From positions 1,015,501-1,079,500 of the forward strand of contig NZ_CP106753.1 of the NCBI RefSeq assembly GCF_025642115.1: a stretch of 64,000 nt of DNA, in the 5' to 3' direction. Positions 1-64,000 of this stretch are shown piece after piece (position 1 is the first letter of the stretch; each line of letters begins with the position of its first letter). The notes below the pieces were generated by a model. That model was given only the letters and a program-made list of their open reading frames with translations. It made no database searches and was not told where the DNA came from. The translations under genes and the position numbers were made by a program. The DNA comes from Chitiniphilus purpureus (GTDB lineage Bacteria > Pseudomonadota > Gammaproteobacteria > Burkholderiales > Chitinibacteraceae).

Positions 1-613
1 CAAGGAGGGGCAAAGCCTGATCCTGGCGGGGGCACTGATCTCGATCGCCTTCAATTCGCTGGTCTTCACCGCGATCGAACCGGCACAGCGCTGGATCCGT
101 TCGCGCTCCAGCATCGCGCGCCTTCTGGAACGGCCGGACGATCCGCTGGCCGAGCTGCCGATGGAGACCGATCAGCAGCTGTTGAGCGGGCAGGTGGTGC
201 TGGTCGGATACGGTCGCGTGGGCCGTCGGATCGGCGAGGCCCTGACCGCGCAAGGCGTGCCGTTCGTGGTGGCCGAGCAGAACCGCGAGATCGTCGAGAT
301 GCTGCGTGCGCAGGGCATACCGGCGGTCTCGGGCAATGCCGTCGAGCCGGCGGTGCTGATCCAGGCGCATGTCGCGCGCGCGGCAATGCTGGTGATCGCC
401 ACGCCCGATGCCTTCGGCGTGCGCAAGATGGTCGAGGTGGCCCGTATGCTGAATCCACCGATCGAGACGGTGGTGCGCACGCACAGCGAGGAGGAGGCCG
501 TGCTGTTGGTCAATGAGGCGGTCGGCCGGGTATTCATGGGCGAACAGGAGCTGGCCAAGGGCATGGCCCGCCATGTGCTCGAGCGGTTCGGCCGCGTTTC
601 GGCTGCGTCCTGA
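1..613 (+). CDS. Kef/YbaL-type monovalent cation:proton antiporter, C-terminal part (5' end outside window)
   Basis: Open reading frame entering from the left edge; the first full codon starts at base 2 and about 203 residues are visible. It begins in the last membrane helix of a CPA2 antiporter (LILAGALISIAFNSLVF), followed by a short basic linker and a RCK/TrkA-N domain with the nucleotide-binding motif GYGRVGRRIGEAL near visible residue 65. That order (CPA2 membrane domain, then NAD-binding TrkA-N) is the YbaL/KefB layout for potassium or cation efflux in the inner membrane gated by a cytoplasmic nucleotide sensor. No TrkA-C domain is obvious after it; the protein ends soon after the Rossmann fold, as in YbaL. 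The exact substrate cannot be read from the sequence. Confidence 0.85.
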   Translation, partial: KEGQSLILAGALISIAFNSLVFTAIEPAQRWIRSRSSIARLLERPDDPLAELPMETDQQLLSGQVVLVGYGRVGRRIGEALTAQGVPFVVAEQNREIVEMLRAQGIPAVSGNAVEPAVLIQAHVARAAMLVIATPDAFGVRKMVEVARMLNPPIETVVRTHSEEEAVLLVNEAVGRVFMGEQELAKGMARHVLERFGRVSAAS

Positions 614-725
614 GCCGTGCGCTGCCACCTCGCACCAAGCCAGGGCTCGCATGCGGCCCATGCCGATTGCGATAGTGGCGTTGCCGCCCAGGCCCGTCAC
701 AGCCGCTGCCTGGATGGCATCCCAG

Positions 726-759
726 ACGCCCAGACCCGGACGTAGCCGGGTCTGGGCGT
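726..759. terminator. GC-rich hairpin between convergent genes, possible terminator
   Basis: Perfect 14-bp inverted repeat (arms 726-739 and 746-759, loop of 6) between the antiporter stop and the stop of the convergent chemoreceptor gene. There is no clear T-run on either side, so a terminator role is inferred from position and stem strength only. Confidence 0.45.
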
Positions 760-801
760 GGCCGGCCGGCGGGGCCGGGTCAGGGACGGGACGACGCCGG
801 T

Positions 802-3147
802 CTAGCGCCGGGCGGCGTCGGCAAAGCGGCGCGCGGCGTCCTGCGCGCCCATGTCGCGGCTGCCCCAATAGGCGCCGACCACGTCGAAGAACGCCGAGCG
901 CACGTTGTCCTGTACCGCCATGTTGTGTGCCCATGACGGCACCAACACACCCTTGCTGGCGGCATTGGCGAAATCCTTGGCCGACTGCCGGGCGTAGTCG
1001 TCGTAGCGGCGCAGGTCCACGTCGGTACGTGCCGGGATGTTGCCCTTGAAGAGGTTGAACACCTCCTGCCCTTCCTGGCTCATCAGCAGGCGAACGAAAT
1101 CGCGCTGTGCTTCGAGGCGCAGCGGATCGGTCTGCTTGAACATCGTCAGGGTGTCGGCGGCAAAACTGTAGTCGCCCGCCTGCGTGGGGGCCGGCCAGCA
1201 CAGGTAGTCCGTGCCCTGCTCCTTGCCGGCCTGCACGAACTCCGCTTTCGCCCAGTCGCCCATCAGCTGCATCGCGGCGCGGCCGTTGATCACGTCGGCA
1301 GTGGCAAGGTTCCAGTCGCGGCCCACCGGGTCGGGCGTCACGTAGGGCTTGAGCCGCTTCAGGGTCTCGAGCGCGCGGGTCATCGCGGCGCTGGTCAGCG
1401 CGCCCTGGTCCAGCTTGCTGAACGCGGCGCGGTAGAAGTCGGCGCCGCCCTGGCCGAGCGCGATCGCCTCGAACACCGTCGCCACCTGCCAGCTCTGCTC
1501 GCTGTGCGCCAGCGTGGCGATGCCGGCCTGCTTGAGCTTGTCCGCCATCGCGAAGAAATCGTCCCAGGTACGCGGCGGACGCAGGCCCAGGCGGTTCACG
1601 ATCTGCGCATTCACCCACAGCATGTTGGTGCGCGCGGTCCCAAGCGGCACCGCCACATATTGTCCGTTGTGCTGGATCATCTGGTCGAACACCGCGGGCA
1701 GTACCCGCGACCAGCCTTGCTCACGCGCGATCTCGGTCAGGTCGGCGCATACGCCGTCCTTGGCCCAGTTCTGGATCTTGACCCCGCCGATCGCCGCCGC
1801 GGTGGGTGGGTTGCCGGCGTCGATGCGGCTCCTGAGCGAGGCCATCGGATTGTCGCCGCCACCATGGGCGTCCATCCAGTGATGGCCCATCCGGTTGAGC
1901 AGCGCCTTCACTTCGGAGACGGCGCGTGCCTCGCTGGAGGCAAGCCACCAGTGCAGCACCTCGATGTCGGCAAGCTTGAAGCGGCCGACCTGGTCGAGCA
2001 GCCGCGCCGCCCGTTCGTCCAGCTGGTGCAACGTCTGCCCGGCCTGGTGCAGTGCCGAATCGGTGGCCTGGGTCATGTTGTTGATCTGTTCGGCCGACTG
2101 CGCCATCGTGGTGGTGGCCGAGGACTGCTCCAGCGTGGATTCGGCGATCTGCCGCACCGCCTCCACCACATGCGTCATGCGCTGGTTGATCTCGAGCATG
2201 TGCTGGCGCGCGCTGTCGGCGCTCGCGACGCTCTCGTTCACCTGGTCGGCAGTACTGCCCATGTTGTCCACCGCCTGCCGGGTTTCGCGCCCCACCGAGT
2301 CGATCATCCGCGTGATCTCCACGGTGGCCGATGCGGTACGCTCGGCGAGCTTGCGCACTTCGTCGGCCACGACGGCGAAGCCCCGGCCCTGTTCCCCGGC
2401 GCGCGCCGCTTCGATGGCGGCATTGAGCGCCAGTAGATTGGTCTGGTCGGCGATCTCCTTGATCACGCTGACGATGCCGCTGATTTCCTGCGAACGCTTG
2501 CCCAGGCCGTCCATGGTGGTGCCCAGCACCTGCATCGCCTGTGCCACACCGCCCACCTCCTGCGAGACGCGCCGCACGGCCTCGGCGCTGTCGGCCGAGA
2601 TCTGCTGGGTCTGCGAGACCACATCGTCCACGTCGCGCGCATTGTCGGCGATATGGGTGATGCTGACGGTGATCTGCTCGACGGTGGCCGCGGAGGAGGC
2701 GGCAAAGTCCGACTGCATCCGGGTGTCCTTGGCCATCTGCGCGGTGACGGCCGACAGCTCATGCAGGCCGATGGCAAGCCCTTCCATTTCACGCTGTACA
2801 TCGCGCAGCACACCCTGCTGACGGGCGACGAAGCCATTGAGTGCGCTGGCGGTGGCGCCGATCTCGTCATTGCCGGTGGCCGGCAGCCGCAGGTTCAGGT
2901 CCCCCCCTTCCTCGCCCAGTGCGCGCAGCGTATCGCGGATCTGCAGCAACGGTGCCAGCCCCCGGCCCGTGGCGAACACCACAGCCCCTGCCACCAGCGC
3001 CATACTGGCCAGCGCGATCAGCACCCCTATGGTGGCAATGCCGGACGGCACATCCCCCGCGGTGACGAGATAGCCGACGGTCGCCGCAAACCCAACCGCC
3101 ATCGCTGCGCACGACCAGCCTACGATACGGCTGCGAATCGACATCAT
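802..3147 (-). CDS. Methyl-accepting chemotaxis protein fused to a C-terminal sugar-ABC-type solute-binding domain
   Basis: 781 residues. Two membrane helices lie at about residues 6-27 and 36-58 with only a very short loop between, so there is no periplasmic sensor domain. A HAMP-like segment (about 60-115) and the MCP signalling coiled coil follow; the conserved hairpin tip ([20 protein letters not shown]) sits near residue 235. From about residue 392 the protein turns into a full family-1 solute-binding protein, strongly like glucose/mannose ABC binding proteins (EVLHWW at the start, later [25 protein letters not shown] and GDWAKAEF). By the helix count that domain would be cytoplasmic. 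Start chosen at 3147 because AGGAG lies 6 nt upstream; an in-frame ATG at 3240 lacks this. Chemotaxis or taxis signalling to sugar is inferred. No transporter genes are adjacent. Confidence 0.85.
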
Positions 3148-3655
3148 GGAGGTCTCCTGCTGAAATCCCGCGTCTGGGCGTCCTCCACCCGGATGCGAAA
3201 GGTGTATGACGCTTGACTCGGTATGTTTGATCATTGACACAAATTAATCTTACATCGTCCCGGCGGAGCTGGAAGCCTCAGGGCGATGACCGGCCATCCG
3301 GAGCGCAGGCTCTGCATATCTCCATATCAGGCTTGGCACCATGAGTGCTGCATCCAAAGAATAGCATGGGGTGTGCCCAGCGCTAATCCTGGGTTTTGCT
3401 ATTTCTCCAAGGTCATAAAATTCAATCGAGATTATTTTCTCGTTATGTAATATTTATAATGCGTGCAAGATTGTGCCTGCGTGGTGCGTGCAGTCACGCT
3501 GGCGCTGGCTGCTTCAAAGCGTGGTTGATAGTGTTTTGATTTGAAACAGGAATTATCGCCATGGCGAGTGGCGATCCGATGGTTATCGGTATGATTGGAC
3601 GGCAACGCAAGCCGAATTTCGTAAGGAAGTGTGGTGCCGGGCTGGCGCAAGACAT
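3148..3655. other. Non-coding AT-rich spacer upstream of the chemoreceptor gene
   Basis: About 500 bases between the chemoreceptor start and the tRNA terminator. The part around 3390-3470 is clearly AT-rich against the surrounding high-GC sequence. It should hold the chemoreceptor promoter, but no convincing sigma-28 or sigma-70 element was recognised. The short reading frames in it look like chance. Confidence 0.5.
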
Positions 3656-3656
3656 G

Positions 3657-3686
3657 AAAAAAGCCGGGACATGCAGTCCCGGCTTT
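3657..3686 (-). terminator. Rho-independent terminator of the tRNA-Leu gene
   Basis: 11-bp inverted repeat AAAGCCGGGAC / GTCCCGGCTTT (3660-3670 and 3676-3686) with a 5-base loop. Six A residues at 3657-3662 give a U-run on the minus-strand transcript. It lies 10 bases past the tRNA 3' end. Confidence 0.85.
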
Positions 3687-3695
3687 GTTGGATTC

Positions 3696-3780
3696 TGGTG
3701 CCGACAGTGAGACTCGAACTCACACAGCCGAAGCCACTACCCCCTCAAGATAGCGTGTCTACCAATTTCACCATGTCGGC
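3696..3780 (-). tRNA. tRNA-Leu, anticodon GAG
   Basis: 85-nt class II tRNA read on the minus strand. The acceptor stem GCCGACA pairs perfectly with TGTCGGC and is followed by an encoded CCA end. The T arm GTGAG-TTCGAGT-CTCAC is perfect, and the D arm has the usual GGTAGAC. The anticodon stem CTATC/GGTAG encloses the loop TTGAGGG, giving anticodon GAG (bases 3744-3746) and decoding of CUC/CUU leucine codons. A long variable arm is present, as expected for tRNA-Leu. Confidence 0.95.
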
Positions 3781-3823
3781 TTTCCCCCGGCCGCCATTGC
3801 CGCGCCAGGGAAAGGAGGCGGGA

Positions 3824-3852
3824 ATCATATTGAATCCCTGTGCCGTTGTCCA
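3824..3852 (-). promoter_or_regulatory. Likely sigma-70 promoter of tRNA-Leu
   Basis: On the minus strand, TGGACA (3847-3852) and TATGAT (3824-3829) are separated by 17 bases. The elements lie about 45 bases upstream of the mature tRNA 5' end. Found by eye. Confidence 0.6.
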
Positions 3853-3971
3853 GCCACCCTGCGAGACAGCGGACAGTATCCTGCCTATGCCTGCCTTACG
3901 GCTACTTGCGGGCAAGGCCAATGGGTTAAAATGGTTGCACTCTTTTGCAAGTTTTCTGCTTACAGGCCCCC

Positions 3972-4922
3972 ATGTCCGATCTGTTGCGCGCCTGCCTTGA
4001 GCAGCACGGCCTCGCCGATCGCTTCCCGACCATCCTGGCGGAGCGTTACCCCCGTATCGCCGCCAGGGTCGCCGAGCTATGGGGCACGCCCATGCTCAGT
4101 GCCTACTTCGAGGAATTGCTGATCATGGACCGGCCGGACCGCCAGGGCTTTCCACCGGAGGTGGGCGCGGAGCTGATGACGTTGGCGTACGCTTACGACC
4201 AGATCGCGTTTCCGGCCATGCAGCAGGAAGATGTGTGGGCCCACGTGCATGACAAGGCGCGCCAGGAGCTGGCCGAGCAGGGGCTGGGCGCGACAGTGCG
4301 CGACTTCCACCAATGTGTCAGTCGCGGCGAGCACCACATCATCGGGCTGTTCCTGCGCGCGGGGCTGTCGGTGGAGGTGCGCGACGAGCAGGAGTGGACG
4401 CCGTTGATCCGCGCCTGTTTCGAAGGCAATGCGACGATGGCCGAGGCACTGATCCGCGCCGGTGCGAGCGTGCATGCGCAGGACGCGGACGGTTATGGGC
4501 CGTTGCACTGGGCCGCACTCAACGGGCAGGAGGGGCTGGCGCAGCTTCTGCTCTCGCACGGCGCGCGCGTGAATGCGCCCAACAAACATGGCTTCACACC
4601 GCTGATCCAGGCCGCCTCACGCGGCCATACCAAGCTGGTACGCCTGCTGATCTCGCTGGGGGGCAATGTCAACACCTGCACCGCCGAAGGCTGGACCGCG
4701 CTGCACAAGGCGGTGGCCAACGGACATCTGGATGCCGCGGTCGCCCTGCTGGACCACGGGGCCGATCCGCAGGCCAGGCATCAGGATGGCACCACGCCGC
4801 TGCAGATCGCCCAGCAGAGCAACCGACAGCGATTGCATCAGCTGCTGTCCATGGCTGCCAGCCTGCGGCAGCGGCGGCCGGAGTCGTACAATGCCGCCGC
4901 GCCGCCACAGGTCAAGAAGTAG
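3972..4922 (+). CDS. Ankyrin-repeat protein
   Basis: 316 residues, no signal peptide or membrane helix, so probably cytoplasmic. An N-terminal helical region of about 125 residues (MSDLLRACLEQHGLADRFP) is followed by four to five ankyrin repeats at about 125-290, with classic signatures such as GYGPLHWAALNGQEGLAQLL, GFTPLIQAASRGHTKLVRLL and GWTALHKAVANGHLDAAVAL. Ankyrin repeats bind partner proteins; the partner is unknown. The N-terminal part looks like domains that precede ankyrin repeats in proteobacterial housekeeping proteins, but I do not recognise a named family. The start was placed at the ATG followed by SDLL; an in-frame ATG 9 codons upstream is less likely. It converges on the hexosaminidase gene. 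Confidence 0.85.
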   Translation: MSDLLRACLEQHGLADRFPTILAERYPRIAARVAELWGTPMLSAYFEELLIMDRPDRQGFPPEVGAELMTLAYAYDQIAFPAMQQEDVWAHVHDKARQELAEQGLGATVRDFHQCVSRGEHHIIGLFLRAGLSVEVRDEQEWTPLIRACFEGNATMAEALIRAGASVHAQDADGYGPLHWAALNGQEGLAQLLLSHGARVNAPNKHGFTPLIQAASRGHTKLVRLLISLGGNVNTCTAEGWTALHKAVANGHLDAAVALLDHGADPQARHQDGTTPLQIAQQSNRQRLHQLLSMAASLRQRRPESYNAAAPPQVKK

Positions 4923-4938
4923 CCCATCGTATCGATCA

Positions 4939-4973
4939 AATCAAAAACCCGCCGTCACGGCGGGTTTTTGATT
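4939..4973. terminator. Bidirectional rho-independent terminator
   Basis: Perfect 16-bp inverted repeat (4939-4954 and 4958-4973) with loop TCA, a CCCGCCG/CGGCGGG core, and runs of A and T on either side. It sits between the convergent ankyrin and hexosaminidase genes and can serve both. Confidence 0.9.
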
Positions 4974-4987
4974 GGGTGCAAGACAGC

Positions 4988-7498
4988 TCAGGCGCCGACC
5001 GTCACCGAGCGACCACGCCGGTTGGTGGTGGTGAAGGCGGCCACCTTCACCGTACCGGACACCGCCACCGGGCCGCTGTAGACAGGCGAGCTCAAGCCCG
5101 GCTCGCTGCCATCGGTGGTGTAGCGCAGCACCAGCCCCGGGTTTTCGACGTTGGCGCGCAATTGGCCGTTCTCCAGCACTGCGCCCGGTACCGGCACGCG
5201 ATAGCCGTAGCCACCGAGGAAACCGTCCAGCCGGGGCAGCTCGCGCTGGCCCAGCCGGTTGGCGAACTGGTTCCAGTCCGCGTCCATCCGCGCATTGCGC
5301 GCGGCGCGGTCGGCGATGGTGGTCCAGCCCGGATCGCTGGCCCAGGCCCGTTCGGCCAACGCGATCAGCCGCGGCATCGCGAGTTGCTCGACCCGCGCCG
5401 CACTGCGCGCGTTCTCACCCCACAGCTCGCCCTGGATGCCGATCACATTGGCGGCACCGGCTGCGGTCAGGCGCACCTTGTTGTCGAGCGAGTTGCCCAG
5501 ATCGTGCCCCATCAGGTTGACGGTGGCGGTGGTGTAGATGTCCAGCGGGCAGAATTCGAACGCCTTGCGGGTGTTGATGAAGCCGCCCCAGTAGTAACCG
5601 GGCTCCTGTGGATCCTTCTCGTAGGCCAGGTCGAAATACAGGTTGGTCACGTTGCACAGCACCACCTTGTAACCGGCGTTGGCGAGCTGATAGGCGAAAT
5701 CCTCCTGGCCCCAGCCCCAGACGTTGTTCCACACATAGGGCTGGAAGTTGGCGTCGACGAACTTGGGGTTGGGCTTGTGCACGTGCGCGCCGTCGACGAC
5801 GTCGTGGGTGAGGGCGATCTCCTCCCAGCCGCCGAAGGTGAGGTCATAGCGCTTGAGGATGTCGCGATAGCGGGCGAGGAAGTAGTCCTGCAGCTCGCGC
5901 GTGCTCTGCATGCCCTGCTGCTGCATGAAAGCCTGACACTTGGGCGATTTTTCCCAGACGCCAGCCGGCACCTCGTCGCCGCCAGTGTGCAGCGTCTTCC
6001 AGGTCGCGCCTGCCTCGGCGTACATCTCCTTCACATCACGGATCACCGTTTCGATGAAGTTGTACGCGCCGTCCGTGGCGATGCAGATCACGTTGTCGTG
6101 CCACAGCTGCACCGATTCGTAGGTCGAGGCGTCCTCCGCCTCGCCCAGCAGATACTGTTCGGCAGCGGCAGGCTGGCCGGCCTGCATCAGGCGCTCGTAG
6201 CGCACGTCCATCGCCTTGATCGCAGCGCGCGCGTGACCCGGCACGTCGAACTCGGGCACCACTTCGATATGGCGCGCGGTGGCGAACTTGAGGATCTCGA
6301 TGAAGTCGGCGCGGCTGTAGAACCCGGTGCCATGCGAGCCCTCCACCTGCGCGCCCGAGCCGAAGCAGGGCACCAGATTGTCGGTTTCGCTGGTGGTGAA
6401 GCCGCGCTTGCTGCCGATCTCGGTCAGTTCGGGCAGGGTCGGGATCTCGACACGCCAGCCTTCGTCATCGGTGAGGTGGAAGTGGAATTTGTTGAGCTTG
6501 TACAACGCCATGCACTCAAGCAGCCGCAGCACCGTCTGCTTGGACGAGAAATTGCGGCCTACGTCCAGGTGCATGCCGCGATAGGCAAAGCGCGGGGCGT
6601 CCTTGATCTCGCAGAACGGCACCACAAGCACCGGCTGCGGATTGCGCCAGACCTCGACAGGCAGCAGCTGGCGCAGTGTCTGGATGCCGTTGAACACGCC
6701 ATGGGCCGACGCACCGGTGATGACCACACCGTTGGCGTCCACCCGCAGCGTATAGGCTTCGTCGGGTGAGCCGTTCTCGCCGACCTCGGGGGTGCCCAGC
6801 TGCAGCACGATGCCCTGGCCGCTGGCGGCGCCGTGGAACTCGGCGCCGGTCAGGTCGCGCAGCGATTGCCGCAGAAAGGCCGCCTCCCGTTCCAGCGCCA
6901 CCGGAAACACCACGGGTACCGAGGCGTCGAGCGTGAAGGCGCCATTGCCGTAGCTGGCGCTCTGCGGGGTCGGGGTGATCTTGCCGACATCGGCGGCATC
7001 CAGCTGCGTCAGCCCGGCGTTGTCGGCATAACGGGTCGCCGCGGTCACGTAGGGCACTTTGTCGGCCAGCGAGCGGTTGCGTTGTTCGGGGCGGGTGAAC
7101 GGCACGATCTCGGGGTCGCCGATCACTTCGGCGTGTGCGCCTGGCGTGCCATCCCCGTAGACGAGATAGAACCCGAGCGGCGCGTCGGTTTCCTGGATCA
7201 CCCAAAAGAGGCCCACGTAGCGGATGGTGCGCGACTCACCCGGCGCCAGCGTGCCGAAATCGGTGGTGGGCACCAGCTTGGACAGGTCGCCGTTCACATG
7301 CTGGATCGCCACGCCGCCCGTCACCGACTCGGGTTTGATCTTGCGGCAGGTATTGAAGTAGAGCGCCCAGTCCGATCCTTCAAGCGGCTGCGCTGATCGG
7401 TTGGTGAGCGTGATTTCGGCCAGGAAGGTGTCGCCATCGTAATGGTTGGAAACGCATTCCCAGGTGAGCTTCAGTTGTGATCCAGCAGGACGGCTCAT
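4988..7498 (-). CDS. Family 20 glycoside hydrolase, beta-N-acetylhexosaminidase (chitobiase type)
   Basis: 836 residues with the full chitobiase architecture: an N-terminal carbohydrate-binding CHB_HEX domain (about 1-160), a GH20b alpha/beta domain (about 170-310), the GH20 TIM barrel (about 315-745) and a C-terminal Ig-like CHB_HEX_C domain ending NRRGRSVTVGA. The catalytic Asp-Glu pair is in HTGGDEVP (D508, E509), and RGMHLDVGRNF opens the barrel. It should cleave terminal GlcNAc from chitobiose and chito-oligosaccharides. The start at 7498 is supported by GGAG 7 nt upstream. The N-terminus (MSRPAGSQLKLTWE) is not a signal peptide or lipobox, unlike secreted family members, so cytoplasmic action or non-classical export is likely. 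Monocistronic, with a strong terminator. Confidence 0.93.
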   Translation of the reverse strand: MSRPAGSQLKLTWECVSNHYDGDTFLAEITLTNRSAQPLEGSDWALYFNTCRKIKPESVTGGVAIQHVNGDLSKLVPTTDFGTLAPGESRTIRYVGLFWVIQETDAPLGFYLVYGDGTPGAHAEVIGDPEIVPFTRPEQRNRSLADKVPYVTAATRYADNAGLTQLDAADVGKITPTPQSASYGNGAFTLDASVPVVFPVALEREAAFLRQSLRDLTGAEFHGAASGQGIVLQLGTPEVGENGSPDEAYTLRVDANGVVITGASAHGVFNGIQTLRQLLPVEVWRNPQPVLVVPFCEIKDAPRFAYRGMHLDVGRNFSSKQTVLRLLECMALYKLNKFHFHLTDDEGWRVEIPTLPELTEIGSKRGFTTSETDNLVPCFGSGAQVEGSHGTGFYSRADFIEILKFATARHIEVVPEFDVPGHARAAIKAMDVRYERLMQAGQPAAAEQYLLGEAEDASTYESVQLWHDNVICIATDGAYNFIETVIRDVKEMYAEAGATWKTLHTGGDEVPAGVWEKSPKCQAFMQQQGMQSTRELQDYFLARYRDILKRYDLTFGGWEEIALTHDVVDGAHVHKPNPKFVDANFQPYVWNNVWGWGQEDFAYQLANAGYKVVLCNVTNLYFDLAYEKDPQEPGYYWGGFINTRKAFEFCPLDIYTTATVNLMGHDLGNSLDNKVRLTAAGAANVIGIQGELWGENARSAARVEQLAMPRLIALAERAWASDPGWTTIADRAARNARMDADWNQFANRLGQRELPRLDGFLGGYGYRVPVPGAVLENGQLRANVENPGLVLRYTTDGSEPGLSSPVYSGPVAVSGTVKVAAFTTTNRRGRSVTVGA

Positions 7499-7949
7499 CG
7501 GTCTACTCCAGATAATCGGTATGAGGCACAAGGATGGAACGGCGCCGCTGCGCCGTAAGAATCGGTTCGCATCCTGCCGGGCGTCCGGTGGGCAGGCTCA
7601 GCGCAGCAACCGCGGTTGACCTAAGGTCTAAGGGGGTTCATGCGCCGTAGGGGCCCCATGGCAGGATCGTGAACAGCTTCAAAATGGATGCAGGGGGTGA
7701 CGGTCAGTGTAGAGCGATTGCCTTACACCTGCCAGCATCGACATTGCTCAGATTGTCGCGTGCGGTTGCCGCCCCGCCAAGTGCGCTGCTGCGATGCAGC
7801 GACGCCTGCGGGCAGGCTGCACGTGCCGGTATCGCAGGGCGGCGCTGCGGGCTTTCCGGTATCATGACGGCCTGGAAAATCATGAGGGCGTGCCGTCGCC
7901 GAGCCGCATGCGCTGTCCCTCATCGCTGAACTGAACGGACCCGAACACC
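7499..7949. other. Divergent intergenic region, hexosaminidase / purL
   Basis: 450 bases between divergent genes. It must contain both promoters, but no convincing -35/-10 pair, operator or riboswitch was recognised by eye. The short reading frames here have no protein-like features. Confidence 0.4.
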
Positions 7950-10900
7950 ATGGCTGATGTCCTGAAGCTGCGCGGCGGTACCGCGCTTTCCGCTTTCCGT
8001 ATCGAAAAACTGCGTGCCGCCCTCGCTGCACAGGATGTGCCGCTGCGGCTGTATGCCGAGTTCTGGCATTTCGTCGAGGTCGATACCGCGCTCGATACCC
8101 AGCAGCAGACGGTGCTCGAACGCGTACTCAGCTACGGTGAACCGGCGCGACCCGCCGAGGCCACAGGGACGCTGCTGCTGGTGCTGCCGCGCATCGGCAC
8201 CATCTCGCCCTGGTCGTCCAAGGCGACCGACATCGCGTGCCACTGCGGCCTGGCGCAGGTGGCGCGCATCGAGCGTGGCATCGCGTTCTACGCCAGCCGC
8301 GACGACGACGCCCCGCTTTCCACCGCCCAGATCGCGCAGCTGGCACCACTGCTGCATGACCGGATGACCGAACAGGTGTTCCCGACGCTGGAGGCGGGGG
8401 TGGAGCTCTTCCGCCATTTCGCGCCCCGGCCGCTGGCGACCGTCGATGTGCTGCAGGGCGGGAGGGCGGCGCTGGAGGCGGCCAATGGCGAATTCGGGCT
8501 GGCGCTGTCCGAGGACGAGATCGAATACCTGGTCGACAACTTCGGCAAGCTGGGGCGCAATCCGACCGACGTCGAGCTGACCATGTTCGCGCAGGCCAAT
8601 TCCGAGCACTGCCGCCACAAGATCTTCAACGCCGACTTCATCATCGACGGCGAAGCCCAGCCGCAGAGCCTCTTTGGCATGGTCCGCGAGACGCACAAGG
8701 CCGCGCCCGAAGGCACGGTGGTGGCGTACTCGGACAACGCCTCGGTGATCGAAGGCAGCCAGGTCGAGCGCTTCTACCCGGCCGCCGGCAACCAGGTCTA
8801 CGGCTTCAGCCTGGAGCAGACCCATATCCTGATGAAGGTGGAAACCCACAACCACCCGACCGCGATCTCGCCGTTCCCCGGCGCCTCCACCGGGTCGGGC
8901 GGCGAAATCCGCGATGAGGGCGCCACCGGGCGCGGCTCGCGGCCCAAGGCGGGCCTCGCGGGCTTCACCGTCTCCAACCTCAACATCCCCGGGGCGATCC
9001 AGCCGTGGGAAGACCCGGCCTACGGCAAGCCGGACCGCATTGCCTCGGCGCTGTCGATCATGATCGAAGGGCCGATCGGCGCCGCCGCGTTCAACAACGA
9101 GTTCGGCCGGCCCAACCTCGCCGGTTACTTCCGGGTGTTCGAGGAAAGCTTCGACGGCGTGCGCCGCGGTTACCACAAGCCCATCATGATCGCGGGCGGC
9201 CTTGGCAACATCGCCGCCATCCAGGTGGGCAAGAATGCGCTGCCCGAAGGCACGCTGCTGATCCAGCTGGGCGGCCCGGGCATGCTGATCGGCATGGGCG
9301 GCGGTGCGGCCAGTTCGATGGCGACCGGGGCCAACGCGGCCGACCTTGACTTCGACTCGGTGCAGCGTGGCAATCCGGAAATCCAGCGCCGCTGCCAGGA
9401 AGTGATCGACCGCTGCTGGCAGCTCGGCGCCGGCAACCCGATCCAGTCCATCCACGATGTCGGCGCCGGTGGCATTTCCAATGCCTTCCCTGAGCTGGTG
9501 AACGATGCCGGCATGGGCGCGGTGTTCGACCTGCGCAAGGTGCCCATCGAGGAATCGGGCATGGCGCCCAAGGAGATCTGGTCCAACGAATCGCAGGAGC
9601 GTTACGTGCTCGGCATCTCGCCGGCCGACCTCTTGACCTTCGAGGCGATCTGCGAGCGCGAGCGTTGCCCGTTCGCCGTGGTGGGCCGCACCACCGGCGA
9701 GCGCCAGCTGGTGCTTGAAGACCCACATTTCGCCAACCGTCCGGTCGACATGCCGATGGACGTGCTGCTGGGCAAGCCGCCCAGGATGACGCGCGACGTG
9801 GCCCGGATCAAGCCGGGCGTGCAGGTGTTCGATTCGTCCTCGCTCGATCTGCGTGATTCGCTGTACCGCGTGCTGCGTCTGCCCACGGTGGCCAACAAGA
9901 ACTTCCTCGTCACCATCGGCGATCGTACTGTCGGCGGGCTGACCGCGCGTGATCAGATGGTCGGCCCCTGGCAGGTGCCGCTGGCCGACGTGGCGGTCAC
10001 CACCATGGGATTCGCCACCTACAAGGGCGAGGCGATGGCCATGGGCGAGCGCACACCGCTCGCGCTGCTGAATGCGCCGGCCTCGGGCCGGATGGCGGTG
10101 GGCGAGGCACTGCTCAATATCGCCGCCGCGCCGATCGCCAGGCTCTCCGATGTGAAGCTGTCGGCCAACTGGATGGCCGCGGCCGGTTATCCGGGTGAGG
10201 ATGCGCGGCTCTACGACACGGTGAAGGCGGTGTCGCTGGAACTGTGCCGTGAGCTGGGGGTGTCGATCCCGGTGGGCAAGGATTCGCTGTCGATGAAGAC
10301 GGTGTGGCAGGAGGGCGGCGAGAGCAAGGAAGTGGTGTCGCCGTTGTCGCTGATCGTCTCGGCGTTCGCGCCGGTGAACGATGTGCGCCGGACGCTCACG
10401 CCGGTGCTCAAGCCCGAGTTCGATACCGACCTGATCCTGATCGACCTGGGCGACGGCAAATGCCGGCTGGGTGGTTCGGCACTGGCACAGGTGTACAAGC
10501 AGGTGGGGCAATGGTCGCCCGATGTGGTCAGCATCGCCCATCTGAAAGCCTGTTTCGCCACAGTGCAGAAGCTCAATGCCGAAGGCAAGATCCTCGCCTA
10601 CCACGACCGCTCCGATGGCGGCCTGATCGGCGCGATCGCCGAGATGATGTTCGCCAGCCATGTCGGCGTATCGCTGGATATCGACGAGCTGTGCATCGAG
10701 CGCCGCCGCCGGGCGCGCGAGGAGGACGAATTGTCCCCCGAGGACGTCGCCCGCGCCGAGAACGGCCGCGTGATGGGCGTGCTGTTCAACGAGGAGTTGG
10801 GGGCCGTGCTGCAGGTGAAGCGCAGCGATACCGCCGCGGTGATCGCCGCGTTCTCCAACGTGGGCATCCGCAGCGAGCTGCACGTGGTCGGCAGCCTGAA

Positions 10901-11900
10901 CCACGACGACCGGCTCAAGATCAAGAAGCGCAACCGGCTGCTGCTGGACGAGTCGCGCATCGAGCTGCAGAAGGCCTGGAGCGAGACCAGCTGGCGCATC
11001 CAGCGGCTGCGCGACAACCCGGCATGTGCCGACAGTGAATTCGCGCGGATCGACGACAAGCACGACCAGGGCTTGTTTGCGCAGCTGAGCTTCGAGCCGT
11101 TCGAGGACATCGCCGCGCCCTACATCGGCAAGGGGGTGCGTCCCCGGGTCGCCATCCTGCGCGAGCAGGGCGTGAACGGGCAGATCGAGATGGCCGCTGC
11201 GTTCACCCGCGCCGGCTTCACCGCCGTCGACGTGCATATGAGCGATCTGATCGCCGGCCGCGCCCGTCTGGCCGACTTCCAGGGCCTTGCCGCCTGCGGT
11301 GGCTTCAGCTACGGCGACGTGCTGGGTGCCGGCGAAGGCTGGGCCAAGAGCATTTTGTTCAACGAGCGGGCGCGCGACGAGTTCGACGCCTTCTTCCACC
11401 GCGCCGATACCTTCGGCCTCGGGGTGTGCAACGGCTGCCAGATGATGGCCAACCTGGCAGGCATCATCCCGGGCGCACAGGCGTGGCCCAAGTTCACCCG
11501 CAACCGCAGCGAGCAGTTCGAGGCGCGCCTGACGATGGTCGAGCTGCCCGAGTCGCCGTCGCTGTTCTTCGGCGGCATGGCTGGCAGCAAGCTGCCGGTG
11601 GTGGTGAGCCACGGCGAGGGCTTCGCCAATTTCGGCCAGCAGGGCGATCCGAAGGCGGCGCTGGTGGCGATGCGTTATGTGGACAGCCACGGCAAGCCGA
11701 CCGAATCCTATCCGGCCAATCCGAACGGCAGCCCCAAGGGCGTTGCCGGCCTGACCACCGCCGACGGTCGCTTCACCATCATGATGCCGCACCCGGAGCG
11801 CGTGTTCCGTACGGTGCAGATGAGCTGGCACCCTGAGCACTGGGGCGAGGATGCGCCCTGGCTGCGCATGTTCCGCAACGCCCGGCGCTGGCTGGGCTGA
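7950..11900 (+). CDS. purL: Phosphoribosylformylglycinamidine synthase
   Basis: 1316 residues, the size of the single-chain (large) proteobacterial enzyme. It makes FGAM from FGAR, ATP and glutamine, the fourth step of de novo purine synthesis, in the cytoplasm. The N-terminal PurS-like part starts [16 protein letters not shown]; the two AIRS-like synthetase halves include [20 protein letters not shown] and a second half with [11 protein letters not shown]. The C-terminal class I glutamine amidotransferase (from about 1045) carries the nucleophile in GVCNGCQ (C1160) and the late His/Glu region MMPHPERV. It appears monocistronic and is closed by a strong terminator 19 bases after the stop. Confidence 0.97.
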
Positions 11901-11918
11901 GCGCGGCGACAAACAAGA

Positions 11919-11946
11919 AGGAGCGCCCGAGGGCGCTCCTTTTTTT
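11919..11946 (+). terminator. Rho-independent terminator of purL
   Basis: Inverted repeat AGGAGCGCCC / GGGCGCTCCT (11919-11928, 11931-11940) followed by seven T residues. It lies 18 bases after the purL stop and just before the end of the convergent PEP-CTERM gene. Confidence 0.9.
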
Positions 11947-11960
11947 GGTGCAGTGCCGGA

Positions 11961-12767
11961 TCAGGACTTGCGGCGGCGCCGTGCCCAGCCCACCAGGCCC
12001 ATGCCGGTCAGCATCAGCGCGTACACCTCCGGTTCGGGCACCGGCGCGGTGACCGCGGAGAGGGTGATGCTGTACAGCTGCAGATCCGCAGCGCCCAGGT
12101 CAGCCTGTTGCATGTACACCGGGACCTCGCCGTAGATGGGCTGCTCGATCAGCGGGCAGTCCGGGTCCCCGGCGCACGCGGGATCGGGCACCCACTCGCT
12201 GCCGACCACCACCCATTCGGTGCCCACCTGCACTTCGATGAACTCCAGGGACCCCAGTGCCTCGGCCGAGCCCTGCAGCGGCTGGGCGAAGGCGCCGTCG
12301 TAGTTGAAACGCTGCGAGAAGAGGCTGTTGTGGCCCTGGGTGTAGCTGACCCAGCCGACGTTGTTCAAGCCGACGGCGACAGCACCCGGGTGCTCAATCG
12401 AATAGGAGCCGAGCACATCGACGGTGTAGCCCACGATCCGGTGACCCGGCTTGGCCTGGAAGTCGAACGTGGCGTCGAACAGCGCGCGGGTCGGCTGCAG
12501 CGGATCCTGTTCATTGATGGCGTAGTCCGACAGATAGATCTGGTTGCCAAAGAACAGCTCCACACCGTTGTTGACCGGCCGGTAGGTGATGCTGTTGGGA
12601 TCCAGGTAGTTGGTCCAGCCCCAATCGTTGTATTCGATGGCGAAAGTGAACTGGTCCGGGTCGTAGTCGATGGTGACCTGACCCGCGTCGAGCGAGGCGG
12701 GGATGGCCATGGCAGCCTGCGACAGCAGCAGGCCGGCCATGGCCGCGATGATCCGGCGTACAAGCAT
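11961..12767 (-). CDS. PEP-CTERM sorting-domain protein
   Basis: 268 residues. The N-terminal signal peptide (RRIIAAMAGLLLSQAAMA, cleavage around residue 21) shows export. The C-terminus has the tripartite PEP-CTERM anchor: the motif VPEPE, a hydrophobic helix (VYALMLTGMGLVGWA) and a basic tail RRRRKS, read by an exosortase in bacteria that make exopolysaccharide. The body is beta-rich and acidic with two Cys in DPACAGDPDCP; no enzyme motif was seen. GGAG lies 7 nt before the ATG. It is not an obvious paralogue of the two PEP-CTERM proteins at 43.7-45.5 kb beyond sharing the anchor. Function unknown; a surface or matrix protein is inferred. Confidence 0.88.
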   Translation of the reverse strand: MLVRRIIAAMAGLLLSQAAMAIPASLDAGQVTIDYDPDQFTFAIEYNDWGWTNYLDPNSITYRPVNNGVELFFGNQIYLSDYAINEQDPLQPTRALFDATFDFQAKPGHRIVGYTVDVLGSYSIEHPGAVAVGLNNVGWVSYTQGHNSLFSQRFNYDGAFAQPLQGSAEALGSLEFIEVQVGTEWVVVGSEWVPDPACAGDPDCPLIEQPIYGEVPVYMQQADLGAADLQLYSITLSAVTAPVPEPEVYALMLTGMGLVGWARRRRKS

Positions 12768-13102
12768 GGGATGACTCCAGGAGAGTTGGTCGGGTAAAGC
12801 GTGATCAGGCTAGAGCGGGTTGATGAATACCGCGCGGCTTTAAGACGAAGTGCATAACGCGCCGCAGGGGCGGTGTAAACCTGAGGGGGCGGCATGCATG
12901 GGGTGGCAGCAGCTGGTGGTGCTGGCTTGCACGGGCAGGTCGGGATGGTGCGGCCGGGGGGCGTGCAACAGCGAATCGATTGCACTCTCTGTCAGAAAAA
13001 GGCTGTGTCGGCGATGACGGCGGGGTGTTGCAAATATGCAAGGTAAACGTCGGGTGCCCGGCACTCCGGCAGGCTGCCCCGCCGCCGTGGTGAGCCCGAT
13101 CG
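12768..13102. other. Intergenic region with no recognised feature
   Basis: 335 bases upstream of the PEP-CTERM gene and downstream of the DUF4870 gene. Reading frames crossing it are not protein-like. It presumably holds the PEP-CTERM promoter; no clear element was seen. Confidence 0.4.
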
Positions 13103-13429
13103 CTATTTGATCAACCGGATATTGAACGGCAGTCGGTAGGACACGCCCTTGCTGGCATTGACCGCCCCCAGCACGCAGAACACCAGATGCACGAGCATCA
13201 GCACGCGCAACAGCAGCCAGCCGGTCACGATCCAGAGGGCGACCGACATGATGATGACGGTGATCGACCAGTTGAGCGCCTCCTTGGCATGGTCGAACAC
13301 CAGCGGATCGTCCTTCCTGTTCTGATACAGCATCAGCGGCGGCACGAACAGGAACACCAGCGTACCGATCCAATTCAACACGGCGACGGTCATCGAGTCG
13401 TTGGAAGGCATGCGTTGCAGCTGGGTCAT
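13103..13429 (-). CDS. DUF4870 small integral membrane protein
   Basis: 108 residues. Three hydrophobic segments (about 17-36, 53-75 and 75-95) with the intervening conserved pattern DPLVFDHAKEALNWSIT, typical of the DUF4870/Tic20-like family of small inner-membrane proteins of unknown function. The start at the ATG followed by TQLQRM was preferred over an upstream in-frame ATG because AGGA lies upstream and the upstream stretch is not protein-like. Neighbours give no functional hint. Confidence 0.8.
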   Translation of the reverse strand: MTQLQRMPSNDSMTVAVLNWIGTLVFLFVPPLMLYQNRKDDPLVFDHAKEALNWSITVIIMSVALWIVTGWLLLRVLMLVHLVFCVLGAVNASKGVSYRLPFNIRLIK

Positions 13430-13510
13430 GGGTGGGTCGTCCTGGTGGCGGGGCGGGTTATGGTAAGAGCCGCTGAAAGCCGGGGTCAAATCGCCGGGCG
13501 CGTGGCCGAC

Positions 13511-13537
13511 AAAAAACCCGGCCGCGTGGGCCGGGTT
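13511..13537 (-). terminator. Rho-independent terminator of the solute-binding protein gene
   Basis: Inverted repeat AACCCGGCC / GGCCGGGTT (13515-13523, 13529-13537) with an A-run at 13511-13516 that becomes a U-run on the minus-strand transcript, about 20 bases past the stop codon. Confidence 0.85.
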
Positions 13538-13556
13538 CTGCCGCAGCGACGCCAGC

Positions 13557-14732
13557 TCAGCGGGTCAGCGTGCCGGTGGGCGAGATCATCGTCAGCTCGA
13601 CGAAGTTGGCACCCAGCCGCTTCCTGTCGCTGAAGTCGACGGCATAGCCGCCCAGATCCAGCCGTCCCAGCGTGGAAAGCGCAGTGGTGACCGCCGCGCG
13701 GGTCGGGTTCTTGCCGGCGCGCTTGAGCGCCTCGATCGCCAGCCGTGCCGAGATATAGCCTTCCAGCACCGCGTAGCTCGGGAATTCGCCGCTACGCAGC
13801 ACGGCGCCGGTGTCTTCCTGGAATTCGCGGATGAAGCGCAGTTGCACGTTGAACGGATAGGGGTAGACCTGCGAGATCCCAAGGCCATGCGCATCCTTCT
13901 TGCCGATGTAGCGCAGCACGTCCTCGAACTGGATCAGCGAGATGCCATACAGCTGGCTGGTGCCGCCCAATGCCTTGTACTTCTTGACGAACTCCGCGGC
14001 CGGTTTGGAGGTGGTCAGCAACAGCACCGCCTGCGGATTGGACTTGGCCAGCGTCTGCGCGGCCTTGCCCACATCACCGTTGCGCGGGTTGAACGTCACC
14101 TCCACTTCCAGCTTGGCGCGGTGCTTGGCCAGCGCGCTCCTGAGCGACTTGAGCGCTGCCTGGCCGTCGGCGTCGTCCTGCGCCAGCGCGCCGATCCGCG
14201 TCATGCCCAGATTGCCCGCCAGCAGCTGCACGGTCTTCTCCAGCTCCTGGGTATAGCCGGCACGGGTCTGGAACACATGGGGGTCGGCCGGCAGCCGGAT
14301 CAGGTCCGAACCGGCGTGCGCGCCGATCAGCGCGGCGTTGCCGTCGACCAGCACGCGCGAGCGGCTCAGCTCGGAGACCGTGGCGCTGCCGTAGTAGCCC
14401 ACCAACAGCAGCGCATTGTCCTTGTCCAGCAGTTGCCGGGTGTTCTGCACCGCGCGCCTGGGATCACCGCCGTCGTCGATGACCTTGTGGTCGATCACCG
14501 CGCCATTGATGCCGCCGCGCGCATTGACGCGGCCGAAATAGAGGGAGGCGCCCAGCGCCAGCGCCTTGCCGGTATCGGCACCCGGCCCGGTGGTGGGCAC
14601 GGACTGGCCGATCACGATCTGGGCCTCGGGGGCTTTGATGACTGCTTCGATTTCCTCGTCTTCCGGCGCCGCAAAAGCGGAGGCGGCCAGCGCGCCGAAG
14701 ATCAGGCAGGGCAACAGGACTTTGCGCAGCAT
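13557..14732 (-). CDS. Periplasmic branched-chain-amino-acid-type ABC substrate-binding protein (LivK-like)
   Basis: 391 residues. A signal peptide ([21 protein letters not shown]) targets it to the periplasm. The mature part is a type I periplasmic binding protein (Peripla_BP_6): [20 protein letters not shown], then [19 protein letters not shown], where GGI.G and DDGGDP are hallmarks of the Leu/Ile/Val and amide-binding group. GGGAGGA 7 nt upstream fixes the start. No permease or ATPase genes are adjacent, so it is an orphan component that may serve a transporter elsewhere or act in sensing. The ligand is not predictable from the sequence. Confidence 0.88.
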
Positions 14733-14793
14733 TCTTGATTTCCTCCCAGGCTCCCCGTTTCGCGACAGGGCGGCTTTGCGATGTCCGGGGCAT

Positions 14794-14822
14794 CTTAAAT
14801 TAATGCCTACAGATGGTATAGT
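14794..14822 (+). promoter_or_regulatory. Possible sigma-70 promoter for coaD
   Basis: CTTAAA (14794-14799) and TATAGT (14817-14822) with a 17-base spacer, in the divergent region about 30 bases before the coaD start. The -10 matches well and the -35 is weak. Confidence 0.5.
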
Positions 14823-14853
14823 GGCGGCTCGCTTCAACAAAGGAAAGGCGGTC

Positions 14854-15354
14854 ATGCGTCGTGGCGTCTACGCTGGCAGCTTCGATCCGGTCACCAACGG
14901 CCACGTGTGGATGATCGAGCATGGGGTGAAGCTGTTCGATGAGATGATCGTCGCGATCGGCGAGAATCCGGACAAGAAATACACGTTCCGGGTCGACGAG
15001 CGCGTGGCGATGCTCAAGGAAACCACCGCCCACCTGCCCAACCTGCGCGTCGAGACCTTCGAGAACCGCTTCCTTGTCGACTACGCGCGCGAAGAGAACG
15101 CCGATTTCATCCTGCGCGGCATCCGCGAGGCGGCCGACTACGAATTCGAGCGCAAGATGCGCTACGTGAACGCCGACCTCGCCCCACATATCGATACCGT
15201 CTTCCTGATGCCTCCGCGTGAGATCGCCGAGATCAGCTCGACCATGGTCAAGGGCCTCGTCGGTCCCGGCAACTGGGAGAGCGTGGTGCGGCAGTATGTG
15301 CCGCAGCCGGTGTTCGAGCGCCTGGTGGCCTGGCGCGCGCAGCGCACGCACTGA
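14854..15354 (+). CDS. coaD: Pantetheine-phosphate adenylyltransferase
   Basis: 166 residues, the usual size for CoaD. It transfers AMP from ATP to 4'-phosphopantetheine, the penultimate step of coenzyme A synthesis, in the cytoplasm. Nucleotidyltransferase signatures are present: [10 protein letters not shown] (the xNGH motif), the KK pair after NPD, RGIR in the middle and ISSTMVK near the end (ISSSLVK in E. coli). AGGA precedes the ATG at 14854. The sequence departs from typical enterobacterial CoaD in the second half ([23 protein letters not shown]), so it belongs to a different branch, but all key positions I can place are kept. Confidence 0.85.
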
Positions 15355-15501
15355 ACCGTCCTGCCGCAACGCGGCCTGCCCATCCATCTCCTCGGCCATG
15401 CCGGTATGTCCGCTCCGGCAACTGCAGCTGCGCAGGCGATCTGCGCGCCGCGCAGGGCATGCCTTGGTAAACTCGCGCTTTGCCCAGCCAGGCCCCATCC
15501 C

Positions 15502-16461
15502 ATGTCCGACCTTGCCAGCTATACCAACCGCCTTGCCAAGAACGCCAAGCACTGGGGCAAGTGGGCGCGCCGCCATGGCGTGAACTGCTACCGGCTCTAT
15601 GATCGGGACGTGCCGCAGTTCCCGGTGATCGTCGATTGGTACGCCGGGCGCGTGCACCTGCAGGAATACGATACCGGCTGGGTGCAGACCGACGAGGCGC
15701 ACGAAGCGTGGCTGGCCGAGATCTGGGAGGCGACCGCGCAGACGCTGGGGGTGAGCGAGGACCTTGTCTCGGTGAAGACCCGTCGCCGTCAGGAAGGGAG
15801 CGCGCAATACGAAAGGACCGGCCACGAGGGCGAGGATTTCGTGGTCGAGGAGAATGGCCTCAAATTCATCGTCAACCTGGACAGCCACCTGGACTCCGGC
15901 CTGTTTCTGGATCACCGCAATACCCGCGCCCGGGTCCGTACCGAGGCGGCCGGCAAGCGCTTTCTCAACCTCTTTTGCTACACCGGCGCCTTCACCGTCT
16001 ATGCTGCCGCCGGCGGGGCGCGCGAAACCATGTCGGTCGACCTGTCGAACACCTATCTGGACTGGGCGGCGCGCAACCTGGCGCTCAATGGCTTCGCCGA
16101 AGGGCTGCACCGGCGCGTGCGGCAGGACGTGTTCCAGTTCCTGACCGACGCCATCGACGACGGTGCGCAGTACGAGCTGATCGTGATGGATCCGCCGTCG
16201 TTCTCCAATTCCAAGAAGATGCAAGGCGTGCTGGATGTGCAGAAGGATCACCGCTGGCTGGTCGAGGCCTGCCTTGAGATCCTCTCGCCAAACGGCACGT
16301 TGTACTTCTCCAACAACCTGCGCACCTTCAAGCTTGATCCGGCGCTGCTCCCGCTGTGCGAGGACCTCTCGGCCGCATCGGTGCCCGAGGATTTTCGCAA
16401 CCAGCGCATCCACCAGTGCTTCCGCTTCGCCAAGGCGTCTGACGGGCACGCAGGCGGCTGA
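15502..16461 (+). CDS. Class I SAM-dependent 23S rRNA methyltransferase, RlmK-like
   Basis: 319 residues. It aligns by eye with the C-terminal (RlmK) half of E. coli RlmKL, which makes m7G2069 in 23S rRNA: N-terminal KNAKHWGKWARRHGVNCYRLYDRD, then SHLDSGLFLDHRNTR, SAM-binding FLNLFCYTGAFTVYAA, and the catalytic DPPSFSNSKKM (DPPxF/NPPY-type motif). The THUMP-bearing RlmL half is not fused and is not in the window. The start at 15502 begins the conserved MSDLASYTNRLAKN; longer in-frame starts add unlike sequence. It lies about 150 bases after coaD on the same strand. Other RlmI/RlmK-type targets are possible. Confidence 0.85.
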   Translation: MSDLASYTNRLAKNAKHWGKWARRHGVNCYRLYDRDVPQFPVIVDWYAGRVHLQEYDTGWVQTDEAHEAWLAEIWEATAQTLGVSEDLVSVKTRRRQEGSAQYERTGHEGEDFVVEENGLKFIVNLDSHLDSGLFLDHRNTRARVRTEAAGKRFLNLFCYTGAFTVYAAAGGARETMSVDLSNTYLDWAARNLALNGFAEGLHRRVRQDVFQFLTDAIDDGAQYELIVMDPPSFSNSKKMQGVLDVQKDHRWLVEACLEILSPNGTLYFSNNLRTFKLDPALLPLCEDLSAASVPEDFRNQRIHQCFRFAKASDGHAGG

Positions 16462-16497
16462 TCCATTGATGCGGCACCCCCGTGCCGGGGAGGATCG

Positions 16498-19400
16498 ATG
16501 AATCCGCAGCCGTTGGCACTGTGTCTGCTCGGTGCGCCGCGACTGACGCAAGGTGACCACGAACCGGGCCGCGAGCTCCGCTACCGCAAGGCCTGGGCCT
16601 TGCTGGGGCTGTTGTCCTTTCCGGCCGGGACCTGGCAGCCGCGCAGTACGCTGGCCGCCATGCTCTGGCCGGAACTGGACCGCGCGCTCGGGTTGGCCAA
16701 TCTGCGGCAAGTGCTGAACAACCTGCAGCGGGTGTTCGATCGTCACGCCGGTGGGGCTTGCCTGCGCATCGAGCGCGAACGCGTACTGTTGGTGCCCGGC
16801 ACCACACTGTGGGTGGACACGCTGGCATTGGCGCAGCTGGCTCGGCGCTGCGCCGATGACCCGGCCATGCTACGGGCCGATGAGCTCGCACAAGTGATCG
16901 AACCGCAGTTGGACACGTTGTCTGGCACCTTGCTCGATGGCCTGGAGCCGGTGGCGGGCGAGGCGTACCTGCGCTGGCTGCAGGCCAGCCGGCAGCAAGT
17001 GCAGTCGTGGCAGCAATCGATGCTGCAATGGGTGTGCGAGGCACAGCAACATTGTGGGCGTCTGGCCGCCGCGGTACTGTCGGCCCGCCTGTTGTGGCAG
17101 CACGACCCACTGAGTGAGCCCGCCGCCGGACGCCTGATCCGACTGTTGCTGCACATGGGCGATCACCGCGGCGCGCAGCAGGCGCTGACCGAACTGGATC
17201 GTAATCTGCGCAGCGAGCTGGGCACGCGCGTCACGGCAGCATTGCGCGCGCTCGTCGAACAGCGTGGCCTGCCGACCGGCGATGCCAAAACCACCTGGCC
17301 TGCAACCGCCACGGTGCAGGAGTCGCGTTCGATGGCCGTGTGCTTCGTGACGCTGGCCGAAGTGTCAACCGATCCGGGTGACCTGGACCTGACCACCCTG
17401 CTGGCTGCACGTACCTTGCTGCTGCAACGGCGCGCCGAAGTGCGTCCGTTGGCGGGCCTGGGCTTCTACGCCGGATTCGGCGAAGCGGGCCAGACCGAAC
17501 AGGCGGCGCGGCGTTGCGTACTGGCCGTGGGCGAACTGCTCAAGGCCCTGCCCGGAAGGTTGCAGGTCGGCATGGCTTTGGGCGTGCTCACCTGTCGCTA
17601 CGGGCCCGAAGGGGCGGACTGGTTTGGCACCCTGCCTGACGAAGCAAGGCAGTTGGCGGCTCGGGCCCTGCCCGGCAGTGCACTGGGCAATCCGGCGCTG
17701 GCCGCGCAGGTGCCGGCATTCACGTCGGCATCGCACGGCGTGCTTGCTTTGCGGCCTGAGGCGGCGAGCGGCGATGCGCCACTGGACGGCAGGCAGCCGC
17801 TGGTCGGGCGTGAGCCGGAGCTGGCTGCACTGATGCGGCACTGGCGGCAGGCCTGCGACGGCAGGCCGGCCTGGGTGGCAATCCAGGGCGAGGCAGGTGT
17901 GGGCAAGACGCGGCTGGCGCGGGAATTTGCCGCCCAGGTGGCAACGCAAGGCGGGCTGGTATTGCGCCTGCACGGTGCGTTGGAGTGGCAGTCGCTGCCG
18001 TTGGCACCGCTGCGTGCCGCCCTACTCACCGTGCTGACCGCCGATCCGGCCGCGCTTGGCGAGCGGGCGCCAGTGCGTGCCGCAATCGCGGCATTGCTCG
18101 CCGGGCAGCCCGATTGCGAGGAATTGCTTGAGACCTTGTTGCATTTCCTGTTCGAGGAAGACCTGCCGGGAGCGCCGACAGAAGGGCGGGACCAGCGCTT
18201 CTGGGCCGCCTTTGCCGCGGTCGATGCCTTGGCCGGGCGTCAACCGGTATTGCTGTGGGTGGACGATCTGCACTGGGCGGATCTGGCCACGCACGAATGG
18301 CTTGCGCATTACGCCGGCCTGCTTGCCGGCCAACGGCTCCTGCTGCTGAGCACCGCGCGGCCGGACGCGGCAATGAGCTATGCCATGCCGCCGAGCCGGT
18401 TCGAACTGGCCGCGCTGCCCGAAGCGGCGGCGGGGCGCCTGGTGGCGCAGTGTGATCCGGCCGGTCGGTTGAGCGAGGCCGAGCAGCGCAGCATCGTGCT
18501 GGACAGCGCCGGTGTGCCGCTCTTCATCGAGCATCTGGCCCGGCGCCATCTTGCCGGCGAGATCACCCCGGCGCACCGGATCGACGAATTGCTGGCGCTG
18601 GAGCTGGACCGGCTGGGAGCGTTCAAGCCGGTGTTGCAGTCGGCTGCGGTGCTGGGCAACGTGTTCTCGGCCGAGCATCTGGCGTTGATTCTGCCGCACC
18701 AGGAACTGCAGCCGGTGCTGGAACTGGCGACCCACTACCGGCTGATCCGGCCGCTGCCCCAGCAGCGCTATGCGTTCCGTCATGCATTGATCCGCGATGC
18801 CGCGTACCGCAGCCTCACGCCCGGCCATGCTCGCAATATCCATGCGCGCTTTGCCGGCTGGCTCGCCGCGCAACCGCACGCGGCCCCCGGCGAGATCGCC
18901 GCACACTTCGATGCCGCGCAGCAATGGCGACTGGCCATCGAGTGGTGGCGACGCGCCGGCCAGGCTGCGCTTGCCGGTCAGTTCGCCAGCGACGCGCTGC
19001 GTGGCCTGCAGCGCGCACTGGCACTGGCCGAGCAGCATGCGGCAGGTGAGCCGGTCCTGCTGCGCGGATTGCAGTTCGCCGTCGGCGACGCAGCGCTGCT
19101 CAGCCAGGGCTACGGTTCCACGCTCGGGCATGCGCTGTTCGAATCCATCGCCGCCCGGATCGAAGCGCAAGGACGGCCCGAGGATGACGAAGACCGGTTC
19201 CGCGCATTGAGCGGCCTGTACATGGGCGGCAGTTCGCAGGGGCGTACCGAAGGGTTGGTGATCGGTCGGCGTCTGGAACAGCTGGCCGACACCCCTGCGA
19301 AGCGGCTGATGGTGTGCTTCGCGCTGGGCAACTCACTGTTCTGGCGCGGCAGCTTCCATGAGGCGCTGGCCTATCAGCAAGAAGGCGCAGCCCTGGCCGA

Positions 19401-20091
19401 TACCTTGCCGCTGACAGAGCGCACGCGGTACTGGGGCGAGGATCTGGGTGTGCTGGTCCGTGCCTTCCTGAGCTGGAACTGCTGGTTTCTCGGCGACGAG
19501 GCCCAGGCGCGCAGCGTGGCTGGGCAAGGCATTGCCCAGGCGCGTAGCGGCGGCAAGCCACATGCGTTGTGCTTTGTACTGGCCTTTGCCGCCGCGATGA
19601 ACTGGACCGCCGATGATGTGGAGGGCACGCGCCGGCACGCCGGCGAAGGGCTGACGCTGGCACGACGTTTCGGCTTTCCGCTGTGGCAGGGCATCCATGG
19701 CCTGTTCACGTTATGGTGCGACGCACGCGAAGGGCGATTGGCCGATCCAGCACCGGTGCTGCAGGCGGCCCAGACCTTCCGGCAGGCATACCAGGCTGGC
19801 AGCACCACCGCCGGCTGGGTGGTGATGACCGTCCTGCTGCAACTGGACCTGCATGACGAGCTGGCCGTCATGGTGCAGCCGGCCCGCAGCAATCTGGAGC
19901 AGGCAGGCGACCTTTACTGCCTGGCGGAGGTGGCGTTGCTGCAGGCGGTTGTCCTGGCCCGACAGGGGCAGGCAGGGCAGGCGGCCTTGCTGCTGTCCGA
20001 GGCACGCGGGCTGGCTGCGCGGCAAGGGGCCGTCGGCCTGGCGCAGCGGCTGGAACGGCTGGCGCAGACCCACCTCGGGCAGGCTGCCTGA
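16498..20091 (+). CDS. Large SARP/AfsR-type transcriptional regulator with AAA ATPase and TPR-like repeats
   Basis: 1197 residues. Residues 1-95 form an OmpR-like winged helix of the SARP type (LRYRKAWALLGLLSF, TLAAMLWPELD, LRQVLNNLQRVFD). Residues about 100-250 are the bacterial transcriptional activation domain BTAD. A STAND-like NTPase follows with Walker A GEAGVGKT (464-471) and Walker B LLWVDDLHWAD (D589/D590). The C-terminal 400 residues are alpha-helical repeats of TPR character. Such proteins bind DNA and use ATP to activate nearby genes after ligand or partner sensing. GGGGAGG 4 nt upstream supports the start. It lies 178 bases upstream of the EF-hand/collagen lipoprotein gene on the same strand, a possible target. 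An S/T kinase partner as in AfsR is not visible. Confidence 0.88.
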   Translation: MNPQPLALCLLGAPRLTQGDHEPGRELRYRKAWALLGLLSFPAGTWQPRSTLAAMLWPELDRALGLANLRQVLNNLQRVFDRHAGGACLRIERERVLLVPGTTLWVDTLALAQLARRCADDPAMLRADELAQVIEPQLDTLSGTLLDGLEPVAGEAYLRWLQASRQQVQSWQQSMLQWVCEAQQHCGRLAAAVLSARLLWQHDPLSEPAAGRLIRLLLHMGDHRGAQQALTELDRNLRSELGTRVTAALRALVEQRGLPTGDAKTTWPATATVQESRSMAVCFVTLAEVSTDPGDLDLTTLLAARTLLLQRRAEVRPLAGLGFYAGFGEAGQTEQAARRCVLAVGELLKALPGRLQVGMALGVLTCRYGPEGADWFGTLPDEARQLAARALPGSALGNPALAAQVPAFTSASHGVLALRPEAASGDAPLDGRQPLVGREPELAALMRHWRQACDGRPAWVAIQGEAGVGKTRLAREFAAQVATQGGLVLRLHGALEWQSLPLAPLRAALLTVLTADPAALGERAPVRAAIAALLAGQPDCEELLETLLHFLFEEDLPGAPTEGRDQRFWAAFAAVDALAGRQPVLLWVDDLHWADLATHEWLAHYAGLLAGQRLLLLSTARPDAAMSYAMPPSRFELAALPEAAAGRLVAQCDPAGRLSEAEQRSIVLDSAGVPLFIEHLARRHLAGEITPAHRIDELLALELDRLGAFKPVLQSAAVLGNVFSAEHLALILPHQELQPVLELATHYRLIRPLPQQRYAFRHALIRDAAYRSLTPGHARNIHARFAGWLAAQPHAAPGEIAAHFDAAQQWRLAIEWWRRAGQAALAGQFASDALRGLQRALALAEQHAAGEPVLLRGLQFAVGDAALLSQGYGSTLGHALFESIAARIEAQGRPEDDEDRFRALSGLYMGGSSQGRTEGLVIGRRLEQLADTPAKRLMVCFALGNSLFWRGSFHEALAYQQEGAALADTLPLTERTRYWGEDLGVLVRAFLSWNCWFLGDEAQARSVAGQGIAQARSGGKPHALCFVLAFAAAMNWTADDVEGTRRHAGEGLTLARRFGFPLWQGIHGLFTLWCDAREGRLADPAPVLQAAQTFRQAYQAGSTTAGWVVMTVLLQLDLHDELAVMVQPARSNLEQAGDLYCLAEVALLQAVVLARQGQAGQAALLLSEARGLAARQGAVGLAQRLERLAQTHLGQAA

Positions 20092-20269
20092 TCCGGCTGT
20101 CCGCAACCTGCCGGCCTGTTTGTCACGATCTGCTTACGTTGGTTCTTTACACTCCGCAGCCGGCTGAAACCGGCCCTGCCTTGGCGACACGCCGGCACTG
20201 AAGCCCGTGGTGGCAAGTGCCATGGTCAGTGGTCAAGCCAGACGAGAAAGAACACAGGAGTATCAGCAG

Positions 20270-22669
20270 ATGATGGGGTTGTGGCAGACGGTGCGCCCGG
20301 GGGGGCGTTCGTGGAACAGGCATGGTGCATTACGCCAGGTGCTTGCCGTGACGGTGGTGGGGCTGCTTGCCGCCTGCGGCGACGGCGGTGGGCAGACGGA
20401 GCAGGGTACGCCGCCGGCAAAACCGGCGGTCTTGCCACTGGTGAATTTGCAGCGCGAGGCAGCCGGCACCGACTGTGCGCAGGGCGGCACACGGGTCGAA
20501 TCCGGCGCCGACGGCAATCTGAACGGCGTCCTGGACGCGGACGAGATCCGCAATACCCAGTATGTCTGCCGCGGCGGGCAGGGCACCGTGGATACATTGG
20601 CGGCACTGGGCGCCGAGCCGGCCGGCAGCCAGTGCCCGCAAGGTGGCACGCGGGTACAGGCGGGGTTGGACGGCAACGCCAACCGGATACTCGATAGCCA
20701 GGAAATCAGCGCGGTCGGCTATGTGTGCGAGGCGACACCGGCTGCTGCGCAGCCGATGCGTCTGTTGTCGCTGCTGCCCGAGCCGGCCGGCGCACAGTGT
20801 GTCAACGGGGGCAGCAAGGTCAGTGCGGGCGAGGATCGCAATGGCGACGGCCGGCTCGATCCCGCCGAAATCGTCGGAACGCGCTATCTATGCGACGGCG
20901 TTGCCGATGCGCCGGGCGCGGCCGGGCTCGTCAACATGGTGGCCGAGCCCGCAGGTGACCACTGCGCCGCCGGCGGCGGCAAGGTGATGACCGGCCTGGA
21001 TGCCAACCGCAACCACGTGCTCGACATCTCCGAAGTCAGCGCCATCCAGTACCTCTGCCGGGGCGCGGCGGGTGCCGATGGCCTGAGCACCAGGGTTCTG
21101 CAGACGACGGAGCCGGCCGGGAGCCATTGCGCCAGTGGCGGCCAACGTATCAGTGCCGGATTCGACCGCGATGCCAATGACGTGCTGGACGGTAACGAAA
21201 TCGACTCAACCGGCTATGTATGCAACGGCGCAACCGGCAGCCAGGGTGCGTCGGGGTGGGACAGCCTGTTCGCGCTGGTACCCGAGCCCGCCGGCGAGGC
21301 CTGTGCGGCCGGCGGCAGCAAGGTCACTGTCGGGTCCGACCGCAATCGCAATCAGGTGCTCGATGGCAATGAAGTCAGTGCCACGCGCTATCTGTGTCAC
21401 GGCAAGGCGGGCGGCGATGGTCTGCAAAGCCTGCTCGACATGCAGCCCGAGCCGGCGGGGCCCCATTGTCCGGCCGGCGGCACCAAGGTTGCCGCAGGCG
21501 TCGACGCCAATCGCGACGGCGCACTGGGCGCGAACGAAGTGGCCAATGTCCAATATGCCTGCAACGGTGCCACCGGCCCAACCGGCCCAACCGGCCCAAC
21601 CGGCCCAACCGGCCCAACCGGCCCAACCGGTCCAACCGGTCCAACCGGCCCGACCGGCCCGACCGGCGCGCCGGGTCTCACCGCGCGTATGCTGATGACC
21701 GCGGAGCCACCTGGAGCCCATTGCGCCAGCGGTGGTCAGCGTGTGAGCGTGGGGTTGGACAGCGACGGCAACGGCGCACTCGATCCACCCGAGATCCAGT
21801 CCTCCAGCTATGTCTGCAATGGCACGGCCGGCACCGATGGGCTGAACAGCCTGAGTGCCGTGGCGGCCATCGGCCCGGGCGCCGCGTGCGCCAACGGTGG
21901 CAGCATGATCACGAGCGGCATCGATGCCAACCGCAACGGCGTGCTCGATGCGACCGAGATCGGCTCGACCGCCTACGCCTGCAATGGCGCCACCGGCCCG
22001 ACCGGTCCCGCAGGGCCGGCCGGCCCCACTGGCCCAGGGGCGGTGCTGTTCACCACATCCGGCAGCTATACCGTGCCGGCCGGCGTACACGCGCTGCTGA
22101 TCGATGCCTGGGGCGGGGGCGGGGGTGGCGGCAATGCCTTCAACTGCCAGCAATATGCATGTGGTCAGGTCGCCGATCCGGCCTGGGGGGCCGGCCAGGG
22201 CGGCGGCGGCGGCTCGGGGGCGTATCAGCGGATCTACCTGGCGGTGAATCCGGGTGACGTGCTCGGCGTGACTGCCGGCAACCCCGGCATCGCGACCAAT
22301 GTCGGCATCACCCCCGGCAGTGGGACCATCACCGGCTTCCCGCCGCCGCCTTCGGGCAAGGGGGGCGATTCACTGGTCTCCTACCAGGGCACGACAGTGC
22401 TCACGGCCAGGGGCGGCACTGCCGGCACCCACCATATCTACAGCAGCTATGACGGCTCCACCTCGCCCAGCACTGCCGGGGTCGGGGGCAGCGCCGCGTT
22501 CGCCCTGCCCGCGCTGGGCCTGGCCACCATGCCGGGCGTGGCGGGCAACGGCAGCCAGGGCGGCGGTGTCGGGGCGCCCGGCAGCGGCGGGAACGGCTTC
22601 GATCCGGGCAGCAGGGCCCAGCCTGGCAATGGCACGACCGGCATGGTGATCGTCCTGCCTGTCCAATAG
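20270..22669 (+). CDS. Surface lipoprotein with nine DUF7151/EF-hand-like repeats, collagen-like tract and glycine-rich C-terminus
   Basis: 799 residues. The lipoprotein signal peptide has lipobox LLAAC near residue 40. Then come nine repeats of about 46-50 residues, each with the pattern EPAG-x2-C-x2-GG, an EF-hand-like loop such as DGNLNGVLDADE, and YVC. Every unit has two Cys and a 12-residue loop with acidic or Asn residues at calcium positions 1, 3, 5, 9 and 12. Between repeats 7 and 8 is a collagen-like (GPT)10 run, and GPTGPAGPAGPTGPG follows repeat 9. The last 220 residues are Gly-rich with SGSYTVPAG and GGGGGGG, like phage-tail-fibre glycine-rich domains. AGGAG 9 nt upstream supports the start (20270 or 20273). 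An envelope-anchored calcium-binding adhesin or matrix protein is inferred. Confidence 0.88.
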   Translation: MMGLWQTVRPGGRSWNRHGALRQVLAVTVVGLLAACGDGGGQTEQGTPPAKPAVLPLVNLQREAAGTDCAQGGTRVESGADGNLNGVLDADEIRNTQYVCRGGQGTVDTLAALGAEPAGSQCPQGGTRVQAGLDGNANRILDSQEISAVGYVCEATPAAAQPMRLLSLLPEPAGAQCVNGGSKVSAGEDRNGDGRLDPAEIVGTRYLCDGVADAPGAAGLVNMVAEPAGDHCAAGGGKVMTGLDANRNHVLDISEVSAIQYLCRGAAGADGLSTRVLQTTEPAGSHCASGGQRISAGFDRDANDVLDGNEIDSTGYVCNGATGSQGASGWDSLFALVPEPAGEACAAGGSKVTVGSDRNRNQVLDGNEVSATRYLCHGKAGGDGLQSLLDMQPEPAGPHCPAGGTKVAAGVDANRDGALGANEVANVQYACNGATGPTGPTGPTGPTGPTGPTGPTGPTGPTGPTGAPGLTARMLMTAEPPGAHCASGGQRVSVGLDSDGNGALDPPEIQSSSYVCNGTAGTDGLNSLSAVAAIGPGAACANGGSMITSGIDANRNGVLDATEIGSTAYACNGATGPTGPAGPAGPTGPGAVLFTTSGSYTVPAGVHALLIDAWGGGGGGGNAFNCQQYACGQVADPAWGAGQGGGGGSGAYQRIYLAVNPGDVLGVTAGNPGIATNVGITPGSGTITGFPPPPSGKGGDSLVSYQGTTVLTARGGTAGTHHIYSSYDGSTSPSTAGVGGSAAFALPALGLATMPGVAGNGSQGGGVGAPGSGGNGFDPGSRAQPGNGTTGMVIVLPVQ
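21572..21661 (+). repeat. 9-bp coding tandem repeat, (ACCGGCCCA)10
   Basis: Ten consecutive 9-base units, the first six identical and the last four differing only at third codon positions (GGT, CCG). It encodes the Gly-Pro-Thr triplets of the collagen-like tract in the surface lipoprotein. Because the unit is a multiple of three, copy-number change would not shift the frame. Confidence 0.95.
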
Positions 22670-22684
22670 CACGCGTGCTGCCTG

Positions 22685-22709
22685 GCCGGCCGCGTACTGC
22701 GCGGCCGGC
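22685..22709 (+). terminator. Strong GC hairpin after the lipoprotein gene
   Basis: Perfect 10-bp inverted repeat GCCGGCCGCG / CGCGGCCGGC (22685-22694, 22700-22709), loop TACTG, 15 bases after the stop codon. There is no T-run, so it may stabilise the mRNA end or act as a weak terminator. Confidence 0.4.
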
Positions 22710-22752
22710 ATACTGCAGTCGCCCGGGCTTGTCAGGGTGCCGCGGCTGCCCC

Positions 22753-24204
22753 ATGCTGCGGGGTTTGTTTTCCTGCCGCCGTATCGCCGTGCTGTCTGCT
22801 GCCTTTGTCGAACCGCTGGTGCTGGTCGATCTGGAAACCACCGGCGCGAATGCCACGCGCGATCGCATCACCGAGATCGGTATCGTAGAGGTCGATGCAC
22901 GGGGCGTGCGCGCGTGGGCCAGCCTCGTCAATCCCGGCGTGCCCATTCCCAGCTTCATCCAAAGCCTCACCGGCATCGACGACGCGATGGTGGCCGGGGC
23001 GCCTACCTTTGCCGAGCTGGCCGAAGAGGTGCTGCTGCGGCTCGAAGGCCGCATCTTCGTGGCCCACAACGCGCGCTTCGACTACGGCTTTCTGAAGAAC
23101 GAATTCAAGCGGGCGGGCCTTGCGCTGCGCAGCCGCGTGCTATGCACGGTCAAGCTCTCGCGCCGGCTCTATCCGGCCGAATACAAGCACAGCCTGGATG
23201 CGCTGGTGGCGCGCCATGGCCTGCGGGTGGACGGCATGCGCCACCGGGCGCTCACCGATGCCGAATTGCTGCTGCAGTTCCTGCAGGTGGTCGAGCGCGA
23301 CCATCCGGCCCCCGCGGTGCAGGCCGCGATCACCGAGCTGACGCGCCAGCCCGCGCTGCCCCCCGGGCTCGACCCCGCGGTGCTGGACGACCTGCCCGAC
23401 GGGGCCGGGGTGTACCTGTTCCATGGCGAGCGCGATGCGCCGCTATACGTGGGCAAGAGCACCGGGTTGCGCCGGCGGGTGCTCAGCCATTTCGCCGCCG
23501 ATCACAAGGCGCACAAGGAAATGCAGCTGGCGCAACTGGTGCGCCGGATCGATTGGATCGAAACCGCGGGCGAGCTGGGGGCGTTGCTGCTGGAAGCCAG
23601 GCTGGTCAAGCAATTGCGCCCGGTCTTCAACGCGCGGCTGCGGCCTTCGGCCGAGCAATGCCTCTGGCGGCTGGTCGAGGACGACGGCGTGCTGGTGCCG
23701 CGGCTCATCGACGTGGCCGACCTGGACACGGACAGCGGCGGGCGTGACTTTCTGTTCGGGCCGTTCCGCGGCCGGCGCGAGGCAGCCAAGCTGCTGGAGA
23801 AGCTGGCCGAGGAGCTGGGGCTGTGCCGGCAGGCGCTGGGGCTGGAGCCCCGGTCACGCAAGGGCGGGCCAACGCCGTGCTTCGGCCATCAGCTGGGGCG
23901 CTGCAAGGGCGTATGCGCCGGCCGCGAGGCCCCCGCGCTCTACAACGCGCGCCTTCTGGCGGCGCTGGGCAAACATGCCTTCGCCGCTTGGCCGTGGCCC
24001 GGCCCGGTCGGACTGCCCGAAGGCCCGGAATGGGCACCGCAACTGCACGTGATCGACCGCTGGCGTTACCTGGGCACCGTGCACGACCTTGCCGAACTGC
24101 CCGAATTGCTGGCCGCGCCGGCCGCGCCGTTCGATATCGACATCTACAAATTGCTGCGTGCCGAATTCAAGAAGCGCGCCGGACAGGTGCGCCGGCTCGG
24201 CTGA
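22753..24204 (+). CDS. DnaQ-like 3'-5' exonuclease fused to a UvrC/Cho-type GIY-YIG nuclease
   Basis: 483 residues in two parts. Residues about 15-180 are a DEDDh exonuclease: VLVDLETTGA (the D-x-E of motif I), FVAHNARFDYGFL (motif II) and the H-x4-D motif HRALTDAELL (motif III). Residues about 215-300 are a GIY-YIG domain, GAGVYLFHGERDAPLYVGKS followed by LRRRVLSHF, and the rest resembles Cho/UvrC (LLLEARLVKQLRPVFN, CFGHQLGRCKGVCAG). This exonuclease-plus-Cho layout is known in bacteria and points to nucleotide-excision-type DNA repair. The ATG at 22753 was used; a GTG at 22789 is also in frame and would shorten the N-terminus by 12 residues. Confidence 0.88.
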   Translation: MLRGLFSCRRIAVLSAAFVEPLVLVDLETTGANATRDRITEIGIVEVDARGVRAWASLVNPGVPIPSFIQSLTGIDDAMVAGAPTFAELAEEVLLRLEGRIFVAHNARFDYGFLKNEFKRAGLALRSRVLCTVKLSRRLYPAEYKHSLDALVARHGLRVDGMRHRALTDAELLLQFLQVVERDHPAPAVQAAITELTRQPALPPGLDPAVLDDLPDGAGVYLFHGERDAPLYVGKSTGLRRRVLSHFAADHKAHKEMQLAQLVRRIDWIETAGELGALLLEARLVKQLRPVFNARLRPSAEQCLWRLVEDDGVLVPRLIDVADLDTDSGGRDFLFGPFRGRREAAKLLEKLAEELGLCRQALGLEPRSRKGGPTPCFGHQLGRCKGVCAGREAPALYNARLLAALGKHAFAAWPWPGPVGLPEGPEWAPQLHVIDRWRYLGTVHDLAELPELLAAPAAPFDIDIYKLLRAEFKKRAGQVRRLG

Positions 24205-24438
24205 GCGCATCGGTGGTGGTGTGCGGGCGTTGAAGCCAATTGACCCTGTGCTCCCGCACCTTGTCATGGGCAGGAGGCGCGGCCGGCCGGTTATCCAAGG
24301 AGCAGCACGGCGGTGGCTTTCGCCGAATGCGTCATGCACGGTCTATATGGCGTTTTTGCTATCGGGTGTGGCGGCTTGGCAGCTGCCCGCCGGTGATACC
24401 GAACCCCCAATGCCGCTCGTGGCATTGCCACGCGGGCT

Positions 24439-24996
24439 TCAACGGCCCTGCTCATCGGTATCCCGGGGTTTTTCTGCAGCGAGCAGTCCGTGTAAGCCGA
24501 TACAGATGAAAGCCAGCGAAAACCAGAAGAACAAATAGTTCAGGAAGAAATGCAGCGACGCCTTCCAGAACGCATTTGAAAAATCATAGCAACTCACTCG
24601 AGTGAGACGTGATTCCCTGCCACAGATTTCCCCATTGATTGCAAACTCGATCAAGGTGAGCCCGGTACAGATCAATACGATGAAAAGGACGATATAGAAC
24701 ATCGCTTGAAACGCGACATGGACACCGTCGATCTTGACCGGGGGATGTTTGCCGCGCCATTGCGAATGGATGGCACTGAGCAGCAGGGCGGGCAGACCGA
24801 TGACGAAAATCAGCGGCAGCATTGCGATCAAGATCAGCACCAGAATGGATTTTCCGGGGCCGGATGCGCAAAAGCCGGCAAGCTTCTCACGCAGATATTT
24901 GATTTTCTTCACGTGGGTCTGGATGCTGGTTGATCTGTCGGGAAATTTCTGGCATTCAGCCCGGACCCCGCGACGGCGCGTAGGGGTGCTGTGCAT
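24439..24996 (-). CDS. Small membrane protein at the end of the T6SS island; candidate immunity protein
   Basis: Up to 185 residues. Three hydrophobic segments: SILVLILIAMLPLIFVIGLP, FQAMFYIVLFIVLICTGLTL and FLNYLFFWFSLAFICIGLHG, so an inner-membrane protein. No family recognised. The start is uncertain: the ATG at 24996 overlaps the DUF6708 gene by 41 bases and has no clear ribosome-binding site; a GTG at 24912 gives a more natural N-terminus (KKIKYLREKLAGF). An ATG directly after the DUF6708 stop (24955) opens another frame that stops after 22 codons, which raises the possibility of a frameshift. Base composition is lower in GC than vgrG. The position behind a pore-forming-type effector suggests an immunity role (inference). 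Confidence 0.6.
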   Translation of the reverse strand: MHSTPTRRRGVRAECQKFPDRSTSIQTHVKKIKYLREKLAGFCASGPGKSILVLILIAMLPLIFVIGLPALLLSAIHSQWRGKHPPVKIDGVHVAFQAMFYIVLFIVLICTGLTLIEFAINGEICGRESRLTRVSCYDFSNAFWKASLHFFLNYLFFWFSLAFICIGLHGLLAAEKPRDTDEQGR

Positions 24997-25897
24997 CGCG
25001 CTGGTGGCGGTCCTCGGGATCGACCTGGCTTTGCGCTTCCACTTCCGGTGGCCAGGCGGGCACCTTGCTGGTGCGCATTGCGATCCAACGGCCGATGGCG
25101 AGTAGCAGGAATACCGGCGAGCATAGCCAGGCGAGCAGCGGCAGCGCATTGAAATGCACCATCAGCCGATGGAATCCACCCCAGAAGGTTTCGCGTCGTC
25201 CGGCGATGTCCATGGTGTGTTGCACCTGTTCCAGCAGTTGGGCTGGGCCTTTTTCCATGTAGTGGCGCACGAACTCCCATTGCGACAGCAGATTGGGGTC
25301 GTTTGCTTCGCTGAAATAGGGTAGGCCAAAGGTTTCGAGTACGGTGAGGCGGTCTTCCGCCAGGATATGGCCGCGCACTTCCCAGGTATTGCGCATCTGG
25401 GCGCGATTGAGCGTGAAGTAGATGTCGTCCCATGGTACGGTCAACACGCTGCCATTCAGGCGGAACACGTGTACCATCCGGGTCTTGCGGTTGAAGCGGA
25501 TTGGGTAGTGGGTGTAACGGAAGGCTTCGTGACGCATAAGCCAAGTAAGCGCGACGGCGAAGATCGCAGCCAATACGGCGAGAAAGGCTAGCACGATTAG
25601 ATCTTCTTTATGCTCGGTTTGGCTTTGTGTTCCCCAACGTAAAAAAATAATGGCCAGGAATTGGAGTATCCCACTTCCCATGATTGCCCCAAAGGAAATG
25701 GCTACGGTGGTCAGTAGTCCCTTCCACCCAAAGAACTTGTCGCAACACTCCAGGTAGGTGGAATTCATCCGGATCACCGACAGCTGATACCAGGGCCGGG
25801 CGGTACTGGGCTGGTCCTGCGGCAGGTGGCGGATGATTTCATCGTCGGTCAACGGGCGGTTGACCGGGTATCTGGAGATCAGGCCGATGTATTCCAT
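24956..25897 (-). CDS. DUF6708 membrane protein of the T6SS effector module
   Basis: 313 residues. It starts MEYIGLISRYPVNRPLTDDE and contains WYQLSVIRMNSTYLE, features I associate with the DUF6708 family found beside T6SS effectors. Membrane segments lie at about 90-115 (LLTTVAISFGAIMGSGILQF), about 128-150 (LIVLAFLAVLAAIFAVALTW) and about 260-280 (LPLLAWLCSPVFLLLAIGRW), with a soluble beta-rich stretch (RMVHVFRLNGSVLTVPWDDI) between. Its ATG overlaps the effector TAA by one base (TAATG), showing translational coupling. GC is visibly lower than in vgrG (hand counts of single 60-base lines around 25.6 kb give 45-47%). A role as immunity protein or effector accessory is inferred. Confidence 0.75.
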   Translation of the reverse strand: MEYIGLISRYPVNRPLTDDEIIRHLPQDQPSTARPWYQLSVIRMNSTYLECCDKFFGWKGLLTTVAISFGAIMGSGILQFLAIIFLRWGTQSQTEHKEDLIVLAFLAVLAAIFAVALTWLMRHEAFRYTHYPIRFNRKTRMVHVFRLNGSVLTVPWDDIYFTLNRAQMRNTWEVRGHILAEDRLTVLETFGLPYFSEANDPNLLSQWEFVRHYMEKGPAQLLEQVQHTMDIAGRRETFWGGFHRLMVHFNALPLLAWLCSPVFLLLAIGRWIAMRTSKVPAWPPEVEAQSQVDPEDRHQRDAQHPYAPSRGPG

Positions 25898-28428
25898 TAT
25901 TCCGAGATCGCTTTGAGGGCGCGCATTTCCGCGTCCAGGGTTTTGAATGTGTCCTTGCCGAAGATGCAGCCCTCCAGCCATTCCTGGATCGGGTTGGGTT
26001 TGATGAATTCGATTAGTACGGCGATACATAGTACTAACGCAATCAAGATGAAGCCCACTAGGGTGGCCCAGGCAAAAGGCAGGAGCAAGATAATTGCAGC
26101 CCCGAGGCCAAATCCTGCAGAAGCCAAGTAAAGCATGCCCAGCCCTTGCTTTCCTGATTGCATTTCTGATACGCCTTTTTTAACATCCCAATAAGCCATT
26201 GTCCCCGCCGCAAGTATCCCTAGCCCCTTCCCAATTCCTTTCATTAGGATGGACATCAAACTTGTCCAGCCTTGCCCAAGGCGCAATGTCGTGGTGGGTA
26301 TTTTAGCCACCACCGTGCCCAGTGCTTCGGCGATGGTACCGCCAAAGGCCGCCCAGCCGGCAAGGTGCCGCGCGCGGTTTTCGTCCAGATCCCGCCCGGT
26401 CTTGACCGATTTTTCCAGATCGCTGGTCAAACTGCCCAGTGCGGCCCATTGCGCCAAGGCGGCCAGCGCGCTGAAGCCCAGCGGCAAGTGGCCCTTGGCC
26501 CAGATGGCGGCGCGGTTCAGGCCGTTGCGCCAGCGCCCCGGGTTCAGTGCACGCAGATCAGCCACCCCAAGCGTCTTGGCCATTGCCACCGATTTGGCGC
26601 GCGGCTTCAAACCGCTTTGCACTGCCTTGAGTTCGTCCAGGTTCAACATCACCAGGAAGCGTTTCTTGCGCGTGCCTTCCAGCGATACGCCATCCACTTC
26701 CAGGCTGCGCAGGTGCCGGTTCAGCGCAGCCTTGAGCCCGTGCGGCGGCAGCGCCTCGCCGCGGGCCTTGATCAGTTCCTCGGCCAGATAGGATTGGAAG
26801 TCGCGCATGCTGCCGGTGAATTCCAGCCGCACGATGGCGGACTTGCTGACGACGCCCATGGCCACCAGCCCCTGCGGCAGTGCGCCGGCTTCGGCACAGG
26901 CCTTGAGCTTGTTCAGCGCGGTGCTGCCAGCCTGGACGATGAAGCGGCCCAGGATGTCGCTCTCGTTCTCCATGACCCGATCGAGTGCGCCGCCAACGCT
27001 GGCGATCATGCCGTCCCAGGGCAGCTTGGCCGGATCGATGTTGACCTGAGCGCCCTTGCTGATGATGCTGGCCAGTTGCTGCTGGTTGAGTACCAGTGCC
27101 CGCAGCAGCAGGTTCCGCTGGTCTTCCAGCGAGCCGTCCATCCACTCGTCGTAAAGATCGAAGCAGGCCTGCTTGTCCTGAGTGTCGGCAATGCACAGCG
27201 ATACCGTGGCGAGATAGACCTTGCCGCTGTCCAGGTTGGTCTCGTCGAAGTTGCATTGGAAGCTCTGCGCCATGCGTTGGCTTTTCATCCATGCGGCATG
27301 GGCGACGGCGAGCGGCGCAATGCGAGTGCGATCGAATTCGGCCAGTTGCTCGGTGAACTCGCGTTGAAACTGCTGGCGGGCGGCCTCGCTGTAGCTGTCG
27401 CGGTACTTCTGCCATGCCTCCTGCTGATACTCCCGCACCATGGTTGACGAGGGGTTGCGGGTGCGCAGGTAGTACGCCTCATCGAATTGCGCTGGCACAT
27501 AGGCGGGGTAGGAGAGGCCCCCCTGCGTGGCCCGCTGGCGCGCGTTGAAATCGGCGTCGCGGATCGCCTTGTCCTTGGCCTGTTCGTAAATGGCGGTGCG
27601 CAGGTCGCCGATGGTTGCGCTGATGGTCAGCTTGCGGCTACGGGCCGGTTGCTGCATGAAGGCATTGAGCGAACTGGTCATCAGCGCTGCCAGGTCCATG
27701 GCCAGGCCAGCCGGATCATTCAGTGCCAGGAACACCCCTTTGCCGCGGTTCAGATTCTCGAAGGCGTGGATCAGCCCAGCGGACTGCCCGCTGCGCGCAT
27801 TGAACTGTGCCGGGCTGAAGGCGAACGCCTGCTTGCGTGCGCCCTTGGCGTATTCGGCAATGTAGCCGGCGTGCAGGTGGATGCCACAGGCGTGGTTGTG
27901 CGCGCCAGAGCCCAGCCACTTGGCGACGTCGAACTCGCGCATGTGGCGCTTGCGGTAGTCGGCGCTCTGATGGCGCTGCCATACCGCCTGGGTCCATTCC
28001 ACGTCGGAAAAGCCGAACCATACCTTGCCGGCCTCAGTAGGGGTGGAGAGGGTGATGCAGCCGGCGATAATGCCGTTCTTGGCCGGATTGCACGGCACGA
28101 TCTTCTTGGGGTCGCCCTTGATGGCCGGCGGCGTGGGGCCGGCCTTGGGCATATCGAACGGCATGTAGTAGCCGTCGGGGGTGATGAAATAGCCGTGCCA
28201 GCGGTTGCGTTTCTCGTCGTACATGTACAGGTAGCCGCTACGCAACAGGCGCTGGGTGTACTGGGCCGCGCCTTGCAGATCGATCTTGGCGCCACCTTGA
28301 TCAGTGACGCTGAAACCGCCCTGGACTGCGGGGGCGCCGGCGTCGTGCGGGGCGATGGCATAGCGGGTCAGCAGGATGGGCAGCCCGCGCTTGTCGCACA
28401 TCTTGCACTTGGTCTGGCATTCGCTCAT
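25897..28428 (-). CDS. T6SS effector, VasX/BTH_I2691-like, with C-terminal pore-type membrane domain
   Basis: 843 residues. The N-terminus MSECQTKCKMCDKRGLPILL (Cys 4, 8, 11) and the following RSGYLYMYDE are typical of the VasX N-terminal region that recruits such toxins to the VgrG spike. The centre is alpha-helical and soluble. The end is strongly hydrophobic: segments near 650-670, 725-745 and 765-810 (FGLGAAIILLLPFAWATLVG, FILIALVLCIAVLIEFI), as in colicin-like pore formers that depolarise the target inner membrane. It lies directly downstream of vgrG and the DUF4123 adaptor and is coupled to DUF6708. GC drops in the last 130 codons, suggesting an exchanged toxin end. The toxic activity is inferred from family and layout. 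Confidence 0.85.
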   Translation of the reverse strand: MSECQTKCKMCDKRGLPILLTRYAIAPHDAGAPAVQGGFSVTDQGGAKIDLQGAAQYTQRLLRSGYLYMYDEKRNRWHGYFITPDGYYMPFDMPKAGPTPPAIKGDPKKIVPCNPAKNGIIAGCITLSTPTEAGKVWFGFSDVEWTQAVWQRHQSADYRKRHMREFDVAKWLGSGAHNHACGIHLHAGYIAEYAKGARKQAFAFSPAQFNARSGQSAGLIHAFENLNRGKGVFLALNDPAGLAMDLAALMTSSLNAFMQQPARSRKLTISATIGDLRTAIYEQAKDKAIRDADFNARQRATQGGLSYPAYVPAQFDEAYYLRTRNPSSTMVREYQQEAWQKYRDSYSEAARQQFQREFTEQLAEFDRTRIAPLAVAHAAWMKSQRMAQSFQCNFDETNLDSGKVYLATVSLCIADTQDKQACFDLYDEWMDGSLEDQRNLLLRALVLNQQQLASIISKGAQVNIDPAKLPWDGMIASVGGALDRVMENESDILGRFIVQAGSTALNKLKACAEAGALPQGLVAMGVVSKSAIVRLEFTGSMRDFQSYLAEELIKARGEALPPHGLKAALNRHLRSLEVDGVSLEGTRKKRFLVMLNLDELKAVQSGLKPRAKSVAMAKTLGVADLRALNPGRWRNGLNRAAIWAKGHLPLGFSALAALAQWAALGSLTSDLEKSVKTGRDLDENRARHLAGWAAFGGTIAEALGTVVAKIPTTTLRLGQGWTSLMSILMKGIGKGLGILAAGTMAYWDVKKGVSEMQSGKQGLGMLYLASAGFGLGAAIILLLPFAWATLVGFILIALVLCIAVLIEFIKPNPIQEWLEGCIFGKDTFKTLDAEMRALKAISE

Positions 28429-28452
28429 GGCTCGGTATTCTCGAAAAGCGGG

Positions 28453-29307
28453 TCAGTGTTGGGCATGGCCGGCAATCGCGGCCCATTGATGTGGTTCGAT
28501 CAGCGCACAGGCATCGGCATAGGTGGTTGCGCCGGTATTGACGCGCGCCAGTACACGTTGGATCAGGTCATGCAGATGGAATGACGCGCCGTGGCGCAAT
28601 GCCTGTACGGCAAATTCGGCCAGGTCGGCGGCGTCCTGCAGCCCGTAGCGCTGCTGCGCTGTGCTCAGGGCCGCCTCTACTTGCCTTGCCAGCGGAACGA
28701 AGGCCGACAGATCAGCCCATGCCGGGCTAGCCGGCGCCAGCCAGTTGGCCAGCACGGCGTTGATCAATCCCACTTGGTCCAGTTGCACGCGTTGCTGCCG
28801 GCTCGCACCCCAGTATTGGCAGGATTCGGCGGCAACGGGCCGTGGGATGCTGACCCATTGATGCTTCAATAAGCAAGTCCACTGCGTCGTTGGGCCGAAC
28901 AGGTCGGCGAGCTGATCCGGGTTCAGCAGCCAGGTCAGATGCACAAAGACGCGTGGGTCGTAATAGCGCAGCAGTGCCCGGCCTTGTGGCGAACGCAGCA
29001 GCAGGTGGTTGCTGAAATGGCGGACGAGCGCGTCGGTATCGCCGCCGGGAATGTGCAGCAGGCAGGCGAGCAGAGCATCGGCCTCGCCCTGCTCCGCAGC
29101 CAGCAGGTTGTCGCACAGCAGCACCAACTGCGGCGCGCTCAGCTCGCCCAGCGGCAATAGTGCGGGCATCTTGTCCGCATCCGATTGCAATTGGACAGGC
29201 ACGAGCGGGCGCAGCGGCAAGGCCTCGTGCCAGGCGGCCGGATTGAGCGCAAAACGATCGACGATGGCGTAGTGGTGTCGGGCCAGCAGTGCTTGGTGCG
29301 GCATCAT
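28453..29307 (-). CDS. DUF4123 T6SS effector adaptor/chaperone
   Basis: 284 residues, soluble. The DUF4123 signature includes the central LLRYYDPRVFVHLTWLLNP and an N-terminal HHYAIVDRFALNPAAW. These adaptors (Tap/TEC type) load a specific effector onto its cognate VgrG in the donor cytoplasm and are usually coded between the two, exactly as here. The start is one base after the vgrG stop (two ATG codons at 29307 and 29304), so translation is likely coupled; the effector begins 24 bases after its stop. Confidence 0.85.
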   Translation of the reverse strand: MMPHQALLARHHYAIVDRFALNPAAWHEALPLRPLVPVQLQSDADKMPALLPLGELSAPQLVLLCDNLLAAEQGEADALLACLLHIPGGDTDALVRHFSNHLLLRSPQGRALLRYYDPRVFVHLTWLLNPDQLADLFGPTTQWTCLLKHQWVSIPRPVAAESCQYWGASRQQRVQLDQVGLINAVLANWLAPASPAWADLSAFVPLARQVEAALSTAQQRYGLQDAADLAEFAVQALRHGASFHLHDLIQRVLARVNTGATTYADACALIEPHQWAAIAGHAQH

Positions 29308-29308
29308 T

Positions 29309-31933
29309 TCAGTTCCCGACCGGAACGGTCGCCCCGCCCTGAGCCACCGCTACTTGATTCTGCGCTGCGCAAAGCTTGCCCTGCGGCGTGGTGTTCTTGA
29401 CCGCGATGCTGGTCGGCCCCGCCAGGCTGTAGCTCGCCGCCTTCAGGCTCTGGCTGCCCGGTGCGTGGATCTCGATGTTGCCGCCCTTGAGCCGGATATA
29501 TGCCCCGCCGCAGGTCAGCAGCAACTCTTCCTGCGCCACCAGTTCCAGCTTTTCCTTGTTGGCATGGATGCGCACATTCTGGTCGCCGACGATCTCCACA
29601 TCGCCACTCTGCGCCTGCAGCTGCGCATGGCCCTTCGCGGTGATCAATTTGAGATTCACCTTGTCCACCACCCCCTGCACGAACAGGCTGATCCGGCTGC
29701 CGACGTTGTGAATCCAACGGCGGGCGGTGCTCTGCTGGGTGTCGCGCTGGCTGAGGGTGTCCAGGTTCTGCCCGCTGTTCAGCACCAGGGCGTGGGCAGT
29801 GGTCAGCGCGATGCCGGCCGGGGCGCTGGCGAGCAGGATGGGTTGCTGGCCAGGTTGCTCCTTCGCGGTCTTGCCTTGTTCGTCGGTGTTGGAACCGGCT
29901 TCCCAGGCCTTGAGCGCTTCGTTCAGGTGATCCAGGTGGCCGTGCTGGGTCTTGGCTTGCTTTTCGCCTTCAACATCCACCGTGTCCGGGCCGATCTCAG
30001 CCGGGTCGGCCAGTTGGTGTTGCGCGGTGTCGCTGAGGGTCTGTGCCAGTTGTTGCGCGGCTTCAAGCTGCGCCTGGGCCTGCGCCCGGTCCAGTTGCTG
30101 GCCGGCGGCGCCGGGCTGGGCTTCGGTGCTGAGCAGCAGCCCGTGCGCGGCGCGCAGGGCACCGGCGTGGTCGGTGCGCAGTTCGAAGCCGTCGCCACGG
30201 GGTTCAGCCTTGCCATCACGGCGCGGGTGGGCGAGGTAGCCCTGGTTGAGCTGGGTCTTGCCGTGTTCGGACGAGAGCTTGAGGCGCAGCTCGCCCTGGG
30301 TGTCGTCGAACAGCAGCTCGTTGTAGCGGGTGGTGCCGAACTCCTGGCTCTTGATGCCGGACAGGGTGTGGTTGGCCGGCAGGCTGCCGGCGCCGGAGAA
30401 GGTGGGCGGCAGGTGGCTGCCGTTGTAGAGGGTGCCGACCACCAGCGGCCGGTCGATGTCGCCCTCCACGAAGTCCACCAGCACTTCCTGGCCGATGCGC
30501 GGGATGAACTGGTGGCCCCACTGCGCCCCGGCGCTGGGGTAGGCGACGCGGAGCCAGCAGCTGGAACGCTCGTCCTGGTTGGCGCCGAAGTCCGGGTGTT
30601 CCGGGCGGCGCTGCCAGTGCAGCTGCACCTTGATCCGGCCGTAGGGGTCGGTATGCACTTCCTGGCCGGCCGGGCCGACCACGGTGGCGGTCTGCACGCC
30701 GGGGGCGGTGGGCCTGGCATGCTCGGTGTGGCTGTATAAAGGCGGCAGCGGGATGCCGCGGCGCTGGGCGTCGAAGTCGACCTGGAACGGCGCGGCCTCC
30801 CCAGCGGATTCGCCCAACTGGGCCAGCAATCCGCCCGGCAGGTTGTTGCGGGCGCGGAAGGTGAGCCGGGTGGCGACGAACTCGCGCTGCTCGGGCGCGT
30901 CGGCGTCGTGGTGTGGGTGGTCGCGCAGCTGGAACCATTCGCCCACCCGCAGGCTGCGCAGTGTGCCGCTGCCGGCAAAGCCCTTTTTGTGCGCATCCAG
31001 CGCCTGCTGGCGCAGCCGGGCATAGCGGGCCAGCGCGTCGTCGTCGCTGGCGTAGTACAGCGTCTGCGCGTCGTAGTCCGCCAAGGTGCGCTCGGCCTGC
31101 GCGCCACCGTCGCCCTGGTCGATCCCCGTGCCGTCCTGGGCCTGCAGCGTCGCCACCGGCCGGTAGTCGAAGCTGGCCAGCGCCACCTGGGCGGTGCCCA
31201 GCTGGCGGGCGCTGGTCCAGCCGGTGAGGCTGTCCTCGGTCTCGGTGGCATCGGCGCGATGGAAGCGCACGCTGCCCTGCTGGGCCTGCGGCAGCGCATA
31301 GGGGTCGTCGAACACCACCAGCGTCACCTTGGGCGTGTCACCGGCGGCGTGGTCGAAGCGATAGGCCAGCCCTTCCTCGGCCAGCAGCCGGCTGACGAAG
31401 GCGAGATCGGTCTCGCGGTACTGCAGGCAATAGGAGCGCAGCGGGTAGGTCTCGCGCAGTTCGAAGCGCACGGCAAAGCCGGCGGCGAACACCGGGTTGC
31501 CGGCCAGGTGTTCATCGAGCACGGCGCGGACGAGGTCGGGGACGGTGCGGTCCTGGAACACCCGGCTGGTACGACGGTGGGCCAGCAGCGCGAGCGGGGG
31601 TTCGATGGTCAGCGCATAGCGGGCGAAGCCGCCGTCGGCGGGCAGCGCCTCGGCGCGGGTGATGACGCCACCGCGCACCAGCTCACCGCCGTCGGCGGTC
31701 AGGATGCCGAGCTGGGCGGGCAGGCCGAGCAGGGATTTGAGTTCCAGATCGACCGACGGCGACAGGCATTCAACGCGGTAGCGGTAAGGCTGGGACAGCG
31801 CCTCGCTGCCCGTGGCGCTGTGCGGCAGCAGCGTCCCGCCCCAATGCGCCCCGTCGCCCAGCTGCAGCGTGACCAGCCGCTGGTCCTGCGTAAAGGCGCT
31901 GGCGAACGAGGACAGCAGGGTGGCGAGGTCCAT
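29309..31933 (-). CDS. vgrG: T6SS tip protein VgrG with DUF2345 extension
   Basis: 874 residues. The N-terminal 450 or so form the gp27/gp5-like VgrG core (RLVTLQLGD at the start, PYRYRVECLSP, later DPYGRIKVQLHWQ and CWLRVAYPSAGAQWG, then PRIGQEVLVDFVEGDIDRPL). A DUF2345 beta-helix-like region follows near 690-810 (QAQSGDVEIVGDQNVRIHAN). It forms the spike that carries effectors through the T6SS tube. No enzymatic C-terminal domain was seen, so cargo is delivered by the adaptor and effector downstream. No other T6SS structural genes are in the window, making this an orphan vgrG island. GC matches the chromosome, unlike the effector 3' end. Confidence 0.93.
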   Translation of the reverse strand: MDLATLLSSFASAFTQDQRLVTLQLGDGAHWGGTLLPHSATGSEALSQPYRYRVECLSPSVDLELKSLLGLPAQLGILTADGGELVRGGVITRAEALPADGGFARYALTIEPPLALLAHRRTSRVFQDRTVPDLVRAVLDEHLAGNPVFAAGFAVRFELRETYPLRSYCLQYRETDLAFVSRLLAEEGLAYRFDHAAGDTPKVTLVVFDDPYALPQAQQGSVRFHRADATETEDSLTGWTSARQLGTAQVALASFDYRPVATLQAQDGTGIDQGDGGAQAERTLADYDAQTLYYASDDDALARYARLRQQALDAHKKGFAGSGTLRSLRVGEWFQLRDHPHHDADAPEQREFVATRLTFRARNNLPGGLLAQLGESAGEAAPFQVDFDAQRRGIPLPPLYSHTEHARPTAPGVQTATVVGPAGQEVHTDPYGRIKVQLHWQRRPEHPDFGANQDERSSCWLRVAYPSAGAQWGHQFIPRIGQEVLVDFVEGDIDRPLVVGTLYNGSHLPPTFSGAGSLPANHTLSGIKSQEFGTTRYNELLFDDTQGELRLKLSSEHGKTQLNQGYLAHPRRDGKAEPRGDGFELRTDHAGALRAAHGLLLSTEAQPGAAGQQLDRAQAQAQLEAAQQLAQTLSDTAQHQLADPAEIGPDTVDVEGEKQAKTQHGHLDHLNEALKAWEAGSNTDEQGKTAKEQPGQQPILLASAPAGIALTTAHALVLNSGQNLDTLSQRDTQQSTARRWIHNVGSRISLFVQGVVDKVNLKLITAKGHAQLQAQSGDVEIVGDQNVRIHANKEKLELVAQEELLLTCGGAYIRLKGGNIEIHAPGSQSLKAASYSLAGPTSIAVKNTTPQGKLCAAQNQVAVAQGGATVPVGN

Positions 31934-32372
31934 GGGATGCTTGAGAAAGGGTGTCAGGAAGCCGAAATAATACCAGCGGGGTAAGCTTTACTCAAAGGAC
32001 ATAGGAGAGGCGGACAAAATAGCCGATGCACGTTTGGCCACCCCGTATCAGTTGTATCCGCTGCATCCGGGCTGCGCTCGTCACCGCGTCGACACCGGTG
32101 GGGCCGGATTACAAATCGGCCGTTTTCGATGTTGCATTGCATCGTCGTCATGCCGCCGCATCTGGACCGGGGCCAGCTTGGCTGACACCCGGGGCTTTAC
32201 CAGGCGGGCTGCCGATGCACCGGAACCCCGGCATGCAGGATGCGCTGCCACGCGTGGCTGGCCGACCGCATCTTGTGGCTGCCGCCCTGTCCTGCCTGCG
32301 TTTCGCGCTGCCAGCCAGAACCGCTGTGCCGGGTTTGGTCGGCCGCTTGACGCCGCAGCCAGGCCGACGGGT
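31934..32372. other. Non-coding spacer between vgrG and soxR
   Basis: About 440 bases upstream of vgrG. Reading frames through it (for example on the plus strand from 32026) have biased composition with no domain-like pattern and run into the antisense of soxR. It likely holds the vgrG promoter; no element was recognised. Confidence 0.4.
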
Positions 32373-32906
32373 CTATTCTTCGGGGTCGCGATGCGCTGCG
32401 CCGGGGAGCCGGGCCATGTGGCCGTCGAGCGCCGCGGCCCCCGGACCCATGGGATCGATCAGTTGCGGACCGGGCCCATGCGCGGCCAGCTCATCGTGCG
32501 GATTGCGCAGCGGGCAGGCCTGCATCGACAGGCAGCCGCAGCCGATGCACCCCGTCAATGTGTCGCGCAGACGCGTCAACTGAGCGATACGCTCGTCCAG
32601 CGCCGCTTGCCAGTGCGCCGACAGCCGCGCCCAGTCCTTCGGGGTCGGCGTGCGCTCCTGTGGCAGCGACTGCAGTGCCGACTGGATCTCCGTGAGGCCG
32701 ATGCCCAGACGCTGCGCCACCTTGATGATGGCCACGCGCCGCAACATCTCGCGTGCATAGCGGCGCTGGTTGCCGCTGCTGCGTGTGCTGTGGATCAAGC
32801 CCTTGGCTTCGTAGAAGCGCAGCGCCGAGACCGCGACGCCGCTGCGGGCGGCCAGTTCGCCCACCGTCAGCCACTGCACCTTTGCGGACGAACTGAATTT
32901 GTTCAT
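32373..32906 (-). CDS. soxR: Redox-sensitive MerR-family activator SoxR
   Basis: 177 residues. The N-terminal MerR winged helix ([20 protein letters not shown]) and dimerisation helix are followed by the [2Fe-2S] cluster motif [12 protein letters not shown] with C120, C123, C125 and C131 in the exact SoxR spacing. Oxidation of the cluster by redox-cycling compounds or superoxide activates transcription by twisting a promoter with an over-long spacer. The protein has about 25 residues beyond the usual E. coli length. It is divergent from a flavin reductase/monooxygenase operon with a sox box between, so it controls that operon directly, as in many non-enteric bacteria that lack soxS. Confidence 0.95.
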
Positions 32907-32919
32907 ACGGTGGTTCCGC

Positions 32920-32950
32920 TTGACCTCAAGTTAACTTCAGCTTTTACCCT
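32920..32950 (+). promoter_or_regulatory. SoxR-controlled promoter with sox box
   Basis: TTGACC (-35, 32920-32925) and TACCCT (-10, 32945-32950) are separated by 19 bases, the MerR-family spacer. Between them is CCTCAAGTTAACTTCAGC (32924-32941), differing from the palindromic sox box CCTCAAGTTAACTTGAGG at two positions. It lies between the divergent soxR and flavin reductase genes. Confidence 0.93.
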
Positions 32951-32988
32951 GTCGCTGACTGATGCACAACCAGGGAGACCCCACCGTG

Positions 32989-33555
32989 ATGCAACCCTTG
33001 AACGTGGCACTGATCTACGGCAGCGCGCGCAGCGGGCGCTTTTGCGACGTGATCGCCAACTGGGTCGGCGCGCATGTCGCCGGTGCGCCGGATCTGGCGC
33101 TGCTGCCCATCGATCCGGCCGCTGCCTGGCGCACGGCCGACGAGGCCGCCCTCGTGCAGCTGCGGCAGCAGTTGGCCCGGGCCGATGCCTTCATCGTAGT
33201 CACCCCCGAGTACAACCATGGCTATCCGGCGCCGCTCAAATGGCTGATCGACGCGGGCTACGCCGAGTGGCACGCCAAGCCGGTCGGCTTTGTCTGCTAC
33301 GGCGGGGTATCGGGGGGACTGCGCGCGGTGGAGCAGCTGCGCCAGGTGTTTGCCGAACTGCATGCGGTGACGCTGCGCGACACCGTCAGCTTCGCGCATC
33401 CGCAGGATCGGTTCGGTGCCGATGGCGTGCTGCCTGCGCCGGAGGCGCGGCGCGCCGAACGCTCGCTGGCGCGGATGCTGGCGCAGCTGCGCTGGTGGGG
33501 CGGCATGCTGCGCGCTGCCCGTGCGGCAGTGCCTTACCAGCAGGTGCTGGCCTGA
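32989..33555 (+). CDS. NADPH-dependent FMN reductase family oxidoreductase
   Basis: 188 residues, cytoplasmic flavodoxin-like fold. LNVALIYGSARSGRFCDVIA is the FMN phosphate-binding start and VVTPEYNHGYPAPLKWLID is the signature of this family, which reduces quinones, flavins or azo compounds with NAD(P)H. It is the first gene behind the sox box, consistent with removal of redox-cycling quinones. The start is the ATG at 32989 or the GTG just before it at 32986, both behind GGGAG; the earlier ATG at 32962 has no ribosome-binding site and lies too close to the promoter. Confidence 0.92.
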   Translation: MQPLNVALIYGSARSGRFCDVIANWVGAHVAGAPDLALLPIDPAAAWRTADEAALVQLRQQLARADAFIVVTPEYNHGYPAPLKWLIDAGYAEWHAKPVGFVCYGGVSGGLRAVEQLRQVFAELHAVTLRDTVSFAHPQDRFGADGVLPAPEARRAERSLARMLAQLRWWGGMLRAARAAVPYQQVLA

Positions 33556-33612
33556 GCGCCGCCATCCCGCCGGACCACCCGTTTCACTGATGCCATTGAC
33601 CACGGAGCCTTC

Positions 33613-33942
33613 ATGCCATCGCCCCAGCTTGCTTCCCTGTTCACGCTCCAGGTCGAATTCCAGGTCGATCCATCACGCCAGCACGCGTTGCTGCATGCCC
33701 TCGCCGACGAGGTGGCGCGCCAGTGCCAGGGCCAGTCGGGCTTTGTCAGTGCCCGCTTCTACGCCAGCGAGGATGGCGACCGGGTGATCAACCGTACCCA
33801 GTGGCTGACCCGCGAATCGTGGGAAGCCACGTTCGGCGCGGCGCAGGCGCAGGCGGCGCTGGACGCGGTGCTGGGCTGCCATGGCGCACGCGCCGTCGGT
33901 CTTGACACCTTGCGTGTGGTGCGCGAGGTGGCGCCGGCCTGA
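33613..33942 (+). CDS. ABM-domain (antibiotic biosynthesis monooxygenase-like) protein
   Basis: 109 residues. A single dimeric alpha/beta-barrel ABM domain: LASLFTLQVEFQVDPSRQHA, a GFVSARFYAS strand and the INRTQWLTRESWEATF helix. Family members oxidise quinol-type compounds or bind small aromatics without a cofactor. GGAG 5 nt upstream. It lies 57 bases after the flavin reductase on the same strand, so the two probably form one SoxR-induced operon. The catalytic role is inferred; the substrate is unknown. Confidence 0.85.
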   Translation: MPSPQLASLFTLQVEFQVDPSRQHALLHALADEVARQCQGQSGFVSARFYASEDGDRVINRTQWLTRESWEATFGAAQAQAALDAVLGCHGARAVGLDTLRVVREVAPA

Positions 33943-33967
33943 GGCAGGCCGGCTGGCAGGGCGTGCG

Positions 33968-34891
33968 CTATCCGGCCGGTTTGCTGGTCTTGGCCGCGAG
34001 CTTGTCCAGCGCGTCGGGGACGAAGCGTTCGGAAAACCCGGCGATGAACGACAGCAGCACGATGCCGGGCAAGGGATTGGCGCCCGGATTGGGGATTTCG
34101 CCCGAGATCAGTCCGCTGCGGGAGAGGTAGAGCATCACGATGGCCGAGATCATGCCGACGATCTGCGCGGTAAAGAGGCCCACCCTGCCTGCGCTCAGGC
34201 TGCTGATCGATTGGTAGGGCACGAACCTGGGCATGGCGGTCTGGCTGTTCTTTTCCTCATCCATCCTGGCGCGTCGACAGATGCTGATGTAGGCCCCCAG
34301 CAGGCCGAAGATGGATGCCACGGCGATCTGGTCCAGGTGAAAGCGGCCCGGATCGAAATGGTCCTTGGCCGCCAGATACAACCAACCGACGGATTCGAGC
34401 AGCAGCAGCGTGGTCAGCAGCACGAAAAGGCGCATCGAATTGAGATGCTGGTCCAATGCCACCGCCTTGCGGAACACCCATTGCGATTCCTTTTGAAAGG
34501 CGATGGCCTGGGCCAGCAGCGTCTCGGGCGTGCCCTTGCGGATCTCCTCGTCGACCTGGATCAGCAGGGCGTTGTCCTTGGTCAGGTTCTGGTTCTTGAA
34601 TTTGGCGGCAAGGACCTGCGTCCTGACCTGCAATTCCTCCCGGCCCATCAATTTCAGCGCCAGCATTTCCATCTCGAACAGCGAGCGCCACGAGGCCCGG
34701 CACGACAGCAGGGTATCGATGCGTTCCTGGGTCGCCGGATCGAGGTGGCGGGCGCTGTCCCTGGATAGCCGCTGCAGATCGGCCAGCACCTGCTCCAAAT
34801 AGGAGCGCGCGTAAAGCTGTACCGTTCTTTCCTCGCGGTAGGCGAGGACCTTGCGTTTGCAGCGGATCAGATAGCGGTAAAGGCCGAGCAT
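33968..34891 (-). CDS. Integral membrane protein of unknown function
   Basis: 307 residues. The N-terminal half is charged and helical with coiled-coil character (RTVQLYARSYLEQVLADLQR). Then come hydrophobic segments near 175-195 (MRLFVLLTTLLLLESVGWLY), about 210-225 (IAVASIFGLLGAYISI), about 255-275 (VGLFTAQIVGMISAIVMLYL) and about 285-300 (PLPGIVLLSFIAGFSERFVP). GGGGAGG 5 nt before the ATG at 34891 is a strong start. No family recognised; the last segment with GFSERF recalls membrane proteins annotated only as hypothetical. It lies downstream of, but convergent to, the SoxR operon, so no shared transcription. Confidence 0.75.
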   Translation of the reverse strand: MLGLYRYLIRCKRKVLAYREERTVQLYARSYLEQVLADLQRLSRDSARHLDPATQERIDTLLSCRASWRSLFEMEMLALKLMGREELQVRTQVLAAKFKNQNLTKDNALLIQVDEEIRKGTPETLLAQAIAFQKESQWVFRKAVALDQHLNSMRLFVLLTTLLLLESVGWLYLAAKDHFDPGRFHLDQIAVASIFGLLGAYISICRRARMDEEKNSQTAMPRFVPYQSISSLSAGRVGLFTAQIVGMISAIVMLYLSRSGLISGEIPNPGANPLPGIVLLSFIAGFSERFVPDALDKLAAKTSKPAG

Positions 34892-35374
34892 GGGAACCTC
34901 CCCGGTGGTGCGCGCCGCACAGGTCAGGATGGCGTGTCGACGGCTGCGGCGGGCTTGCGCAGGCTGCAGGAGCCGCACCGGGATCCCGCCGCAGGGCAGG
35001 GGCCGGAGCGTGTTTGAAGCCGCGGACAGCACCCGGCGCCGCAGTCCTGGCAAGCAGCGCGGCATGTGCTCAGCCGCCACGCATCGGGCTTCCTGCGACC
35101 GCCCGGCGCAGCGGCGGTACGGCAATTGTGCGGTGCGGCCAGCCGGGTTCTGTCGGCGGCTCTTATTGATATGACATGGTCCCGGGCGGGGCAACCGGGT
35201 TTGCGGTGGCGCCCCCCGGCTGGCGACCGGCGGGCGCACGGCGCGCTGGCGGCCTGCCGCCCCGCCAGCATCCTGGCGGCCCAGCAGGCTACCGTCGCTT
35301 CGGATGCGGTGGCGTGGCCCGGCTGGCACGAAGTTGGCTTTGCTGTCCTTTCACTTCACCACGGCAGGACCGCG
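34892..35374. other. Divergent intergenic region with no recognised gene
   Basis: About 480 bases between divergent genes. Frames open through it on both strands but only as extensions of the flanking genes, with composition unlike protein and no ribosome-binding sites at the candidate starts. Promoters for both neighbours should lie here; none is clear. Confidence 0.4.
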
Positions 35375-36373
35375 ATGCAACCACGCCTGGGCTATCACGC
35401 CTCACACGAGCAGTTCTCGCCCGGCGCGCTGCTGGGCTATCTCAAGGCCGCGCAGCAGGCCGGGTTCGACTGCGGCATGTGCTCGGACCATTTCCACCCC
35501 TGGGGTGAGGCGCAGGGGCAGAGCGGCTTTGCCTGGTCCTGGCTGGGTGCCGCACTGCAGGCCACCGATCTGCCGCTGGGGGTGGTCAACGCCCCGGCGT
35601 TCCGCTATCACCCGGCATTGATCGCGCAGGCCGCCGCCACACTGGCGCAGATGTATCCCGGGCGTTTCTGGCTGGCGGTGGGCAGTGGCGAGGCGATCAA
35701 CGAGGCCATCCTGGGGCAGCGCTGGCCGGACAAGGCCGAGCGCAATGCGCGCCTGCTGGAGGCGGTCCAGCTGATCCGTGCGCTGTGGGCAGGCGAGCAG
35801 GTGACCCATCACGGCCTGCTGCAGCTGGTGCGGGCACGGCTCTATACGCTGCCGGCGCAGCCACCGGCATTGTTCGCAGCCGCCTTGTCCCCGCAGACCG
35901 CACGCTGGGCGGGCGCCTGGGCGGACGGGTTGATCACTGTTTCCGCACACACCGAGACGCTGCGCGCCATTGTCGAGGCGTTCCGCGAGGGCGGCGGCGA
36001 GGGCAAGCCGCTCTATCTGCAGGTGAAGCTTTCCTACGCGGCGACCGATGAGGCGGCGCTGGCCGGGGCGCATGTGCAGTGGCGCACCAATGTGTTCGCC
36101 GCCGAGCTGGCCGAGGATGTGGCGAGCCCGGCGGCGTTCGATGCGATGGCGCGTTATGTGACGCCAGCGGATGTGGCCCGCCACGTACGGGTGTCCAGCG
36201 ATCCGGCCCGGCATGCGCACTGGCTGCAGCAGGATCTCGCGCTGGGGTTCGATGCGCTGCTGCTGCACAACGTCAACGGCGAACAGGCGCGCTTCATCGA
36301 GACCTTCGGCGCCAAGGTGCTGCCGCAGCTGCGTCAGGCCGGGGCGAACAGCCCGCCCACGCGGAACCAGTGA
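35375..36373 (+). CDS. LLM-class flavin-dependent oxidoreductase (TIGR03885-like)
   Basis: 332 residues. Luciferase-like TIM barrel: LGYHASHEQFSPGALL at the start, GFDCGMCSDHFHPWGEAQGQ, FWLAVGSGEAINEAI and WADGLITVS. This matches the bacterial group of probable non-F420 flavin oxidoreductases (TIGR03885) that occur beside trehalose or glucan genes, as here next to a GH13 enzyme. AGGA lies 5 nt before the ATG at 35375. Its last 40 bases overlap the end of the convergent GH13 gene. Substrate unknown; FMN use is inferred. Confidence 0.87.
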   Translation: MQPRLGYHASHEQFSPGALLGYLKAAQQAGFDCGMCSDHFHPWGEAQGQSGFAWSWLGAALQATDLPLGVVNAPAFRYHPALIAQAAATLAQMYPGRFWLAVGSGEAINEAILGQRWPDKAERNARLLEAVQLIRALWAGEQVTHHGLLQLVRARLYTLPAQPPALFAAALSPQTARWAGAWADGLITVSAHTETLRAIVEAFREGGGEGKPLYLQVKLSYAATDEAALAGAHVQWRTNVFAAELAEDVASPAAFDAMARYVTPADVARHVRVSSDPARHAHWLQQDLALGFDALLLHNVNGEQARFIETFGAKVLPQLRQAGANSPPTRNQ

Positions 36374-37980
36374 TAGCCGTACGGCGCCAGCGACAGCGTC
36401 AGCCGGCCATCGGTGTCCGCATGCCGGATGGTGCGTGTGAACAGCTCGTAGCACGGCTGACCGCATAACGCTGGGTGCCGCAGTGTGAACTGCCTGGGCA
36501 TGCGCGCAAGGTTGTGCACGCAGACGATGCGGCCTTGGCCAAGGTGGATGGTCTCGGCGAGCACTGCCGGATCGTCGCTGTCCAGCCAGGCGTGCCCGCC
36601 CTGGCCCAGCTCCGGGCAGGCGCGGCGGATCGCGATCAGCTGCTGCATCCAATTCAACTGCGAATTGGGCGTCTGCCACTGCTGCACCACGTTGACCTTG
36701 GCAAAGGCAAAGGCGCCATCACGCACCACGTCGCGATACAGCGCCTGCGGCGCGGCACTCGAGAAGCCGCCATTGGCGTCGTCCGACCATTGCATCGGCG
36801 TGCGCACCGGGTAGCGGCCCGGCAGTGCCAGGTTCTCGCCCATGCCGATCTCGTCGCCATAGAACAACAGCGGCGAGCCGCAGCGGCTGAACAGCAGGCT
36901 GAACGCCAGCCGGATGCGGTCGGGATCGCCATCCAGCATCGGTGCGAGGCGCCGGCGCAGCCCGCGGCCATACGCCTGCATGTCCGGCGTGGGGCCGAAG
37001 GCCTGGAACACCGCTTGCCGCTCATCCTCGTCCAGCCATTGCAGGCTCAGCTCGTCGTGGTGGCGCAGGAAGTTGAGCCATTGCGTGGCGGGCGGCAGGG
37101 GCGGCAGCCGTGCCTGCAGGTCGTGCAGCGGCGCCGCCTGTTCGCGGGCCAGTGCCAGGAACAGCCGCTCCGCGCCCAGGAAATTGAACAGCTGGTTCAT
37201 CTCGTCGCCACGGCCGAAGAACCCGCCCAACTGCGCCGGGGCCACATTGGCTTCGCCCAGCAGCGCCGCCCCCAGTCCATAGCGCGCTGCATGCCGGCGC
37301 AGCTCGCGCAGCACCTCGTGCGGATCGTCGAAATGCTGCGCCGGTCCCTTGGGCCAGATCAGAAAGGGCGCCGCGTCGACCCGGAAGCCCGAGACCCCCA
37401 GCGACAGCCAGAAACCCATGATGCGGCGCACTTCCTCACGCACCGCCGGGTTGCCGTGGTTGAGCGCGGGTTCGAAGTCGTAGAACCGATGGAAATAGTG
37501 CTGCTGCGCCACCGCATCGTAAGTCCATACGCTGTCGGCGTGATCCGGAAACACCACCTGATCGCGTTGCGGGTCCTGCGGGTCGGTGGCCCAGACGTAG
37601 TAGTCGCGGTACGGCGAATCGCGCGAGCGGCGCGCCGCCTGGAACCAGGGATGCTGATCGGAGGTGTGGTTGACCACCAGGTCCATCAGCACCCGCATCC
37701 CGCGTGCGCGGGCTTCATCCAGCATCTCGGTGAAGTCACCGAAGCTGCCCAGGCGCGGATCGATGCCGTAGTAGTCGGTCACATCGTAGCCGTCGTCGCG
37801 ATCGCCCGTGGGGTGGAACGGCATCAGCCACAGGCAGTTGATGCCCAGCTGGCGCAGATAGTCGAGCCGGGCGGTGAGCCCGCGCAGGTCGCCCACGCCG
37901 TCGCCATTGGCGTCGTGGAATGTGGCCACGTCCAGTTGATACGCCACGGCGTTGTCGTACCAGATATCGTTGGCTTCCAT
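36334..37980 (-). CDS. GH13 family enzyme, trehalose synthase-like
   Basis: 548 residues. It starts EANDIWYDNAVAYQLDVATF and LWLMPFHPTGDRDDGYDVTD, the pattern of trehalose synthase (maltose alpha-D-glucosyltransferase, TreS) and close alpha-glucosidases. Barrel motifs: DLVVNHTSDQHPWF, nucleophile in GFRVDAA (D202), acid/base in LLGEANV (E243) and third acid in RHHDE (D309, where most relatives have NHDE). The C-terminal beta domain is short and no maltokinase is fused. Start at 37980 from an adjacent GGGA; an ATG 21 codons upstream is in frame. Maltose/trehalose interconversion or glucan hydrolysis in the cytoplasm is inferred; the exact specificity is open. Confidence 0.87.
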   Translation of the reverse strand: MEANDIWYDNAVAYQLDVATFHDANGDGVGDLRGLTARLDYLRQLGINCLWLMPFHPTGDRDDGYDVTDYYGIDPRLGSFGDFTEMLDEARARGMRVLMDLVVNHTSDQHPWFQAARRSRDSPYRDYYVWATDPQDPQRDQVVFPDHADSVWTYDAVAQQHYFHRFYDFEPALNHGNPAVREEVRRIMGFWLSLGVSGFRVDAAPFLIWPKGPAQHFDDPHEVLRELRRHAARYGLGAALLGEANVAPAQLGGFFGRGDEMNQLFNFLGAERLFLALAREQAAPLHDLQARLPPLPPATQWLNFLRHHDELSLQWLDEDERQAVFQAFGPTPDMQAYGRGLRRRLAPMLDGDPDRIRLAFSLLFSRCGSPLLFYGDEIGMGENLALPGRYPVRTPMQWSDDANGGFSSAAPQALYRDVVRDGAFAFAKVNVVQQWQTPNSQLNWMQQLIAIRRACPELGQGGHAWLDSDDPAVLAETIHLGQGRIVCVHNLARMPRQFTLRHPALCGQPCYELFTRTIRHADTDGRLTLSLAPYGYHWFRVGGLFAPA

Positions 37981-38183
37981 CACGATCCCAAAGGCTGCAG
38001 ACCCGACACGACGAGCAGGGTTTGTGCCCGGTGCAGTGCGCATCCCGGTGAGCGCAGCCGATGCAGGCCCTGCACAAACTACACATCCGGCCTTGCCGGT
38101 GCGCAGGTTTTACAAATCCGCGTCGCGGCGCGCCCCGCCGGACCGGTGCTGCGGCTTGGCGCGTTTTTCGCTTGGGCGAGCGC

Positions 38184-39524
38184 ATGTCAGCCGATGCCCT
38201 GCCCACCTCCTCCCGGTCGTCCGACGATGCCGCTGCGCTGCTGGCGCAGCATGCCCGGCCGCTGCCGCCACCCGACGACGCTGCATTCGGTGCCGCCTTC
38301 GATGCGTTCGGCGACGCCCGGGTGGTGCTGCTCGGCGAAGCCACCCATGGCAGCGACGAGTTCTACACCGCGCGTGCGGCGATCACCCGGCGGCTGATCG
38401 AAGTGCATGGCTTCAACTGCGTGGCATTGGAGGCCGATTGGCCGGATGCTGCGCAATTGGATGCGGTGGTGCGGCTGCGGCCTTCGTCGTCGCTGGCGCA
38501 GGGCGCATTCACCCGCTTCCCCGTCTGGATGTGGCGCAACCAGCCCATGCGCCATTTCCTGGATTGGCTGCGCGGACACAACCAGGGGCGGCCGCTGGCG
38601 GAGCGGGTGGCGATACGCGGGCTCGATCTCTACAGCCTGGGCAACTCGGTGCGCGCGGTGCTCGACTACCTGGACCAGGTCGACCCCGAAGCGGCCAGCC
38701 AGGCACGCTGGCGCTACGGCTGTCTGACGCCGTGGCATATCGAGCCGCAGCGCTATGGCCTCGCGGTGCGCACCGGTGACGTGGCCTCGTGCGAGGACAA
38801 GGCGATCGAGCAGTTGCAGCAGTTGCTGGAAAGACGGCTGAGCTATCTGGGACAGGAGGACGAGGAGGAAGGCTTTTTCGATGCGGCGCAGAATGCGCGC
38901 GTCGTGCGCGCCGCCGAGCACTACTACCGGGTGATGTATCGCAGCAACACCGAGTCGTGGAATCTGCGCGACCGCCATATGTTCGATACCTTGCATCGCC
39001 TGTTGACGCGCCAGGGGGGCGCCGCGCGGGTGGTGGTGTGGGCGCACAACTCGCATATCGGCAATGCCGCTGCCACCGAGATGGGCTGGCGCGGGCAATT
39101 CAACCTGGGCGAGTTGTGCCGCACGGCGTTCGGCAGCGAGGCCGTGCTGATCGGCCTGGGCACTGCCCGGGGCACGGTGCTTGCCGCAAACGACTGGGAC
39201 GGCGCGGCGCAGGTGAAGGCGGTGCTGCCACCGCATCCGGACAGCCATGAAGCATTGTTCGAGCGCGCCGCGCCGGCCTGCTCGCTGACCTGCTGGCGCG
39301 ACCGGACGGGCAGTGAGCTGCGGCAGCTGTTGGCCACCCCGCGCCTGCAGCGCGCCATCGGGGTGATCTATCGGCCGGCGACCGAGCGGCTGAGCCACTA
39401 TTTCGAAGCCGTGCTGGCCGAGCAGTTCGACGCCTATCTGTGGTTCGCGCAGACGCGGGCGCTGACGCCGCTGCCGGCGCCCACGGCGCACGGCGTGCCG
39501 GATACCTTTCCGTTCGGGATATGA
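38184..39524 (+). CDS. Erythromycin-esterase-like (EreA/B superfamily) protein
   Basis: 446 residues, no signal peptide. Core motifs VVLLGEATHGSDEFY with GE..HG, NCVALEADWPDA, the long helical middle and VVWAHNSHIGNA near residue 285, all typical of COG2312. True macrolide esterases belong to this superfamily, but chromosomal members next to a phosphoribosyltransferase are mostly of unknown function, so resistance should not be assumed. Stop codon overlaps the start of the next gene (ATGA), showing coupling. It is divergent from the GH13 gene. Confidence 0.87.
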   Translation: MSADALPTSSRSSDDAAALLAQHARPLPPPDDAAFGAAFDAFGDARVVLLGEATHGSDEFYTARAAITRRLIEVHGFNCVALEADWPDAAQLDAVVRLRPSSSLAQGAFTRFPVWMWRNQPMRHFLDWLRGHNQGRPLAERVAIRGLDLYSLGNSVRAVLDYLDQVDPEAASQARWRYGCLTPWHIEPQRYGLAVRTGDVASCEDKAIEQLQQLLERRLSYLGQEDEEEGFFDAAQNARVVRAAEHYYRVMYRSNTESWNLRDRHMFDTLHRLLTRQGGAARVVVWAHNSHIGNAAATEMGWRGQFNLGELCRTAFGSEAVLIGLGTARGTVLAANDWDGAAQVKAVLPPHPDSHEALFERAAPACSLTCWRDRTGSELRQLLATPRLQRAIGVIYRPATERLSHYFEAVLAEQFDAYLWFAQTRALTPLPAPTAHGVPDTFPFGI

Positions 39525-40165
39525 CCATGTTTGCCGACCGCCACGCCGCAGGGAGTGAACTGGCGCAGGCGCTGCTGCACCTGCGCGGACGCGATCCGCT
39601 GGTATTGGCGCTGCCGCGCGGCGGCGTGCCGGTGGCGGCGCCGGTGGCGCGGCAGCTTGGCGCACCGCTGGATGTGGTACTGGTACGCAAGATCGGTGCC
39701 CCCTGGTCGGCCGAGGTCGGCATCGGCGCACTGGTCGAAGGCGAGCCGGACGAGGTGGTCTGGCTAGACCGGGGCACCCCCCCGTTGAACGCGGATTACC
39801 TGGAAGCGGCAGTCGAGTGCCAGCGCACAGTGCTGGCACAGCGGCGCCAGCGCTATCGTGGCGGACGGCCGTTGCCGTCGCTGACCGGACGCACCGTCAT
39901 CGTGGTCGACGATGGTATCGCCACCGGCAGCACAGTACGGGCCGCGTTGCAGGCGCTGCGTGGCAAGGATGTGGCATACCTGGTACTGGCCGTGCCGGTG
40001 GCGCCGCGCGACGTGGTCGAAGCCCTGCGCGCGCAGGTGGATGAGTTGGTCTGCCTGCGCACCCCGCAGCCCTTCCATGCGGTCGGCCTGCACTACCGGG
40101 ATTTCGCACAGCTTGAGGATGCCGCGGTGCTGGATGAACTGGCGGCGTGGCAGGGGGGCGGGTGA
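39521..40165 (+). CDS. Phosphoribosyltransferase-domain protein (COG1926)
   Basis: 214 residues. Type I PRTase fold: VLALPRGGVPVAAPVARQLG, VVLVRKIGAPWSAEVGIGAL, and the PRPP loop VIVVDDGIATGSTVRAALQA. This predicted family is commonly adjacent or fused to erythromycin-esterase-like proteins. It begins at the ATG overlapping the esterase stop by 4 bases (a second ATG two codons on is possible), and its own TGA overlaps the next ATG. The base or acceptor used is unknown; a stress-related salvage or modification role is inferred. Confidence 0.87.
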   Translation: MTMFADRHAAGSELAQALLHLRGRDPLVLALPRGGVPVAAPVARQLGAPLDVVLVRKIGAPWSAEVGIGALVEGEPDEVVWLDRGTPPLNADYLEAAVECQRTVLAQRRQRYRGGRPLPSLTGRTVIVVDDGIATGSTVRAALQALRGKDVAYLVLAVPVAPRDVVEALRAQVDELVCLRTPQPFHAVGLHYRDFAQLEDAAVLDELAAWQGGG

Positions 40166-40857
40166 TGGCTGAATGTGGCTCGCGCCGCCGGCTGTTCCTG
40201 TTCAGCGACCACAGCGGCAGCGCCGGTGAGGCATTGGACGCCTGGGCGCTGCGCGAAGCCGGCGTGCCGCAGCCACGCGTGGCCTGGATCGCCTCGGGCG
40301 GTCTCACCGACAAGACCCGTGGCTTCTTTGCCGAGCGTTGCGCCCACTATGCCCGGCATGGGGTGGCCGATGTGACGCTGCTGGTGTTGCAGGGCGGGCG
40401 CACCTGCACGCCTGACCTGCTGCTGGGTTACGACGTGGTGCACCTGGCCGGCGGCAACTGCTATGTGTTCCTGCGCCGTCTGCATGCCAGCGGCGTGTTC
40501 GAGGCGCTGCAGCAGTACATCGCCCGCGGCGGGGTGGTGGTGGGCGACAGCGCTGGCGCCATCCTGCTCACCCCGAGCATCGCGATTGCCGGTTTCTTTC
40601 CGCCGCGGCGCGGCAAGCGGTCGGGCGATCTGACCGCACTCGCCGCCGTACCCTTCGAGTTCCATCCCCACTGGGGCAGCGGCGGTGCCGCCCTGCCGGC
40701 GTTGCGCGAGTACGCCACCGCCACCGGGCATACGCTCTATGCCGCGCCCGACGGCAGCGGCCTGGCGGTGCTCGACGGGGCAGTGCATGCGGTGGGCAAG
40801 GTGGTGCAGATCGCCGCGGACGGATCGTGCCGGGCGGCTCCCACGGCTAGCTGTTGA
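40165..40857 (+). CDS. S51-family peptidase, cyanophycinase-like (class I glutamine amidotransferase fold)
   Basis: 230 residues, no signal peptide. The nucleophile elbow GDSAGAIL places Ser129 as catalytic, and VVHLAGGNCYVFLRRL is the glycine-rich strand before it. Members include aspartyl dipeptidase PepE and cyanophycinase. It starts inside the stop of the phosphoribosyltransferase gene (TGATG) and its last 11 bases overlap the convergent histidine kinase gene. No cyanophycin synthetase is near, so dipeptidase or another hydrolase activity is as likely as cyanophycin breakdown. Confidence 0.8.
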   Translation: MAECGSRRRLFLFSDHSGSAGEALDAWALREAGVPQPRVAWIASGGLTDKTRGFFAERCAHYARHGVADVTLLVLQGGRTCTPDLLLGYDVVHLAGGNCYVFLRRLHASGVFEALQQYIARGGVVVGDSAGAILLTPSIAIAGFFPPRRGKRSGDLTALAAVPFEFHPHWGSGGAALPALREYATATGHTLYAAPDGSGLAVLDGAVHAVGKVVQIAADGSCRAAPTASC

Positions 40858-43369
40858 ACAGCGCCTCGACCTGGTGCAGGTCGTAGGGCTTGACCACGAA
40901 GCTGACATTGGTGCCGAAGCGGCGTTGCACCTCGTTGCTGAACACATAGCCGGACGCGATGACGATGCGCATCTGCGGAAAATGCCGCTGGACCTGCTCG
41001 GCCAGTTCGATCCCCGACATCCCCGGCAGGCTCACATCGGTCAGCAGCGCGTCGAAGTGCGTCCCATTGAGCACGCGGATCGCCGCCTCGGCGCTGGTGA
41101 CGGCATGGGGCTCATGTCCGCTCTCGTGGATGATCTCGGTCAGCGAGCTGAGCAGGATCTCGTTGTCCTCGACCAGCAGGATGCGCAGGCTGCGCGCTGC
41201 CGCGGCGGGCGGCCCGGTGTTCCTGCCGCGCTGGTCGAGCAACTGGCGCACCTTGCGCGCCAACTGCTCGCGCCGGTAGGGCTTGCTCAGCAGATGCAAC
41301 CCCGGATCGAGCCGGCCGCCATGCACGATGGCGTTCTCGGTGTAGCCCGAGGTGAACAGCACCTCCAGCCCCGGATGCAAGGTCTTGGCATGCGTCGCTA
41401 GCTGCGGGCTGCGCAGTTGGCCCGGCATCACCACATCGGTGAACAGCAGGTCGATCGGCACGCCGCTTTGCAGCACCGCCAGCGCGCTGTCGCCGTTCTC
41501 CGCCTTCAGCACGCGATAGCCCAGGTCGGTCAGCATGTCGACGGCGGCGCGGCGTACCTCGGCATCGTCCTCGACCACCAGCACCGTCTCGCTGCCGCCG
41601 CGCACCACGACCGGGGGTGGTGCCTCGGGCTCGATCTCCTCGCCCAGGCTGCGCGGCAGGTAGATGCGGACCGTGGTGCCTTCGCCCAGCTCGCTGTAGA
41701 TCTTGATATGCCCGCCGCTTTGCTTGACGAAGCCATACACCATGCTCAGCCCCAGCCCGGTGCCCTGGCCTTCGGGCTTGGTCGAGAAGAACGGTTCGAA
41801 CGCCTTTTCCGCCACTTCCTCGCTCATGCCGCTGCCGGTATCGCTGATCGCGATCATCACATACTGGCCGGGCTTGACCTCGGCGTGCTGCGCCGCATAG
41901 GTCTCGTCGAGCATCGCATTGCCCACCTCGATGGTGAGCTTGCCTTCGCCCTGCATGGCATCGCGCGCGTTGATCGCCAGATTGAGCACCACGTTTTCCA
42001 GCTGATTGGGATCAAGCGCGCAGTGCCACAGTCCGGCGCCGACCACGAGCTCCACCGCGATCGCCTCGCCCAGCGCACGGTGCAGCAGCGCGTCCATCCG
42101 GCTCAGGAGCTTGCCCACGTTGCACACCACCGGCTCCAACGGCTGGCGGCGGGCGAACGACAGCAATTGCGACGCCAGCTTGGCACCGCGCTCCACCCCG
42201 GCCAGCGCGCCTTGCAGCCGCTGGCGCCCCTGCGCGCTGCCGATCGCCTCGCCGCGCAGCAACTGCAGGTTGCTGGCGATGATCTGCAGCACGTTGTTGA
42301 AATCGTGTGCCACGCCACCGGTGAGCTTGCCGATGGCCTCCAGCTTCTGCGTCTGCAGCAAGGCCCGCTCGGCCTGGCGCCGCTCCTTTTCGCTGTCGGC
42401 CAGCTCCCGGGTGCGTAGCTCGACCAGTTGCTCCAGGTGGTTGCGGTAGGCTGCCAGCTCGTCGCGCGCATGTTTCTGGGCCGTCACGTCGTGCCCCTGC
42501 ACGAAGATGCCGCTGACGCGGCCATCGCGCCCACGGATCGGCTGGTAGATCAGGTCGACGAACACCTCGTCGGGCGTGCCGCCGTCGCGCTGCACCAGCA
42601 CCCGCATTTCCCGGCCGATGAATGCCTCGCCGCTGGCGTAGACCTGATCCAGAAGTTCGAAGTAGCCCTGGCCGGCCATGTCCGGCAGCGCCTGGCGCAC
42701 GTTGCAGCCGATCAGTTCGCGTCGGCCGACGAGGACGTAATAGGCCTCGTTGGCCAGTTCGAATACATGCTCGGGGCCGCGCAGCACGCACATGAAACCC
42801 GGCGCCTGCTCGAACAGGCGGCGCAGGTGCAGCCGTTCGGCATCCATGCGCTGCTTTTCCTCCTGCGCCAGCCGTGCCCGCTCCAACACCTCCTGCTCGT
42901 CGCCCAGCACCGCCACGTCCTGCCGCGCGGCATTGAGCGCGCGTCGCAGTGCCTGGATCTCGGTCACGTCCTGCGTGTGCTGCAGCACAAAGCACACTTT
43001 GCCGGCCTGGTCGGCCACCGGGTAATGGCTGGCGCTCCAGTACGCATCCTCGAACACCCGGCGGCCCGAGGCATCCAGCCGGGCGATGGCATAACGGATC
43101 AGCGGCAGCGTATCGGGCAGGCCGGTATCGAACACCCGCTGGAATGAATTGCGCAGGATCTCGATATGGTCGCTGTCCGTGCTGCCCGGGTCGGCCGGAA
43201 ACATCTCGAACAGATTGCGACCCAGCAGCTCCTGGCGGCTGCGTTGCGTGACCGCACAGTAGCCGGCGCTGACGTCGACAAAGTTGAAATCGGCATCAAG
43301 CAGGCACTTGCAGGTGGCCGATTCCCTGAACAGTTTCTGGTAATCCGGTGCCGTCGATGGGAGGGACAT
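40847..43369 (-). CDS. Hybrid sensor histidine kinase, PAS-PAS-HisKA-HATPase-REC-REC
   Basis: 840 residues, no membrane helices, so a cytoplasmic sensor. Two PAS domains (about 8-140 and 185-305) are joined by a coiled coil. HisKA has GGVAHDFNNVLQ with phospho-acceptor H355. The HATPase has NLAINARDAM (N box), ISDTGSGM (G1) and GQGTGLGLSMVYGF (G2). Two receiver domains follow, with phospho-acceptors D645 (FTDVVMPG) and D778 (LTDVSLPG). There is no output domain or adjacent response regulator, so phosphotransfer to an unlinked partner is likely. REC1 has a replaced stretch after VVMPG (QLRSPQLA), a common variant in this kinase group. Signal unknown. Confidence 0.92.
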   Translation of the reverse strand: MSLPSTAPDYQKLFRESATCKCLLDADFNFVDVSAGYCAVTQRSRQELLGRNLFEMFPADPGSTDSDHIEILRNSFQRVFDTGLPDTLPLIRYAIARLDASGRRVFEDAYWSASHYPVADQAGKVCFVLQHTQDVTEIQALRRALNAARQDVAVLGDEQEVLERARLAQEEKQRMDAERLHLRRLFEQAPGFMCVLRGPEHVFELANEAYYVLVGRRELIGCNVRQALPDMAGQGYFELLDQVYASGEAFIGREMRVLVQRDGGTPDEVFVDLIYQPIRGRDGRVSGIFVQGHDVTAQKHARDELAAYRNHLEQLVELRTRELADSEKERRQAERALLQTQKLEAIGKLTGGVAHDFNNVLQIIASNLQLLRGEAIGSAQGRQRLQGALAGVERGAKLASQLLSFARRQPLEPVVCNVGKLLSRMDALLHRALGEAIAVELVVGAGLWHCALDPNQLENVVLNLAINARDAMQGEGKLTIEVGNAMLDETYAAQHAEVKPGQYVMIAISDTGSGMSEEVAEKAFEPFFSTKPEGQGTGLGLSMVYGFVKQSGGHIKIYSELGEGTTVRIYLPRSLGEEIEPEAPPPVVVRGGSETVLVVEDDAEVRRAAVDMLTDLGYRVLKAENGDSALAVLQSGVPIDLLFTDVVMPGQLRSPQLATHAKTLHPGLEVLFTSGYTENAIVHGGRLDPGLHLLSKPYRREQLARKVRQLLDQRGRNTGPPAAAARSLRILLVEDNEILLSSLTEIIHESGHEPHAVTSAEAAIRVLNGTHFDALLTDVSLPGMSGIELAEQVQRHFPQMRIVIASGYVFSNEVQRRFGTNVSFVVKPYDLHQVEALFNS

Positions 43370-43729
43370 GGGGCACTTCGCAATGGTGTGCTGGAGGGAC
43401 CGGGGTTCCGCTTTCTGCCGCAGGCTGCTGACAGGGCGGCATCCGGCGTTGCCTGCAACGCGGCTGCCAGTTCACCGCAGAACCCGGCGCCGCAAAATAC
43501 ATTGTGCGGCAACGGGATTGAACGGGGACGTGAGAAGTTGCGCGGCCTTGTCTTTAAGTGTTTGCTGATAAATATGGCGTATTTGTTGAAAACCAAAAAC
43601 ATAAATAAAAATAAACTTTGCCGTGATACAGTTGCCCGCCCGTCTTGGCAGGCCAGACGGAATCACCGGGATACATGGACAATCGGTATCCCAGGCGGTG
43701 TGCAATTCTCTTTTTAAAGGAGCTTGTTG
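43370..43729. other. Intergenic region, partly AT-rich, upstream of PEP-CTERM genes
   Basis: 360 bases. The part from about 43545 to 43625 is AT-rich with A-runs, in contrast to the flanks, and probably carries the promoter of the PEP-CTERM pair. No exact -35/-10 pair or operator could be fixed. Confidence 0.4.
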
Positions 43730-44533
43730 ATGTTGGGAAAGAAATGGATCGTGACCATGGTCTGCGGCATTTTTGCGCTGCCTGCCCATGCTGCGTTGAT
43801 TACCGTCGAAGGTGCCGACCTGTGGTTCCGTTATGATTCGTCCAGTCTGATGAGCAACTGGAAGGTGGATGTGATCGGCAACACACTGACTTTGAAGGCA
43901 ATCGAAGACAAACCGCTGGCACAGCTCACCATCGGCGGGCTTGCCGAAAGGCGCACCGCCTCCGTCTCGGTCAAGCCATTCGATGTCGAAGTACTCACCA
44001 AGACAGGACGCAGGGTCAATGATTTTCAGCTGACCCATTCCGCCACAGCAATCGGCCAGGTGGGTGACGAATTCGTGATGGAAGCGACAGCTGTTACACA
44101 GGTTGCAATTCGATCCGGCAATGCCGCGCATTTGGGAAGCGAGAAATTGCAATCCAGCAAATATTCGCCTGCCTATGCCCCGGGAATGGGCGACGATTCG
44201 ATCCACCATCTGCCGGCGGCCTGGCAGAACAGCCGCGTGGCCGATCAGGCACTGCAAGGATTGCGCGCAAACAACGGCCTGGCATCGTTCGAATCGTTTT
44301 CGATGAAAGTGAACGCGAACCTGCGTGAAGGCTATTACCGCTCCGACCTCTTCACCGGCACGGTTTTCGAGGAAACGGCGTTGATGACGACCCGCCTGGA
44401 CAGCTACACGGTTTCTTTCAATACCATTCCCTATGACACCCCGGTCTCCCCGGTGCCCGAACCCGAGACCTATGCGCTGCTGGGAATGGGCCTGGTCGGC
44501 CTGCTGGCCGCACGCCGCAGGAAAACCCATTGA
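43730..44533 (+). CDS. PEP-CTERM protein, first of a tandem pair
   Basis: 267 residues. Signal peptide (LGKKWIVTMVCGIFALPAHA), then a beta-rich body starting ALITVEGADLWFRYDSSS and the C-terminal anchor VPEPETYALLGMGLVGLLAA with basic tail RRRKTH. AAAGGAG 7 nt upstream of the ATG at 43730. Clear paralogue of the next gene: same MLGKKW start, same VEG/LEG..-YRY opening and near-identical anchor. Export and exosortase-dependent sorting are expected; the function of the body is unknown. Confidence 0.88.
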   Translation: MLGKKWIVTMVCGIFALPAHAALITVEGADLWFRYDSSSLMSNWKVDVIGNTLTLKAIEDKPLAQLTIGGLAERRTASVSVKPFDVEVLTKTGRRVNDFQLTHSATAIGQVGDEFVMEATAVTQVAIRSGNAAHLGSEKLQSSKYSPAYAPGMGDDSIHHLPAAWQNSRVADQALQGLRANNGLASFESFSMKVNANLREGYYRSDLFTGTVFEETALMTTRLDSYTVSFNTIPYDTPVSPVPEPETYALLGMGLVGLLAARRRKTH

Positions 44534-44652
44534 TTGAAGCCGGCGCGGCCCGTCCGCAGCTGATCAGGATATGCCTTGCAGGACAGTGGATCCGATGCCG
44601 TCGTTGGATGTGCTGCCTGGTGGATGGTGAAATTTCAAAAGGTGAGTGAAGC

Positions 44653-45474
44653 ATGCTTGGAAAGAAATGGGTTCTGGCATTGGCAACTGCGGTATGTGCA
44701 GCCCCGTCGATGGGGGCATTGGTGCAGTTGGAAGGCAAGGATGTGATCTATCGGTACGAATCCACGCAGGTACCCGGCTTCTGGGAGGTCAGCGTCGATG
44801 CGAATACGCTGCGGATTGCCAGAAAAGGGGGCGGTGCACTCTTCGATCAGGCGTTGTCCGGTGGCGGTCAGCAGGAATTCCTGGCGGAAATGCCCTCGCT
44901 CCTTTTCAAGATCGAAGCCAGGAACGGGAAGACCATCGATCGCCTGGGCAGCCATGTGGATGCCACGGCAACCGGCCATGTGTCCGGGAGCGACCGTTTC
45001 ATCAATGCCGCTGTCACGAGCAGCGTCGAATCGAACTGGTTCAACTACGGGCAGGTGCCGGAGCATGCGTTCCAGACCACGTTCAGCCAAGGCTGGCAGT
45101 CGCCGCAGGATGATGCAGCCGCCCCGCAGGGCGCCCAGTTGCCGCAGGTGTGGCAGCGATCCGATCGCCATGAGTGGCAGTCCTGCAAAGGCATGGACGG
45201 CTGCATGCCATGCCCGCAGGCCGGGGCTGCGTGCAAGCCTTTTGCGGTTGCCGCCCAGCCGGTCGATATCCGCCTCAGACTGGGGCTGTCCGGTGGCTAC
45301 ACTGCCTATGATAGCCCGGATGCGGCGTTGCAGTTGACGCTGAATGGCTACGGCATCACCGCCTACACCCAGGTTTCCCCGGTCCCCGAACCGGCGACCT
45401 ATGCGTTGACCGGTGCCGGATTGGTCGGGCTGATGCTGGCCCGCCTGCGCCGCCGCGGGCAAAAGCCGCGCTGA
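44653..45474 (+). CDS. PEP-CTERM protein, second of a tandem pair
   Basis: 273 residues. It starts MLGKKWVLALATAVCAAPSM, with a signal peptide ending near residue 22, followed by ALVQLEGKDVIYRYEST, matching the opening of the upstream protein. The end has VPEPATYALTGAGLVGLMLA and the tail RLRRRGQKPR. Unlike its partner it has a Cys-rich insert near 175-195 (four Cys in SCKGMDGCMPCPQAGAAC). AAAGGTGAG lies 6-7 nt upstream. The 119-base gap to the first gene contains no terminator I can see, so co-transcription is likely. Duplication and divergence is inferred. Confidence 0.87.
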   Translation: MLGKKWVLALATAVCAAPSMGALVQLEGKDVIYRYESTQVPGFWEVSVDANTLRIARKGGGALFDQALSGGGQQEFLAEMPSLLFKIEARNGKTIDRLGSHVDATATGHVSGSDRFINAAVTSSVESNWFNYGQVPEHAFQTTFSQGWQSPQDDAAAPQGAQLPQVWQRSDRHEWQSCKGMDGCMPCPQAGAACKPFAVAAQPVDIRLRLGLSGGYTAYDSPDAALQLTLNGYGITAYTQVSPVPEPATYALTGAGLVGLMLARLRRRGQKPR

Positions 45475-45751
45475 GCGTCGGACGAGCGGCGGGTCTGCTG
45501 CCTTTGCTTCTTCACGCATGCGACGCATGCGCGTTGCCCATCCAGGGGGGCTTCGGTCGGCCCGCCTTGGAACAGGGCAGGCGCATGCCGCATGCGGCCT
45601 GTTGATCCGGCCGGCGTGCAGCACCGCCGGACAAGGTGGGTTCCCGAGGGTGTGCGAAGGATGCATGTGCTTGCATCAAAGGCAGAGGAACCTACACTGG
45701 GGTTTACCGCCGGCAGCCGGGCTGTCGGCGACCCTAGCAAGGAGACAGACC

Positions 45752-46237
45752 ATGGAAGCAGTACAGGCACAGCAGCAACATCGATGGTTGCAGCAACTGA
45801 TCGGCGAATGGACCTACGAGAGCGAGATGCCGGCGCAGCCCGGCCAACCGCCGCAGCGGGCCGAGGGGACCGAGCGCGTGCGTGCGCTGGGTGAGCTGTG
45901 GGTGGTGTGCGAATCCCAAGGACAGATGCCCGGCTGCGGTCCGGTCCAAACGATGATGACGCTCGGGTATGACCCGCTCCAACAGCGCTTCGTCGGCACC
46001 TGGGTCGGTTCGATGATGGATCGTCTCTGGGTGTACGAAGGCGAGCTGGATGCCACGCAGAAGGTACTGGTGCTGAGCGTGGACGGCCCCGCATTCGACG
46101 ATCCGAACAAGACCGCCCACTACCGCGACATCATCGAAATCAAGAGCCCCGACCACCGCGTGATGACATCGCACGTGCAGGGCGAGGACGGGCACTGGCG
46201 CCAGTTCGTCACGATGCACTACCGGCGGCAAGGTTAG
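45752..46237 (+). CDS. DUF1579 family protein
   Basis: 161 residues, soluble. RWLQQLIGEWTYESEMPAQP, GTERVRALGELWVVCESQG, TLGYDPLQQRFVGTWVGSMM and YRDIIEIKSPDHRVMTSH are the pattern of the DUF1579 lipocalin-like family, whose biochemical role is unknown. AAGGAG 8 nt upstream supports the ATG at 45752; the open frame upstream of it is not protein-like. A free-standing gene between the PEP-CTERM pair and the manB region. Confidence 0.85.
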   Translation: MEAVQAQQQHRWLQQLIGEWTYESEMPAQPGQPPQRAEGTERVRALGELWVVCESQGQMPGCGPVQTMMTLGYDPLQQRFVGTWVGSMMDRLWVYEGELDATQKVLVLSVDGPAFDDPNKTAHYRDIIEIKSPDHRVMTSHVQGEDGHWRQFVTMHYRRQG

Positions 46238-46575
46238 GGGCCGGATCGGTCGTACGGATGCCTCGGGCTGAACGATGTCGGCCGCCCACCCTGCGAGCGG
46301 GGCGGCGCTCGGCGTAGGCTGACAAGCCAGTCGTAGCGGCGCCCGGCACCATTGTTGCTCCCACTGTCCTGCGCCTGGCGTCCCGCTGCTGCCCAAGGAG
46401 GGTGAGGCATCAAAGCGTGCACGGTTGCCGTTCGCTGTGCAGGTGGGTCATGAGGCTGGTTGCGAAGCCCAATGGGGTATCCGGCATCCCTCCGGCTTGG
46501 GGCTCAAAGACGGGAAGTCACCAGACAGTCGAATCCGCCCAGGCGTATCAATCGGCTGAGCGCCCAACGCTTGCC
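46238..46575. other. Convergent intergenic region without recognised feature
   Basis: 338 bases between the DUF1579 and manB stops. No convincing hairpin with a T-run, no protein-like frame and no repeat noted. Confidence 0.4.
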
Positions 46576-47943
46576 TCACCGCCCTCCCAGCAACGCCAGC
46601 AGCCGCTCGGTCATCTGCTGCAGCAGTGCCGGGTCGCCGCGGGTTTCCACGTTCAGGCGCAGCAGGGGTTCGGTGTTGGAGCGGCGTACGTTGCAGCGCC
46701 ACAGGCCCGTGTCCAGGCTCAACCCGTCGGTCTGGTCGATGCTGCGCGCCTCATGGCCGAAGGTGGCGCGTATCCGTTCGAGGGCGGCGTCGGTGTCGGC
46801 CACAGTCAGGTTGATCTCGCCGGAGACCGGAAAGGCGGCGATGCGCTCGGCCAGCAGCGCCGAGAGCGGCTGGCGCTGCTGGCAGATCAGCTCGGCGATC
46901 ATCAGCCAGGGGATCATGCCGCTGTCGCAGTAGGCGAAATCGCGGAAATAGTGATGCCCGCTCATCTCGCCGCCGTAAAGCGCGTTTTCCTCGCGCATCC
47001 GCTCCTTGATGAAGGCATGCCCGGTCTTGCTCTGGATGGCGATGCCGCCCGCCTCGGCCACCTGGGCCTGTGTGTTCCAGATGAGGCGCGGGTCGTGGAT
47101 GATCCGCTCGCCCGGATGGCGGCGCAGCAGCGCCTGCGCCAACAGGCCGACCAGGTAGTAACCCTCGACGAAGGCGCCCTGTTCGTCGAACAGGAAGCAG
47201 CGGTCGAAGTCGCCGTCCCAGGCCACGCCGAAGTCGGCGCCGAGCTGGCGGACCGCGTCTGCGGTGGCGGCGCGTTGCTGCGGCAGCATCGGGTTGGGCA
47301 CGCCATGTGGAAAACGCCCGTCCGGTTCGTGTTGCAGCCGGATCAATGCCAGTGGCGCGCCCAGCCTGGCAAGGCGTGCCGCCAGCGCGTCGACGGCGTG
47401 GCCGGCGGCGCCGTGGCCGGCGTTCACCACCACCTTGAGCGGGCGCAGCGCCGCCGGGTCGATGAAGCCCAGCACACAGTCGACGTAGGCATCCAGCACC
47501 GAGGTGGCGCGCAGCGTGCCGCGTCGTGGTGCGATCCGGAAGTCGCCCTGCTCGGCGCAACGCTGGATGTCGTGCAGCCCGCTGTCGCCGCTGATCGGCA
47601 CCGCACCGGCGCGTACCAGTTTCATGCCATTGAACTCGGCCGGATTGTGGCTGGCGGTGACCTCGATGCCGCCATCCACGTTGAGGTGCCACGTGGCGAA
47701 GTAGATTTCCTCGGTGCCGGTCAGTCCCAGGTCGAGCACATCGCAGCCGCCTTCGGCCAGCCCGCGCGCCAGCGCGCGCTTGAGCACGGGGGTGGACAGC
47801 CGCGAATCGCCGCCGATCACCACGGTGCGCGGCTGGAGCACGTCGCAATAGGCGCGGCCGATCCGATAGGCGATCTCGTCGGATAACGTATCGCCGATGC
47901 GCCCGCGTATGTCATAGGCGGTAAAGCAACCCAGCTTGGCCAT
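46576..47943 (-). CDS. manB: Phosphomannomutase (ManB/CpsG type)
   Basis: 455 residues, the family length. It converts mannose-6-phosphate to mannose-1-phosphate (possibly also the glucose analogue) for GDP-mannose synthesis. Four-domain alpha-D-phosphohexomutase: substrate start FTAYDIRGRIGDTL, phosphoserine in VTASHNP (S98), metal loop DGDFDRC, sugar loop GEMSGHHYF and phosphate-binding end RRSNTEPLLRLNVE. Start at 47943; the open frame upstream is unlike protein. It lies 204 bases after manC on the same strand, so the two likely act together to supply GDP-mannose to the glycosyltransferases upstream. Confidence 0.94.
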   Translation of the reverse strand: MAKLGCFTAYDIRGRIGDTLSDEIAYRIGRAYCDVLQPRTVVIGGDSRLSTPVLKRALARGLAEGGCDVLDLGLTGTEEIYFATWHLNVDGGIEVTASHNPAEFNGMKLVRAGAVPISGDSGLHDIQRCAEQGDFRIAPRRGTLRATSVLDAYVDCVLGFIDPAALRPLKVVVNAGHGAAGHAVDALAARLARLGAPLALIRLQHEPDGRFPHGVPNPMLPQQRAATADAVRQLGADFGVAWDGDFDRCFLFDEQGAFVEGYYLVGLLAQALLRRHPGERIIHDPRLIWNTQAQVAEAGGIAIQSKTGHAFIKERMREENALYGGEMSGHHYFRDFAYCDSGMIPWLMIAELICQQRQPLSALLAERIAAFPVSGEINLTVADTDAALERIRATFGHEARSIDQTDGLSLDTGLWRCNVRRSNTEPLLRLNVETRGDPALLQQMTERLLALLGGR

Positions 47944-48147
47944 CACGGTCGACCCTGCGTTCCGGTGGGCCGGTGGTCCGCGCGGGCTGGCACGGCGGTG
48001 TGGCGGGGAGCAAGGCAACGGCTCAACGGTCTCTCCTTTGCACCGGCTGGTGCGGCCGGCGACGCCGGTACCGGCCGGCGGGGGACGGATCTGGAAATGG
48101 CAGGGGGGCGGGCCGGCGCTGGCATTGCGTACTGCGTCGGCCGCCGC

Positions 48148-49650
48148 TTAGTGCTGGCGGGGTGTGTCGCCGGCGGGCATGGGCATGGCCGGCAGGCCGG
48201 CAAGCAGCGCGCTGTCCGGTGCGGCATCCGGCTCGCGGCCGTATTGGTCCTGCAGCCGGACGATGTCGTCCTCGCCCAGATAGCTGCCCGATTGCACCTC
48301 GATCAGCTCCAGCGGCACCTTGCCGGGGTTTTCCAGCCGGTGCACCGTACCCAGCGGGATGTAGGTGGACTGGTTCTCGGTCAGCAGGCGCGTCTCGTCG
48401 CCGCAGACCACGCGGGCAGTGCCGCGTACCACGATCCAGTGCTCGGCACGGTGGTAATGCATCTGCAACGACAGCGATGCCCCGGGCTTGACCACGATGT
48501 GTTTCACCTGGAAACGCTCGCCCCGGTCTATCCCCTCGTAGCTGCCCCAGGGCCGGTGCACGCGGCGATGCCACAGCGATTCGGTGCGTCCATCGGCGTT
48601 GAGGCGCTCGACCACCTTCTTCACGTCCTGCACCCGGTCCTTGGAGGCCACCAGGACCGCGTCCGGCGTCTGCACGATCACCAGGTGCTCGACGCCGATT
48701 GCGGCGACCACGCTGCTTTCGGCGCGGATGTAGCAATCCTGCGCCGCCTCGGCGATCACGTCGCCGACCAGGTTGTTGCCGGCGCCGTCGTGCTCGCAGA
48801 CCTCGGCCAGCGCCGACCAGCTGCCGATATCGCTCCATCCAAGGTCAGCCGCGGTGATCACCGCCGCGGCATCGGTATGTTCCATCACCGCGTAATCGAT
48901 CGATTCGGATGGCACCTCGGCAAAGCGCGTTGCCTCCAACATGAAGAACGGGGCCTCGGCACGACCGTGCGTCACCGCATCGTCCACTGCCGCCAGCATC
49001 TCCGGCTGCGCCTTGCCCAGCTCCGCCAGATAGCGGTCGGCGCGGAACAGGAACATGCCGCTGTTCCAGTAGTAGTCGCCCGCGGCGACAAACTCGGCGG
49101 CGCGTGCTTCATCCGGTTTTTCGACAAAGCGGGCCACCCGGTGCACGCCGGTGGCCATGTCGAGCGCCGCGCCGCGGCGGATATAGCCATAGCCGGTGTG
49201 CGCGCAATTGGGCTGCACGCCAAAGGTGACGAGGCAGCCGCGTTCCGCAGCGCTGAGCGCTTGGCCGACCAGATCGTGGAACACCTCGGGGCGCTGCACC
49301 AGATGGTCGGACGGCAGCAGCAGCAGCAGCGCCTGCGGATCGTCGCGCAGCGCCAGCAGCGCCGCGGCGGCGGCAGCCGGCGCCGTGTTGCGCCCCACCG
49401 GCTCCACGATCACCTGCGCTGCCGCCAGATCGATGGCATGCAGCTGTTCCTGCACCATGAAGCGCTGTTCCTGGTTGGTGACCACGATGGGCGCGCCGGC
49501 ATGCGACAGGCCCTTGAGCCTGAGCGCAGTCTGCTGCAGCAGCGTCTGTTCGCCTGAGAGCGCCAGCAGCTGCTTGGGGTGGCCGGCGCGCGACAGCGGC
49601 CACATCCGCGTACCGCTGCCACCGCAGAGAATCACCGGGGTGATAGGCAT
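48148..49650 (-). CDS. manC: Mannose-1-phosphate guanylyltransferase / mannose-6-phosphate isomerase (bifunctional)
   Basis: 500 residues. The N-terminal nucleotidyltransferase has the pyrophosphorylase motif GGSGTRMWPLSR and PKQ, then LLLLPSDHL. The C-terminal type II phosphomannose isomerase cupin (from about 370) has RPWGSYEGIDRGERF, LSLQMHYHRAEHW and VPLELIEVQSGSYLGEDDIV. It makes GDP-mannose from mannose-1-phosphate and, by the second domain, mannose-6-phosphate from fructose-6-phosphate. GGAGGA 5 nt before the ATG. With manB downstream it forms the GDP-mannose supply for LPS or exopolysaccharide. Confidence 0.94.
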   Translation of the reverse strand: MPITPVILCGGSGTRMWPLSRAGHPKQLLALSGEQTLLQQTALRLKGLSHAGAPIVVTNQEQRFMVQEQLHAIDLAAAQVIVEPVGRNTAPAAAAAALLALRDDPQALLLLLPSDHLVQRPEVFHDLVGQALSAAERGCLVTFGVQPNCAHTGYGYIRRGAALDMATGVHRVARFVEKPDEARAAEFVAAGDYYWNSGMFLFRADRYLAELGKAQPEMLAAVDDAVTHGRAEAPFFMLEATRFAEVPSESIDYAVMEHTDAAAVITAADLGWSDIGSWSALAEVCEHDGAGNNLVGDVIAEAAQDCYIRAESSVVAAIGVEHLVIVQTPDAVLVASKDRVQDVKKVVERLNADGRTESLWHRRVHRPWGSYEGIDRGERFQVKHIVVKPGASLSLQMHYHRAEHWIVVRGTARVVCGDETRLLTENQSTYIPLGTVHRLENPGKVPLELIEVQSGSYLGEDDIVRLQDQYGREPDAAPDSALLAGLPAMPMPAGDTPRQH

Positions 49651-49726
49651 ATCGTTCCTCCATCGTAGGCCGGCGCCCTGGACGGCGCCTGGTCCGGCGT
49701 GCTGTTGTGGGGGTGGCTGGGCGTGC

Positions 49727-50713
49727 CTACACCGTGCTGAGCGCGATCTGCCCGGGGGGCGTGCGTGCGGTGCCGGTCACTGTGCCGAAGGCATCGCACC
49801 AGTCGGCGACAAAACGCTCGATGCCGAACCGGGTTTCGGCCTGGCGCCGTGCATTGGCGCCGAGCGCGCGCGCATGCTCCGGATCGGCCAGCAACGCATG
49901 CATATGCCCCACCAGCCGCGCCGGGTCGGTATCGACATAGCCGCTGACGCCGTTTTCGATGGCGCACGCCATCTCGGTGGTGGCCAGGCCGACGATGGGC
50001 ATGCCCAGCAGCATCGCCTCGATCACCGCCAGCCCCATGCTGGTGTAGCGGATCGGGTTGAAGAAGAAGCGGTAGCGCGCGGCGAATGCCGGCAACTGGT
50101 CATGGCGCACTTCGCCCAGCCCGCCCGCCTCATCGGCGCCCATGCCCACCAGATCAAGCGGCACCTGCTCGCGCACCTGGGCGAACACATCCGCGCCCAG
50201 GCGCCGGCCGCGTCGCGCCAGGTGGTTCACCACCACCAGTCCGCGTGCCAGGGTGCCGCTGTACTCCACGTCGCGCGGGGCTAGCACGCCGTGTTCGATC
50301 ACCCGGGTCGGGGTGCGGCCGTTGTCCCACATCAGCCGGTTGAACGGCGTCACGTGCACCAGCAGCGTATCCGGGTCGTCCACCAGGTGCGGCGTGTCGG
50401 TGGGCGAGTCGCGCGGCGGGTCGTGCTCCAGATAGATGCGCGGCAGCGCGCGCTGTGCCGGAGTCAGGATATGGTGCTGGTCTTCCAGGTAGTGCGCGTC
50501 GTCCTGGAACAGGATGCAGTCGAACTCATGCCGGGCCACTTCGGATACCGGCATGTCGTGCACATTGTCGCCCCATGGAAAATGCCCGAACCGTCCGGCA
50601 TAGCCGGCCGAGCGCGCCGGCTTGGACAGCACATAGAAATCGTGCGGTACCTGGGTGAGGTAATACAGATAGCTGCCATGGACATGCCAGGTCAGGATCC
50701 GGAGTCGACGCAT
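49727..50713 (-). CDS. Glycosyltransferase, GT-B (family 1/4-like)
   Basis: 328 residues. Opening MRRLRILTWHVHGSYLYYLT; a Rossmann-like C-terminal half with GLVVVNHLARRGRRLGADVF, then the donor-site region RFFFNPIRYTSMGLAVIEAM and MPIVGLATTEMACAIENGVS, typical of GT-B retaining enzymes. GGAG 6 nt before the ATG at 50713; its start overlaps the end of the upstream GT9 gene by 22 bases. A role in surface polysaccharide assembly is inferred from the neighbours; the sugar is not predictable. Confidence 0.82.
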   Translation of the reverse strand: MRRLRILTWHVHGSYLYYLTQVPHDFYVLSKPARSAGYAGRFGHFPWGDNVHDMPVSEVARHEFDCILFQDDAHYLEDQHHILTPAQRALPRIYLEHDPPRDSPTDTPHLVDDPDTLLVHVTPFNRLMWDNGRTPTRVIEHGVLAPRDVEYSGTLARGLVVVNHLARRGRRLGADVFAQVREQVPLDLVGMGADEAGGLGEVRHDQLPAFAARYRFFFNPIRYTSMGLAVIEAMLLGMPIVGLATTEMACAIENGVSGYVDTDPARLVGHMHALLADPEHARALGANARRQAETRFGIERFVADWCDAFGTVTGTARTPPGQIALSTV

Positions 50714-51876
50714 GGGGTTCTCCAAAGCGGGATGACAGTGGCCCCGCCGCTGCGTGGGCGGGCCGGGGGGCGTGGGGTCGCGGCACGGTGCGGCGGGCGG
50801 ACGTTGCGGCGCGTGTCGGGCAGCAGTGCCAGCACCGCATCGGCCACCTGGGCGGGCGACACCTGGCGCAGGCAGGCGTGGTGGCCTTGGGGGCACACGC
50901 TCTTGTAGCAGTACTTGCACGGCACGTCGTGGAACAGCAGCGCGTGGCGCACCAGCCAGGGCGTATGTTGTGGATTGGTCAGCGCGTACAGGTCCACCAG
51001 CGGCGTGCCGATCGCGGCCGCGAGATGCGCCGGGCCGCTGTTGTTGCTCAGCACCACGTCTGCCAGCCGGATCGCCGCACCCAGCTCAGCCAGGTCGATA
51101 CGCCCGGCGAGCGACAGGGTCGGCACGCCGGCCTGCTGCTGGAGCTGCGCGACGTCGTCCAGTTCGGCGGCCGAGCCAGTCAGCACGGCTTGGCAGCCGG
51201 ACCGGGCCAACAGCCGGATCGCCTCGGCGAACTGCGCTGGCGGGTAGCGGCGCGATGGCGCAGTGGCGCCGCTGTGCACCAGCACCCACGGCCGGGCCTC
51301 GTCCAGCCCCTGCGCCAACAGCAGCCGCCTGACCCGATTGCACGCCTCGTCGCGCACCTGGAACGACAGGTGCTGGTCGCGGGTGTGGCAGCCCACCTGC
51401 GCCACCAGATCGAGCTGACGTTGCACCTCATGGCGGATGCCGTGCTCCGGCTCGCGCTCGGGCACCCAGTCGCTCAGCAGGTGATAGGGGTTCTCGCGGC
51501 AATGCGCCAGGCGCAGCGGAATGCCGGCCAGATAGCAGAAATAGGCGGCCGGCTGCGGGTTCTGGCTGTAGACGGTAAAGATCACCGCGGCGTCGAAGCC
51601 GCCGGCGGCGAGCTGGGCACGCACCGCCTCATCCTGCGCCGGGTTGACCGTGGCCTCGCCACCTTTCATCCATGGCGCCTCGAACGCGATGGTGTGGTCG
51701 ATTTCCGGGATATGCCTGGCGACAGCCGCGCCCGCCGGCGAGGCCAGCAGCGTGATCCGCCGCCCCGGTGCGCCTTGCTTGAGCGCGCGGATCGCCGGCG
51801 TGGTCATCAGCACATCGCCCATGTTGTCCAGCCGCACGCACAGGATATGGCGCGCCGTCTGCCAGCCCGGGCTCAT
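50692..51876 (-). CDS. GT9 family glycosyltransferase (heptosyltransferase-like)
   Basis: 394 residues. RHILCVRLDNMGDVLMTTPA is the GT9 start (ADP-heptose:LPS heptosyltransferase family), with VLVHSGATAPSRRYPPAQFA and VLSNNSGPAHLAAAIGTPLV as the donor-site motifs. The C-terminus carries a Cys/His-rich stretch (PCKYCYKSVCPQGHHAC) and then a basic, proline-rich tail of about 40 residues not usual for WaaF/WaaC. Starts at the ATG overlapping the stop of the phosphatase gene by 4 bases. Transfer of heptose or a similar sugar to LPS core is inferred. Confidence 0.88.
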   Translation of the reverse strand: MSPGWQTARHILCVRLDNMGDVLMTTPAIRALKQGAPGRRITLLASPAGAAVARHIPEIDHTIAFEAPWMKGGEATVNPAQDEAVRAQLAAGGFDAAVIFTVYSQNPQPAAYFCYLAGIPLRLAHCRENPYHLLSDWVPEREPEHGIRHEVQRQLDLVAQVGCHTRDQHLSFQVRDEACNRVRRLLLAQGLDEARPWVLVHSGATAPSRRYPPAQFAEAIRLLARSGCQAVLTGSAAELDDVAQLQQQAGVPTLSLAGRIDLAELGAAIRLADVVLSNNSGPAHLAAAIGTPLVDLYALTNPQHTPWLVRHALLFHDVPCKYCYKSVCPQGHHACLRQVSPAQVADAVLALLPDTRRNVRPPHRAATPRPPARPRSGGATVIPLWRTPCVDSGS

Positions 51877-52457
51877 CGCGCGCGCTCCAGCGGGGTATGC
51901 GCCAGCAGCTGCTGCATCACGATATGGCTGGCGGCATCCAGCAGGTCACGCGCCAGATACTCGGGCTTGCGCAGCGACGAGGCGCGCCACTCGGTCTCGT
52001 TGCCGTTGTCGATGAGGATGCTGCGGCAGCCGGCACGGTGCCCCGCCTCGATGTCGTCCAGGATGTCGCCGATGAACCACGAGCGCTCCAGGTCGATGTC
52101 GTGCTGCTCGGCCGCCTGGAGCAGCAGGCCGGGGGCCGGCTTGCGGCAGTCGCAGCCTTTCTGCCCCGGTTCGGCCGGCGCATGCGGGCAGTAGTAGAAG
52201 CCGTGCAGCAACGCGCCTTCCTCCTGCACCAGATCCAGCACCCGGCGCGACACCGGCCCCAGCGCCGCGGCCGGGAAGTAGCCCAGCCCGATGCCGGGCT
52301 GATTGGAGATCACGAACAGCTTGAAGCCGTGCTCAAGCAGCAGCAGCAGCGCCGGACCCGCGTTGTCGGTCAGTTCGATCAGCTCCGGATCGATGTTGTA
52401 GGGCACGTCGTGCACCAGCGTGCCGTCCTTGTCGAGGAAGACCGCGGCTTGGCTCAT
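51873..52457 (-). CDS. HAD-IIIA phosphatase, GmhB-like (heptose bisphosphate phosphatase family)
   Basis: 194 residues. HAD nucleophile motif FLDKDGTL, second motif VISNQPGIG, and the GmhB-type zinc site CPH ... CDC (YYCPHAP and GCDCRKPAPG) before the lysine/aspartate motifs (WFIGDILDDIEAG). GmhB removes the C7 phosphate from D-glycero-D-manno-heptose 1,7-bisphosphate in ADP-heptose synthesis. Location between GT9 and GT4 genes with 4-base overlaps on both sides fits heptose-nucleotide supply for LPS. Other sugar-phosphate or histidinol-phosphate substrates remain possible. Confidence 0.87.
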   Translation of the reverse strand: MSQAAVFLDKDGTLVHDVPYNIDPELIELTDNAGPALLLLLEHGFKLFVISNQPGIGLGYFPAAALGPVSRRVLDLVQEEGALLHGFYYCPHAPAEPGQKGCDCRKPAPGLLLQAAEQHDIDLERSWFIGDILDDIEAGHRAGCRSILIDNGNETEWRASSLRKPEYLARDLLDAASHIVMQQLLAHTPLERAR

Positions 52458-53779
52458 GGCAGCAGGGCGCCTTGTCGGGACGGCGTCACGGCCTGTTGGT
52501 GCTGGGTCGCGTCGTTCTGCCACCAGTGGTGATCGAGCGTTTCGACTTCGCGGTCCGCCACCAGGTAGTACACGGCGGCCAGATCGCGTGCCACCTTCTC
52601 CCAGGTGAAGAGACTGTTGACCCGGCGCAGCGCGCTGCGCCCCATACGCTTGATCAGCTCAGGGCGCGCATAGAACTGCGCCAGACGCCGGCCCAGCACC
52701 TGTGGTTTGTGCGGCGGCACCAGGAAGCCGCTCTTGCCTTCCTCGATGCTGTACTTGAGCCCACCTACGTCCGAGCCGATCACCGGAGTGCCGCAGGCCA
52801 TCGCCTCCAGCGGCGTAATGCCGAACGGCTCGTACCATGGCGTGGTGATCAACGCGTCGGCCGCGGCGTAGTAGAGCTTGAGCAGTTCGCGCGAACGGCG
52901 GCCGGTGAAGATCACACGCTGGCCTGCGCCTTCCTCGGCGGCGATACGGCCCAGGCGCTCGATCTCAGGGGTGAGCTGCGGGTCGGGCACATCCGAGTTG
53001 CCGCCGACCACCAGCAAGGTGGCGTCGATGCCGTGGTCGCGCTTCAGATACCCCAGGCCGCGGATGGCGTTGTCGATGCCCTTGCGCGGCACCAGCCGTC
53101 CGATGTTGACCAGCAGGCGCTCGTCCGCCGAAAAGCCCAGCGTATGCCGGGCGAACTTGCGCGACACCGGCCAGAATTCATCCTTGTCGAAACCGCACGG
53201 CACGATGTAGAGCTTGGCCGGATCGGCGCCGTACAGCGTTTCCAGGTCCAGCTTGTCCTGCGGGCATTCGGCGACGATGGCGTCGGCCTCGGCCACCAGC
53301 GTCTCCTCGATCTGCAGCCGCTCGGCCGGGAACTGGTCGGCTTCGCGCTGATGTTGACGCCGCACATGGCCCAACGCATGGAAGGTGATCACGAACGGGA
53401 TGCCCAACGCCTGCTTCAGCTCCAACGCAACCATGCCCGACATGAAGAAATTGGCATGGGTGAGGTCGTATCCCCCCTGCATCCGGCAGAACTCGGTCAT
53501 CCAGCGGGCGAATTCGGGCATGTAAGGCAGCAGTGCCTCCTTGCGCACGAACTCGGCCGGCCCGGCCGGCACGTGGATGACACGCACCCCCTCGTACCAC
53601 TGCACAACGGTCGGCAGCGTGTCGTGGTCACGGCGGGTAAAGACATCCACCTGGTGCCCGAGGGCGGCGAGCTGGCGGGCCACATGGGCCACGTAGACGT
53701 TCTGTCCGCCGCTGTCCACGCCGCCGATGACGGCGAGTGGCGAAGCGTGGTCGCTGATCAGCGCGATGCGTTTGGTCAT
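52454..53779 (-). CDS. GT4 family glycosyltransferase
   Basis: 441 residues. N-terminal GT-B half starts KRIALISDHASPLAVIGGVD with GGQNVYVAHVARQL, and the C-terminal half has LLVNIGRLVPRKGIDNAIRG and TPWYEPFGITPLEAMACGTP (the E-x7-E motif) as in sucrose-phosphate-synthase-like and MshA-like GT4 enzymes. GGGGA lies 6 nt before the ATG at 53779; the open frame upstream of it is unlike protein. First gene of the overlapping chain GT4, phosphatase, GT9, GT (each pair overlaps). The sugar donor is not predictable. Confidence 0.9.
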   Translation of the reverse strand: MTKRIALISDHASPLAVIGGVDSGGQNVYVAHVARQLAALGHQVDVFTRRDHDTLPTVVQWYEGVRVIHVPAGPAEFVRKEALLPYMPEFARWMTEFCRMQGGYDLTHANFFMSGMVALELKQALGIPFVITFHALGHVRRQHQREADQFPAERLQIEETLVAEADAIVAECPQDKLDLETLYGADPAKLYIVPCGFDKDEFWPVSRKFARHTLGFSADERLLVNIGRLVPRKGIDNAIRGLGYLKRDHGIDATLLVVGGNSDVPDPQLTPEIERLGRIAAEEGAGQRVIFTGRRSRELLKLYYAAADALITTPWYEPFGITPLEAMACGTPVIGSDVGGLKYSIEEGKSGFLVPPHKPQVLGRRLAQFYARPELIKRMGRSALRRVNSLFTWEKVARDLAAVYYLVADREVETLDHHWWQNDATQHQQAVTPSRQGALLP

Positions 53780-54063
53780 AAGCTGTCCCCGGTATGAAGG
53801 AGGGTGTCGGCGCAATGTAGGGCGCGACGGACTGTCGAGGTCAGCAACTCCCGTTCCAGTCGGCAGGGCCGTCCGGCCACTGATAGATAACGGGCTGATC
53901 CGGAAAGATTTTCGGAAGGAAGGGTCCGCGCGGGGGCGGTTGGGCGGGAACGAGGGCCGCTGGATGTGTGCGGCGCAACAATTACAGCATCGATGTAGTT
54001 TTTGCAGGCCGGGAGGTGGCGTGGCGCAGTTGGGCACCGCCGGGGCGGATGCCCCGGCCAGGG

Positions 54064-54291
54064 TCAGTGCAACTGGCCCAACTGGCGCGAGATGGCGGTC
54101 GGGCTGTCGTATTCCTGTTCCGGCAATGCGCGCAGCGCTTCCAGCACCCGGTCGTCCGCCCCGGCGTTCTCGGCCTGGTCGAGCAGGGTGGCCTTGTCCA
54201 CGGGATAGTCGAGCCCGCCCAGGAACTTCTGCACCTGGACCGGGTTGGGGCTGCGCTGTGAAGCGTTGCCGCTGTCTGTACGATCGGCCAT
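54064..54291 (-). CDS. DUF2795 small protein
   Basis: 75 residues. VQKFLGGLDYPVDKATLLDQ, DDRVLEALRALPEQEYDSPT and AISRQLGQL are the full DUF2795 pattern, a small helical domain of unknown function often found in stress-related contexts. AAGGAG 6 nt before the ATG. The N-terminal 18 residues are polar and disordered-looking. It lies between the GT4 gene and the ABC exporter on the same strand; transcription with the exporter is possible (69-base gap). Confidence 0.87.
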   Translation of the reverse strand: MADRTDSGNASQRSPNPVQVQKFLGGLDYPVDKATLLDQAENAGADDRVLEALRALPEQEYDSPTAISRQLGQLH

Positions 54292-54360
54292 GACGATCTC
54301 CTTGTGGTCATCGGAAAAAGGTGCTGCTGTCCAAGCAAGGACGGTGCCCGCGCTGCCGGA

Positions 54361-56196
54361 TCAGCTGTCGCCGGCCGAGGGCGCGGGCGGCGCCCCCGCT
54401 GCCGCGGCCTCGCTCTGCGCCAACTGCTTTTCGCGCTGCTGCAGCTGCCACATCTGCGCATAGATGCCCTGCCGCCCGAGCAGCGCATCATGGCTGCCGC
54501 GTTCGACGATACGACCGTGCTCCATCACCAGGATCTCGTCCGCGTCGGCGATGGTGGACAGGCGGTGGGCGATGATCAGGGTGGTGCGATCACGCGAGAT
54601 GCGTTCCAGCTCCGCTTCGATGGCGCGTTCGGAATGCGAATCCAGTGCGCTGGTGGCTTCGTCGAAGATCAGGATGGGCGGGTTCTTGAGGATGGCGCGG
54701 GCGATGGCGATGCGCTGGCGCTCGCCGCCCGAAAGCTTGACGCCGCGTTCGCCCACCTCGGTGTGGTACCCCGCGGGCAGCGCCTGGATGAAGCGGTGCA
54801 CGTGCGCCGAATTGGCGGCGGCGACGATCTGCGTGCCGCTGGCGCCCCGCCGGCCGTAGCCGATGTTGTAGGCGATGTCGTCGTTGAACAGCACGGTGTC
54901 CTGTGGCACCACGCCGATCGCATCGCGCAGGCTCTCCTGGGTGATCGCGCGGATGTCCTGCCCGTCGATCAGGATGGCGCCCTGCTGCACCTCGTAAAAG
55001 CGCAGCAGCAGCCGCGCCAGTGTCGACTTGCCCGAGCCGCTGCCGCCGACCACCGCCACGGTCTTGCCCGGCGGGATGGTGAAGCTGATGTCGTGCAGGA
55101 TGGGGCGTTCGGGCTCGTAGTGGAAGCTGACATTGCGGAACGCCACCTCACCCTGTTTCACCTGCAGCGCCGGCGCCTGCGGCGCGTCGACGATCTCAGG
55201 CTGCTCGTTCAGGAGCCGCAGCAACTGCTCGGCATTGGTCTGCGCATCCTTGGCCTCGCGGTAGACAAAGCCCAGCGTGTTCAGCGGCAGGCAGACCTGG
55301 ATCACGTAGGCGTTGATCAGCACAAGGTCGCCCACCGTGAGCGAGCCGCGCACCACCGCCAGACCGGCCAGCAGCATCACCGCGGTCACGCCCAGGCCGA
55401 TGATCAGGCTCTGGCCCACGTGCAGTATGAACAGCGCCTTCTGGTTGCGCACCATCGCGTCGACCCAGTCGTTCAGGATATGCCGCAGCCGTTGCGCCTC
55501 GGCCACCTCGCCGGTGAAGAACTTCACGTTGTCGTAATTGATCAGGCTGTCGGCCAGCCGGCCCTTGGCATTGGTGTCGAGCCGGTTGACGCGGCGCTGA
55601 TGCAGCGTACGGCGGCTGGTGAAGATGAAAGTGAAGACCGAATACACCGCAAAGGTGGCGATCATGATGCCGGCGAACGCCGCCGGGTAGTTCAGCAGGA
55701 TGATGCCCAGCACCATCGCGAACTCGACCAGCGTGGGCACCAGCGTGAACAGCCCCGCACCCAGCAGGAACCCCACGCCGTTGGTCCCGCGGTCGATGTC
55801 GCGCAGCAGCCCGCCGGTGCGCCGCCTGGCGTGAAAGCGCGGCGAGAGCGCGTGCAGGTGGACGAACACGCGGTGCGCATAGCCGGAGACGATGTTCTGC
55901 GTCACGCGCGAGAACACCAGGTCGCGCAGCTCGTTGAAGAGCGTGCCGGCAAAGCGCAGCACCGCGTAACCCACCAGCAGCAGCACCGGCAGCGACTGCA
56001 CCTGTTCGGGCCGGCTCAGCGCATCGATCACCGCCTTGAGCGCGAGCGGCACCGCCACCACCGCCACCTTGGCCAGCAGCAGCAGCGCCAGCGCCGCCAG
56101 CACGCGGGAACGGAAACGCCAGGCGGCGGCGAGGAGTTCGCGCATCACCGGATGCGGGGCGGAATCTTGCCTGGGTGAAGCGGTGGGGGCGGGCAT
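54361..56196 (-). CDS. ABC transporter with fused permease and ATPase, Atm1/HMT1 type
   Basis: 611 residues. Six membrane helices in residues 20-320 (VLAALALLLLAKVAVVAVPL to the last pair near 270-300, LIIGLGVTAVMLLAGLAVV) followed by the ATPase: Walker A GGSGSGKST, Q-loop VVPQDTVLFND, signature LSGGERQRIAIARAIL, Walker B ILIFDEATSALD and switch His in IAHRLSTIADAD. The membrane part (ALSPRFHARRRTGGLLRDIDRGTNG) is characteristic of the Atm1 group that exports glutathione-linked or iron-sulfur-related compounds from the cytoplasm. AGAGGAG 6 nt before the ATG. The substrate is inferred only. Confidence 0.92.
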   Translation of the reverse strand: MPAPTASPRQDSAPHPVMRELLAAAWRFRSRVLAALALLLLAKVAVVAVPLALKAVIDALSRPEQVQSLPVLLLVGYAVLRFAGTLFNELRDLVFSRVTQNIVSGYAHRVFVHLHALSPRFHARRRTGGLLRDIDRGTNGVGFLLGAGLFTLVPTLVEFAMVLGIILLNYPAAFAGIMIATFAVYSVFTFIFTSRRTLHQRRVNRLDTNAKGRLADSLINYDNVKFFTGEVAEAQRLRHILNDWVDAMVRNQKALFILHVGQSLIIGLGVTAVMLLAGLAVVRGSLTVGDLVLINAYVIQVCLPLNTLGFVYREAKDAQTNAEQLLRLLNEQPEIVDAPQAPALQVKQGEVAFRNVSFHYEPERPILHDISFTIPPGKTVAVVGGSGSGKSTLARLLLRFYEVQQGAILIDGQDIRAITQESLRDAIGVVPQDTVLFNDDIAYNIGYGRRGASGTQIVAAANSAHVHRFIQALPAGYHTEVGERGVKLSGGERQRIAIARAILKNPPILIFDEATSALDSHSERAIEAELERISRDRTTLIIAHRLSTIADADEILVMEHGRIVERGSHDALLGRQGIYAQMWQLQQREKQLAQSEAAAAGAPPAPSAGDS

Positions 56197-56625
56197 GCCG
56201 GGCTCCTCTTATTCGAAAGGGCGCGCGGTGCAGAGCGAAGACAAGGCCGGCGCGCCGACAGCACGCGATATAGCAAGGAGCGTGCTAGCGGTGTCACACG
56301 GCGGTTTTGGCATGGCACCGGGTAAAAAAGAGTCGGTTGTGTCGCGACGGCGTAGCCTGCCCACCCGGCCATTGCCTGCTGATCCGGCTGCGCGTTGCAG
56401 GGGCATGCGCCACACGCCCGCTCCACGGCGCGACGGCCATCGCCGAGCAACGGGCTTGGCACGGTTGCTGCTGCGAAGGGCTCCTTGAATCGGTTCACGT
56501 TTCGCCCGCCGTGGCGTACATCTTGGCGTGGGGCGCAGGCGAGCGGCTGCTGCCGCGCCTGCGCGCCGGTCCCTGTGGTGCGGACAGGGGGCCGTGAGCC
56601 AGCGATTGAATGAGGAGAACCGTCT
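56197..56625. other. Divergent intergenic region, ABC exporter / GT9
   Basis: 429 bases. No protein-like frame; promoters for both flanking genes are expected but none is clear by eye. Confidence 0.4.
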
Positions 56626-57657
56626 GTGCAGCATGCCGTCACCGCGTCACCTGTCCGTCCTGCCCACTCGCCCTGGCTCGATCTGCATCCGCCGCGCTCG
56701 GTGGTGGTGTTCCGCGCGCTGCAGGTGGGCGACATGCTTTGCGCGGTGCCGGCGCTGCGCGCGCTGCGGCGCAAGCTGCCACGGGCGCGCATCGCGCTGG
56801 TCGGCCTGCCATGGGCACGCCAGCTGGCAGAACGGCTGCCTGAGCTGCTCGACGAATTCATCGCCTTCCCGGGGCACCCCGGTTTGCCCGAACAGGTGCC
56901 CGATCCGCGCGCGTTCCGGGCCTTCCTGCACTCGGTGCAGGCGCGCCGCTTCGACCTTGCGTTGCAACTGCATGGCAGCGGGCTGATCACCAATCCGCTG
57001 GTGGCGCAGTTCGGCACGCGCTGGCAGGCCGGCTTCCAGGACGGCGGGGCTGCCAGCAGCGCACATCTGCCGTATCCCGAACATGGGCATGAGATCCAGC
57101 GGCTGCTTGCGTTGACCACCCATCTGGGGGCACCGGCGCAGGGCGAGCAGCTGGTATTTCCGTTGGGGCCGGACGATGCCGATGAACTCGCACAGGCCGG
57201 CATCGCGCTGCCCAACAGCGGCCAGCCCTATGTATGCCTGCACCCCGGGGCGCGTGACGAGCGCCGGCGGTGGCCGGTGACCCGCTTTGCCGAGCTGGGC
57301 GATGCCTTGGCGGCGCAGGGCCTGCGCGTGGTGCTGACCGGTTCGCAACAGGAAAAGCCGCTGACCACCATGCTGGCGGCTGCGATGCGCGCACCGGTGC
57401 TCGATACCGCCTCGTCGATCTCGCTGGGTGCGCTCGGCCATCTGCTGCGCGGCGCGCAGCTGCTGGTGTCCAACGACACCGGCGTCTCGCATCTGGCTGC
57501 CGCGCTCGAAGTGCCGAGCGTGGTGGTGTTCCGTGCCTCGGAAATGGCGCGCTGGGCCCCGCTCGACGCCAGCCGCCACCGTGCGGTGTGGGACCCGGAA
57601 GGCGTACGCGGCCAGACCGTGCTGGATGAGGCGCTGGCGCTGCTGGCCACCGCCTAG
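56626..57657 (+). CDS. GT9 family glycosyltransferase (heptosyltransferase-like)
   Basis: 343 residues with a GTG start supported by GAGGAG 8 nt upstream; an ATG two codons later is in another frame. SVVVFRALQVGDMLCAVPAL is the GT9 opening, YVCLHPGARDERRRWPVTRF and LLVSNDTGVSHLAAALEVPS are the donor-site motifs. LPS-core or related glycan assembly is inferred. It is the only gene of the glycan region on the plus strand and converges on the next GT9 gene, with 54 bases between the stops. Confidence 0.88.
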   Translation: MQHAVTASPVRPAHSPWLDLHPPRSVVVFRALQVGDMLCAVPALRALRRKLPRARIALVGLPWARQLAERLPELLDEFIAFPGHPGLPEQVPDPRAFRAFLHSVQARRFDLALQLHGSGLITNPLVAQFGTRWQAGFQDGGAASSAHLPYPEHGHEIQRLLALTTHLGAPAQGEQLVFPLGPDDADELAQAGIALPNSGQPYVCLHPGARDERRRWPVTRFAELGDALAAQGLRVVLTGSQQEKPLTTMLAAAMRAPVLDTASSISLGALGHLLRGAQLLVSNDTGVSHLAAALEVPSVVVFRASEMARWAPLDASRHRAVWDPEGVRGQTVLDEALALLATA

Positions 57658-57711
57658 CGCACCTGCCGGCGCGGATGCCAGCGGCCGGCCACCGGCATGT
57701 CCCGCTGGTGC

Positions 57712-58821
57712 TCAGCCGCGCGCCAGCTCCTCGCGGTACAGCGCCAGCGCCAGCGTCCGCACCTCGTCCACGCCCACTGCATCGACGAAGCTGGCCGGAT
57801 GGCCGCAGTGCGCGGTGACGTTTTCGCGGCCACAGACTGGGCAGTGCACCTGCAGCGAGACCGCATGGCGATGGCGCGCCGCGGCGAGCGGGGCCGAGAT
57901 CAAGAGATTGGTGAACCAGTAGATGCCGACGCTGGCGGTGCCCACTGCCTGCGCCAGGTGCAGCGGGCCGGTATCGTTGGATACCAGCAGCGTGGCGCGC
58001 GACAGCAATCCGAGCAGTCCGGACAGTGACAGCTGTGGTGTGGCCAGATCGAGCGCGTCGGCGCGCATGGCAGTGATCACCGCCCGCACGCGGTCGCGTT
58101 CGGCCTCGCTGCCGTTGACCGCGATGCGCGCGCCGGCCTCGGCCAGCGCATCGGCCACCGCGGCAAAGCGCGCGGGCGCCCAACAGCGGCGCGGATCGGT
58201 GGCACCAGGCTGGATCACGACCAGCGGTTTCGCGTCGTCCATCGGCACGCAGCGCGCCGCTTGCGCGAGGTCGTCCGGCAGCACGGCCAGGCGCGCATCG
58301 AGCGTGGTGGCATGCGCACCGGCAAGGCCCACGGTTTCCAGGAGCCGCAGCCGCTCATTCTGCAGATAGACATAGGGCAACGTGCGATCCAGCGCCGGGG
58401 CATCGGGCGCCCGCAGGCCGATGCGATGGCGTGCGGCGATACGCAGCAGGAACGGGTTGGCGTAGCCGCCACCGCCATAGAGCTGGATCGCCAGGTCCAC
58501 ACCGCGCGCATTCAGCGCATCGAGCAAGGCCGTCACCGCCGCGGTGTCCTCGACGGCGTCGGCCGGCGCGCCCACGCCCGGCACCGTCGGCAACACCCGC
58601 ACCTCATCCACCGGCCCGGGCCGGCCGGCCAGCAGCTCGGCCTGCCATGCCCGGCCGAGCAGGGTGATATGCGCCTGTGGGTAGGTGGCGCGCAACGCGG
58701 CGAGCGCCGGCAGCGCGAACACGAAATCGCCCACGGCGCACGGGCGCAACACCACGATGTGGCGCACCCCGGTCAGCGGCGCCGGCAGGGTTGCCGGCGC
58801 CGTGGCGCTGGCCGCCTGCAT
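57712..58821 (-). CDS. GT9 family glycosyltransferase (heptosyltransferase-like)
   Basis: 369 residues. HIVVLRPCAVGDFVFALPAL opens the GT9 fold; LVVIQPGATDPRRCWAPARF and LLVSNDTGPLHLAQAVGTAS are the donor-site motifs. Near the end is a Cys/His cluster VHCPVCGRENVTAHCGHP, as in some GT9 enzymes, of unclear role. Start: ATG at 58821 overlapping the GT2 stop by one base (TGATG). The longer open frame upstream lies in another frame over the GT2 gene and is not real. Last gene of the DUF4254-GT2-GT9 operon. Confidence 0.87.
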   Translation of the reverse strand: MQAASATAPATLPAPLTGVRHIVVLRPCAVGDFVFALPALAALRATYPQAHITLLGRAWQAELLAGRPGPVDEVRVLPTVPGVGAPADAVEDTAAVTALLDALNARGVDLAIQLYGGGGYANPFLLRIAARHRIGLRAPDAPALDRTLPYVYLQNERLRLLETVGLAGAHATTLDARLAVLPDDLAQAARCVPMDDAKPLVVIQPGATDPRRCWAPARFAAVADALAEAGARIAVNGSEAERDRVRAVITAMRADALDLATPQLSLSGLLGLLSRATLLVSNDTGPLHLAQAVGTASVGIYWFTNLLISAPLAAARHRHAVSLQVHCPVCGRENVTAHCGHPASFVDAVGVDEVRTLALALYREELARG

Positions 58822-59666
58822 CAATGCGGCCTCGCGGCGGCGGTGTCCGGTGCCGGCTGCCACAGCGCGAACGGCGCATCCACCTCGCGTTCGGGCACCG
58901 TGGTCGGCAGCTCCTGGTGATATGCGCCGCTGGGCATCAGGCCGGCCCCGCCGTAACGCGCCATCACCCGCAGCTGCGCGAGCACATCCTCGCCGCAGTG
59001 CGCGCTCGGCAAGTCTTGCCAGAAGTCGAACCCCCCGGTGGCACGCAGCTTGGCGGTGTCGAACAGCACGCAGCCGCCGATCCAGGCCACCCGGTACAGC
59101 CGCTCGGTGGCGCGGGTCAGGCCCAGTTGCCGCTGTACATGGAACAGATTGGCCGCGCTGTGCAGGTGGTGACGGGCCCATGCCGCGCTGCCCGGCTCGA
59201 TTGTTTCGGGCACAACCGGCCCTTCCCAGAACGACACCGCCTGCTGCCACGGCCGCTGATCGTGCTCGAAGCTCAGACCGATCAGCGCACTGCCGACAAA
59301 GCCGCAGCCTTGCGTGGTCAGCGCGCCGTGGAGCCGCGCGATCAGGTCGGGCTCCAGGATCACGTCGTCGTCCAGGAACAGGCAGGACGGTGCCTGTGCC
59401 TGTGACAGCAGGAAGGCGCGCTGTTCGGCCAGACCGCGGCGCGGCAGGTGGCGGTGGGTGCGTACCGGCACACCGCGGGCGCGCAGTACACGCAGTACCG
59501 CGGCCACCTCGCCGCTGGTGAAGACATCCTCCTCGGATTGGTCGGAGATCACGATGCGTAGTGCCGGCCCCTGCTGGGCAATCAGGCTGGTAAGCGTGAC
59601 CGCGAGCGCGGCAGGCCGCTCGCAGGTGGGGATCAGCACTTCCACCTCGGGCGCCGCGGCGCTCAC
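58821..59666 (-). CDS. GT2 family glycosyltransferase
   Basis: 281 residues with GTG start inside the DUF4254 stop (GTGA overlap of 4 bases). GT-A fold: EVEVLIPTCERPAALAVTLT, then the metal-binding DDD motif in SCLFLDDDVILEPDL, and an acceptor-side region with YRVAWIGGCVLFDTAKLRAT and CGEDVLAQL (ED motif). Inverting transfer of a sugar onto a surface glycan is the usual role; donor and acceptor are unknown. Confidence 0.88.
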   Translation of the reverse strand: MSAAAPEVEVLIPTCERPAALAVTLTSLIAQQGPALRIVISDQSEEDVFTSGEVAAVLRVLRARGVPVRTHRHLPRRGLAEQRAFLLSQAQAPSCLFLDDDVILEPDLIARLHGALTTQGCGFVGSALIGLSFEHDQRPWQQAVSFWEGPVVPETIEPGSAAWARHHLHSAANLFHVQRQLGLTRATERLYRVAWIGGCVLFDTAKLRATGGFDFWQDLPSAHCGEDVLAQLRVMARYGGAGLMPSGAYHQELPTTVPEREVDAPFALWQPAPDTAAARPH

Positions 59667-60295
59667 GAGGCCAGCCTCGCCGACGCACCGCCGTGGGTGG
59701 CGCCGTAGAGCGCGGGGTTCAGCTGCGGATCGTTGTACATCTTGAACTGGCGGTAGACCTTGAAGTACGCGCGGCCTGCGGCGGCGTCGGCGAGCAGCCC
59801 GTCCAGACTCCCGCCCAGGTCAGCCCGCTGCTCCTGCAGCACCGTGAGCTTGACCGCGCAGCGGGCCACGTGCTCGGCCCCTGCCTCCAGCCGCAGCGTC
59901 TGCAGCCGCATGTGATGGATCTTCAATGCCAGGATGGACAGCCGGTCGATCATCGCGCCGGCGGTCTCGCTGTGCCGGCGCGCCTGCGGCAGGCGCTCGA
60001 CGGTGGCAAGGCTGTTCAGCACGTGCTCGTCGATGTGCTCGACCGCATCGTTGCGCTGCTGGTTGTAGCGGTCGATCTCGCGTTTGCGCCGGACGATCTC
60101 GCCATCGGGCACGTCCTCGCGGCGGGCCTGGTCCTCAGCCGCCCACAAGAGGCTGTTGTAGCGATGATTGCGTTCGATCCAGCACCACGGTTCGGGCAGC
60201 TGTTCGATCTCATGCGTGGCCGGTTGCGGCCAGCGCAGCTCGAGCAGGCGGCGGTCGTGCAGGTCGATGATCAGCTCGGCGCTCAAGTCGGGCAC
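59663..60295 (-). CDS. DUF4254 protein of the glycan operon
   Basis: 210 residues, soluble and mostly helical. WCWIERNHRYNSLLWAAEDQ, KREIDRYNQQRNDAVEHIDE and AGAMIDRLSILALKIHHMRL are the family pattern. DUF4254 genes sit beside GT9 and GT2 genes in many Gram-negative LPS or O-antigen loci, but their reaction is not known. A GTG start at 60295 is preferred because AAGGAG lies 6 nt upstream; the in-frame ATG at 60415 has none and would add a Cys-rich, unlike stretch. First gene of the operon with GT2 and GT9. Confidence 0.85.
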   Translation of the reverse strand: MPDLSAELIIDLHDRRLLELRWPQPATHEIEQLPEPWCWIERNHRYNSLLWAAEDQARREDVPDGEIVRRKREIDRYNQQRNDAVEHIDEHVLNSLATVERLPQARRHSETAGAMIDRLSILALKIHHMRLQTLRLEAGAEHVARCAVKLTVLQEQRADLGGSLDGLLADAAAGRAYFKVYRQFKMYNDPQLNPALYGATHGGASARLAS

Positions 60296-60417
60296 GGCAT
60301 GCTCCTTGGTCGGGACGGGGCAGCTGAACCAGCAGGAAATGTGCCTGATACCACAGGCGCAACACATGGCATGACGTTTGCAGGTGAGCTGCCCGTCATC
60401 ATTTTCCGGGCCCATCC

Positions 60418-61317
60418 ATGACCCTCATTCTCGAAAACCGCCACCTCGCCGTCGCGGTCCGCCCGGAGTGCGGCGGCCGCATCGACCAGATCACCGACCT
60501 CGTCCGCGACAAGGCGTGGCTGTGGCATCCGCCCGGGTACGATGCCGACGCACCGCGCAGCGTCCCCCCCGGTGCCTCGTTCGACGACCATTGGCAGGGC
60601 GGTTTCGAGGAGATGTTCCCCAACGATGCCGCCTGCACCGTCGAAGGCCGCGCGCTGCCGGACCACGGCGAAGCCTGGTCCGCGGCCTGGCAGGTGGTCG
60701 AACATGCGCCGCAGATGCTGGACATGGTGCTCGACTGTAAGACCGTGCCGGTACGGATGCACAAGCGGCTGGCGCTCGCCCCCGACGCCCCCGAGCTGCG
60801 GCTGCGCTACCGCTTCACCTCGCTTGCCGCCGAGCCGCTGCCCTGCCTGCTCAAGCTGCATCCGGCGCTGGCGATCGAGGAGGGCGACGAGATCACGCTG
60901 CCCGAATGCGACGTCGAGCCGGTGGCGCTGGGCTTCAGCCGGCTGATCGGGCGCGACGGCGTCACCCGCTGGCCGGGAGCGAGCGCTGCCGACGGCAGCC
61001 CGGTCAGGCTGGATCGCACGCTGCCCGCCGCCAGCGGACTGCGCGAATTCGTCTACTGCGCCAACCTGGGCGAGGGCCGCTGCGGCGTGCGCAACGCGCG
61101 CACCGGCAGCCATCTGCAACTGCACTTTGATACCGCCGACTTCCCCTACGTGTGGCTGTTCCAGAGCTATGGCGGCTTCAACGGCCACTACGTGCTGATG
61201 GCGGAGCCATGCACCGGCAAACCCTATGACCTGAACGATGTGATCCGCCAGGGCCGCGCGCTATGGCTGGCCCCTGGCGCCACGCGCACGCTGGAAGTGA
61301 CGCTGCGCATCGATTGA
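60418..61317 (+). CDS. Aldose 1-epimerase (galactose mutarotase)-like protein
   Basis: 299 residues. MTLILENRHLAVAVRPECGG and RIDQITDL open the beta-sandwich of the mutarotase superfamily, with WQGGFEEMFPND, LKLHPALAIEEGDEITLPEC and FPYVWLFQSYGGF later. Conserved His/Glu positions of true GalM are not all evident, so it may be a broader GalM-like or DUF4432/DUF5107-type sugar-binding protein. It overlaps no gene and is followed, 71 bases later, by an SDR gene on the same strand, suggesting a small sugar-related operon. Confidence 0.8.
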   Translation: MTLILENRHLAVAVRPECGGRIDQITDLVRDKAWLWHPPGYDADAPRSVPPGASFDDHWQGGFEEMFPNDAACTVEGRALPDHGEAWSAAWQVVEHAPQMLDMVLDCKTVPVRMHKRLALAPDAPELRLRYRFTSLAAEPLPCLLKLHPALAIEEGDEITLPECDVEPVALGFSRLIGRDGVTRWPGASAADGSPVRLDRTLPAASGLREFVYCANLGEGRCGVRNARTGSHLQLHFDTADFPYVWLFQSYGGFNGHYVLMAEPCTGKPYDLNDVIRQGRALWLAPGATRTLEVTLRID

Positions 61318-61388
61318 CCTGTCCCTGACACCGTGCCCGGCGCGGTGTCCCTCTCCCGCAGGTGCGGGGTCCACAAGGAGAAACGAAG

Positions 61389-62114
61389 ATGAACTCGCTC
61401 AAGAACAAAGTCGTGCTCGTGACCGGCGGTGGCCGGGGCCTGGGCGCCGCGATCTGCCAGGCGCTGGCCAAGGAGGGCGCCCGCGTGGCGGTGATGGACC
61501 TGCACGCCGAGACTGCGCAGGCGCAGGTGGCCGAGCTGCAGCAGAGCGACTGCCACGCCTACGCGATCCGCGCCGACGTGGGTGACGAGGCCCAGGTGAA
61601 GGCCGCGATCAGCGAGGTGGTCAAGGTGTTCGGCCGGCTCGATGCCCTCGTCAACAACGCCGGCATCGACAAGACCTGCAGCGTCGACGAGCTTGAATGC
61701 GACGAGTGGGACCGTATCATCCGCACCAACCTGTCCGGCCCGTTCATGCTTGCCAAGTACGCCGCGCGCCAGATGCGGGAGCAGGGGGGCGGGCAGATCA
61801 TCAACATCGCTTCCACCGCGGCGCGGCGTGCCTGGCCCAATGCCGCCGCCTACCACGCCTCCAAGTGGGGCCTGCTCGGGCTGTCGCAGGCACTGCATGC
61901 CGAACTGCGCTCCGAACGCATCAAGGTCTCCACCGTGTTCGCCGGCGGCATGCGCACGCCGTTCCTGCTCGACCGCTTCCCCGACCTCGATCCTGGTCTG
62001 CTGCAGGATCCGGCCAATGTGGCCGATACGGTGCGCTACCTGCTGACGCTGCCCGAGGAAACGGTGATCGCCGAAGTGATGGTGTTGCCGATGCGCGAGA
62101 CCTCCTGGCCCTGA
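61389..62114 (+). CDS. Short-chain dehydrogenase/reductase
   Basis: 241 residues. Classical SDR: cofactor loop VLVTGGGRGLGAAICQALAK (TGxxxGxG), NNAG motif (ALVNNAGIDK), catalytic Ser in NIASTAARR and YxxxK as YHASK. NADP(H) or NAD(H) preference is unclear; the Asp in VAVMDLHAE after beta-2 favours NAD. AAGGAG 9 nt before the ATG at 61389. The substrate is unknown; the mutarotase-like neighbour suggests a sugar or polyol. Confidence 0.9.
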   Translation: MNSLKNKVVLVTGGGRGLGAAICQALAKEGARVAVMDLHAETAQAQVAELQQSDCHAYAIRADVGDEAQVKAAISEVVKVFGRLDALVNNAGIDKTCSVDELECDEWDRIIRTNLSGPFMLAKYAARQMREQGGGQIINIASTAARRAWPNAAAYHASKWGLLGLSQALHAELRSERIKVSTVFAGGMRTPFLLDRFPDLDPGLLQDPANVADTVRYLLTLPEETVIAEVMVLPMRETSWP

Positions 62115-62357
62115 GCCGCATCTGCCTCGGGCGCGGCTTCGCCTGGGGCCAGCAGGCCCGATGCGGTCCTGCATGTGGCGCTGCACCATGGGGCAGCGCC
62201 AAGGCTGCGCAACATTTACACCCCGCTGGCAAGAGTTACATCTCCCGCCGGCCGCCTGGACCCGGACCGGGCTCCAGCCCGGTCGCGCTGCCAATGGCAT
62301 GAAGGTTGCAACCGGGGGCCGATGCGTTTCACCACCGCTTTGCAAGAGGAAAATGCC

Positions 62358-62507
62358 ATGTTCAACACTGACCCGCGTTCGTTCCGCCTTGCCGTATCCG
62401 ATCCCGCCCGGCCCTCGCCGCCGCCCGATACCGTACCGCCGGTGACCCCGGAAGTCCCGGTGGCCCCGCCGGCCGATCCGCCCAAGCCCGGCATCGACGG
62501 CTGGTAA
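62358..62507 (+). CDS. Very small proline-rich protein
   Basis: 49 residues, MFNTDPRSFRLAVSDPARPS followed by a Pro/Val/Asp-rich tail with PPD, PEVPVAPPADPPKPG. No membrane segment or signal peptide; likely disordered. The ATG at 62358 has AGAGGA 7 nt upstream, which supports real translation. No family recognised. It follows the SDR gene after 243 bases. Confidence 0.55.
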   Translation: MFNTDPRSFRLAVSDPARPSPPPDTVPPVTPEVPVAPPADPPKPGIDGW

Positions 62508-63213
62508 GCCAAGCCGGGCTGCCTGGCAGCAGGCGGTCCGGGTGCCGCGCCACGACGCGGTGAGCTTGATGCCGAACTGCGCAGCGGCCGGCGCCGTTGT
62601 GCAGTGCAGGGCAACTGCCACAGCGCCGGCGTAGTCTGCCGGCGACCCGGCTCTGTGGCGGCGTACAGGGCGCATGACACGTCTTCGTTGTCCAACAGCG
62701 CGATGTGAATCAAGCAGGTACGCGCGATGTCGAGGGCCGGATCAGCCGCCTGGTTGTCTTGAGAGCCAGACGACCTGCATTGATGGCGCATCTGCATCTC
62801 AGCGTCGTCATCACCGGCGTTTCCGGCTAAATGGCCTCAAGCGGGCAATGCGCGATCCGGGCGAAAGCGGTGGCGTCCTCCCCGGCGTTGCAATCCTTCC
62901 CCCACGCCAGCAGATACCGGCCCCCGTTTCAACCAACCGCGTGTTAAAGGCTGCCCGCCATGGCGGCGCATGGCCTTGGTCGGCCATGACGGCAGTGCGC
63001 CAGGGGGTGCCATTTGGGTGCCGATGGCGATGCGGCTGGCACGGGATGGATGGATACCATGGTCACGATCCGGCGTTGCCGGCGGCTTTGGCCACACTGA
63101 GGTGCACGCCCGGAAAGCGCCGCCAGGCCGCCGGGAACCTGGTGACCGGCCACCCGTTGCGCCGGTGCAACCCGTGGTGCACACCGTCCGGTGTGCATTT
63201 CCGTTTCGACGCC
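62508..63213. other. Gene-poor stretch upstream of groESL
   Basis: About 700 bases with no credible gene. Frames open on both strands but are rich in Arg, Pro, Cys and Trp without domain-like order and lack ribosome-binding sites. No repeat, hairpin with T-run or homology to a known RNA was recognised. It may be degraded coding sequence or hold an unrecognised small RNA. Confidence 0.4.
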
Positions 63214-63214
63214 C

Positions 63215-63243
63215 TTGAAAACCCCTACTGTCATCCATATCAT
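63215..63243 (+). promoter_or_regulatory. sigma-70-type promoter of groESL
   Basis: TTGAAA (63215-63220) and TATCAT (63238-63243) with a 17-base spacer. The CIRCE operator begins at the end of the -10 element, so a repressor bound there would block initiation. CTTGAAA with downstream CCATAT could also be read as a weak sigma-32 site. Confidence 0.75.
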
Positions 63244-63269
63244 TAGCACTCGTTAGCGTAGAGTGCTAA
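63243..63269 (+). promoter_or_regulatory. CIRCE operator (HrcA binding site)
   Basis: Perfect inverted repeat TTAGCACTC (63243-63251) and GAGTGCTAA (63261-63269) with a 9-base spacer, the exact CIRCE consensus. It lies between the promoter and groES, so groESL is repressed by HrcA and induced by heat. Confidence 0.97.
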
Positions 63270-63342
63270 CCGTCAAGTTGTTGCAATCATAGCCCTTGAT
63301 GTTGCACCGATTTCGCATCATCCATTTTGCAGGAGTTGAAAG

Positions 63343-63633
63343 ATGGCAATTCGTCCCTTGCACGACCGTGTCGTGATCAAGCGTGTAGAAGCTGAGGAAA
63401 AGACTGCTTCCGGCATCGTGCTGCCGGGTAGCGCCGCCGAAAAGCCGGATCTGGGCGAAGTGGTCGCCATCGGCAGCGGCAAGCTCCTGGACAACGGTTC
63501 AGTGCGCCCGCTCGCGGTCAAGGTGGGCGACAAGGTCATCCTCGGCAAGTACAGCGGTCAGTCGGTCAAGGTCAACGGCGAAGAGCTGCTGGTCGTGCGT
63601 GAAGAAGACATCTTCGGCGTGTTCGAAGGCTGA
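63343..63633 (+). CDS. groES: Co-chaperonin GroES
   Basis: 96 residues, the standard length. [40 protein letters not shown] (the mobile loop that contacts GroEL) and the C-terminal strand [20 protein letters not shown]. It caps the GroEL ring during protein folding in the cytoplasm. AGGAG 7 nt before the ATG. First gene of the CIRCE-controlled operon, followed by groEL after 127 bases. Confidence 0.97.
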
Positions 63634-63754
63634 TTTTGCGCATCCGCCGGCCTCTGCCGCGCGCATGGCGCCGGTGGCCGGCGCCGTGACGACCGTGCCG
63701 CCCCGCTCGGGCGCGGCCTGCAAGTACCAACCCAAAGAATTCAATCGGAGCTAG

Positions 63755-64000
<246 letters not shown>

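Follow-up and report, generated by a model that had tools for sequence, protein, structure and literature searches.

A single gene in the window, i.e., the whole 64,000-nucleotide stretch of Chitiniphilus purpureus DNA that was analysed, encodes a methyl-accepting chemotaxis protein (MCP) that continues in frame into a full solute-binding protein (SBP) fold of the glucose-binding protein (GBP) group. We consider it probable that this fusion is a chemoreceptor anchored in the membrane and equipped with an SBP sensor that has been relocated to the cytoplasm, and that it reports an internal ligand, likely a carbohydrate. The common view is that bacteria assess sugars chiefly from the outside, by means of periplasmic SBPs, or by the flux of PTS transport. 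If this reading is true, a complete internal SBP would measure an internal ligand directly, and signals would be able to enter an MCP bundle from its C-terminal helix by way of a large two-lobed domain.

In the list of open reading frames, the gene is a single uninterrupted frame on the minus strand, and the ATG given in Table 1 is preferred as its start over an in-frame GTG at 3240. Matches to the Pfam domains HAMP (residues 59-109; 37.1 bits against a cut-off of 25), MCPsignal (PF00015, residues 208-359; 2.3e-44), SBP_bac_1 (residues 431-695; 4.8e-27) and SBP_bac_8 (residues 435-712; 1e-23) all exceed the curated cut-offs. An AlphaFold2 model built from a 62-row alignment of fusion proteins (pLDDT 82.3, pTM 0.61) has helices at residues 4-29 and 35-78, the second of which continues into HAMP, and an external loop of only approximately 5-8 residues between the membrane helices; there is no periplasmic domain. 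Pfam and the model thus agree with the first-pass annotation of this DNA, made from the letters alone, in its observation of an MCP fused to an SBP, in the order of the parts (membrane helices, HAMP, MCP, SBP) and in the absence of a periplasmic sensor, for which it had noted a loop of about 8 residues.

The N-terminal membrane part is the least conserved region of the protein (mean majority frequency 0.39 over residues 2-59). At the hairpin tip, residues 235-251 and 254-257 are invariant among the 62 aligned fusions listed, with residue 238 nearly so. A scan of the fusion protein for methylation motifs returned two relaxed matches, at 178 and 337, and zero strict ones, and the window genome has 13 CheW-domain matches. 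The SBP half matches known structures over nearly its full length in sequence (5dvf, 1.7e-96; 4r2b, 2.3e-89; 8hqq, 4.8e-88), and in a Foldseek search the best match was 5dvj (E 1.1e-39), followed by 5xpj, 4r2b, 8kd0 and 8hqq. The entry titles of these fold matches name the P. putida ppGBP, Oant_3817 with bound glucose, and SAR11_0769.

Table 1. Features of the fusion gene and its surroundings (nucleotide positions of the window)
Feature	Position	Strand	Remarks
Whole MCP-SBP fusion gene	802..3147	(-)	781 aa; ATG 3147-3145, stop 804-802
Two N-terminal membrane helices, residues ~4-29 and ~35-58	2974..3138	(-)	Hydrophobicity and AlphaFold2 model
HAMP domain, residues 59-109	2821..2973	(-)	Pfam
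MCPsignal domain, residues 208-359, with conserved hairpin tip (region 235-265)	2071..2526	(-)	Pfam and alignment
Antiparallel coiled coil, helices 95-249 and 251-388	1984..2865	(-)	AlphaFold2 model
Junction, from end of coiled-coil helix (388) to start of SBP (394)	1966..1986	(-)	Model and alignment
C-terminal glucose-binding-protein-type SBP domain, residues 394-781	805..1968	(-)	Pfam, sequence and fold matches
Residues 452-454 (Ala, Ile, Gly): Gln90 to Ala452, Lys92 to Gly454	1786..1794	(-)	Alignment
Residues 663-665: Asn301 to Ala663; Asp303 kept as Asp665	1153..1161	(-)	Alignment
Tyr718, where exported relatives have the second cysteine (Cys356)	994..996	(-)	Alignment
tRNA-Leu	3696-3780		Upstream of the fusion gene start
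Ankyrin-repeat gene	3945-4922		Beyond the tRNA-Leu
Family-20 beta-hexosaminidase (GH20)	4988-7531		Beyond the ankyrin-repeat gene
Gene end with TrkA_N	161-613		Other side of the fusion gene

The full architecture was found at E<=1e-150 in 35 of the 43 genomes of the window's family, spread over 10 of its 11 genera, and 16 of the 35 carry two fusion copies; the eight genomes without a match are all three of one genus (g8) and five of the nine of another (g9). A sequencing error is ruled out by this intact architecture across the family. The stop or frameshift near the junction that the first-pass annotation had named as a sign of two wrongly joined genes was not encountered, all 51 copies listed from family genomes being free of internal stops. 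The broader explanation, that a sequencing or assembly artefact joined two genes, has practically no chance of being right, given a one-frame fusion in genomes of so many genera and a junction of fixed length in 62 of 62 aligned fusions among the matches listed.

Named isolates with the fusion among the matches listed belong to Chitiniphilus, Chitinolyticbacter, Andreprevotia, Chitinibacter, Chitinilyticum, Deefgea, Silvimonas, Amantichitinum, Jeongeupia and Iodobacter. All ten genera are Chitinibacteraceae, order Neisseriales, in the NCBI taxonomy, and since the named carriers all belong there we take the window's family to be Chitinibacteraceae. In a sample of the order, 13 of 399 genomes have the fusion at E<=1e-125, all of them from the window's family; in samples of the class (1 of 369) and the phylum (1 of 398), at E<=1e-123, the only match is the window's own genome. 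No fusion was thus found outside the family in these partial samples at these cut-offs, which would miss a much more divergent fusion or one with another class of SBP. A fusion is also present on two MAG contigs with other labels, L077 (Janthinobacterium sp.) and L071 ('Proteobacteria bacterium'), which would speak against strict restriction to the family. Both encode a protein with 89-90% identity to the Iodobacter fusion (P0043) and 97% to a metagenomic one (P0037), so the labels are likely wrong, perhaps through misbinning. The first-pass annotation had asked whether relatives occur only in chitin- or sugar-degrading Neisseriales, and the taxonomy places the fusion in a chitin-associated family of that order. 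Several further fusions come from metagenomes with no taxon given (P0056-P0059, P0061, P0062, P0066 and P0084). Where a source name is given, the listed fusions are mostly named 'extracellular solute-binding protein' or sugar transport substrate-binding protein; one (P0011) is named 'Methyl-accepting chemotaxis protein'. Apparent tandem fusions at L062 and L071 were discarded, as the extra matches are proteins of 543 and 547 residues that end like ordinary MCPs.

By the Nei-Gojobori method, dN/dS in the SBP half is approximately 0.1 (dN 0.063-0.085 against dS 0.61-0.77), and dN is lower in the SBP half than in the MCP half in seven of seven rows compared; these rows represent four distinct genomes, as the pairs L021/L051, L023/L050 and L024/L052 give identical figures. 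Judged by these substitution rates, the SBP half is under purifying selection. For residue counts, fusions and standalone SBPs were taken from the best 120 of 210 proteins at E<=1e-20, to which the counts apply; they comprise 63 fusions, including P0054 (545 residues, odd at W35/W36 and perhaps truncated), which the 62-row alignment omits, and 57 standalones. A second search, of which the best 120 of 5530 proteins at E<=1e-30 were used and to which its counts apply, supplied 111 different standalones, with P0121 and P0122 (fusion residues where covered, probably fusion fragments) left out.

Having established the architecture, we analyzed on which side of the membrane the SBP would lie. Membrane-length hydrophobic segments are confined to the first ~71 residues of the 62 aligned fusions listed, and the Kyte-Doolittle scan revealed no clear membrane span after that point in any of them. 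Beyond residue 100 the highest 19-residue mean is 1.66, and borderline peaks (1.61-1.66) occur in 4 of the 62, inside the SBP fold. The same type of scan found no signal sequence at the junction of the listed fusions: borderline 19-residue peaks are seen there in 0 of 62, and the 11-residue hydrophobicity peaks at 1.45, with a median of 0.7. A hydrophobic N-terminus (11-residue mean of at least 1.6) is present in 109 of the 111 standalones listed.

Standalone SBPs conserve a pair of cysteines (positions 288 and 356 of ppGBP) that presumably form a disulfide. Cys356 is present in 54 of the 57 and in all 111 of the further standalones listed; at this position, 63 of 63 listed fusions have Tyr, and Cys288 is kept in 25 of the 63. 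Loss of a disulfide partner is expected for a domain moved into a reducing compartment. Because there is neither a later membrane span nor a signal sequence, and because the second cysteine is lost, we infer that the SBP domain very probably lies in the cytoplasm, as the first-pass annotation had proposed. That the C-terminal domain is instead translocated and works in the periplasm like the usual SBPs is what its family name and its homology to exported proteins would lead one to expect; nevertheless, this is very improbable in view of the hydrophobicity profile, the cysteine lost in every listed fusion, and an MCP tip that has to be cytoplasmic to contact CheA and CheW.

According to the excerpted text of PMC7927077, glucose is contacted in the GBP of P. 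putida CSV86 by W35, W36, E41, G68, Q90 and K92, and further by W250, W270, N301, D303, K339 and H379; pocket residues are given in this ppGBP numbering throughout. Among the listed fusions, six of the twelve contacts are fixed or nearly so, i.e., W270, D303, K339 and H379 (63 of 63), W36 (62 of 63) and W250 (61 of 63). Three others, Q90, N301 and K92, are replaced: Ala occupies position 90 in all 63 fusions, where all 57 standalones have Gln, and position 301 in all 63, where 52 of the 57 have Asn; position 92 holds Gly in 52, Ala in 7 and Arg in 4 fusions, as opposed to Lys in 56 of 57 standalones (matches listed). Of the 63 fusions, just 20 still have W35 and 29 still have E41. The window protein retains nine of the twelve contacts (its changes being Q90A, K92G and N301A) and lacks the full 12-contact set of a glucose-binding SBP of the GtsA/GltB group. 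Other residues specific to the listed fusions are N141G (60 of 62), H143A (56 of 62), G188E (57 of 62) and M256D (62 of 62). The ppGBP itself has Glu at 256.

Relative to the SBP domain as a whole, the pocket is strongly conserved: 7 of its 12 positions, two of them fixed replacements by Ala, are at least 97% identical among the listed fusions, versus 18% of all SBP columns. On this alignment, the pocket is kept as a pocket but altered, and is not simply a preserved glucose pocket. Most of the former contacts that changed became smaller residues, which suggests a site for something bigger than, or shaped unlike, glucose; judging from these residue sizes, the ligand probably has that character. 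A carbohydrate is likely, while plain glucose, which we set aside as the default ligand because of Q90A, K92G and N301A, is doubtful by the residues present.

A tree splits the 62 listed fusions three ways: the window's own group has 25 members, a larger group of paralogues 33 and a small third group 4. All 25 of the first and all 4 of the third retain E41, whereas the 33 of the larger group have Gly (27 proteins) or Asp (6 proteins) there; W35 is Trp in 16 of 25, 0 of 33 and 4 of 4 members of the window's, larger and third groups, respectively (matches listed). In Deefgea tanakiae, Chitinilyticum piscinae, C. litopenaei and Chitinibacter tainanensis, each large group is represented by one protein, so receptors with different pockets coexist in these species. 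The claim of the first-pass annotation that the binding domain is unusually well preserved therefore has to be revised: Q90, K92 and N301 are replaced in every listed fusion and W35 and E41 are lost throughout the larger group. What stands of it is the fold and the six retained contacts; the full glucose pocket does not. Likewise, its proposal of a receptor for internal sugar levels is upheld as regards an internal receptor, with a sugar as the likely ligand and plain glucose as a less likely one.

The SBPs of the fusions form one clade, with an SH-aLRT support of 100 in a tree with 62 fusion rows (matches listed), which carries a long-branch warning at S_P0089 and the fusion group, and a support of 100/99 in a second tree of hand-chosen rows (14 of the 63 fusions, 20 of the 111 and 9 of the 57 standalones, together with ppGBP, the genome's own GBP, L004 and L075). 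A single fusion event thus suffices. Among the chosen rows, their nearest relatives are two SBPs from metagenomic contigs (P0123 and P0124) and two from Jeongeupia (P0129 and P0141), with support 99/100; the branching order inside this joint group is weak (91/65). All four have a signal-peptide-like start and both cysteines and are without an MCP. In the scan of the standalones listed, these four were the only full-length proteins with a residue other than Gln at 90 or with Ala at 301: Q90 is replaced by T, A, M and A and N301 by A, A, D and D, K92 by G, and they have N141G and Ala or Ser at H143. Since these exported relatives share much of the pocket change and keep the cysteines, the change came before the move inside, for the most part at least, and Cys356 was lost with the move. 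The move inside was rejected as the cause of the pocket change, much of the change being common to the exported relatives.

Matches to P0129 at E<=1e-140 occur in only 2 of the 43 family genomes, G036 and G037 of the Jeongeupia group. Here, the gene for the exported SBP comes after ftsK, and on its other side lie a LysR gene and a sodium:solute symporter gene (Pfam scan of G037), the neighbours in G036 being 93-95% identical to those in G037. A search with one permease query revealed no relative of the GBP permease in either 17.5-kb stretch around this gene. An exported SBP with no adjoining permease gene points, tentatively, to sensing instead of transport. The exported relatives offer a stepwise record, from pocket change to fusion with loss of the second cysteine to duplication, that makes the origin of a sensor testable.

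It could also be argued that the SBP is inside the cell but does not sense, and serves as a module for protein-protein interaction or packing with a vestigial pocket, for example by docking a cytoplasmic enzyme or transporter subunit or by organising the array. We regard this as unlikely. The three contacts replaced in all 63 listed fusions, the loss of W35 and E41 from all 33 listed members of the larger group and of W35 from 9 of the 25 in the window's own group, and the lack of an ABC or metabolic operon around the fusion gene are what such a module would show. A vestigial pocket is, however, difficult to reconcile with the retention of W270, D303, K339, H379 and W36 or with pocket positions conserved well beyond the SBP columns in general, and an altered pocket largely common to exported relatives was not simply relaxed after the move inside.

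The SBP is attached at the end of the receptor where ordinary MCPs such as Tsr have a flexible tail. No indel interrupts residues 94-430 in the alignment of the 62 listed fusions; this longest indel-free stretch (337 residues) takes in the entire coiled coil, the junction and the beginning of the SBP. Indels lie in the membrane part and HAMP, at 431-435, beyond 521 and in further loops of the SBP. All 62 have 54 residues in the segment 341-394, and in the AlphaFold2 model the helix 251-388 stops six residues short of the first SBP strand (395-398). This constant helix-to-strand joint suggests that movement of the SBP would be passed directly to the C-terminal helix. The fixed junction might also serve as a natural template for mounting other binding proteins on chemoreceptors.

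We therefore envisage the following sequence of events for the internal receptor that we favour. The two membrane helices would only anchor the dimer in the array. The SBP would hang from the returning C-terminal helix of the coiled coil, beside HAMP and near the inner face of the membrane, at a level estimated from the helix pairing in the model. A small cytoplasmic ligand, most likely a carbohydrate from uptake or from intracellular hydrolysis, would bind between the SBP lobes, and closure or re-packing of the lobes would shift the C-terminal helix rigidly joined to strand 1. The shift would travel down the bundle to the CheA/CheW tip, altering CheA activity, so that the receptor would report internal, not external, ligand. 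A more specific version, which we offer as speculation, is that the lineage steers by an internal product of chitin breakdown (e.g., N-acetylglucosamine or chitobiose): an exported, probably sensory SBP would have gained a roomier pocket, become rigidly joined, in a single capture, to the C-terminal helix of an MCP, and then been duplicated to yield receptors that differ in their pockets. The result would be direct taxis towards intracellular carbohydrate by means of a full-size flytrap domain. The identity of the ligand decides how interesting the fusion is.

We further analyzed the gene neighbourhood in 27 fusion loci (26 and the window), using frames of at least 110 aa and flanks of up to 8 kb, several of them shorter. 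Clustering of these frames revealed no neighbour family common to more than 6 of the 27 loci, and the neighbours gave no clue to the ligand across the 27. The GH20 gene lies beside the receptor gene in four loci, i.e., the window, two of Chitiniphilus and one of Chitinolyticbacter. With a single query, the permease beside the genome's own GBP gene, a linked ABC permease was matched in 1 of the 27 fusion loci (L056, 25% identity, ~5 kb away); the two standalone-SBP loci L075 and L076, used as positive controls, matched. The fusion SBP has neither an export signal nor a neighbouring permease gene. The window genome additionally encodes a conventional exported GBP, which has 11 of the 12 contacts (Ala replaces G68) and whose gene lies between a porin gene and a permease gene, as well as a second exported SBP (L004) and two PTS EIIC matches.

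These data bear on the idea that the receptor senses external sugar indirectly, in that the SBP captures the flux from a nearby PTS or ABC transporter and reports the rate of uptake. Such a role would suit an SBP estimated from helix pairing to be level with HAMP near the membrane, in a genome with PTS EIIC matches and with a GBP gene between porin and permease genes. We consider it more doubtful than the packing module, as the permease query revealed no conserved transporter linkage; moreover, PTS sugars enter the cell phosphorylated, and a pocket that has lost Lys92 does not look like one for a phosphate group.

Several known systems share features with the internal receptor proposed here. 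Periplasmic GBPs, i.e., ppGBP (5dvf/5dvj), Oant_3817 of O. anthropi (4r2b) and SAR11_0769 of Pelagibacter (8hqq), have the same fold over nearly the full length, with 39-42% identity in the structure match, and W36, W250, W270, D303, K339 and H379 are common to them and the fusion. In contrast to them, the fusion is without a signal peptide, an adjoining permease gene and the second cysteine, has Q90, K92 and N301 replaced, and carries its SBP behind an MCP. The exported SBPs of Jeongeupia (P0129, P0141) and of metagenomes (P0123, P0124) share much of the altered pocket with the fusion, but differ in their signal-peptide-like start, both cysteines and lack of an MCP.

In E. coli, Tar senses maltose-binding protein. 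The GltB of P. aeruginosa binds the sensor domains of GtrS, PctA and PA2788, as described in the excerpts of PMC7927077. In both systems, as far as these accounts go, an SBP feeds a chemoreceptor, as in the fusion, but it is a separate protein that acts from outside on a periplasmic sensor domain, whereas the SBP of the fusion is covalent, internal and at the other end of the receptor.

Sensors that follow the signalling domain have precedents as well. In the passages that describe them, TlpD-type CZB receptors (PMC12871147) and DcrH with its C-terminal hemerythrin (PMC13401364) have this arrangement, and in them, as in the fusion, the signal must enter via the C-terminal helix. The domains described there are small helical binders of zinc or oxygen, as opposed to a two-lobed SBP of ~390 residues; furthermore, TlpD is soluble and DcrH has a periplasmic domain, and the fusion has neither trait. 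More broadly, the excerpts of PMC7390727 count at least 17 types of ligand-binding domain at MCP C-termini, and together with those of PMC13401364 and PMC12871147 provide precedents for C-terminal cytosolic sensor domains, while the part of PMC9602780 on SBP Pfam domains reports many such proteins as cytosolic or as sensor domains of signalling proteins. In the open-licence literature searched, a scope outside which the supplementary domain list of PMC7390727 lies, no MCP with a C-terminal SBP was found. Our fusion has a sensor-type domain after MCPsignal, with no clear membrane span between or after them, and the intact hairpin tip, membrane anchor and HAMP of an MCP. Thus, it belongs with the MCPs already known to carry a cytosolic ligand-binding domain at the C-terminus, and what it adds to that class is a complete SBP with a remodelled pocket.

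The larger group of fusions comprised 33 of the 62 aligned fusion proteins (P0026-P0028, P0030-P0033, P0036-P0039 and P0041-P0053, together with others). In this group, numbering by the Pseudomonas putida glucose-binding protein (GBP), glucose-contact position W35 is occupied by Gly or Ser and E41 by Gly or Asp. Since 16 of the 35 Chitinibacteraceae genomes carrying a fusion have two copies, a second ligand may be involved.

Among the rows compared, the nearest relative of the fused SBP domain was the exported standalone SBP of the Jeongeupia group, whose pocket is altered. Its gene directly follows ftsK in both loci; the 17.5 kb fetched around it contained nothing related to the GBP permease. 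The window genome encodes a second exported SBP, ~13 kb past the right end of the window, in a stretch (C1:1083530-1102646) where several matches to MCP and CheW domains also lie; this stretch is possibly a chemosensory cluster with a binding protein of its own.

Features near the receptor gene and at related loci
Feature	Position	Strand	Domains or group
Family-20 β-hexosaminidase, chitobiase type	window 4988-7531	-	CHB_HEX, GH20, CHB_HEX_C
Second exported SBP	L004 1198-2673; G000:C1:1092287	+	GBP group
Exported standalone SBP	L089 8029-9303	-	Jeongeupia group
Exported standalone SBP	L090 8129-9406	-	Jeongeupia group

The β-hexosaminidase gene lies ~2 kb from the receptor gene, a linkage seen at only 4 of the 27 fusion loci. 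Inspection by eye revealed no obvious signal peptide at its listed ORF start, so the enzyme might be cytoplasmic and liberate GlcNAc inside the cell.

Among the matches listed, most named fusions are labeled in public records as extracellular or periplasmic binding proteins, which conceals both the MCP part and the probable cytoplasmic location.
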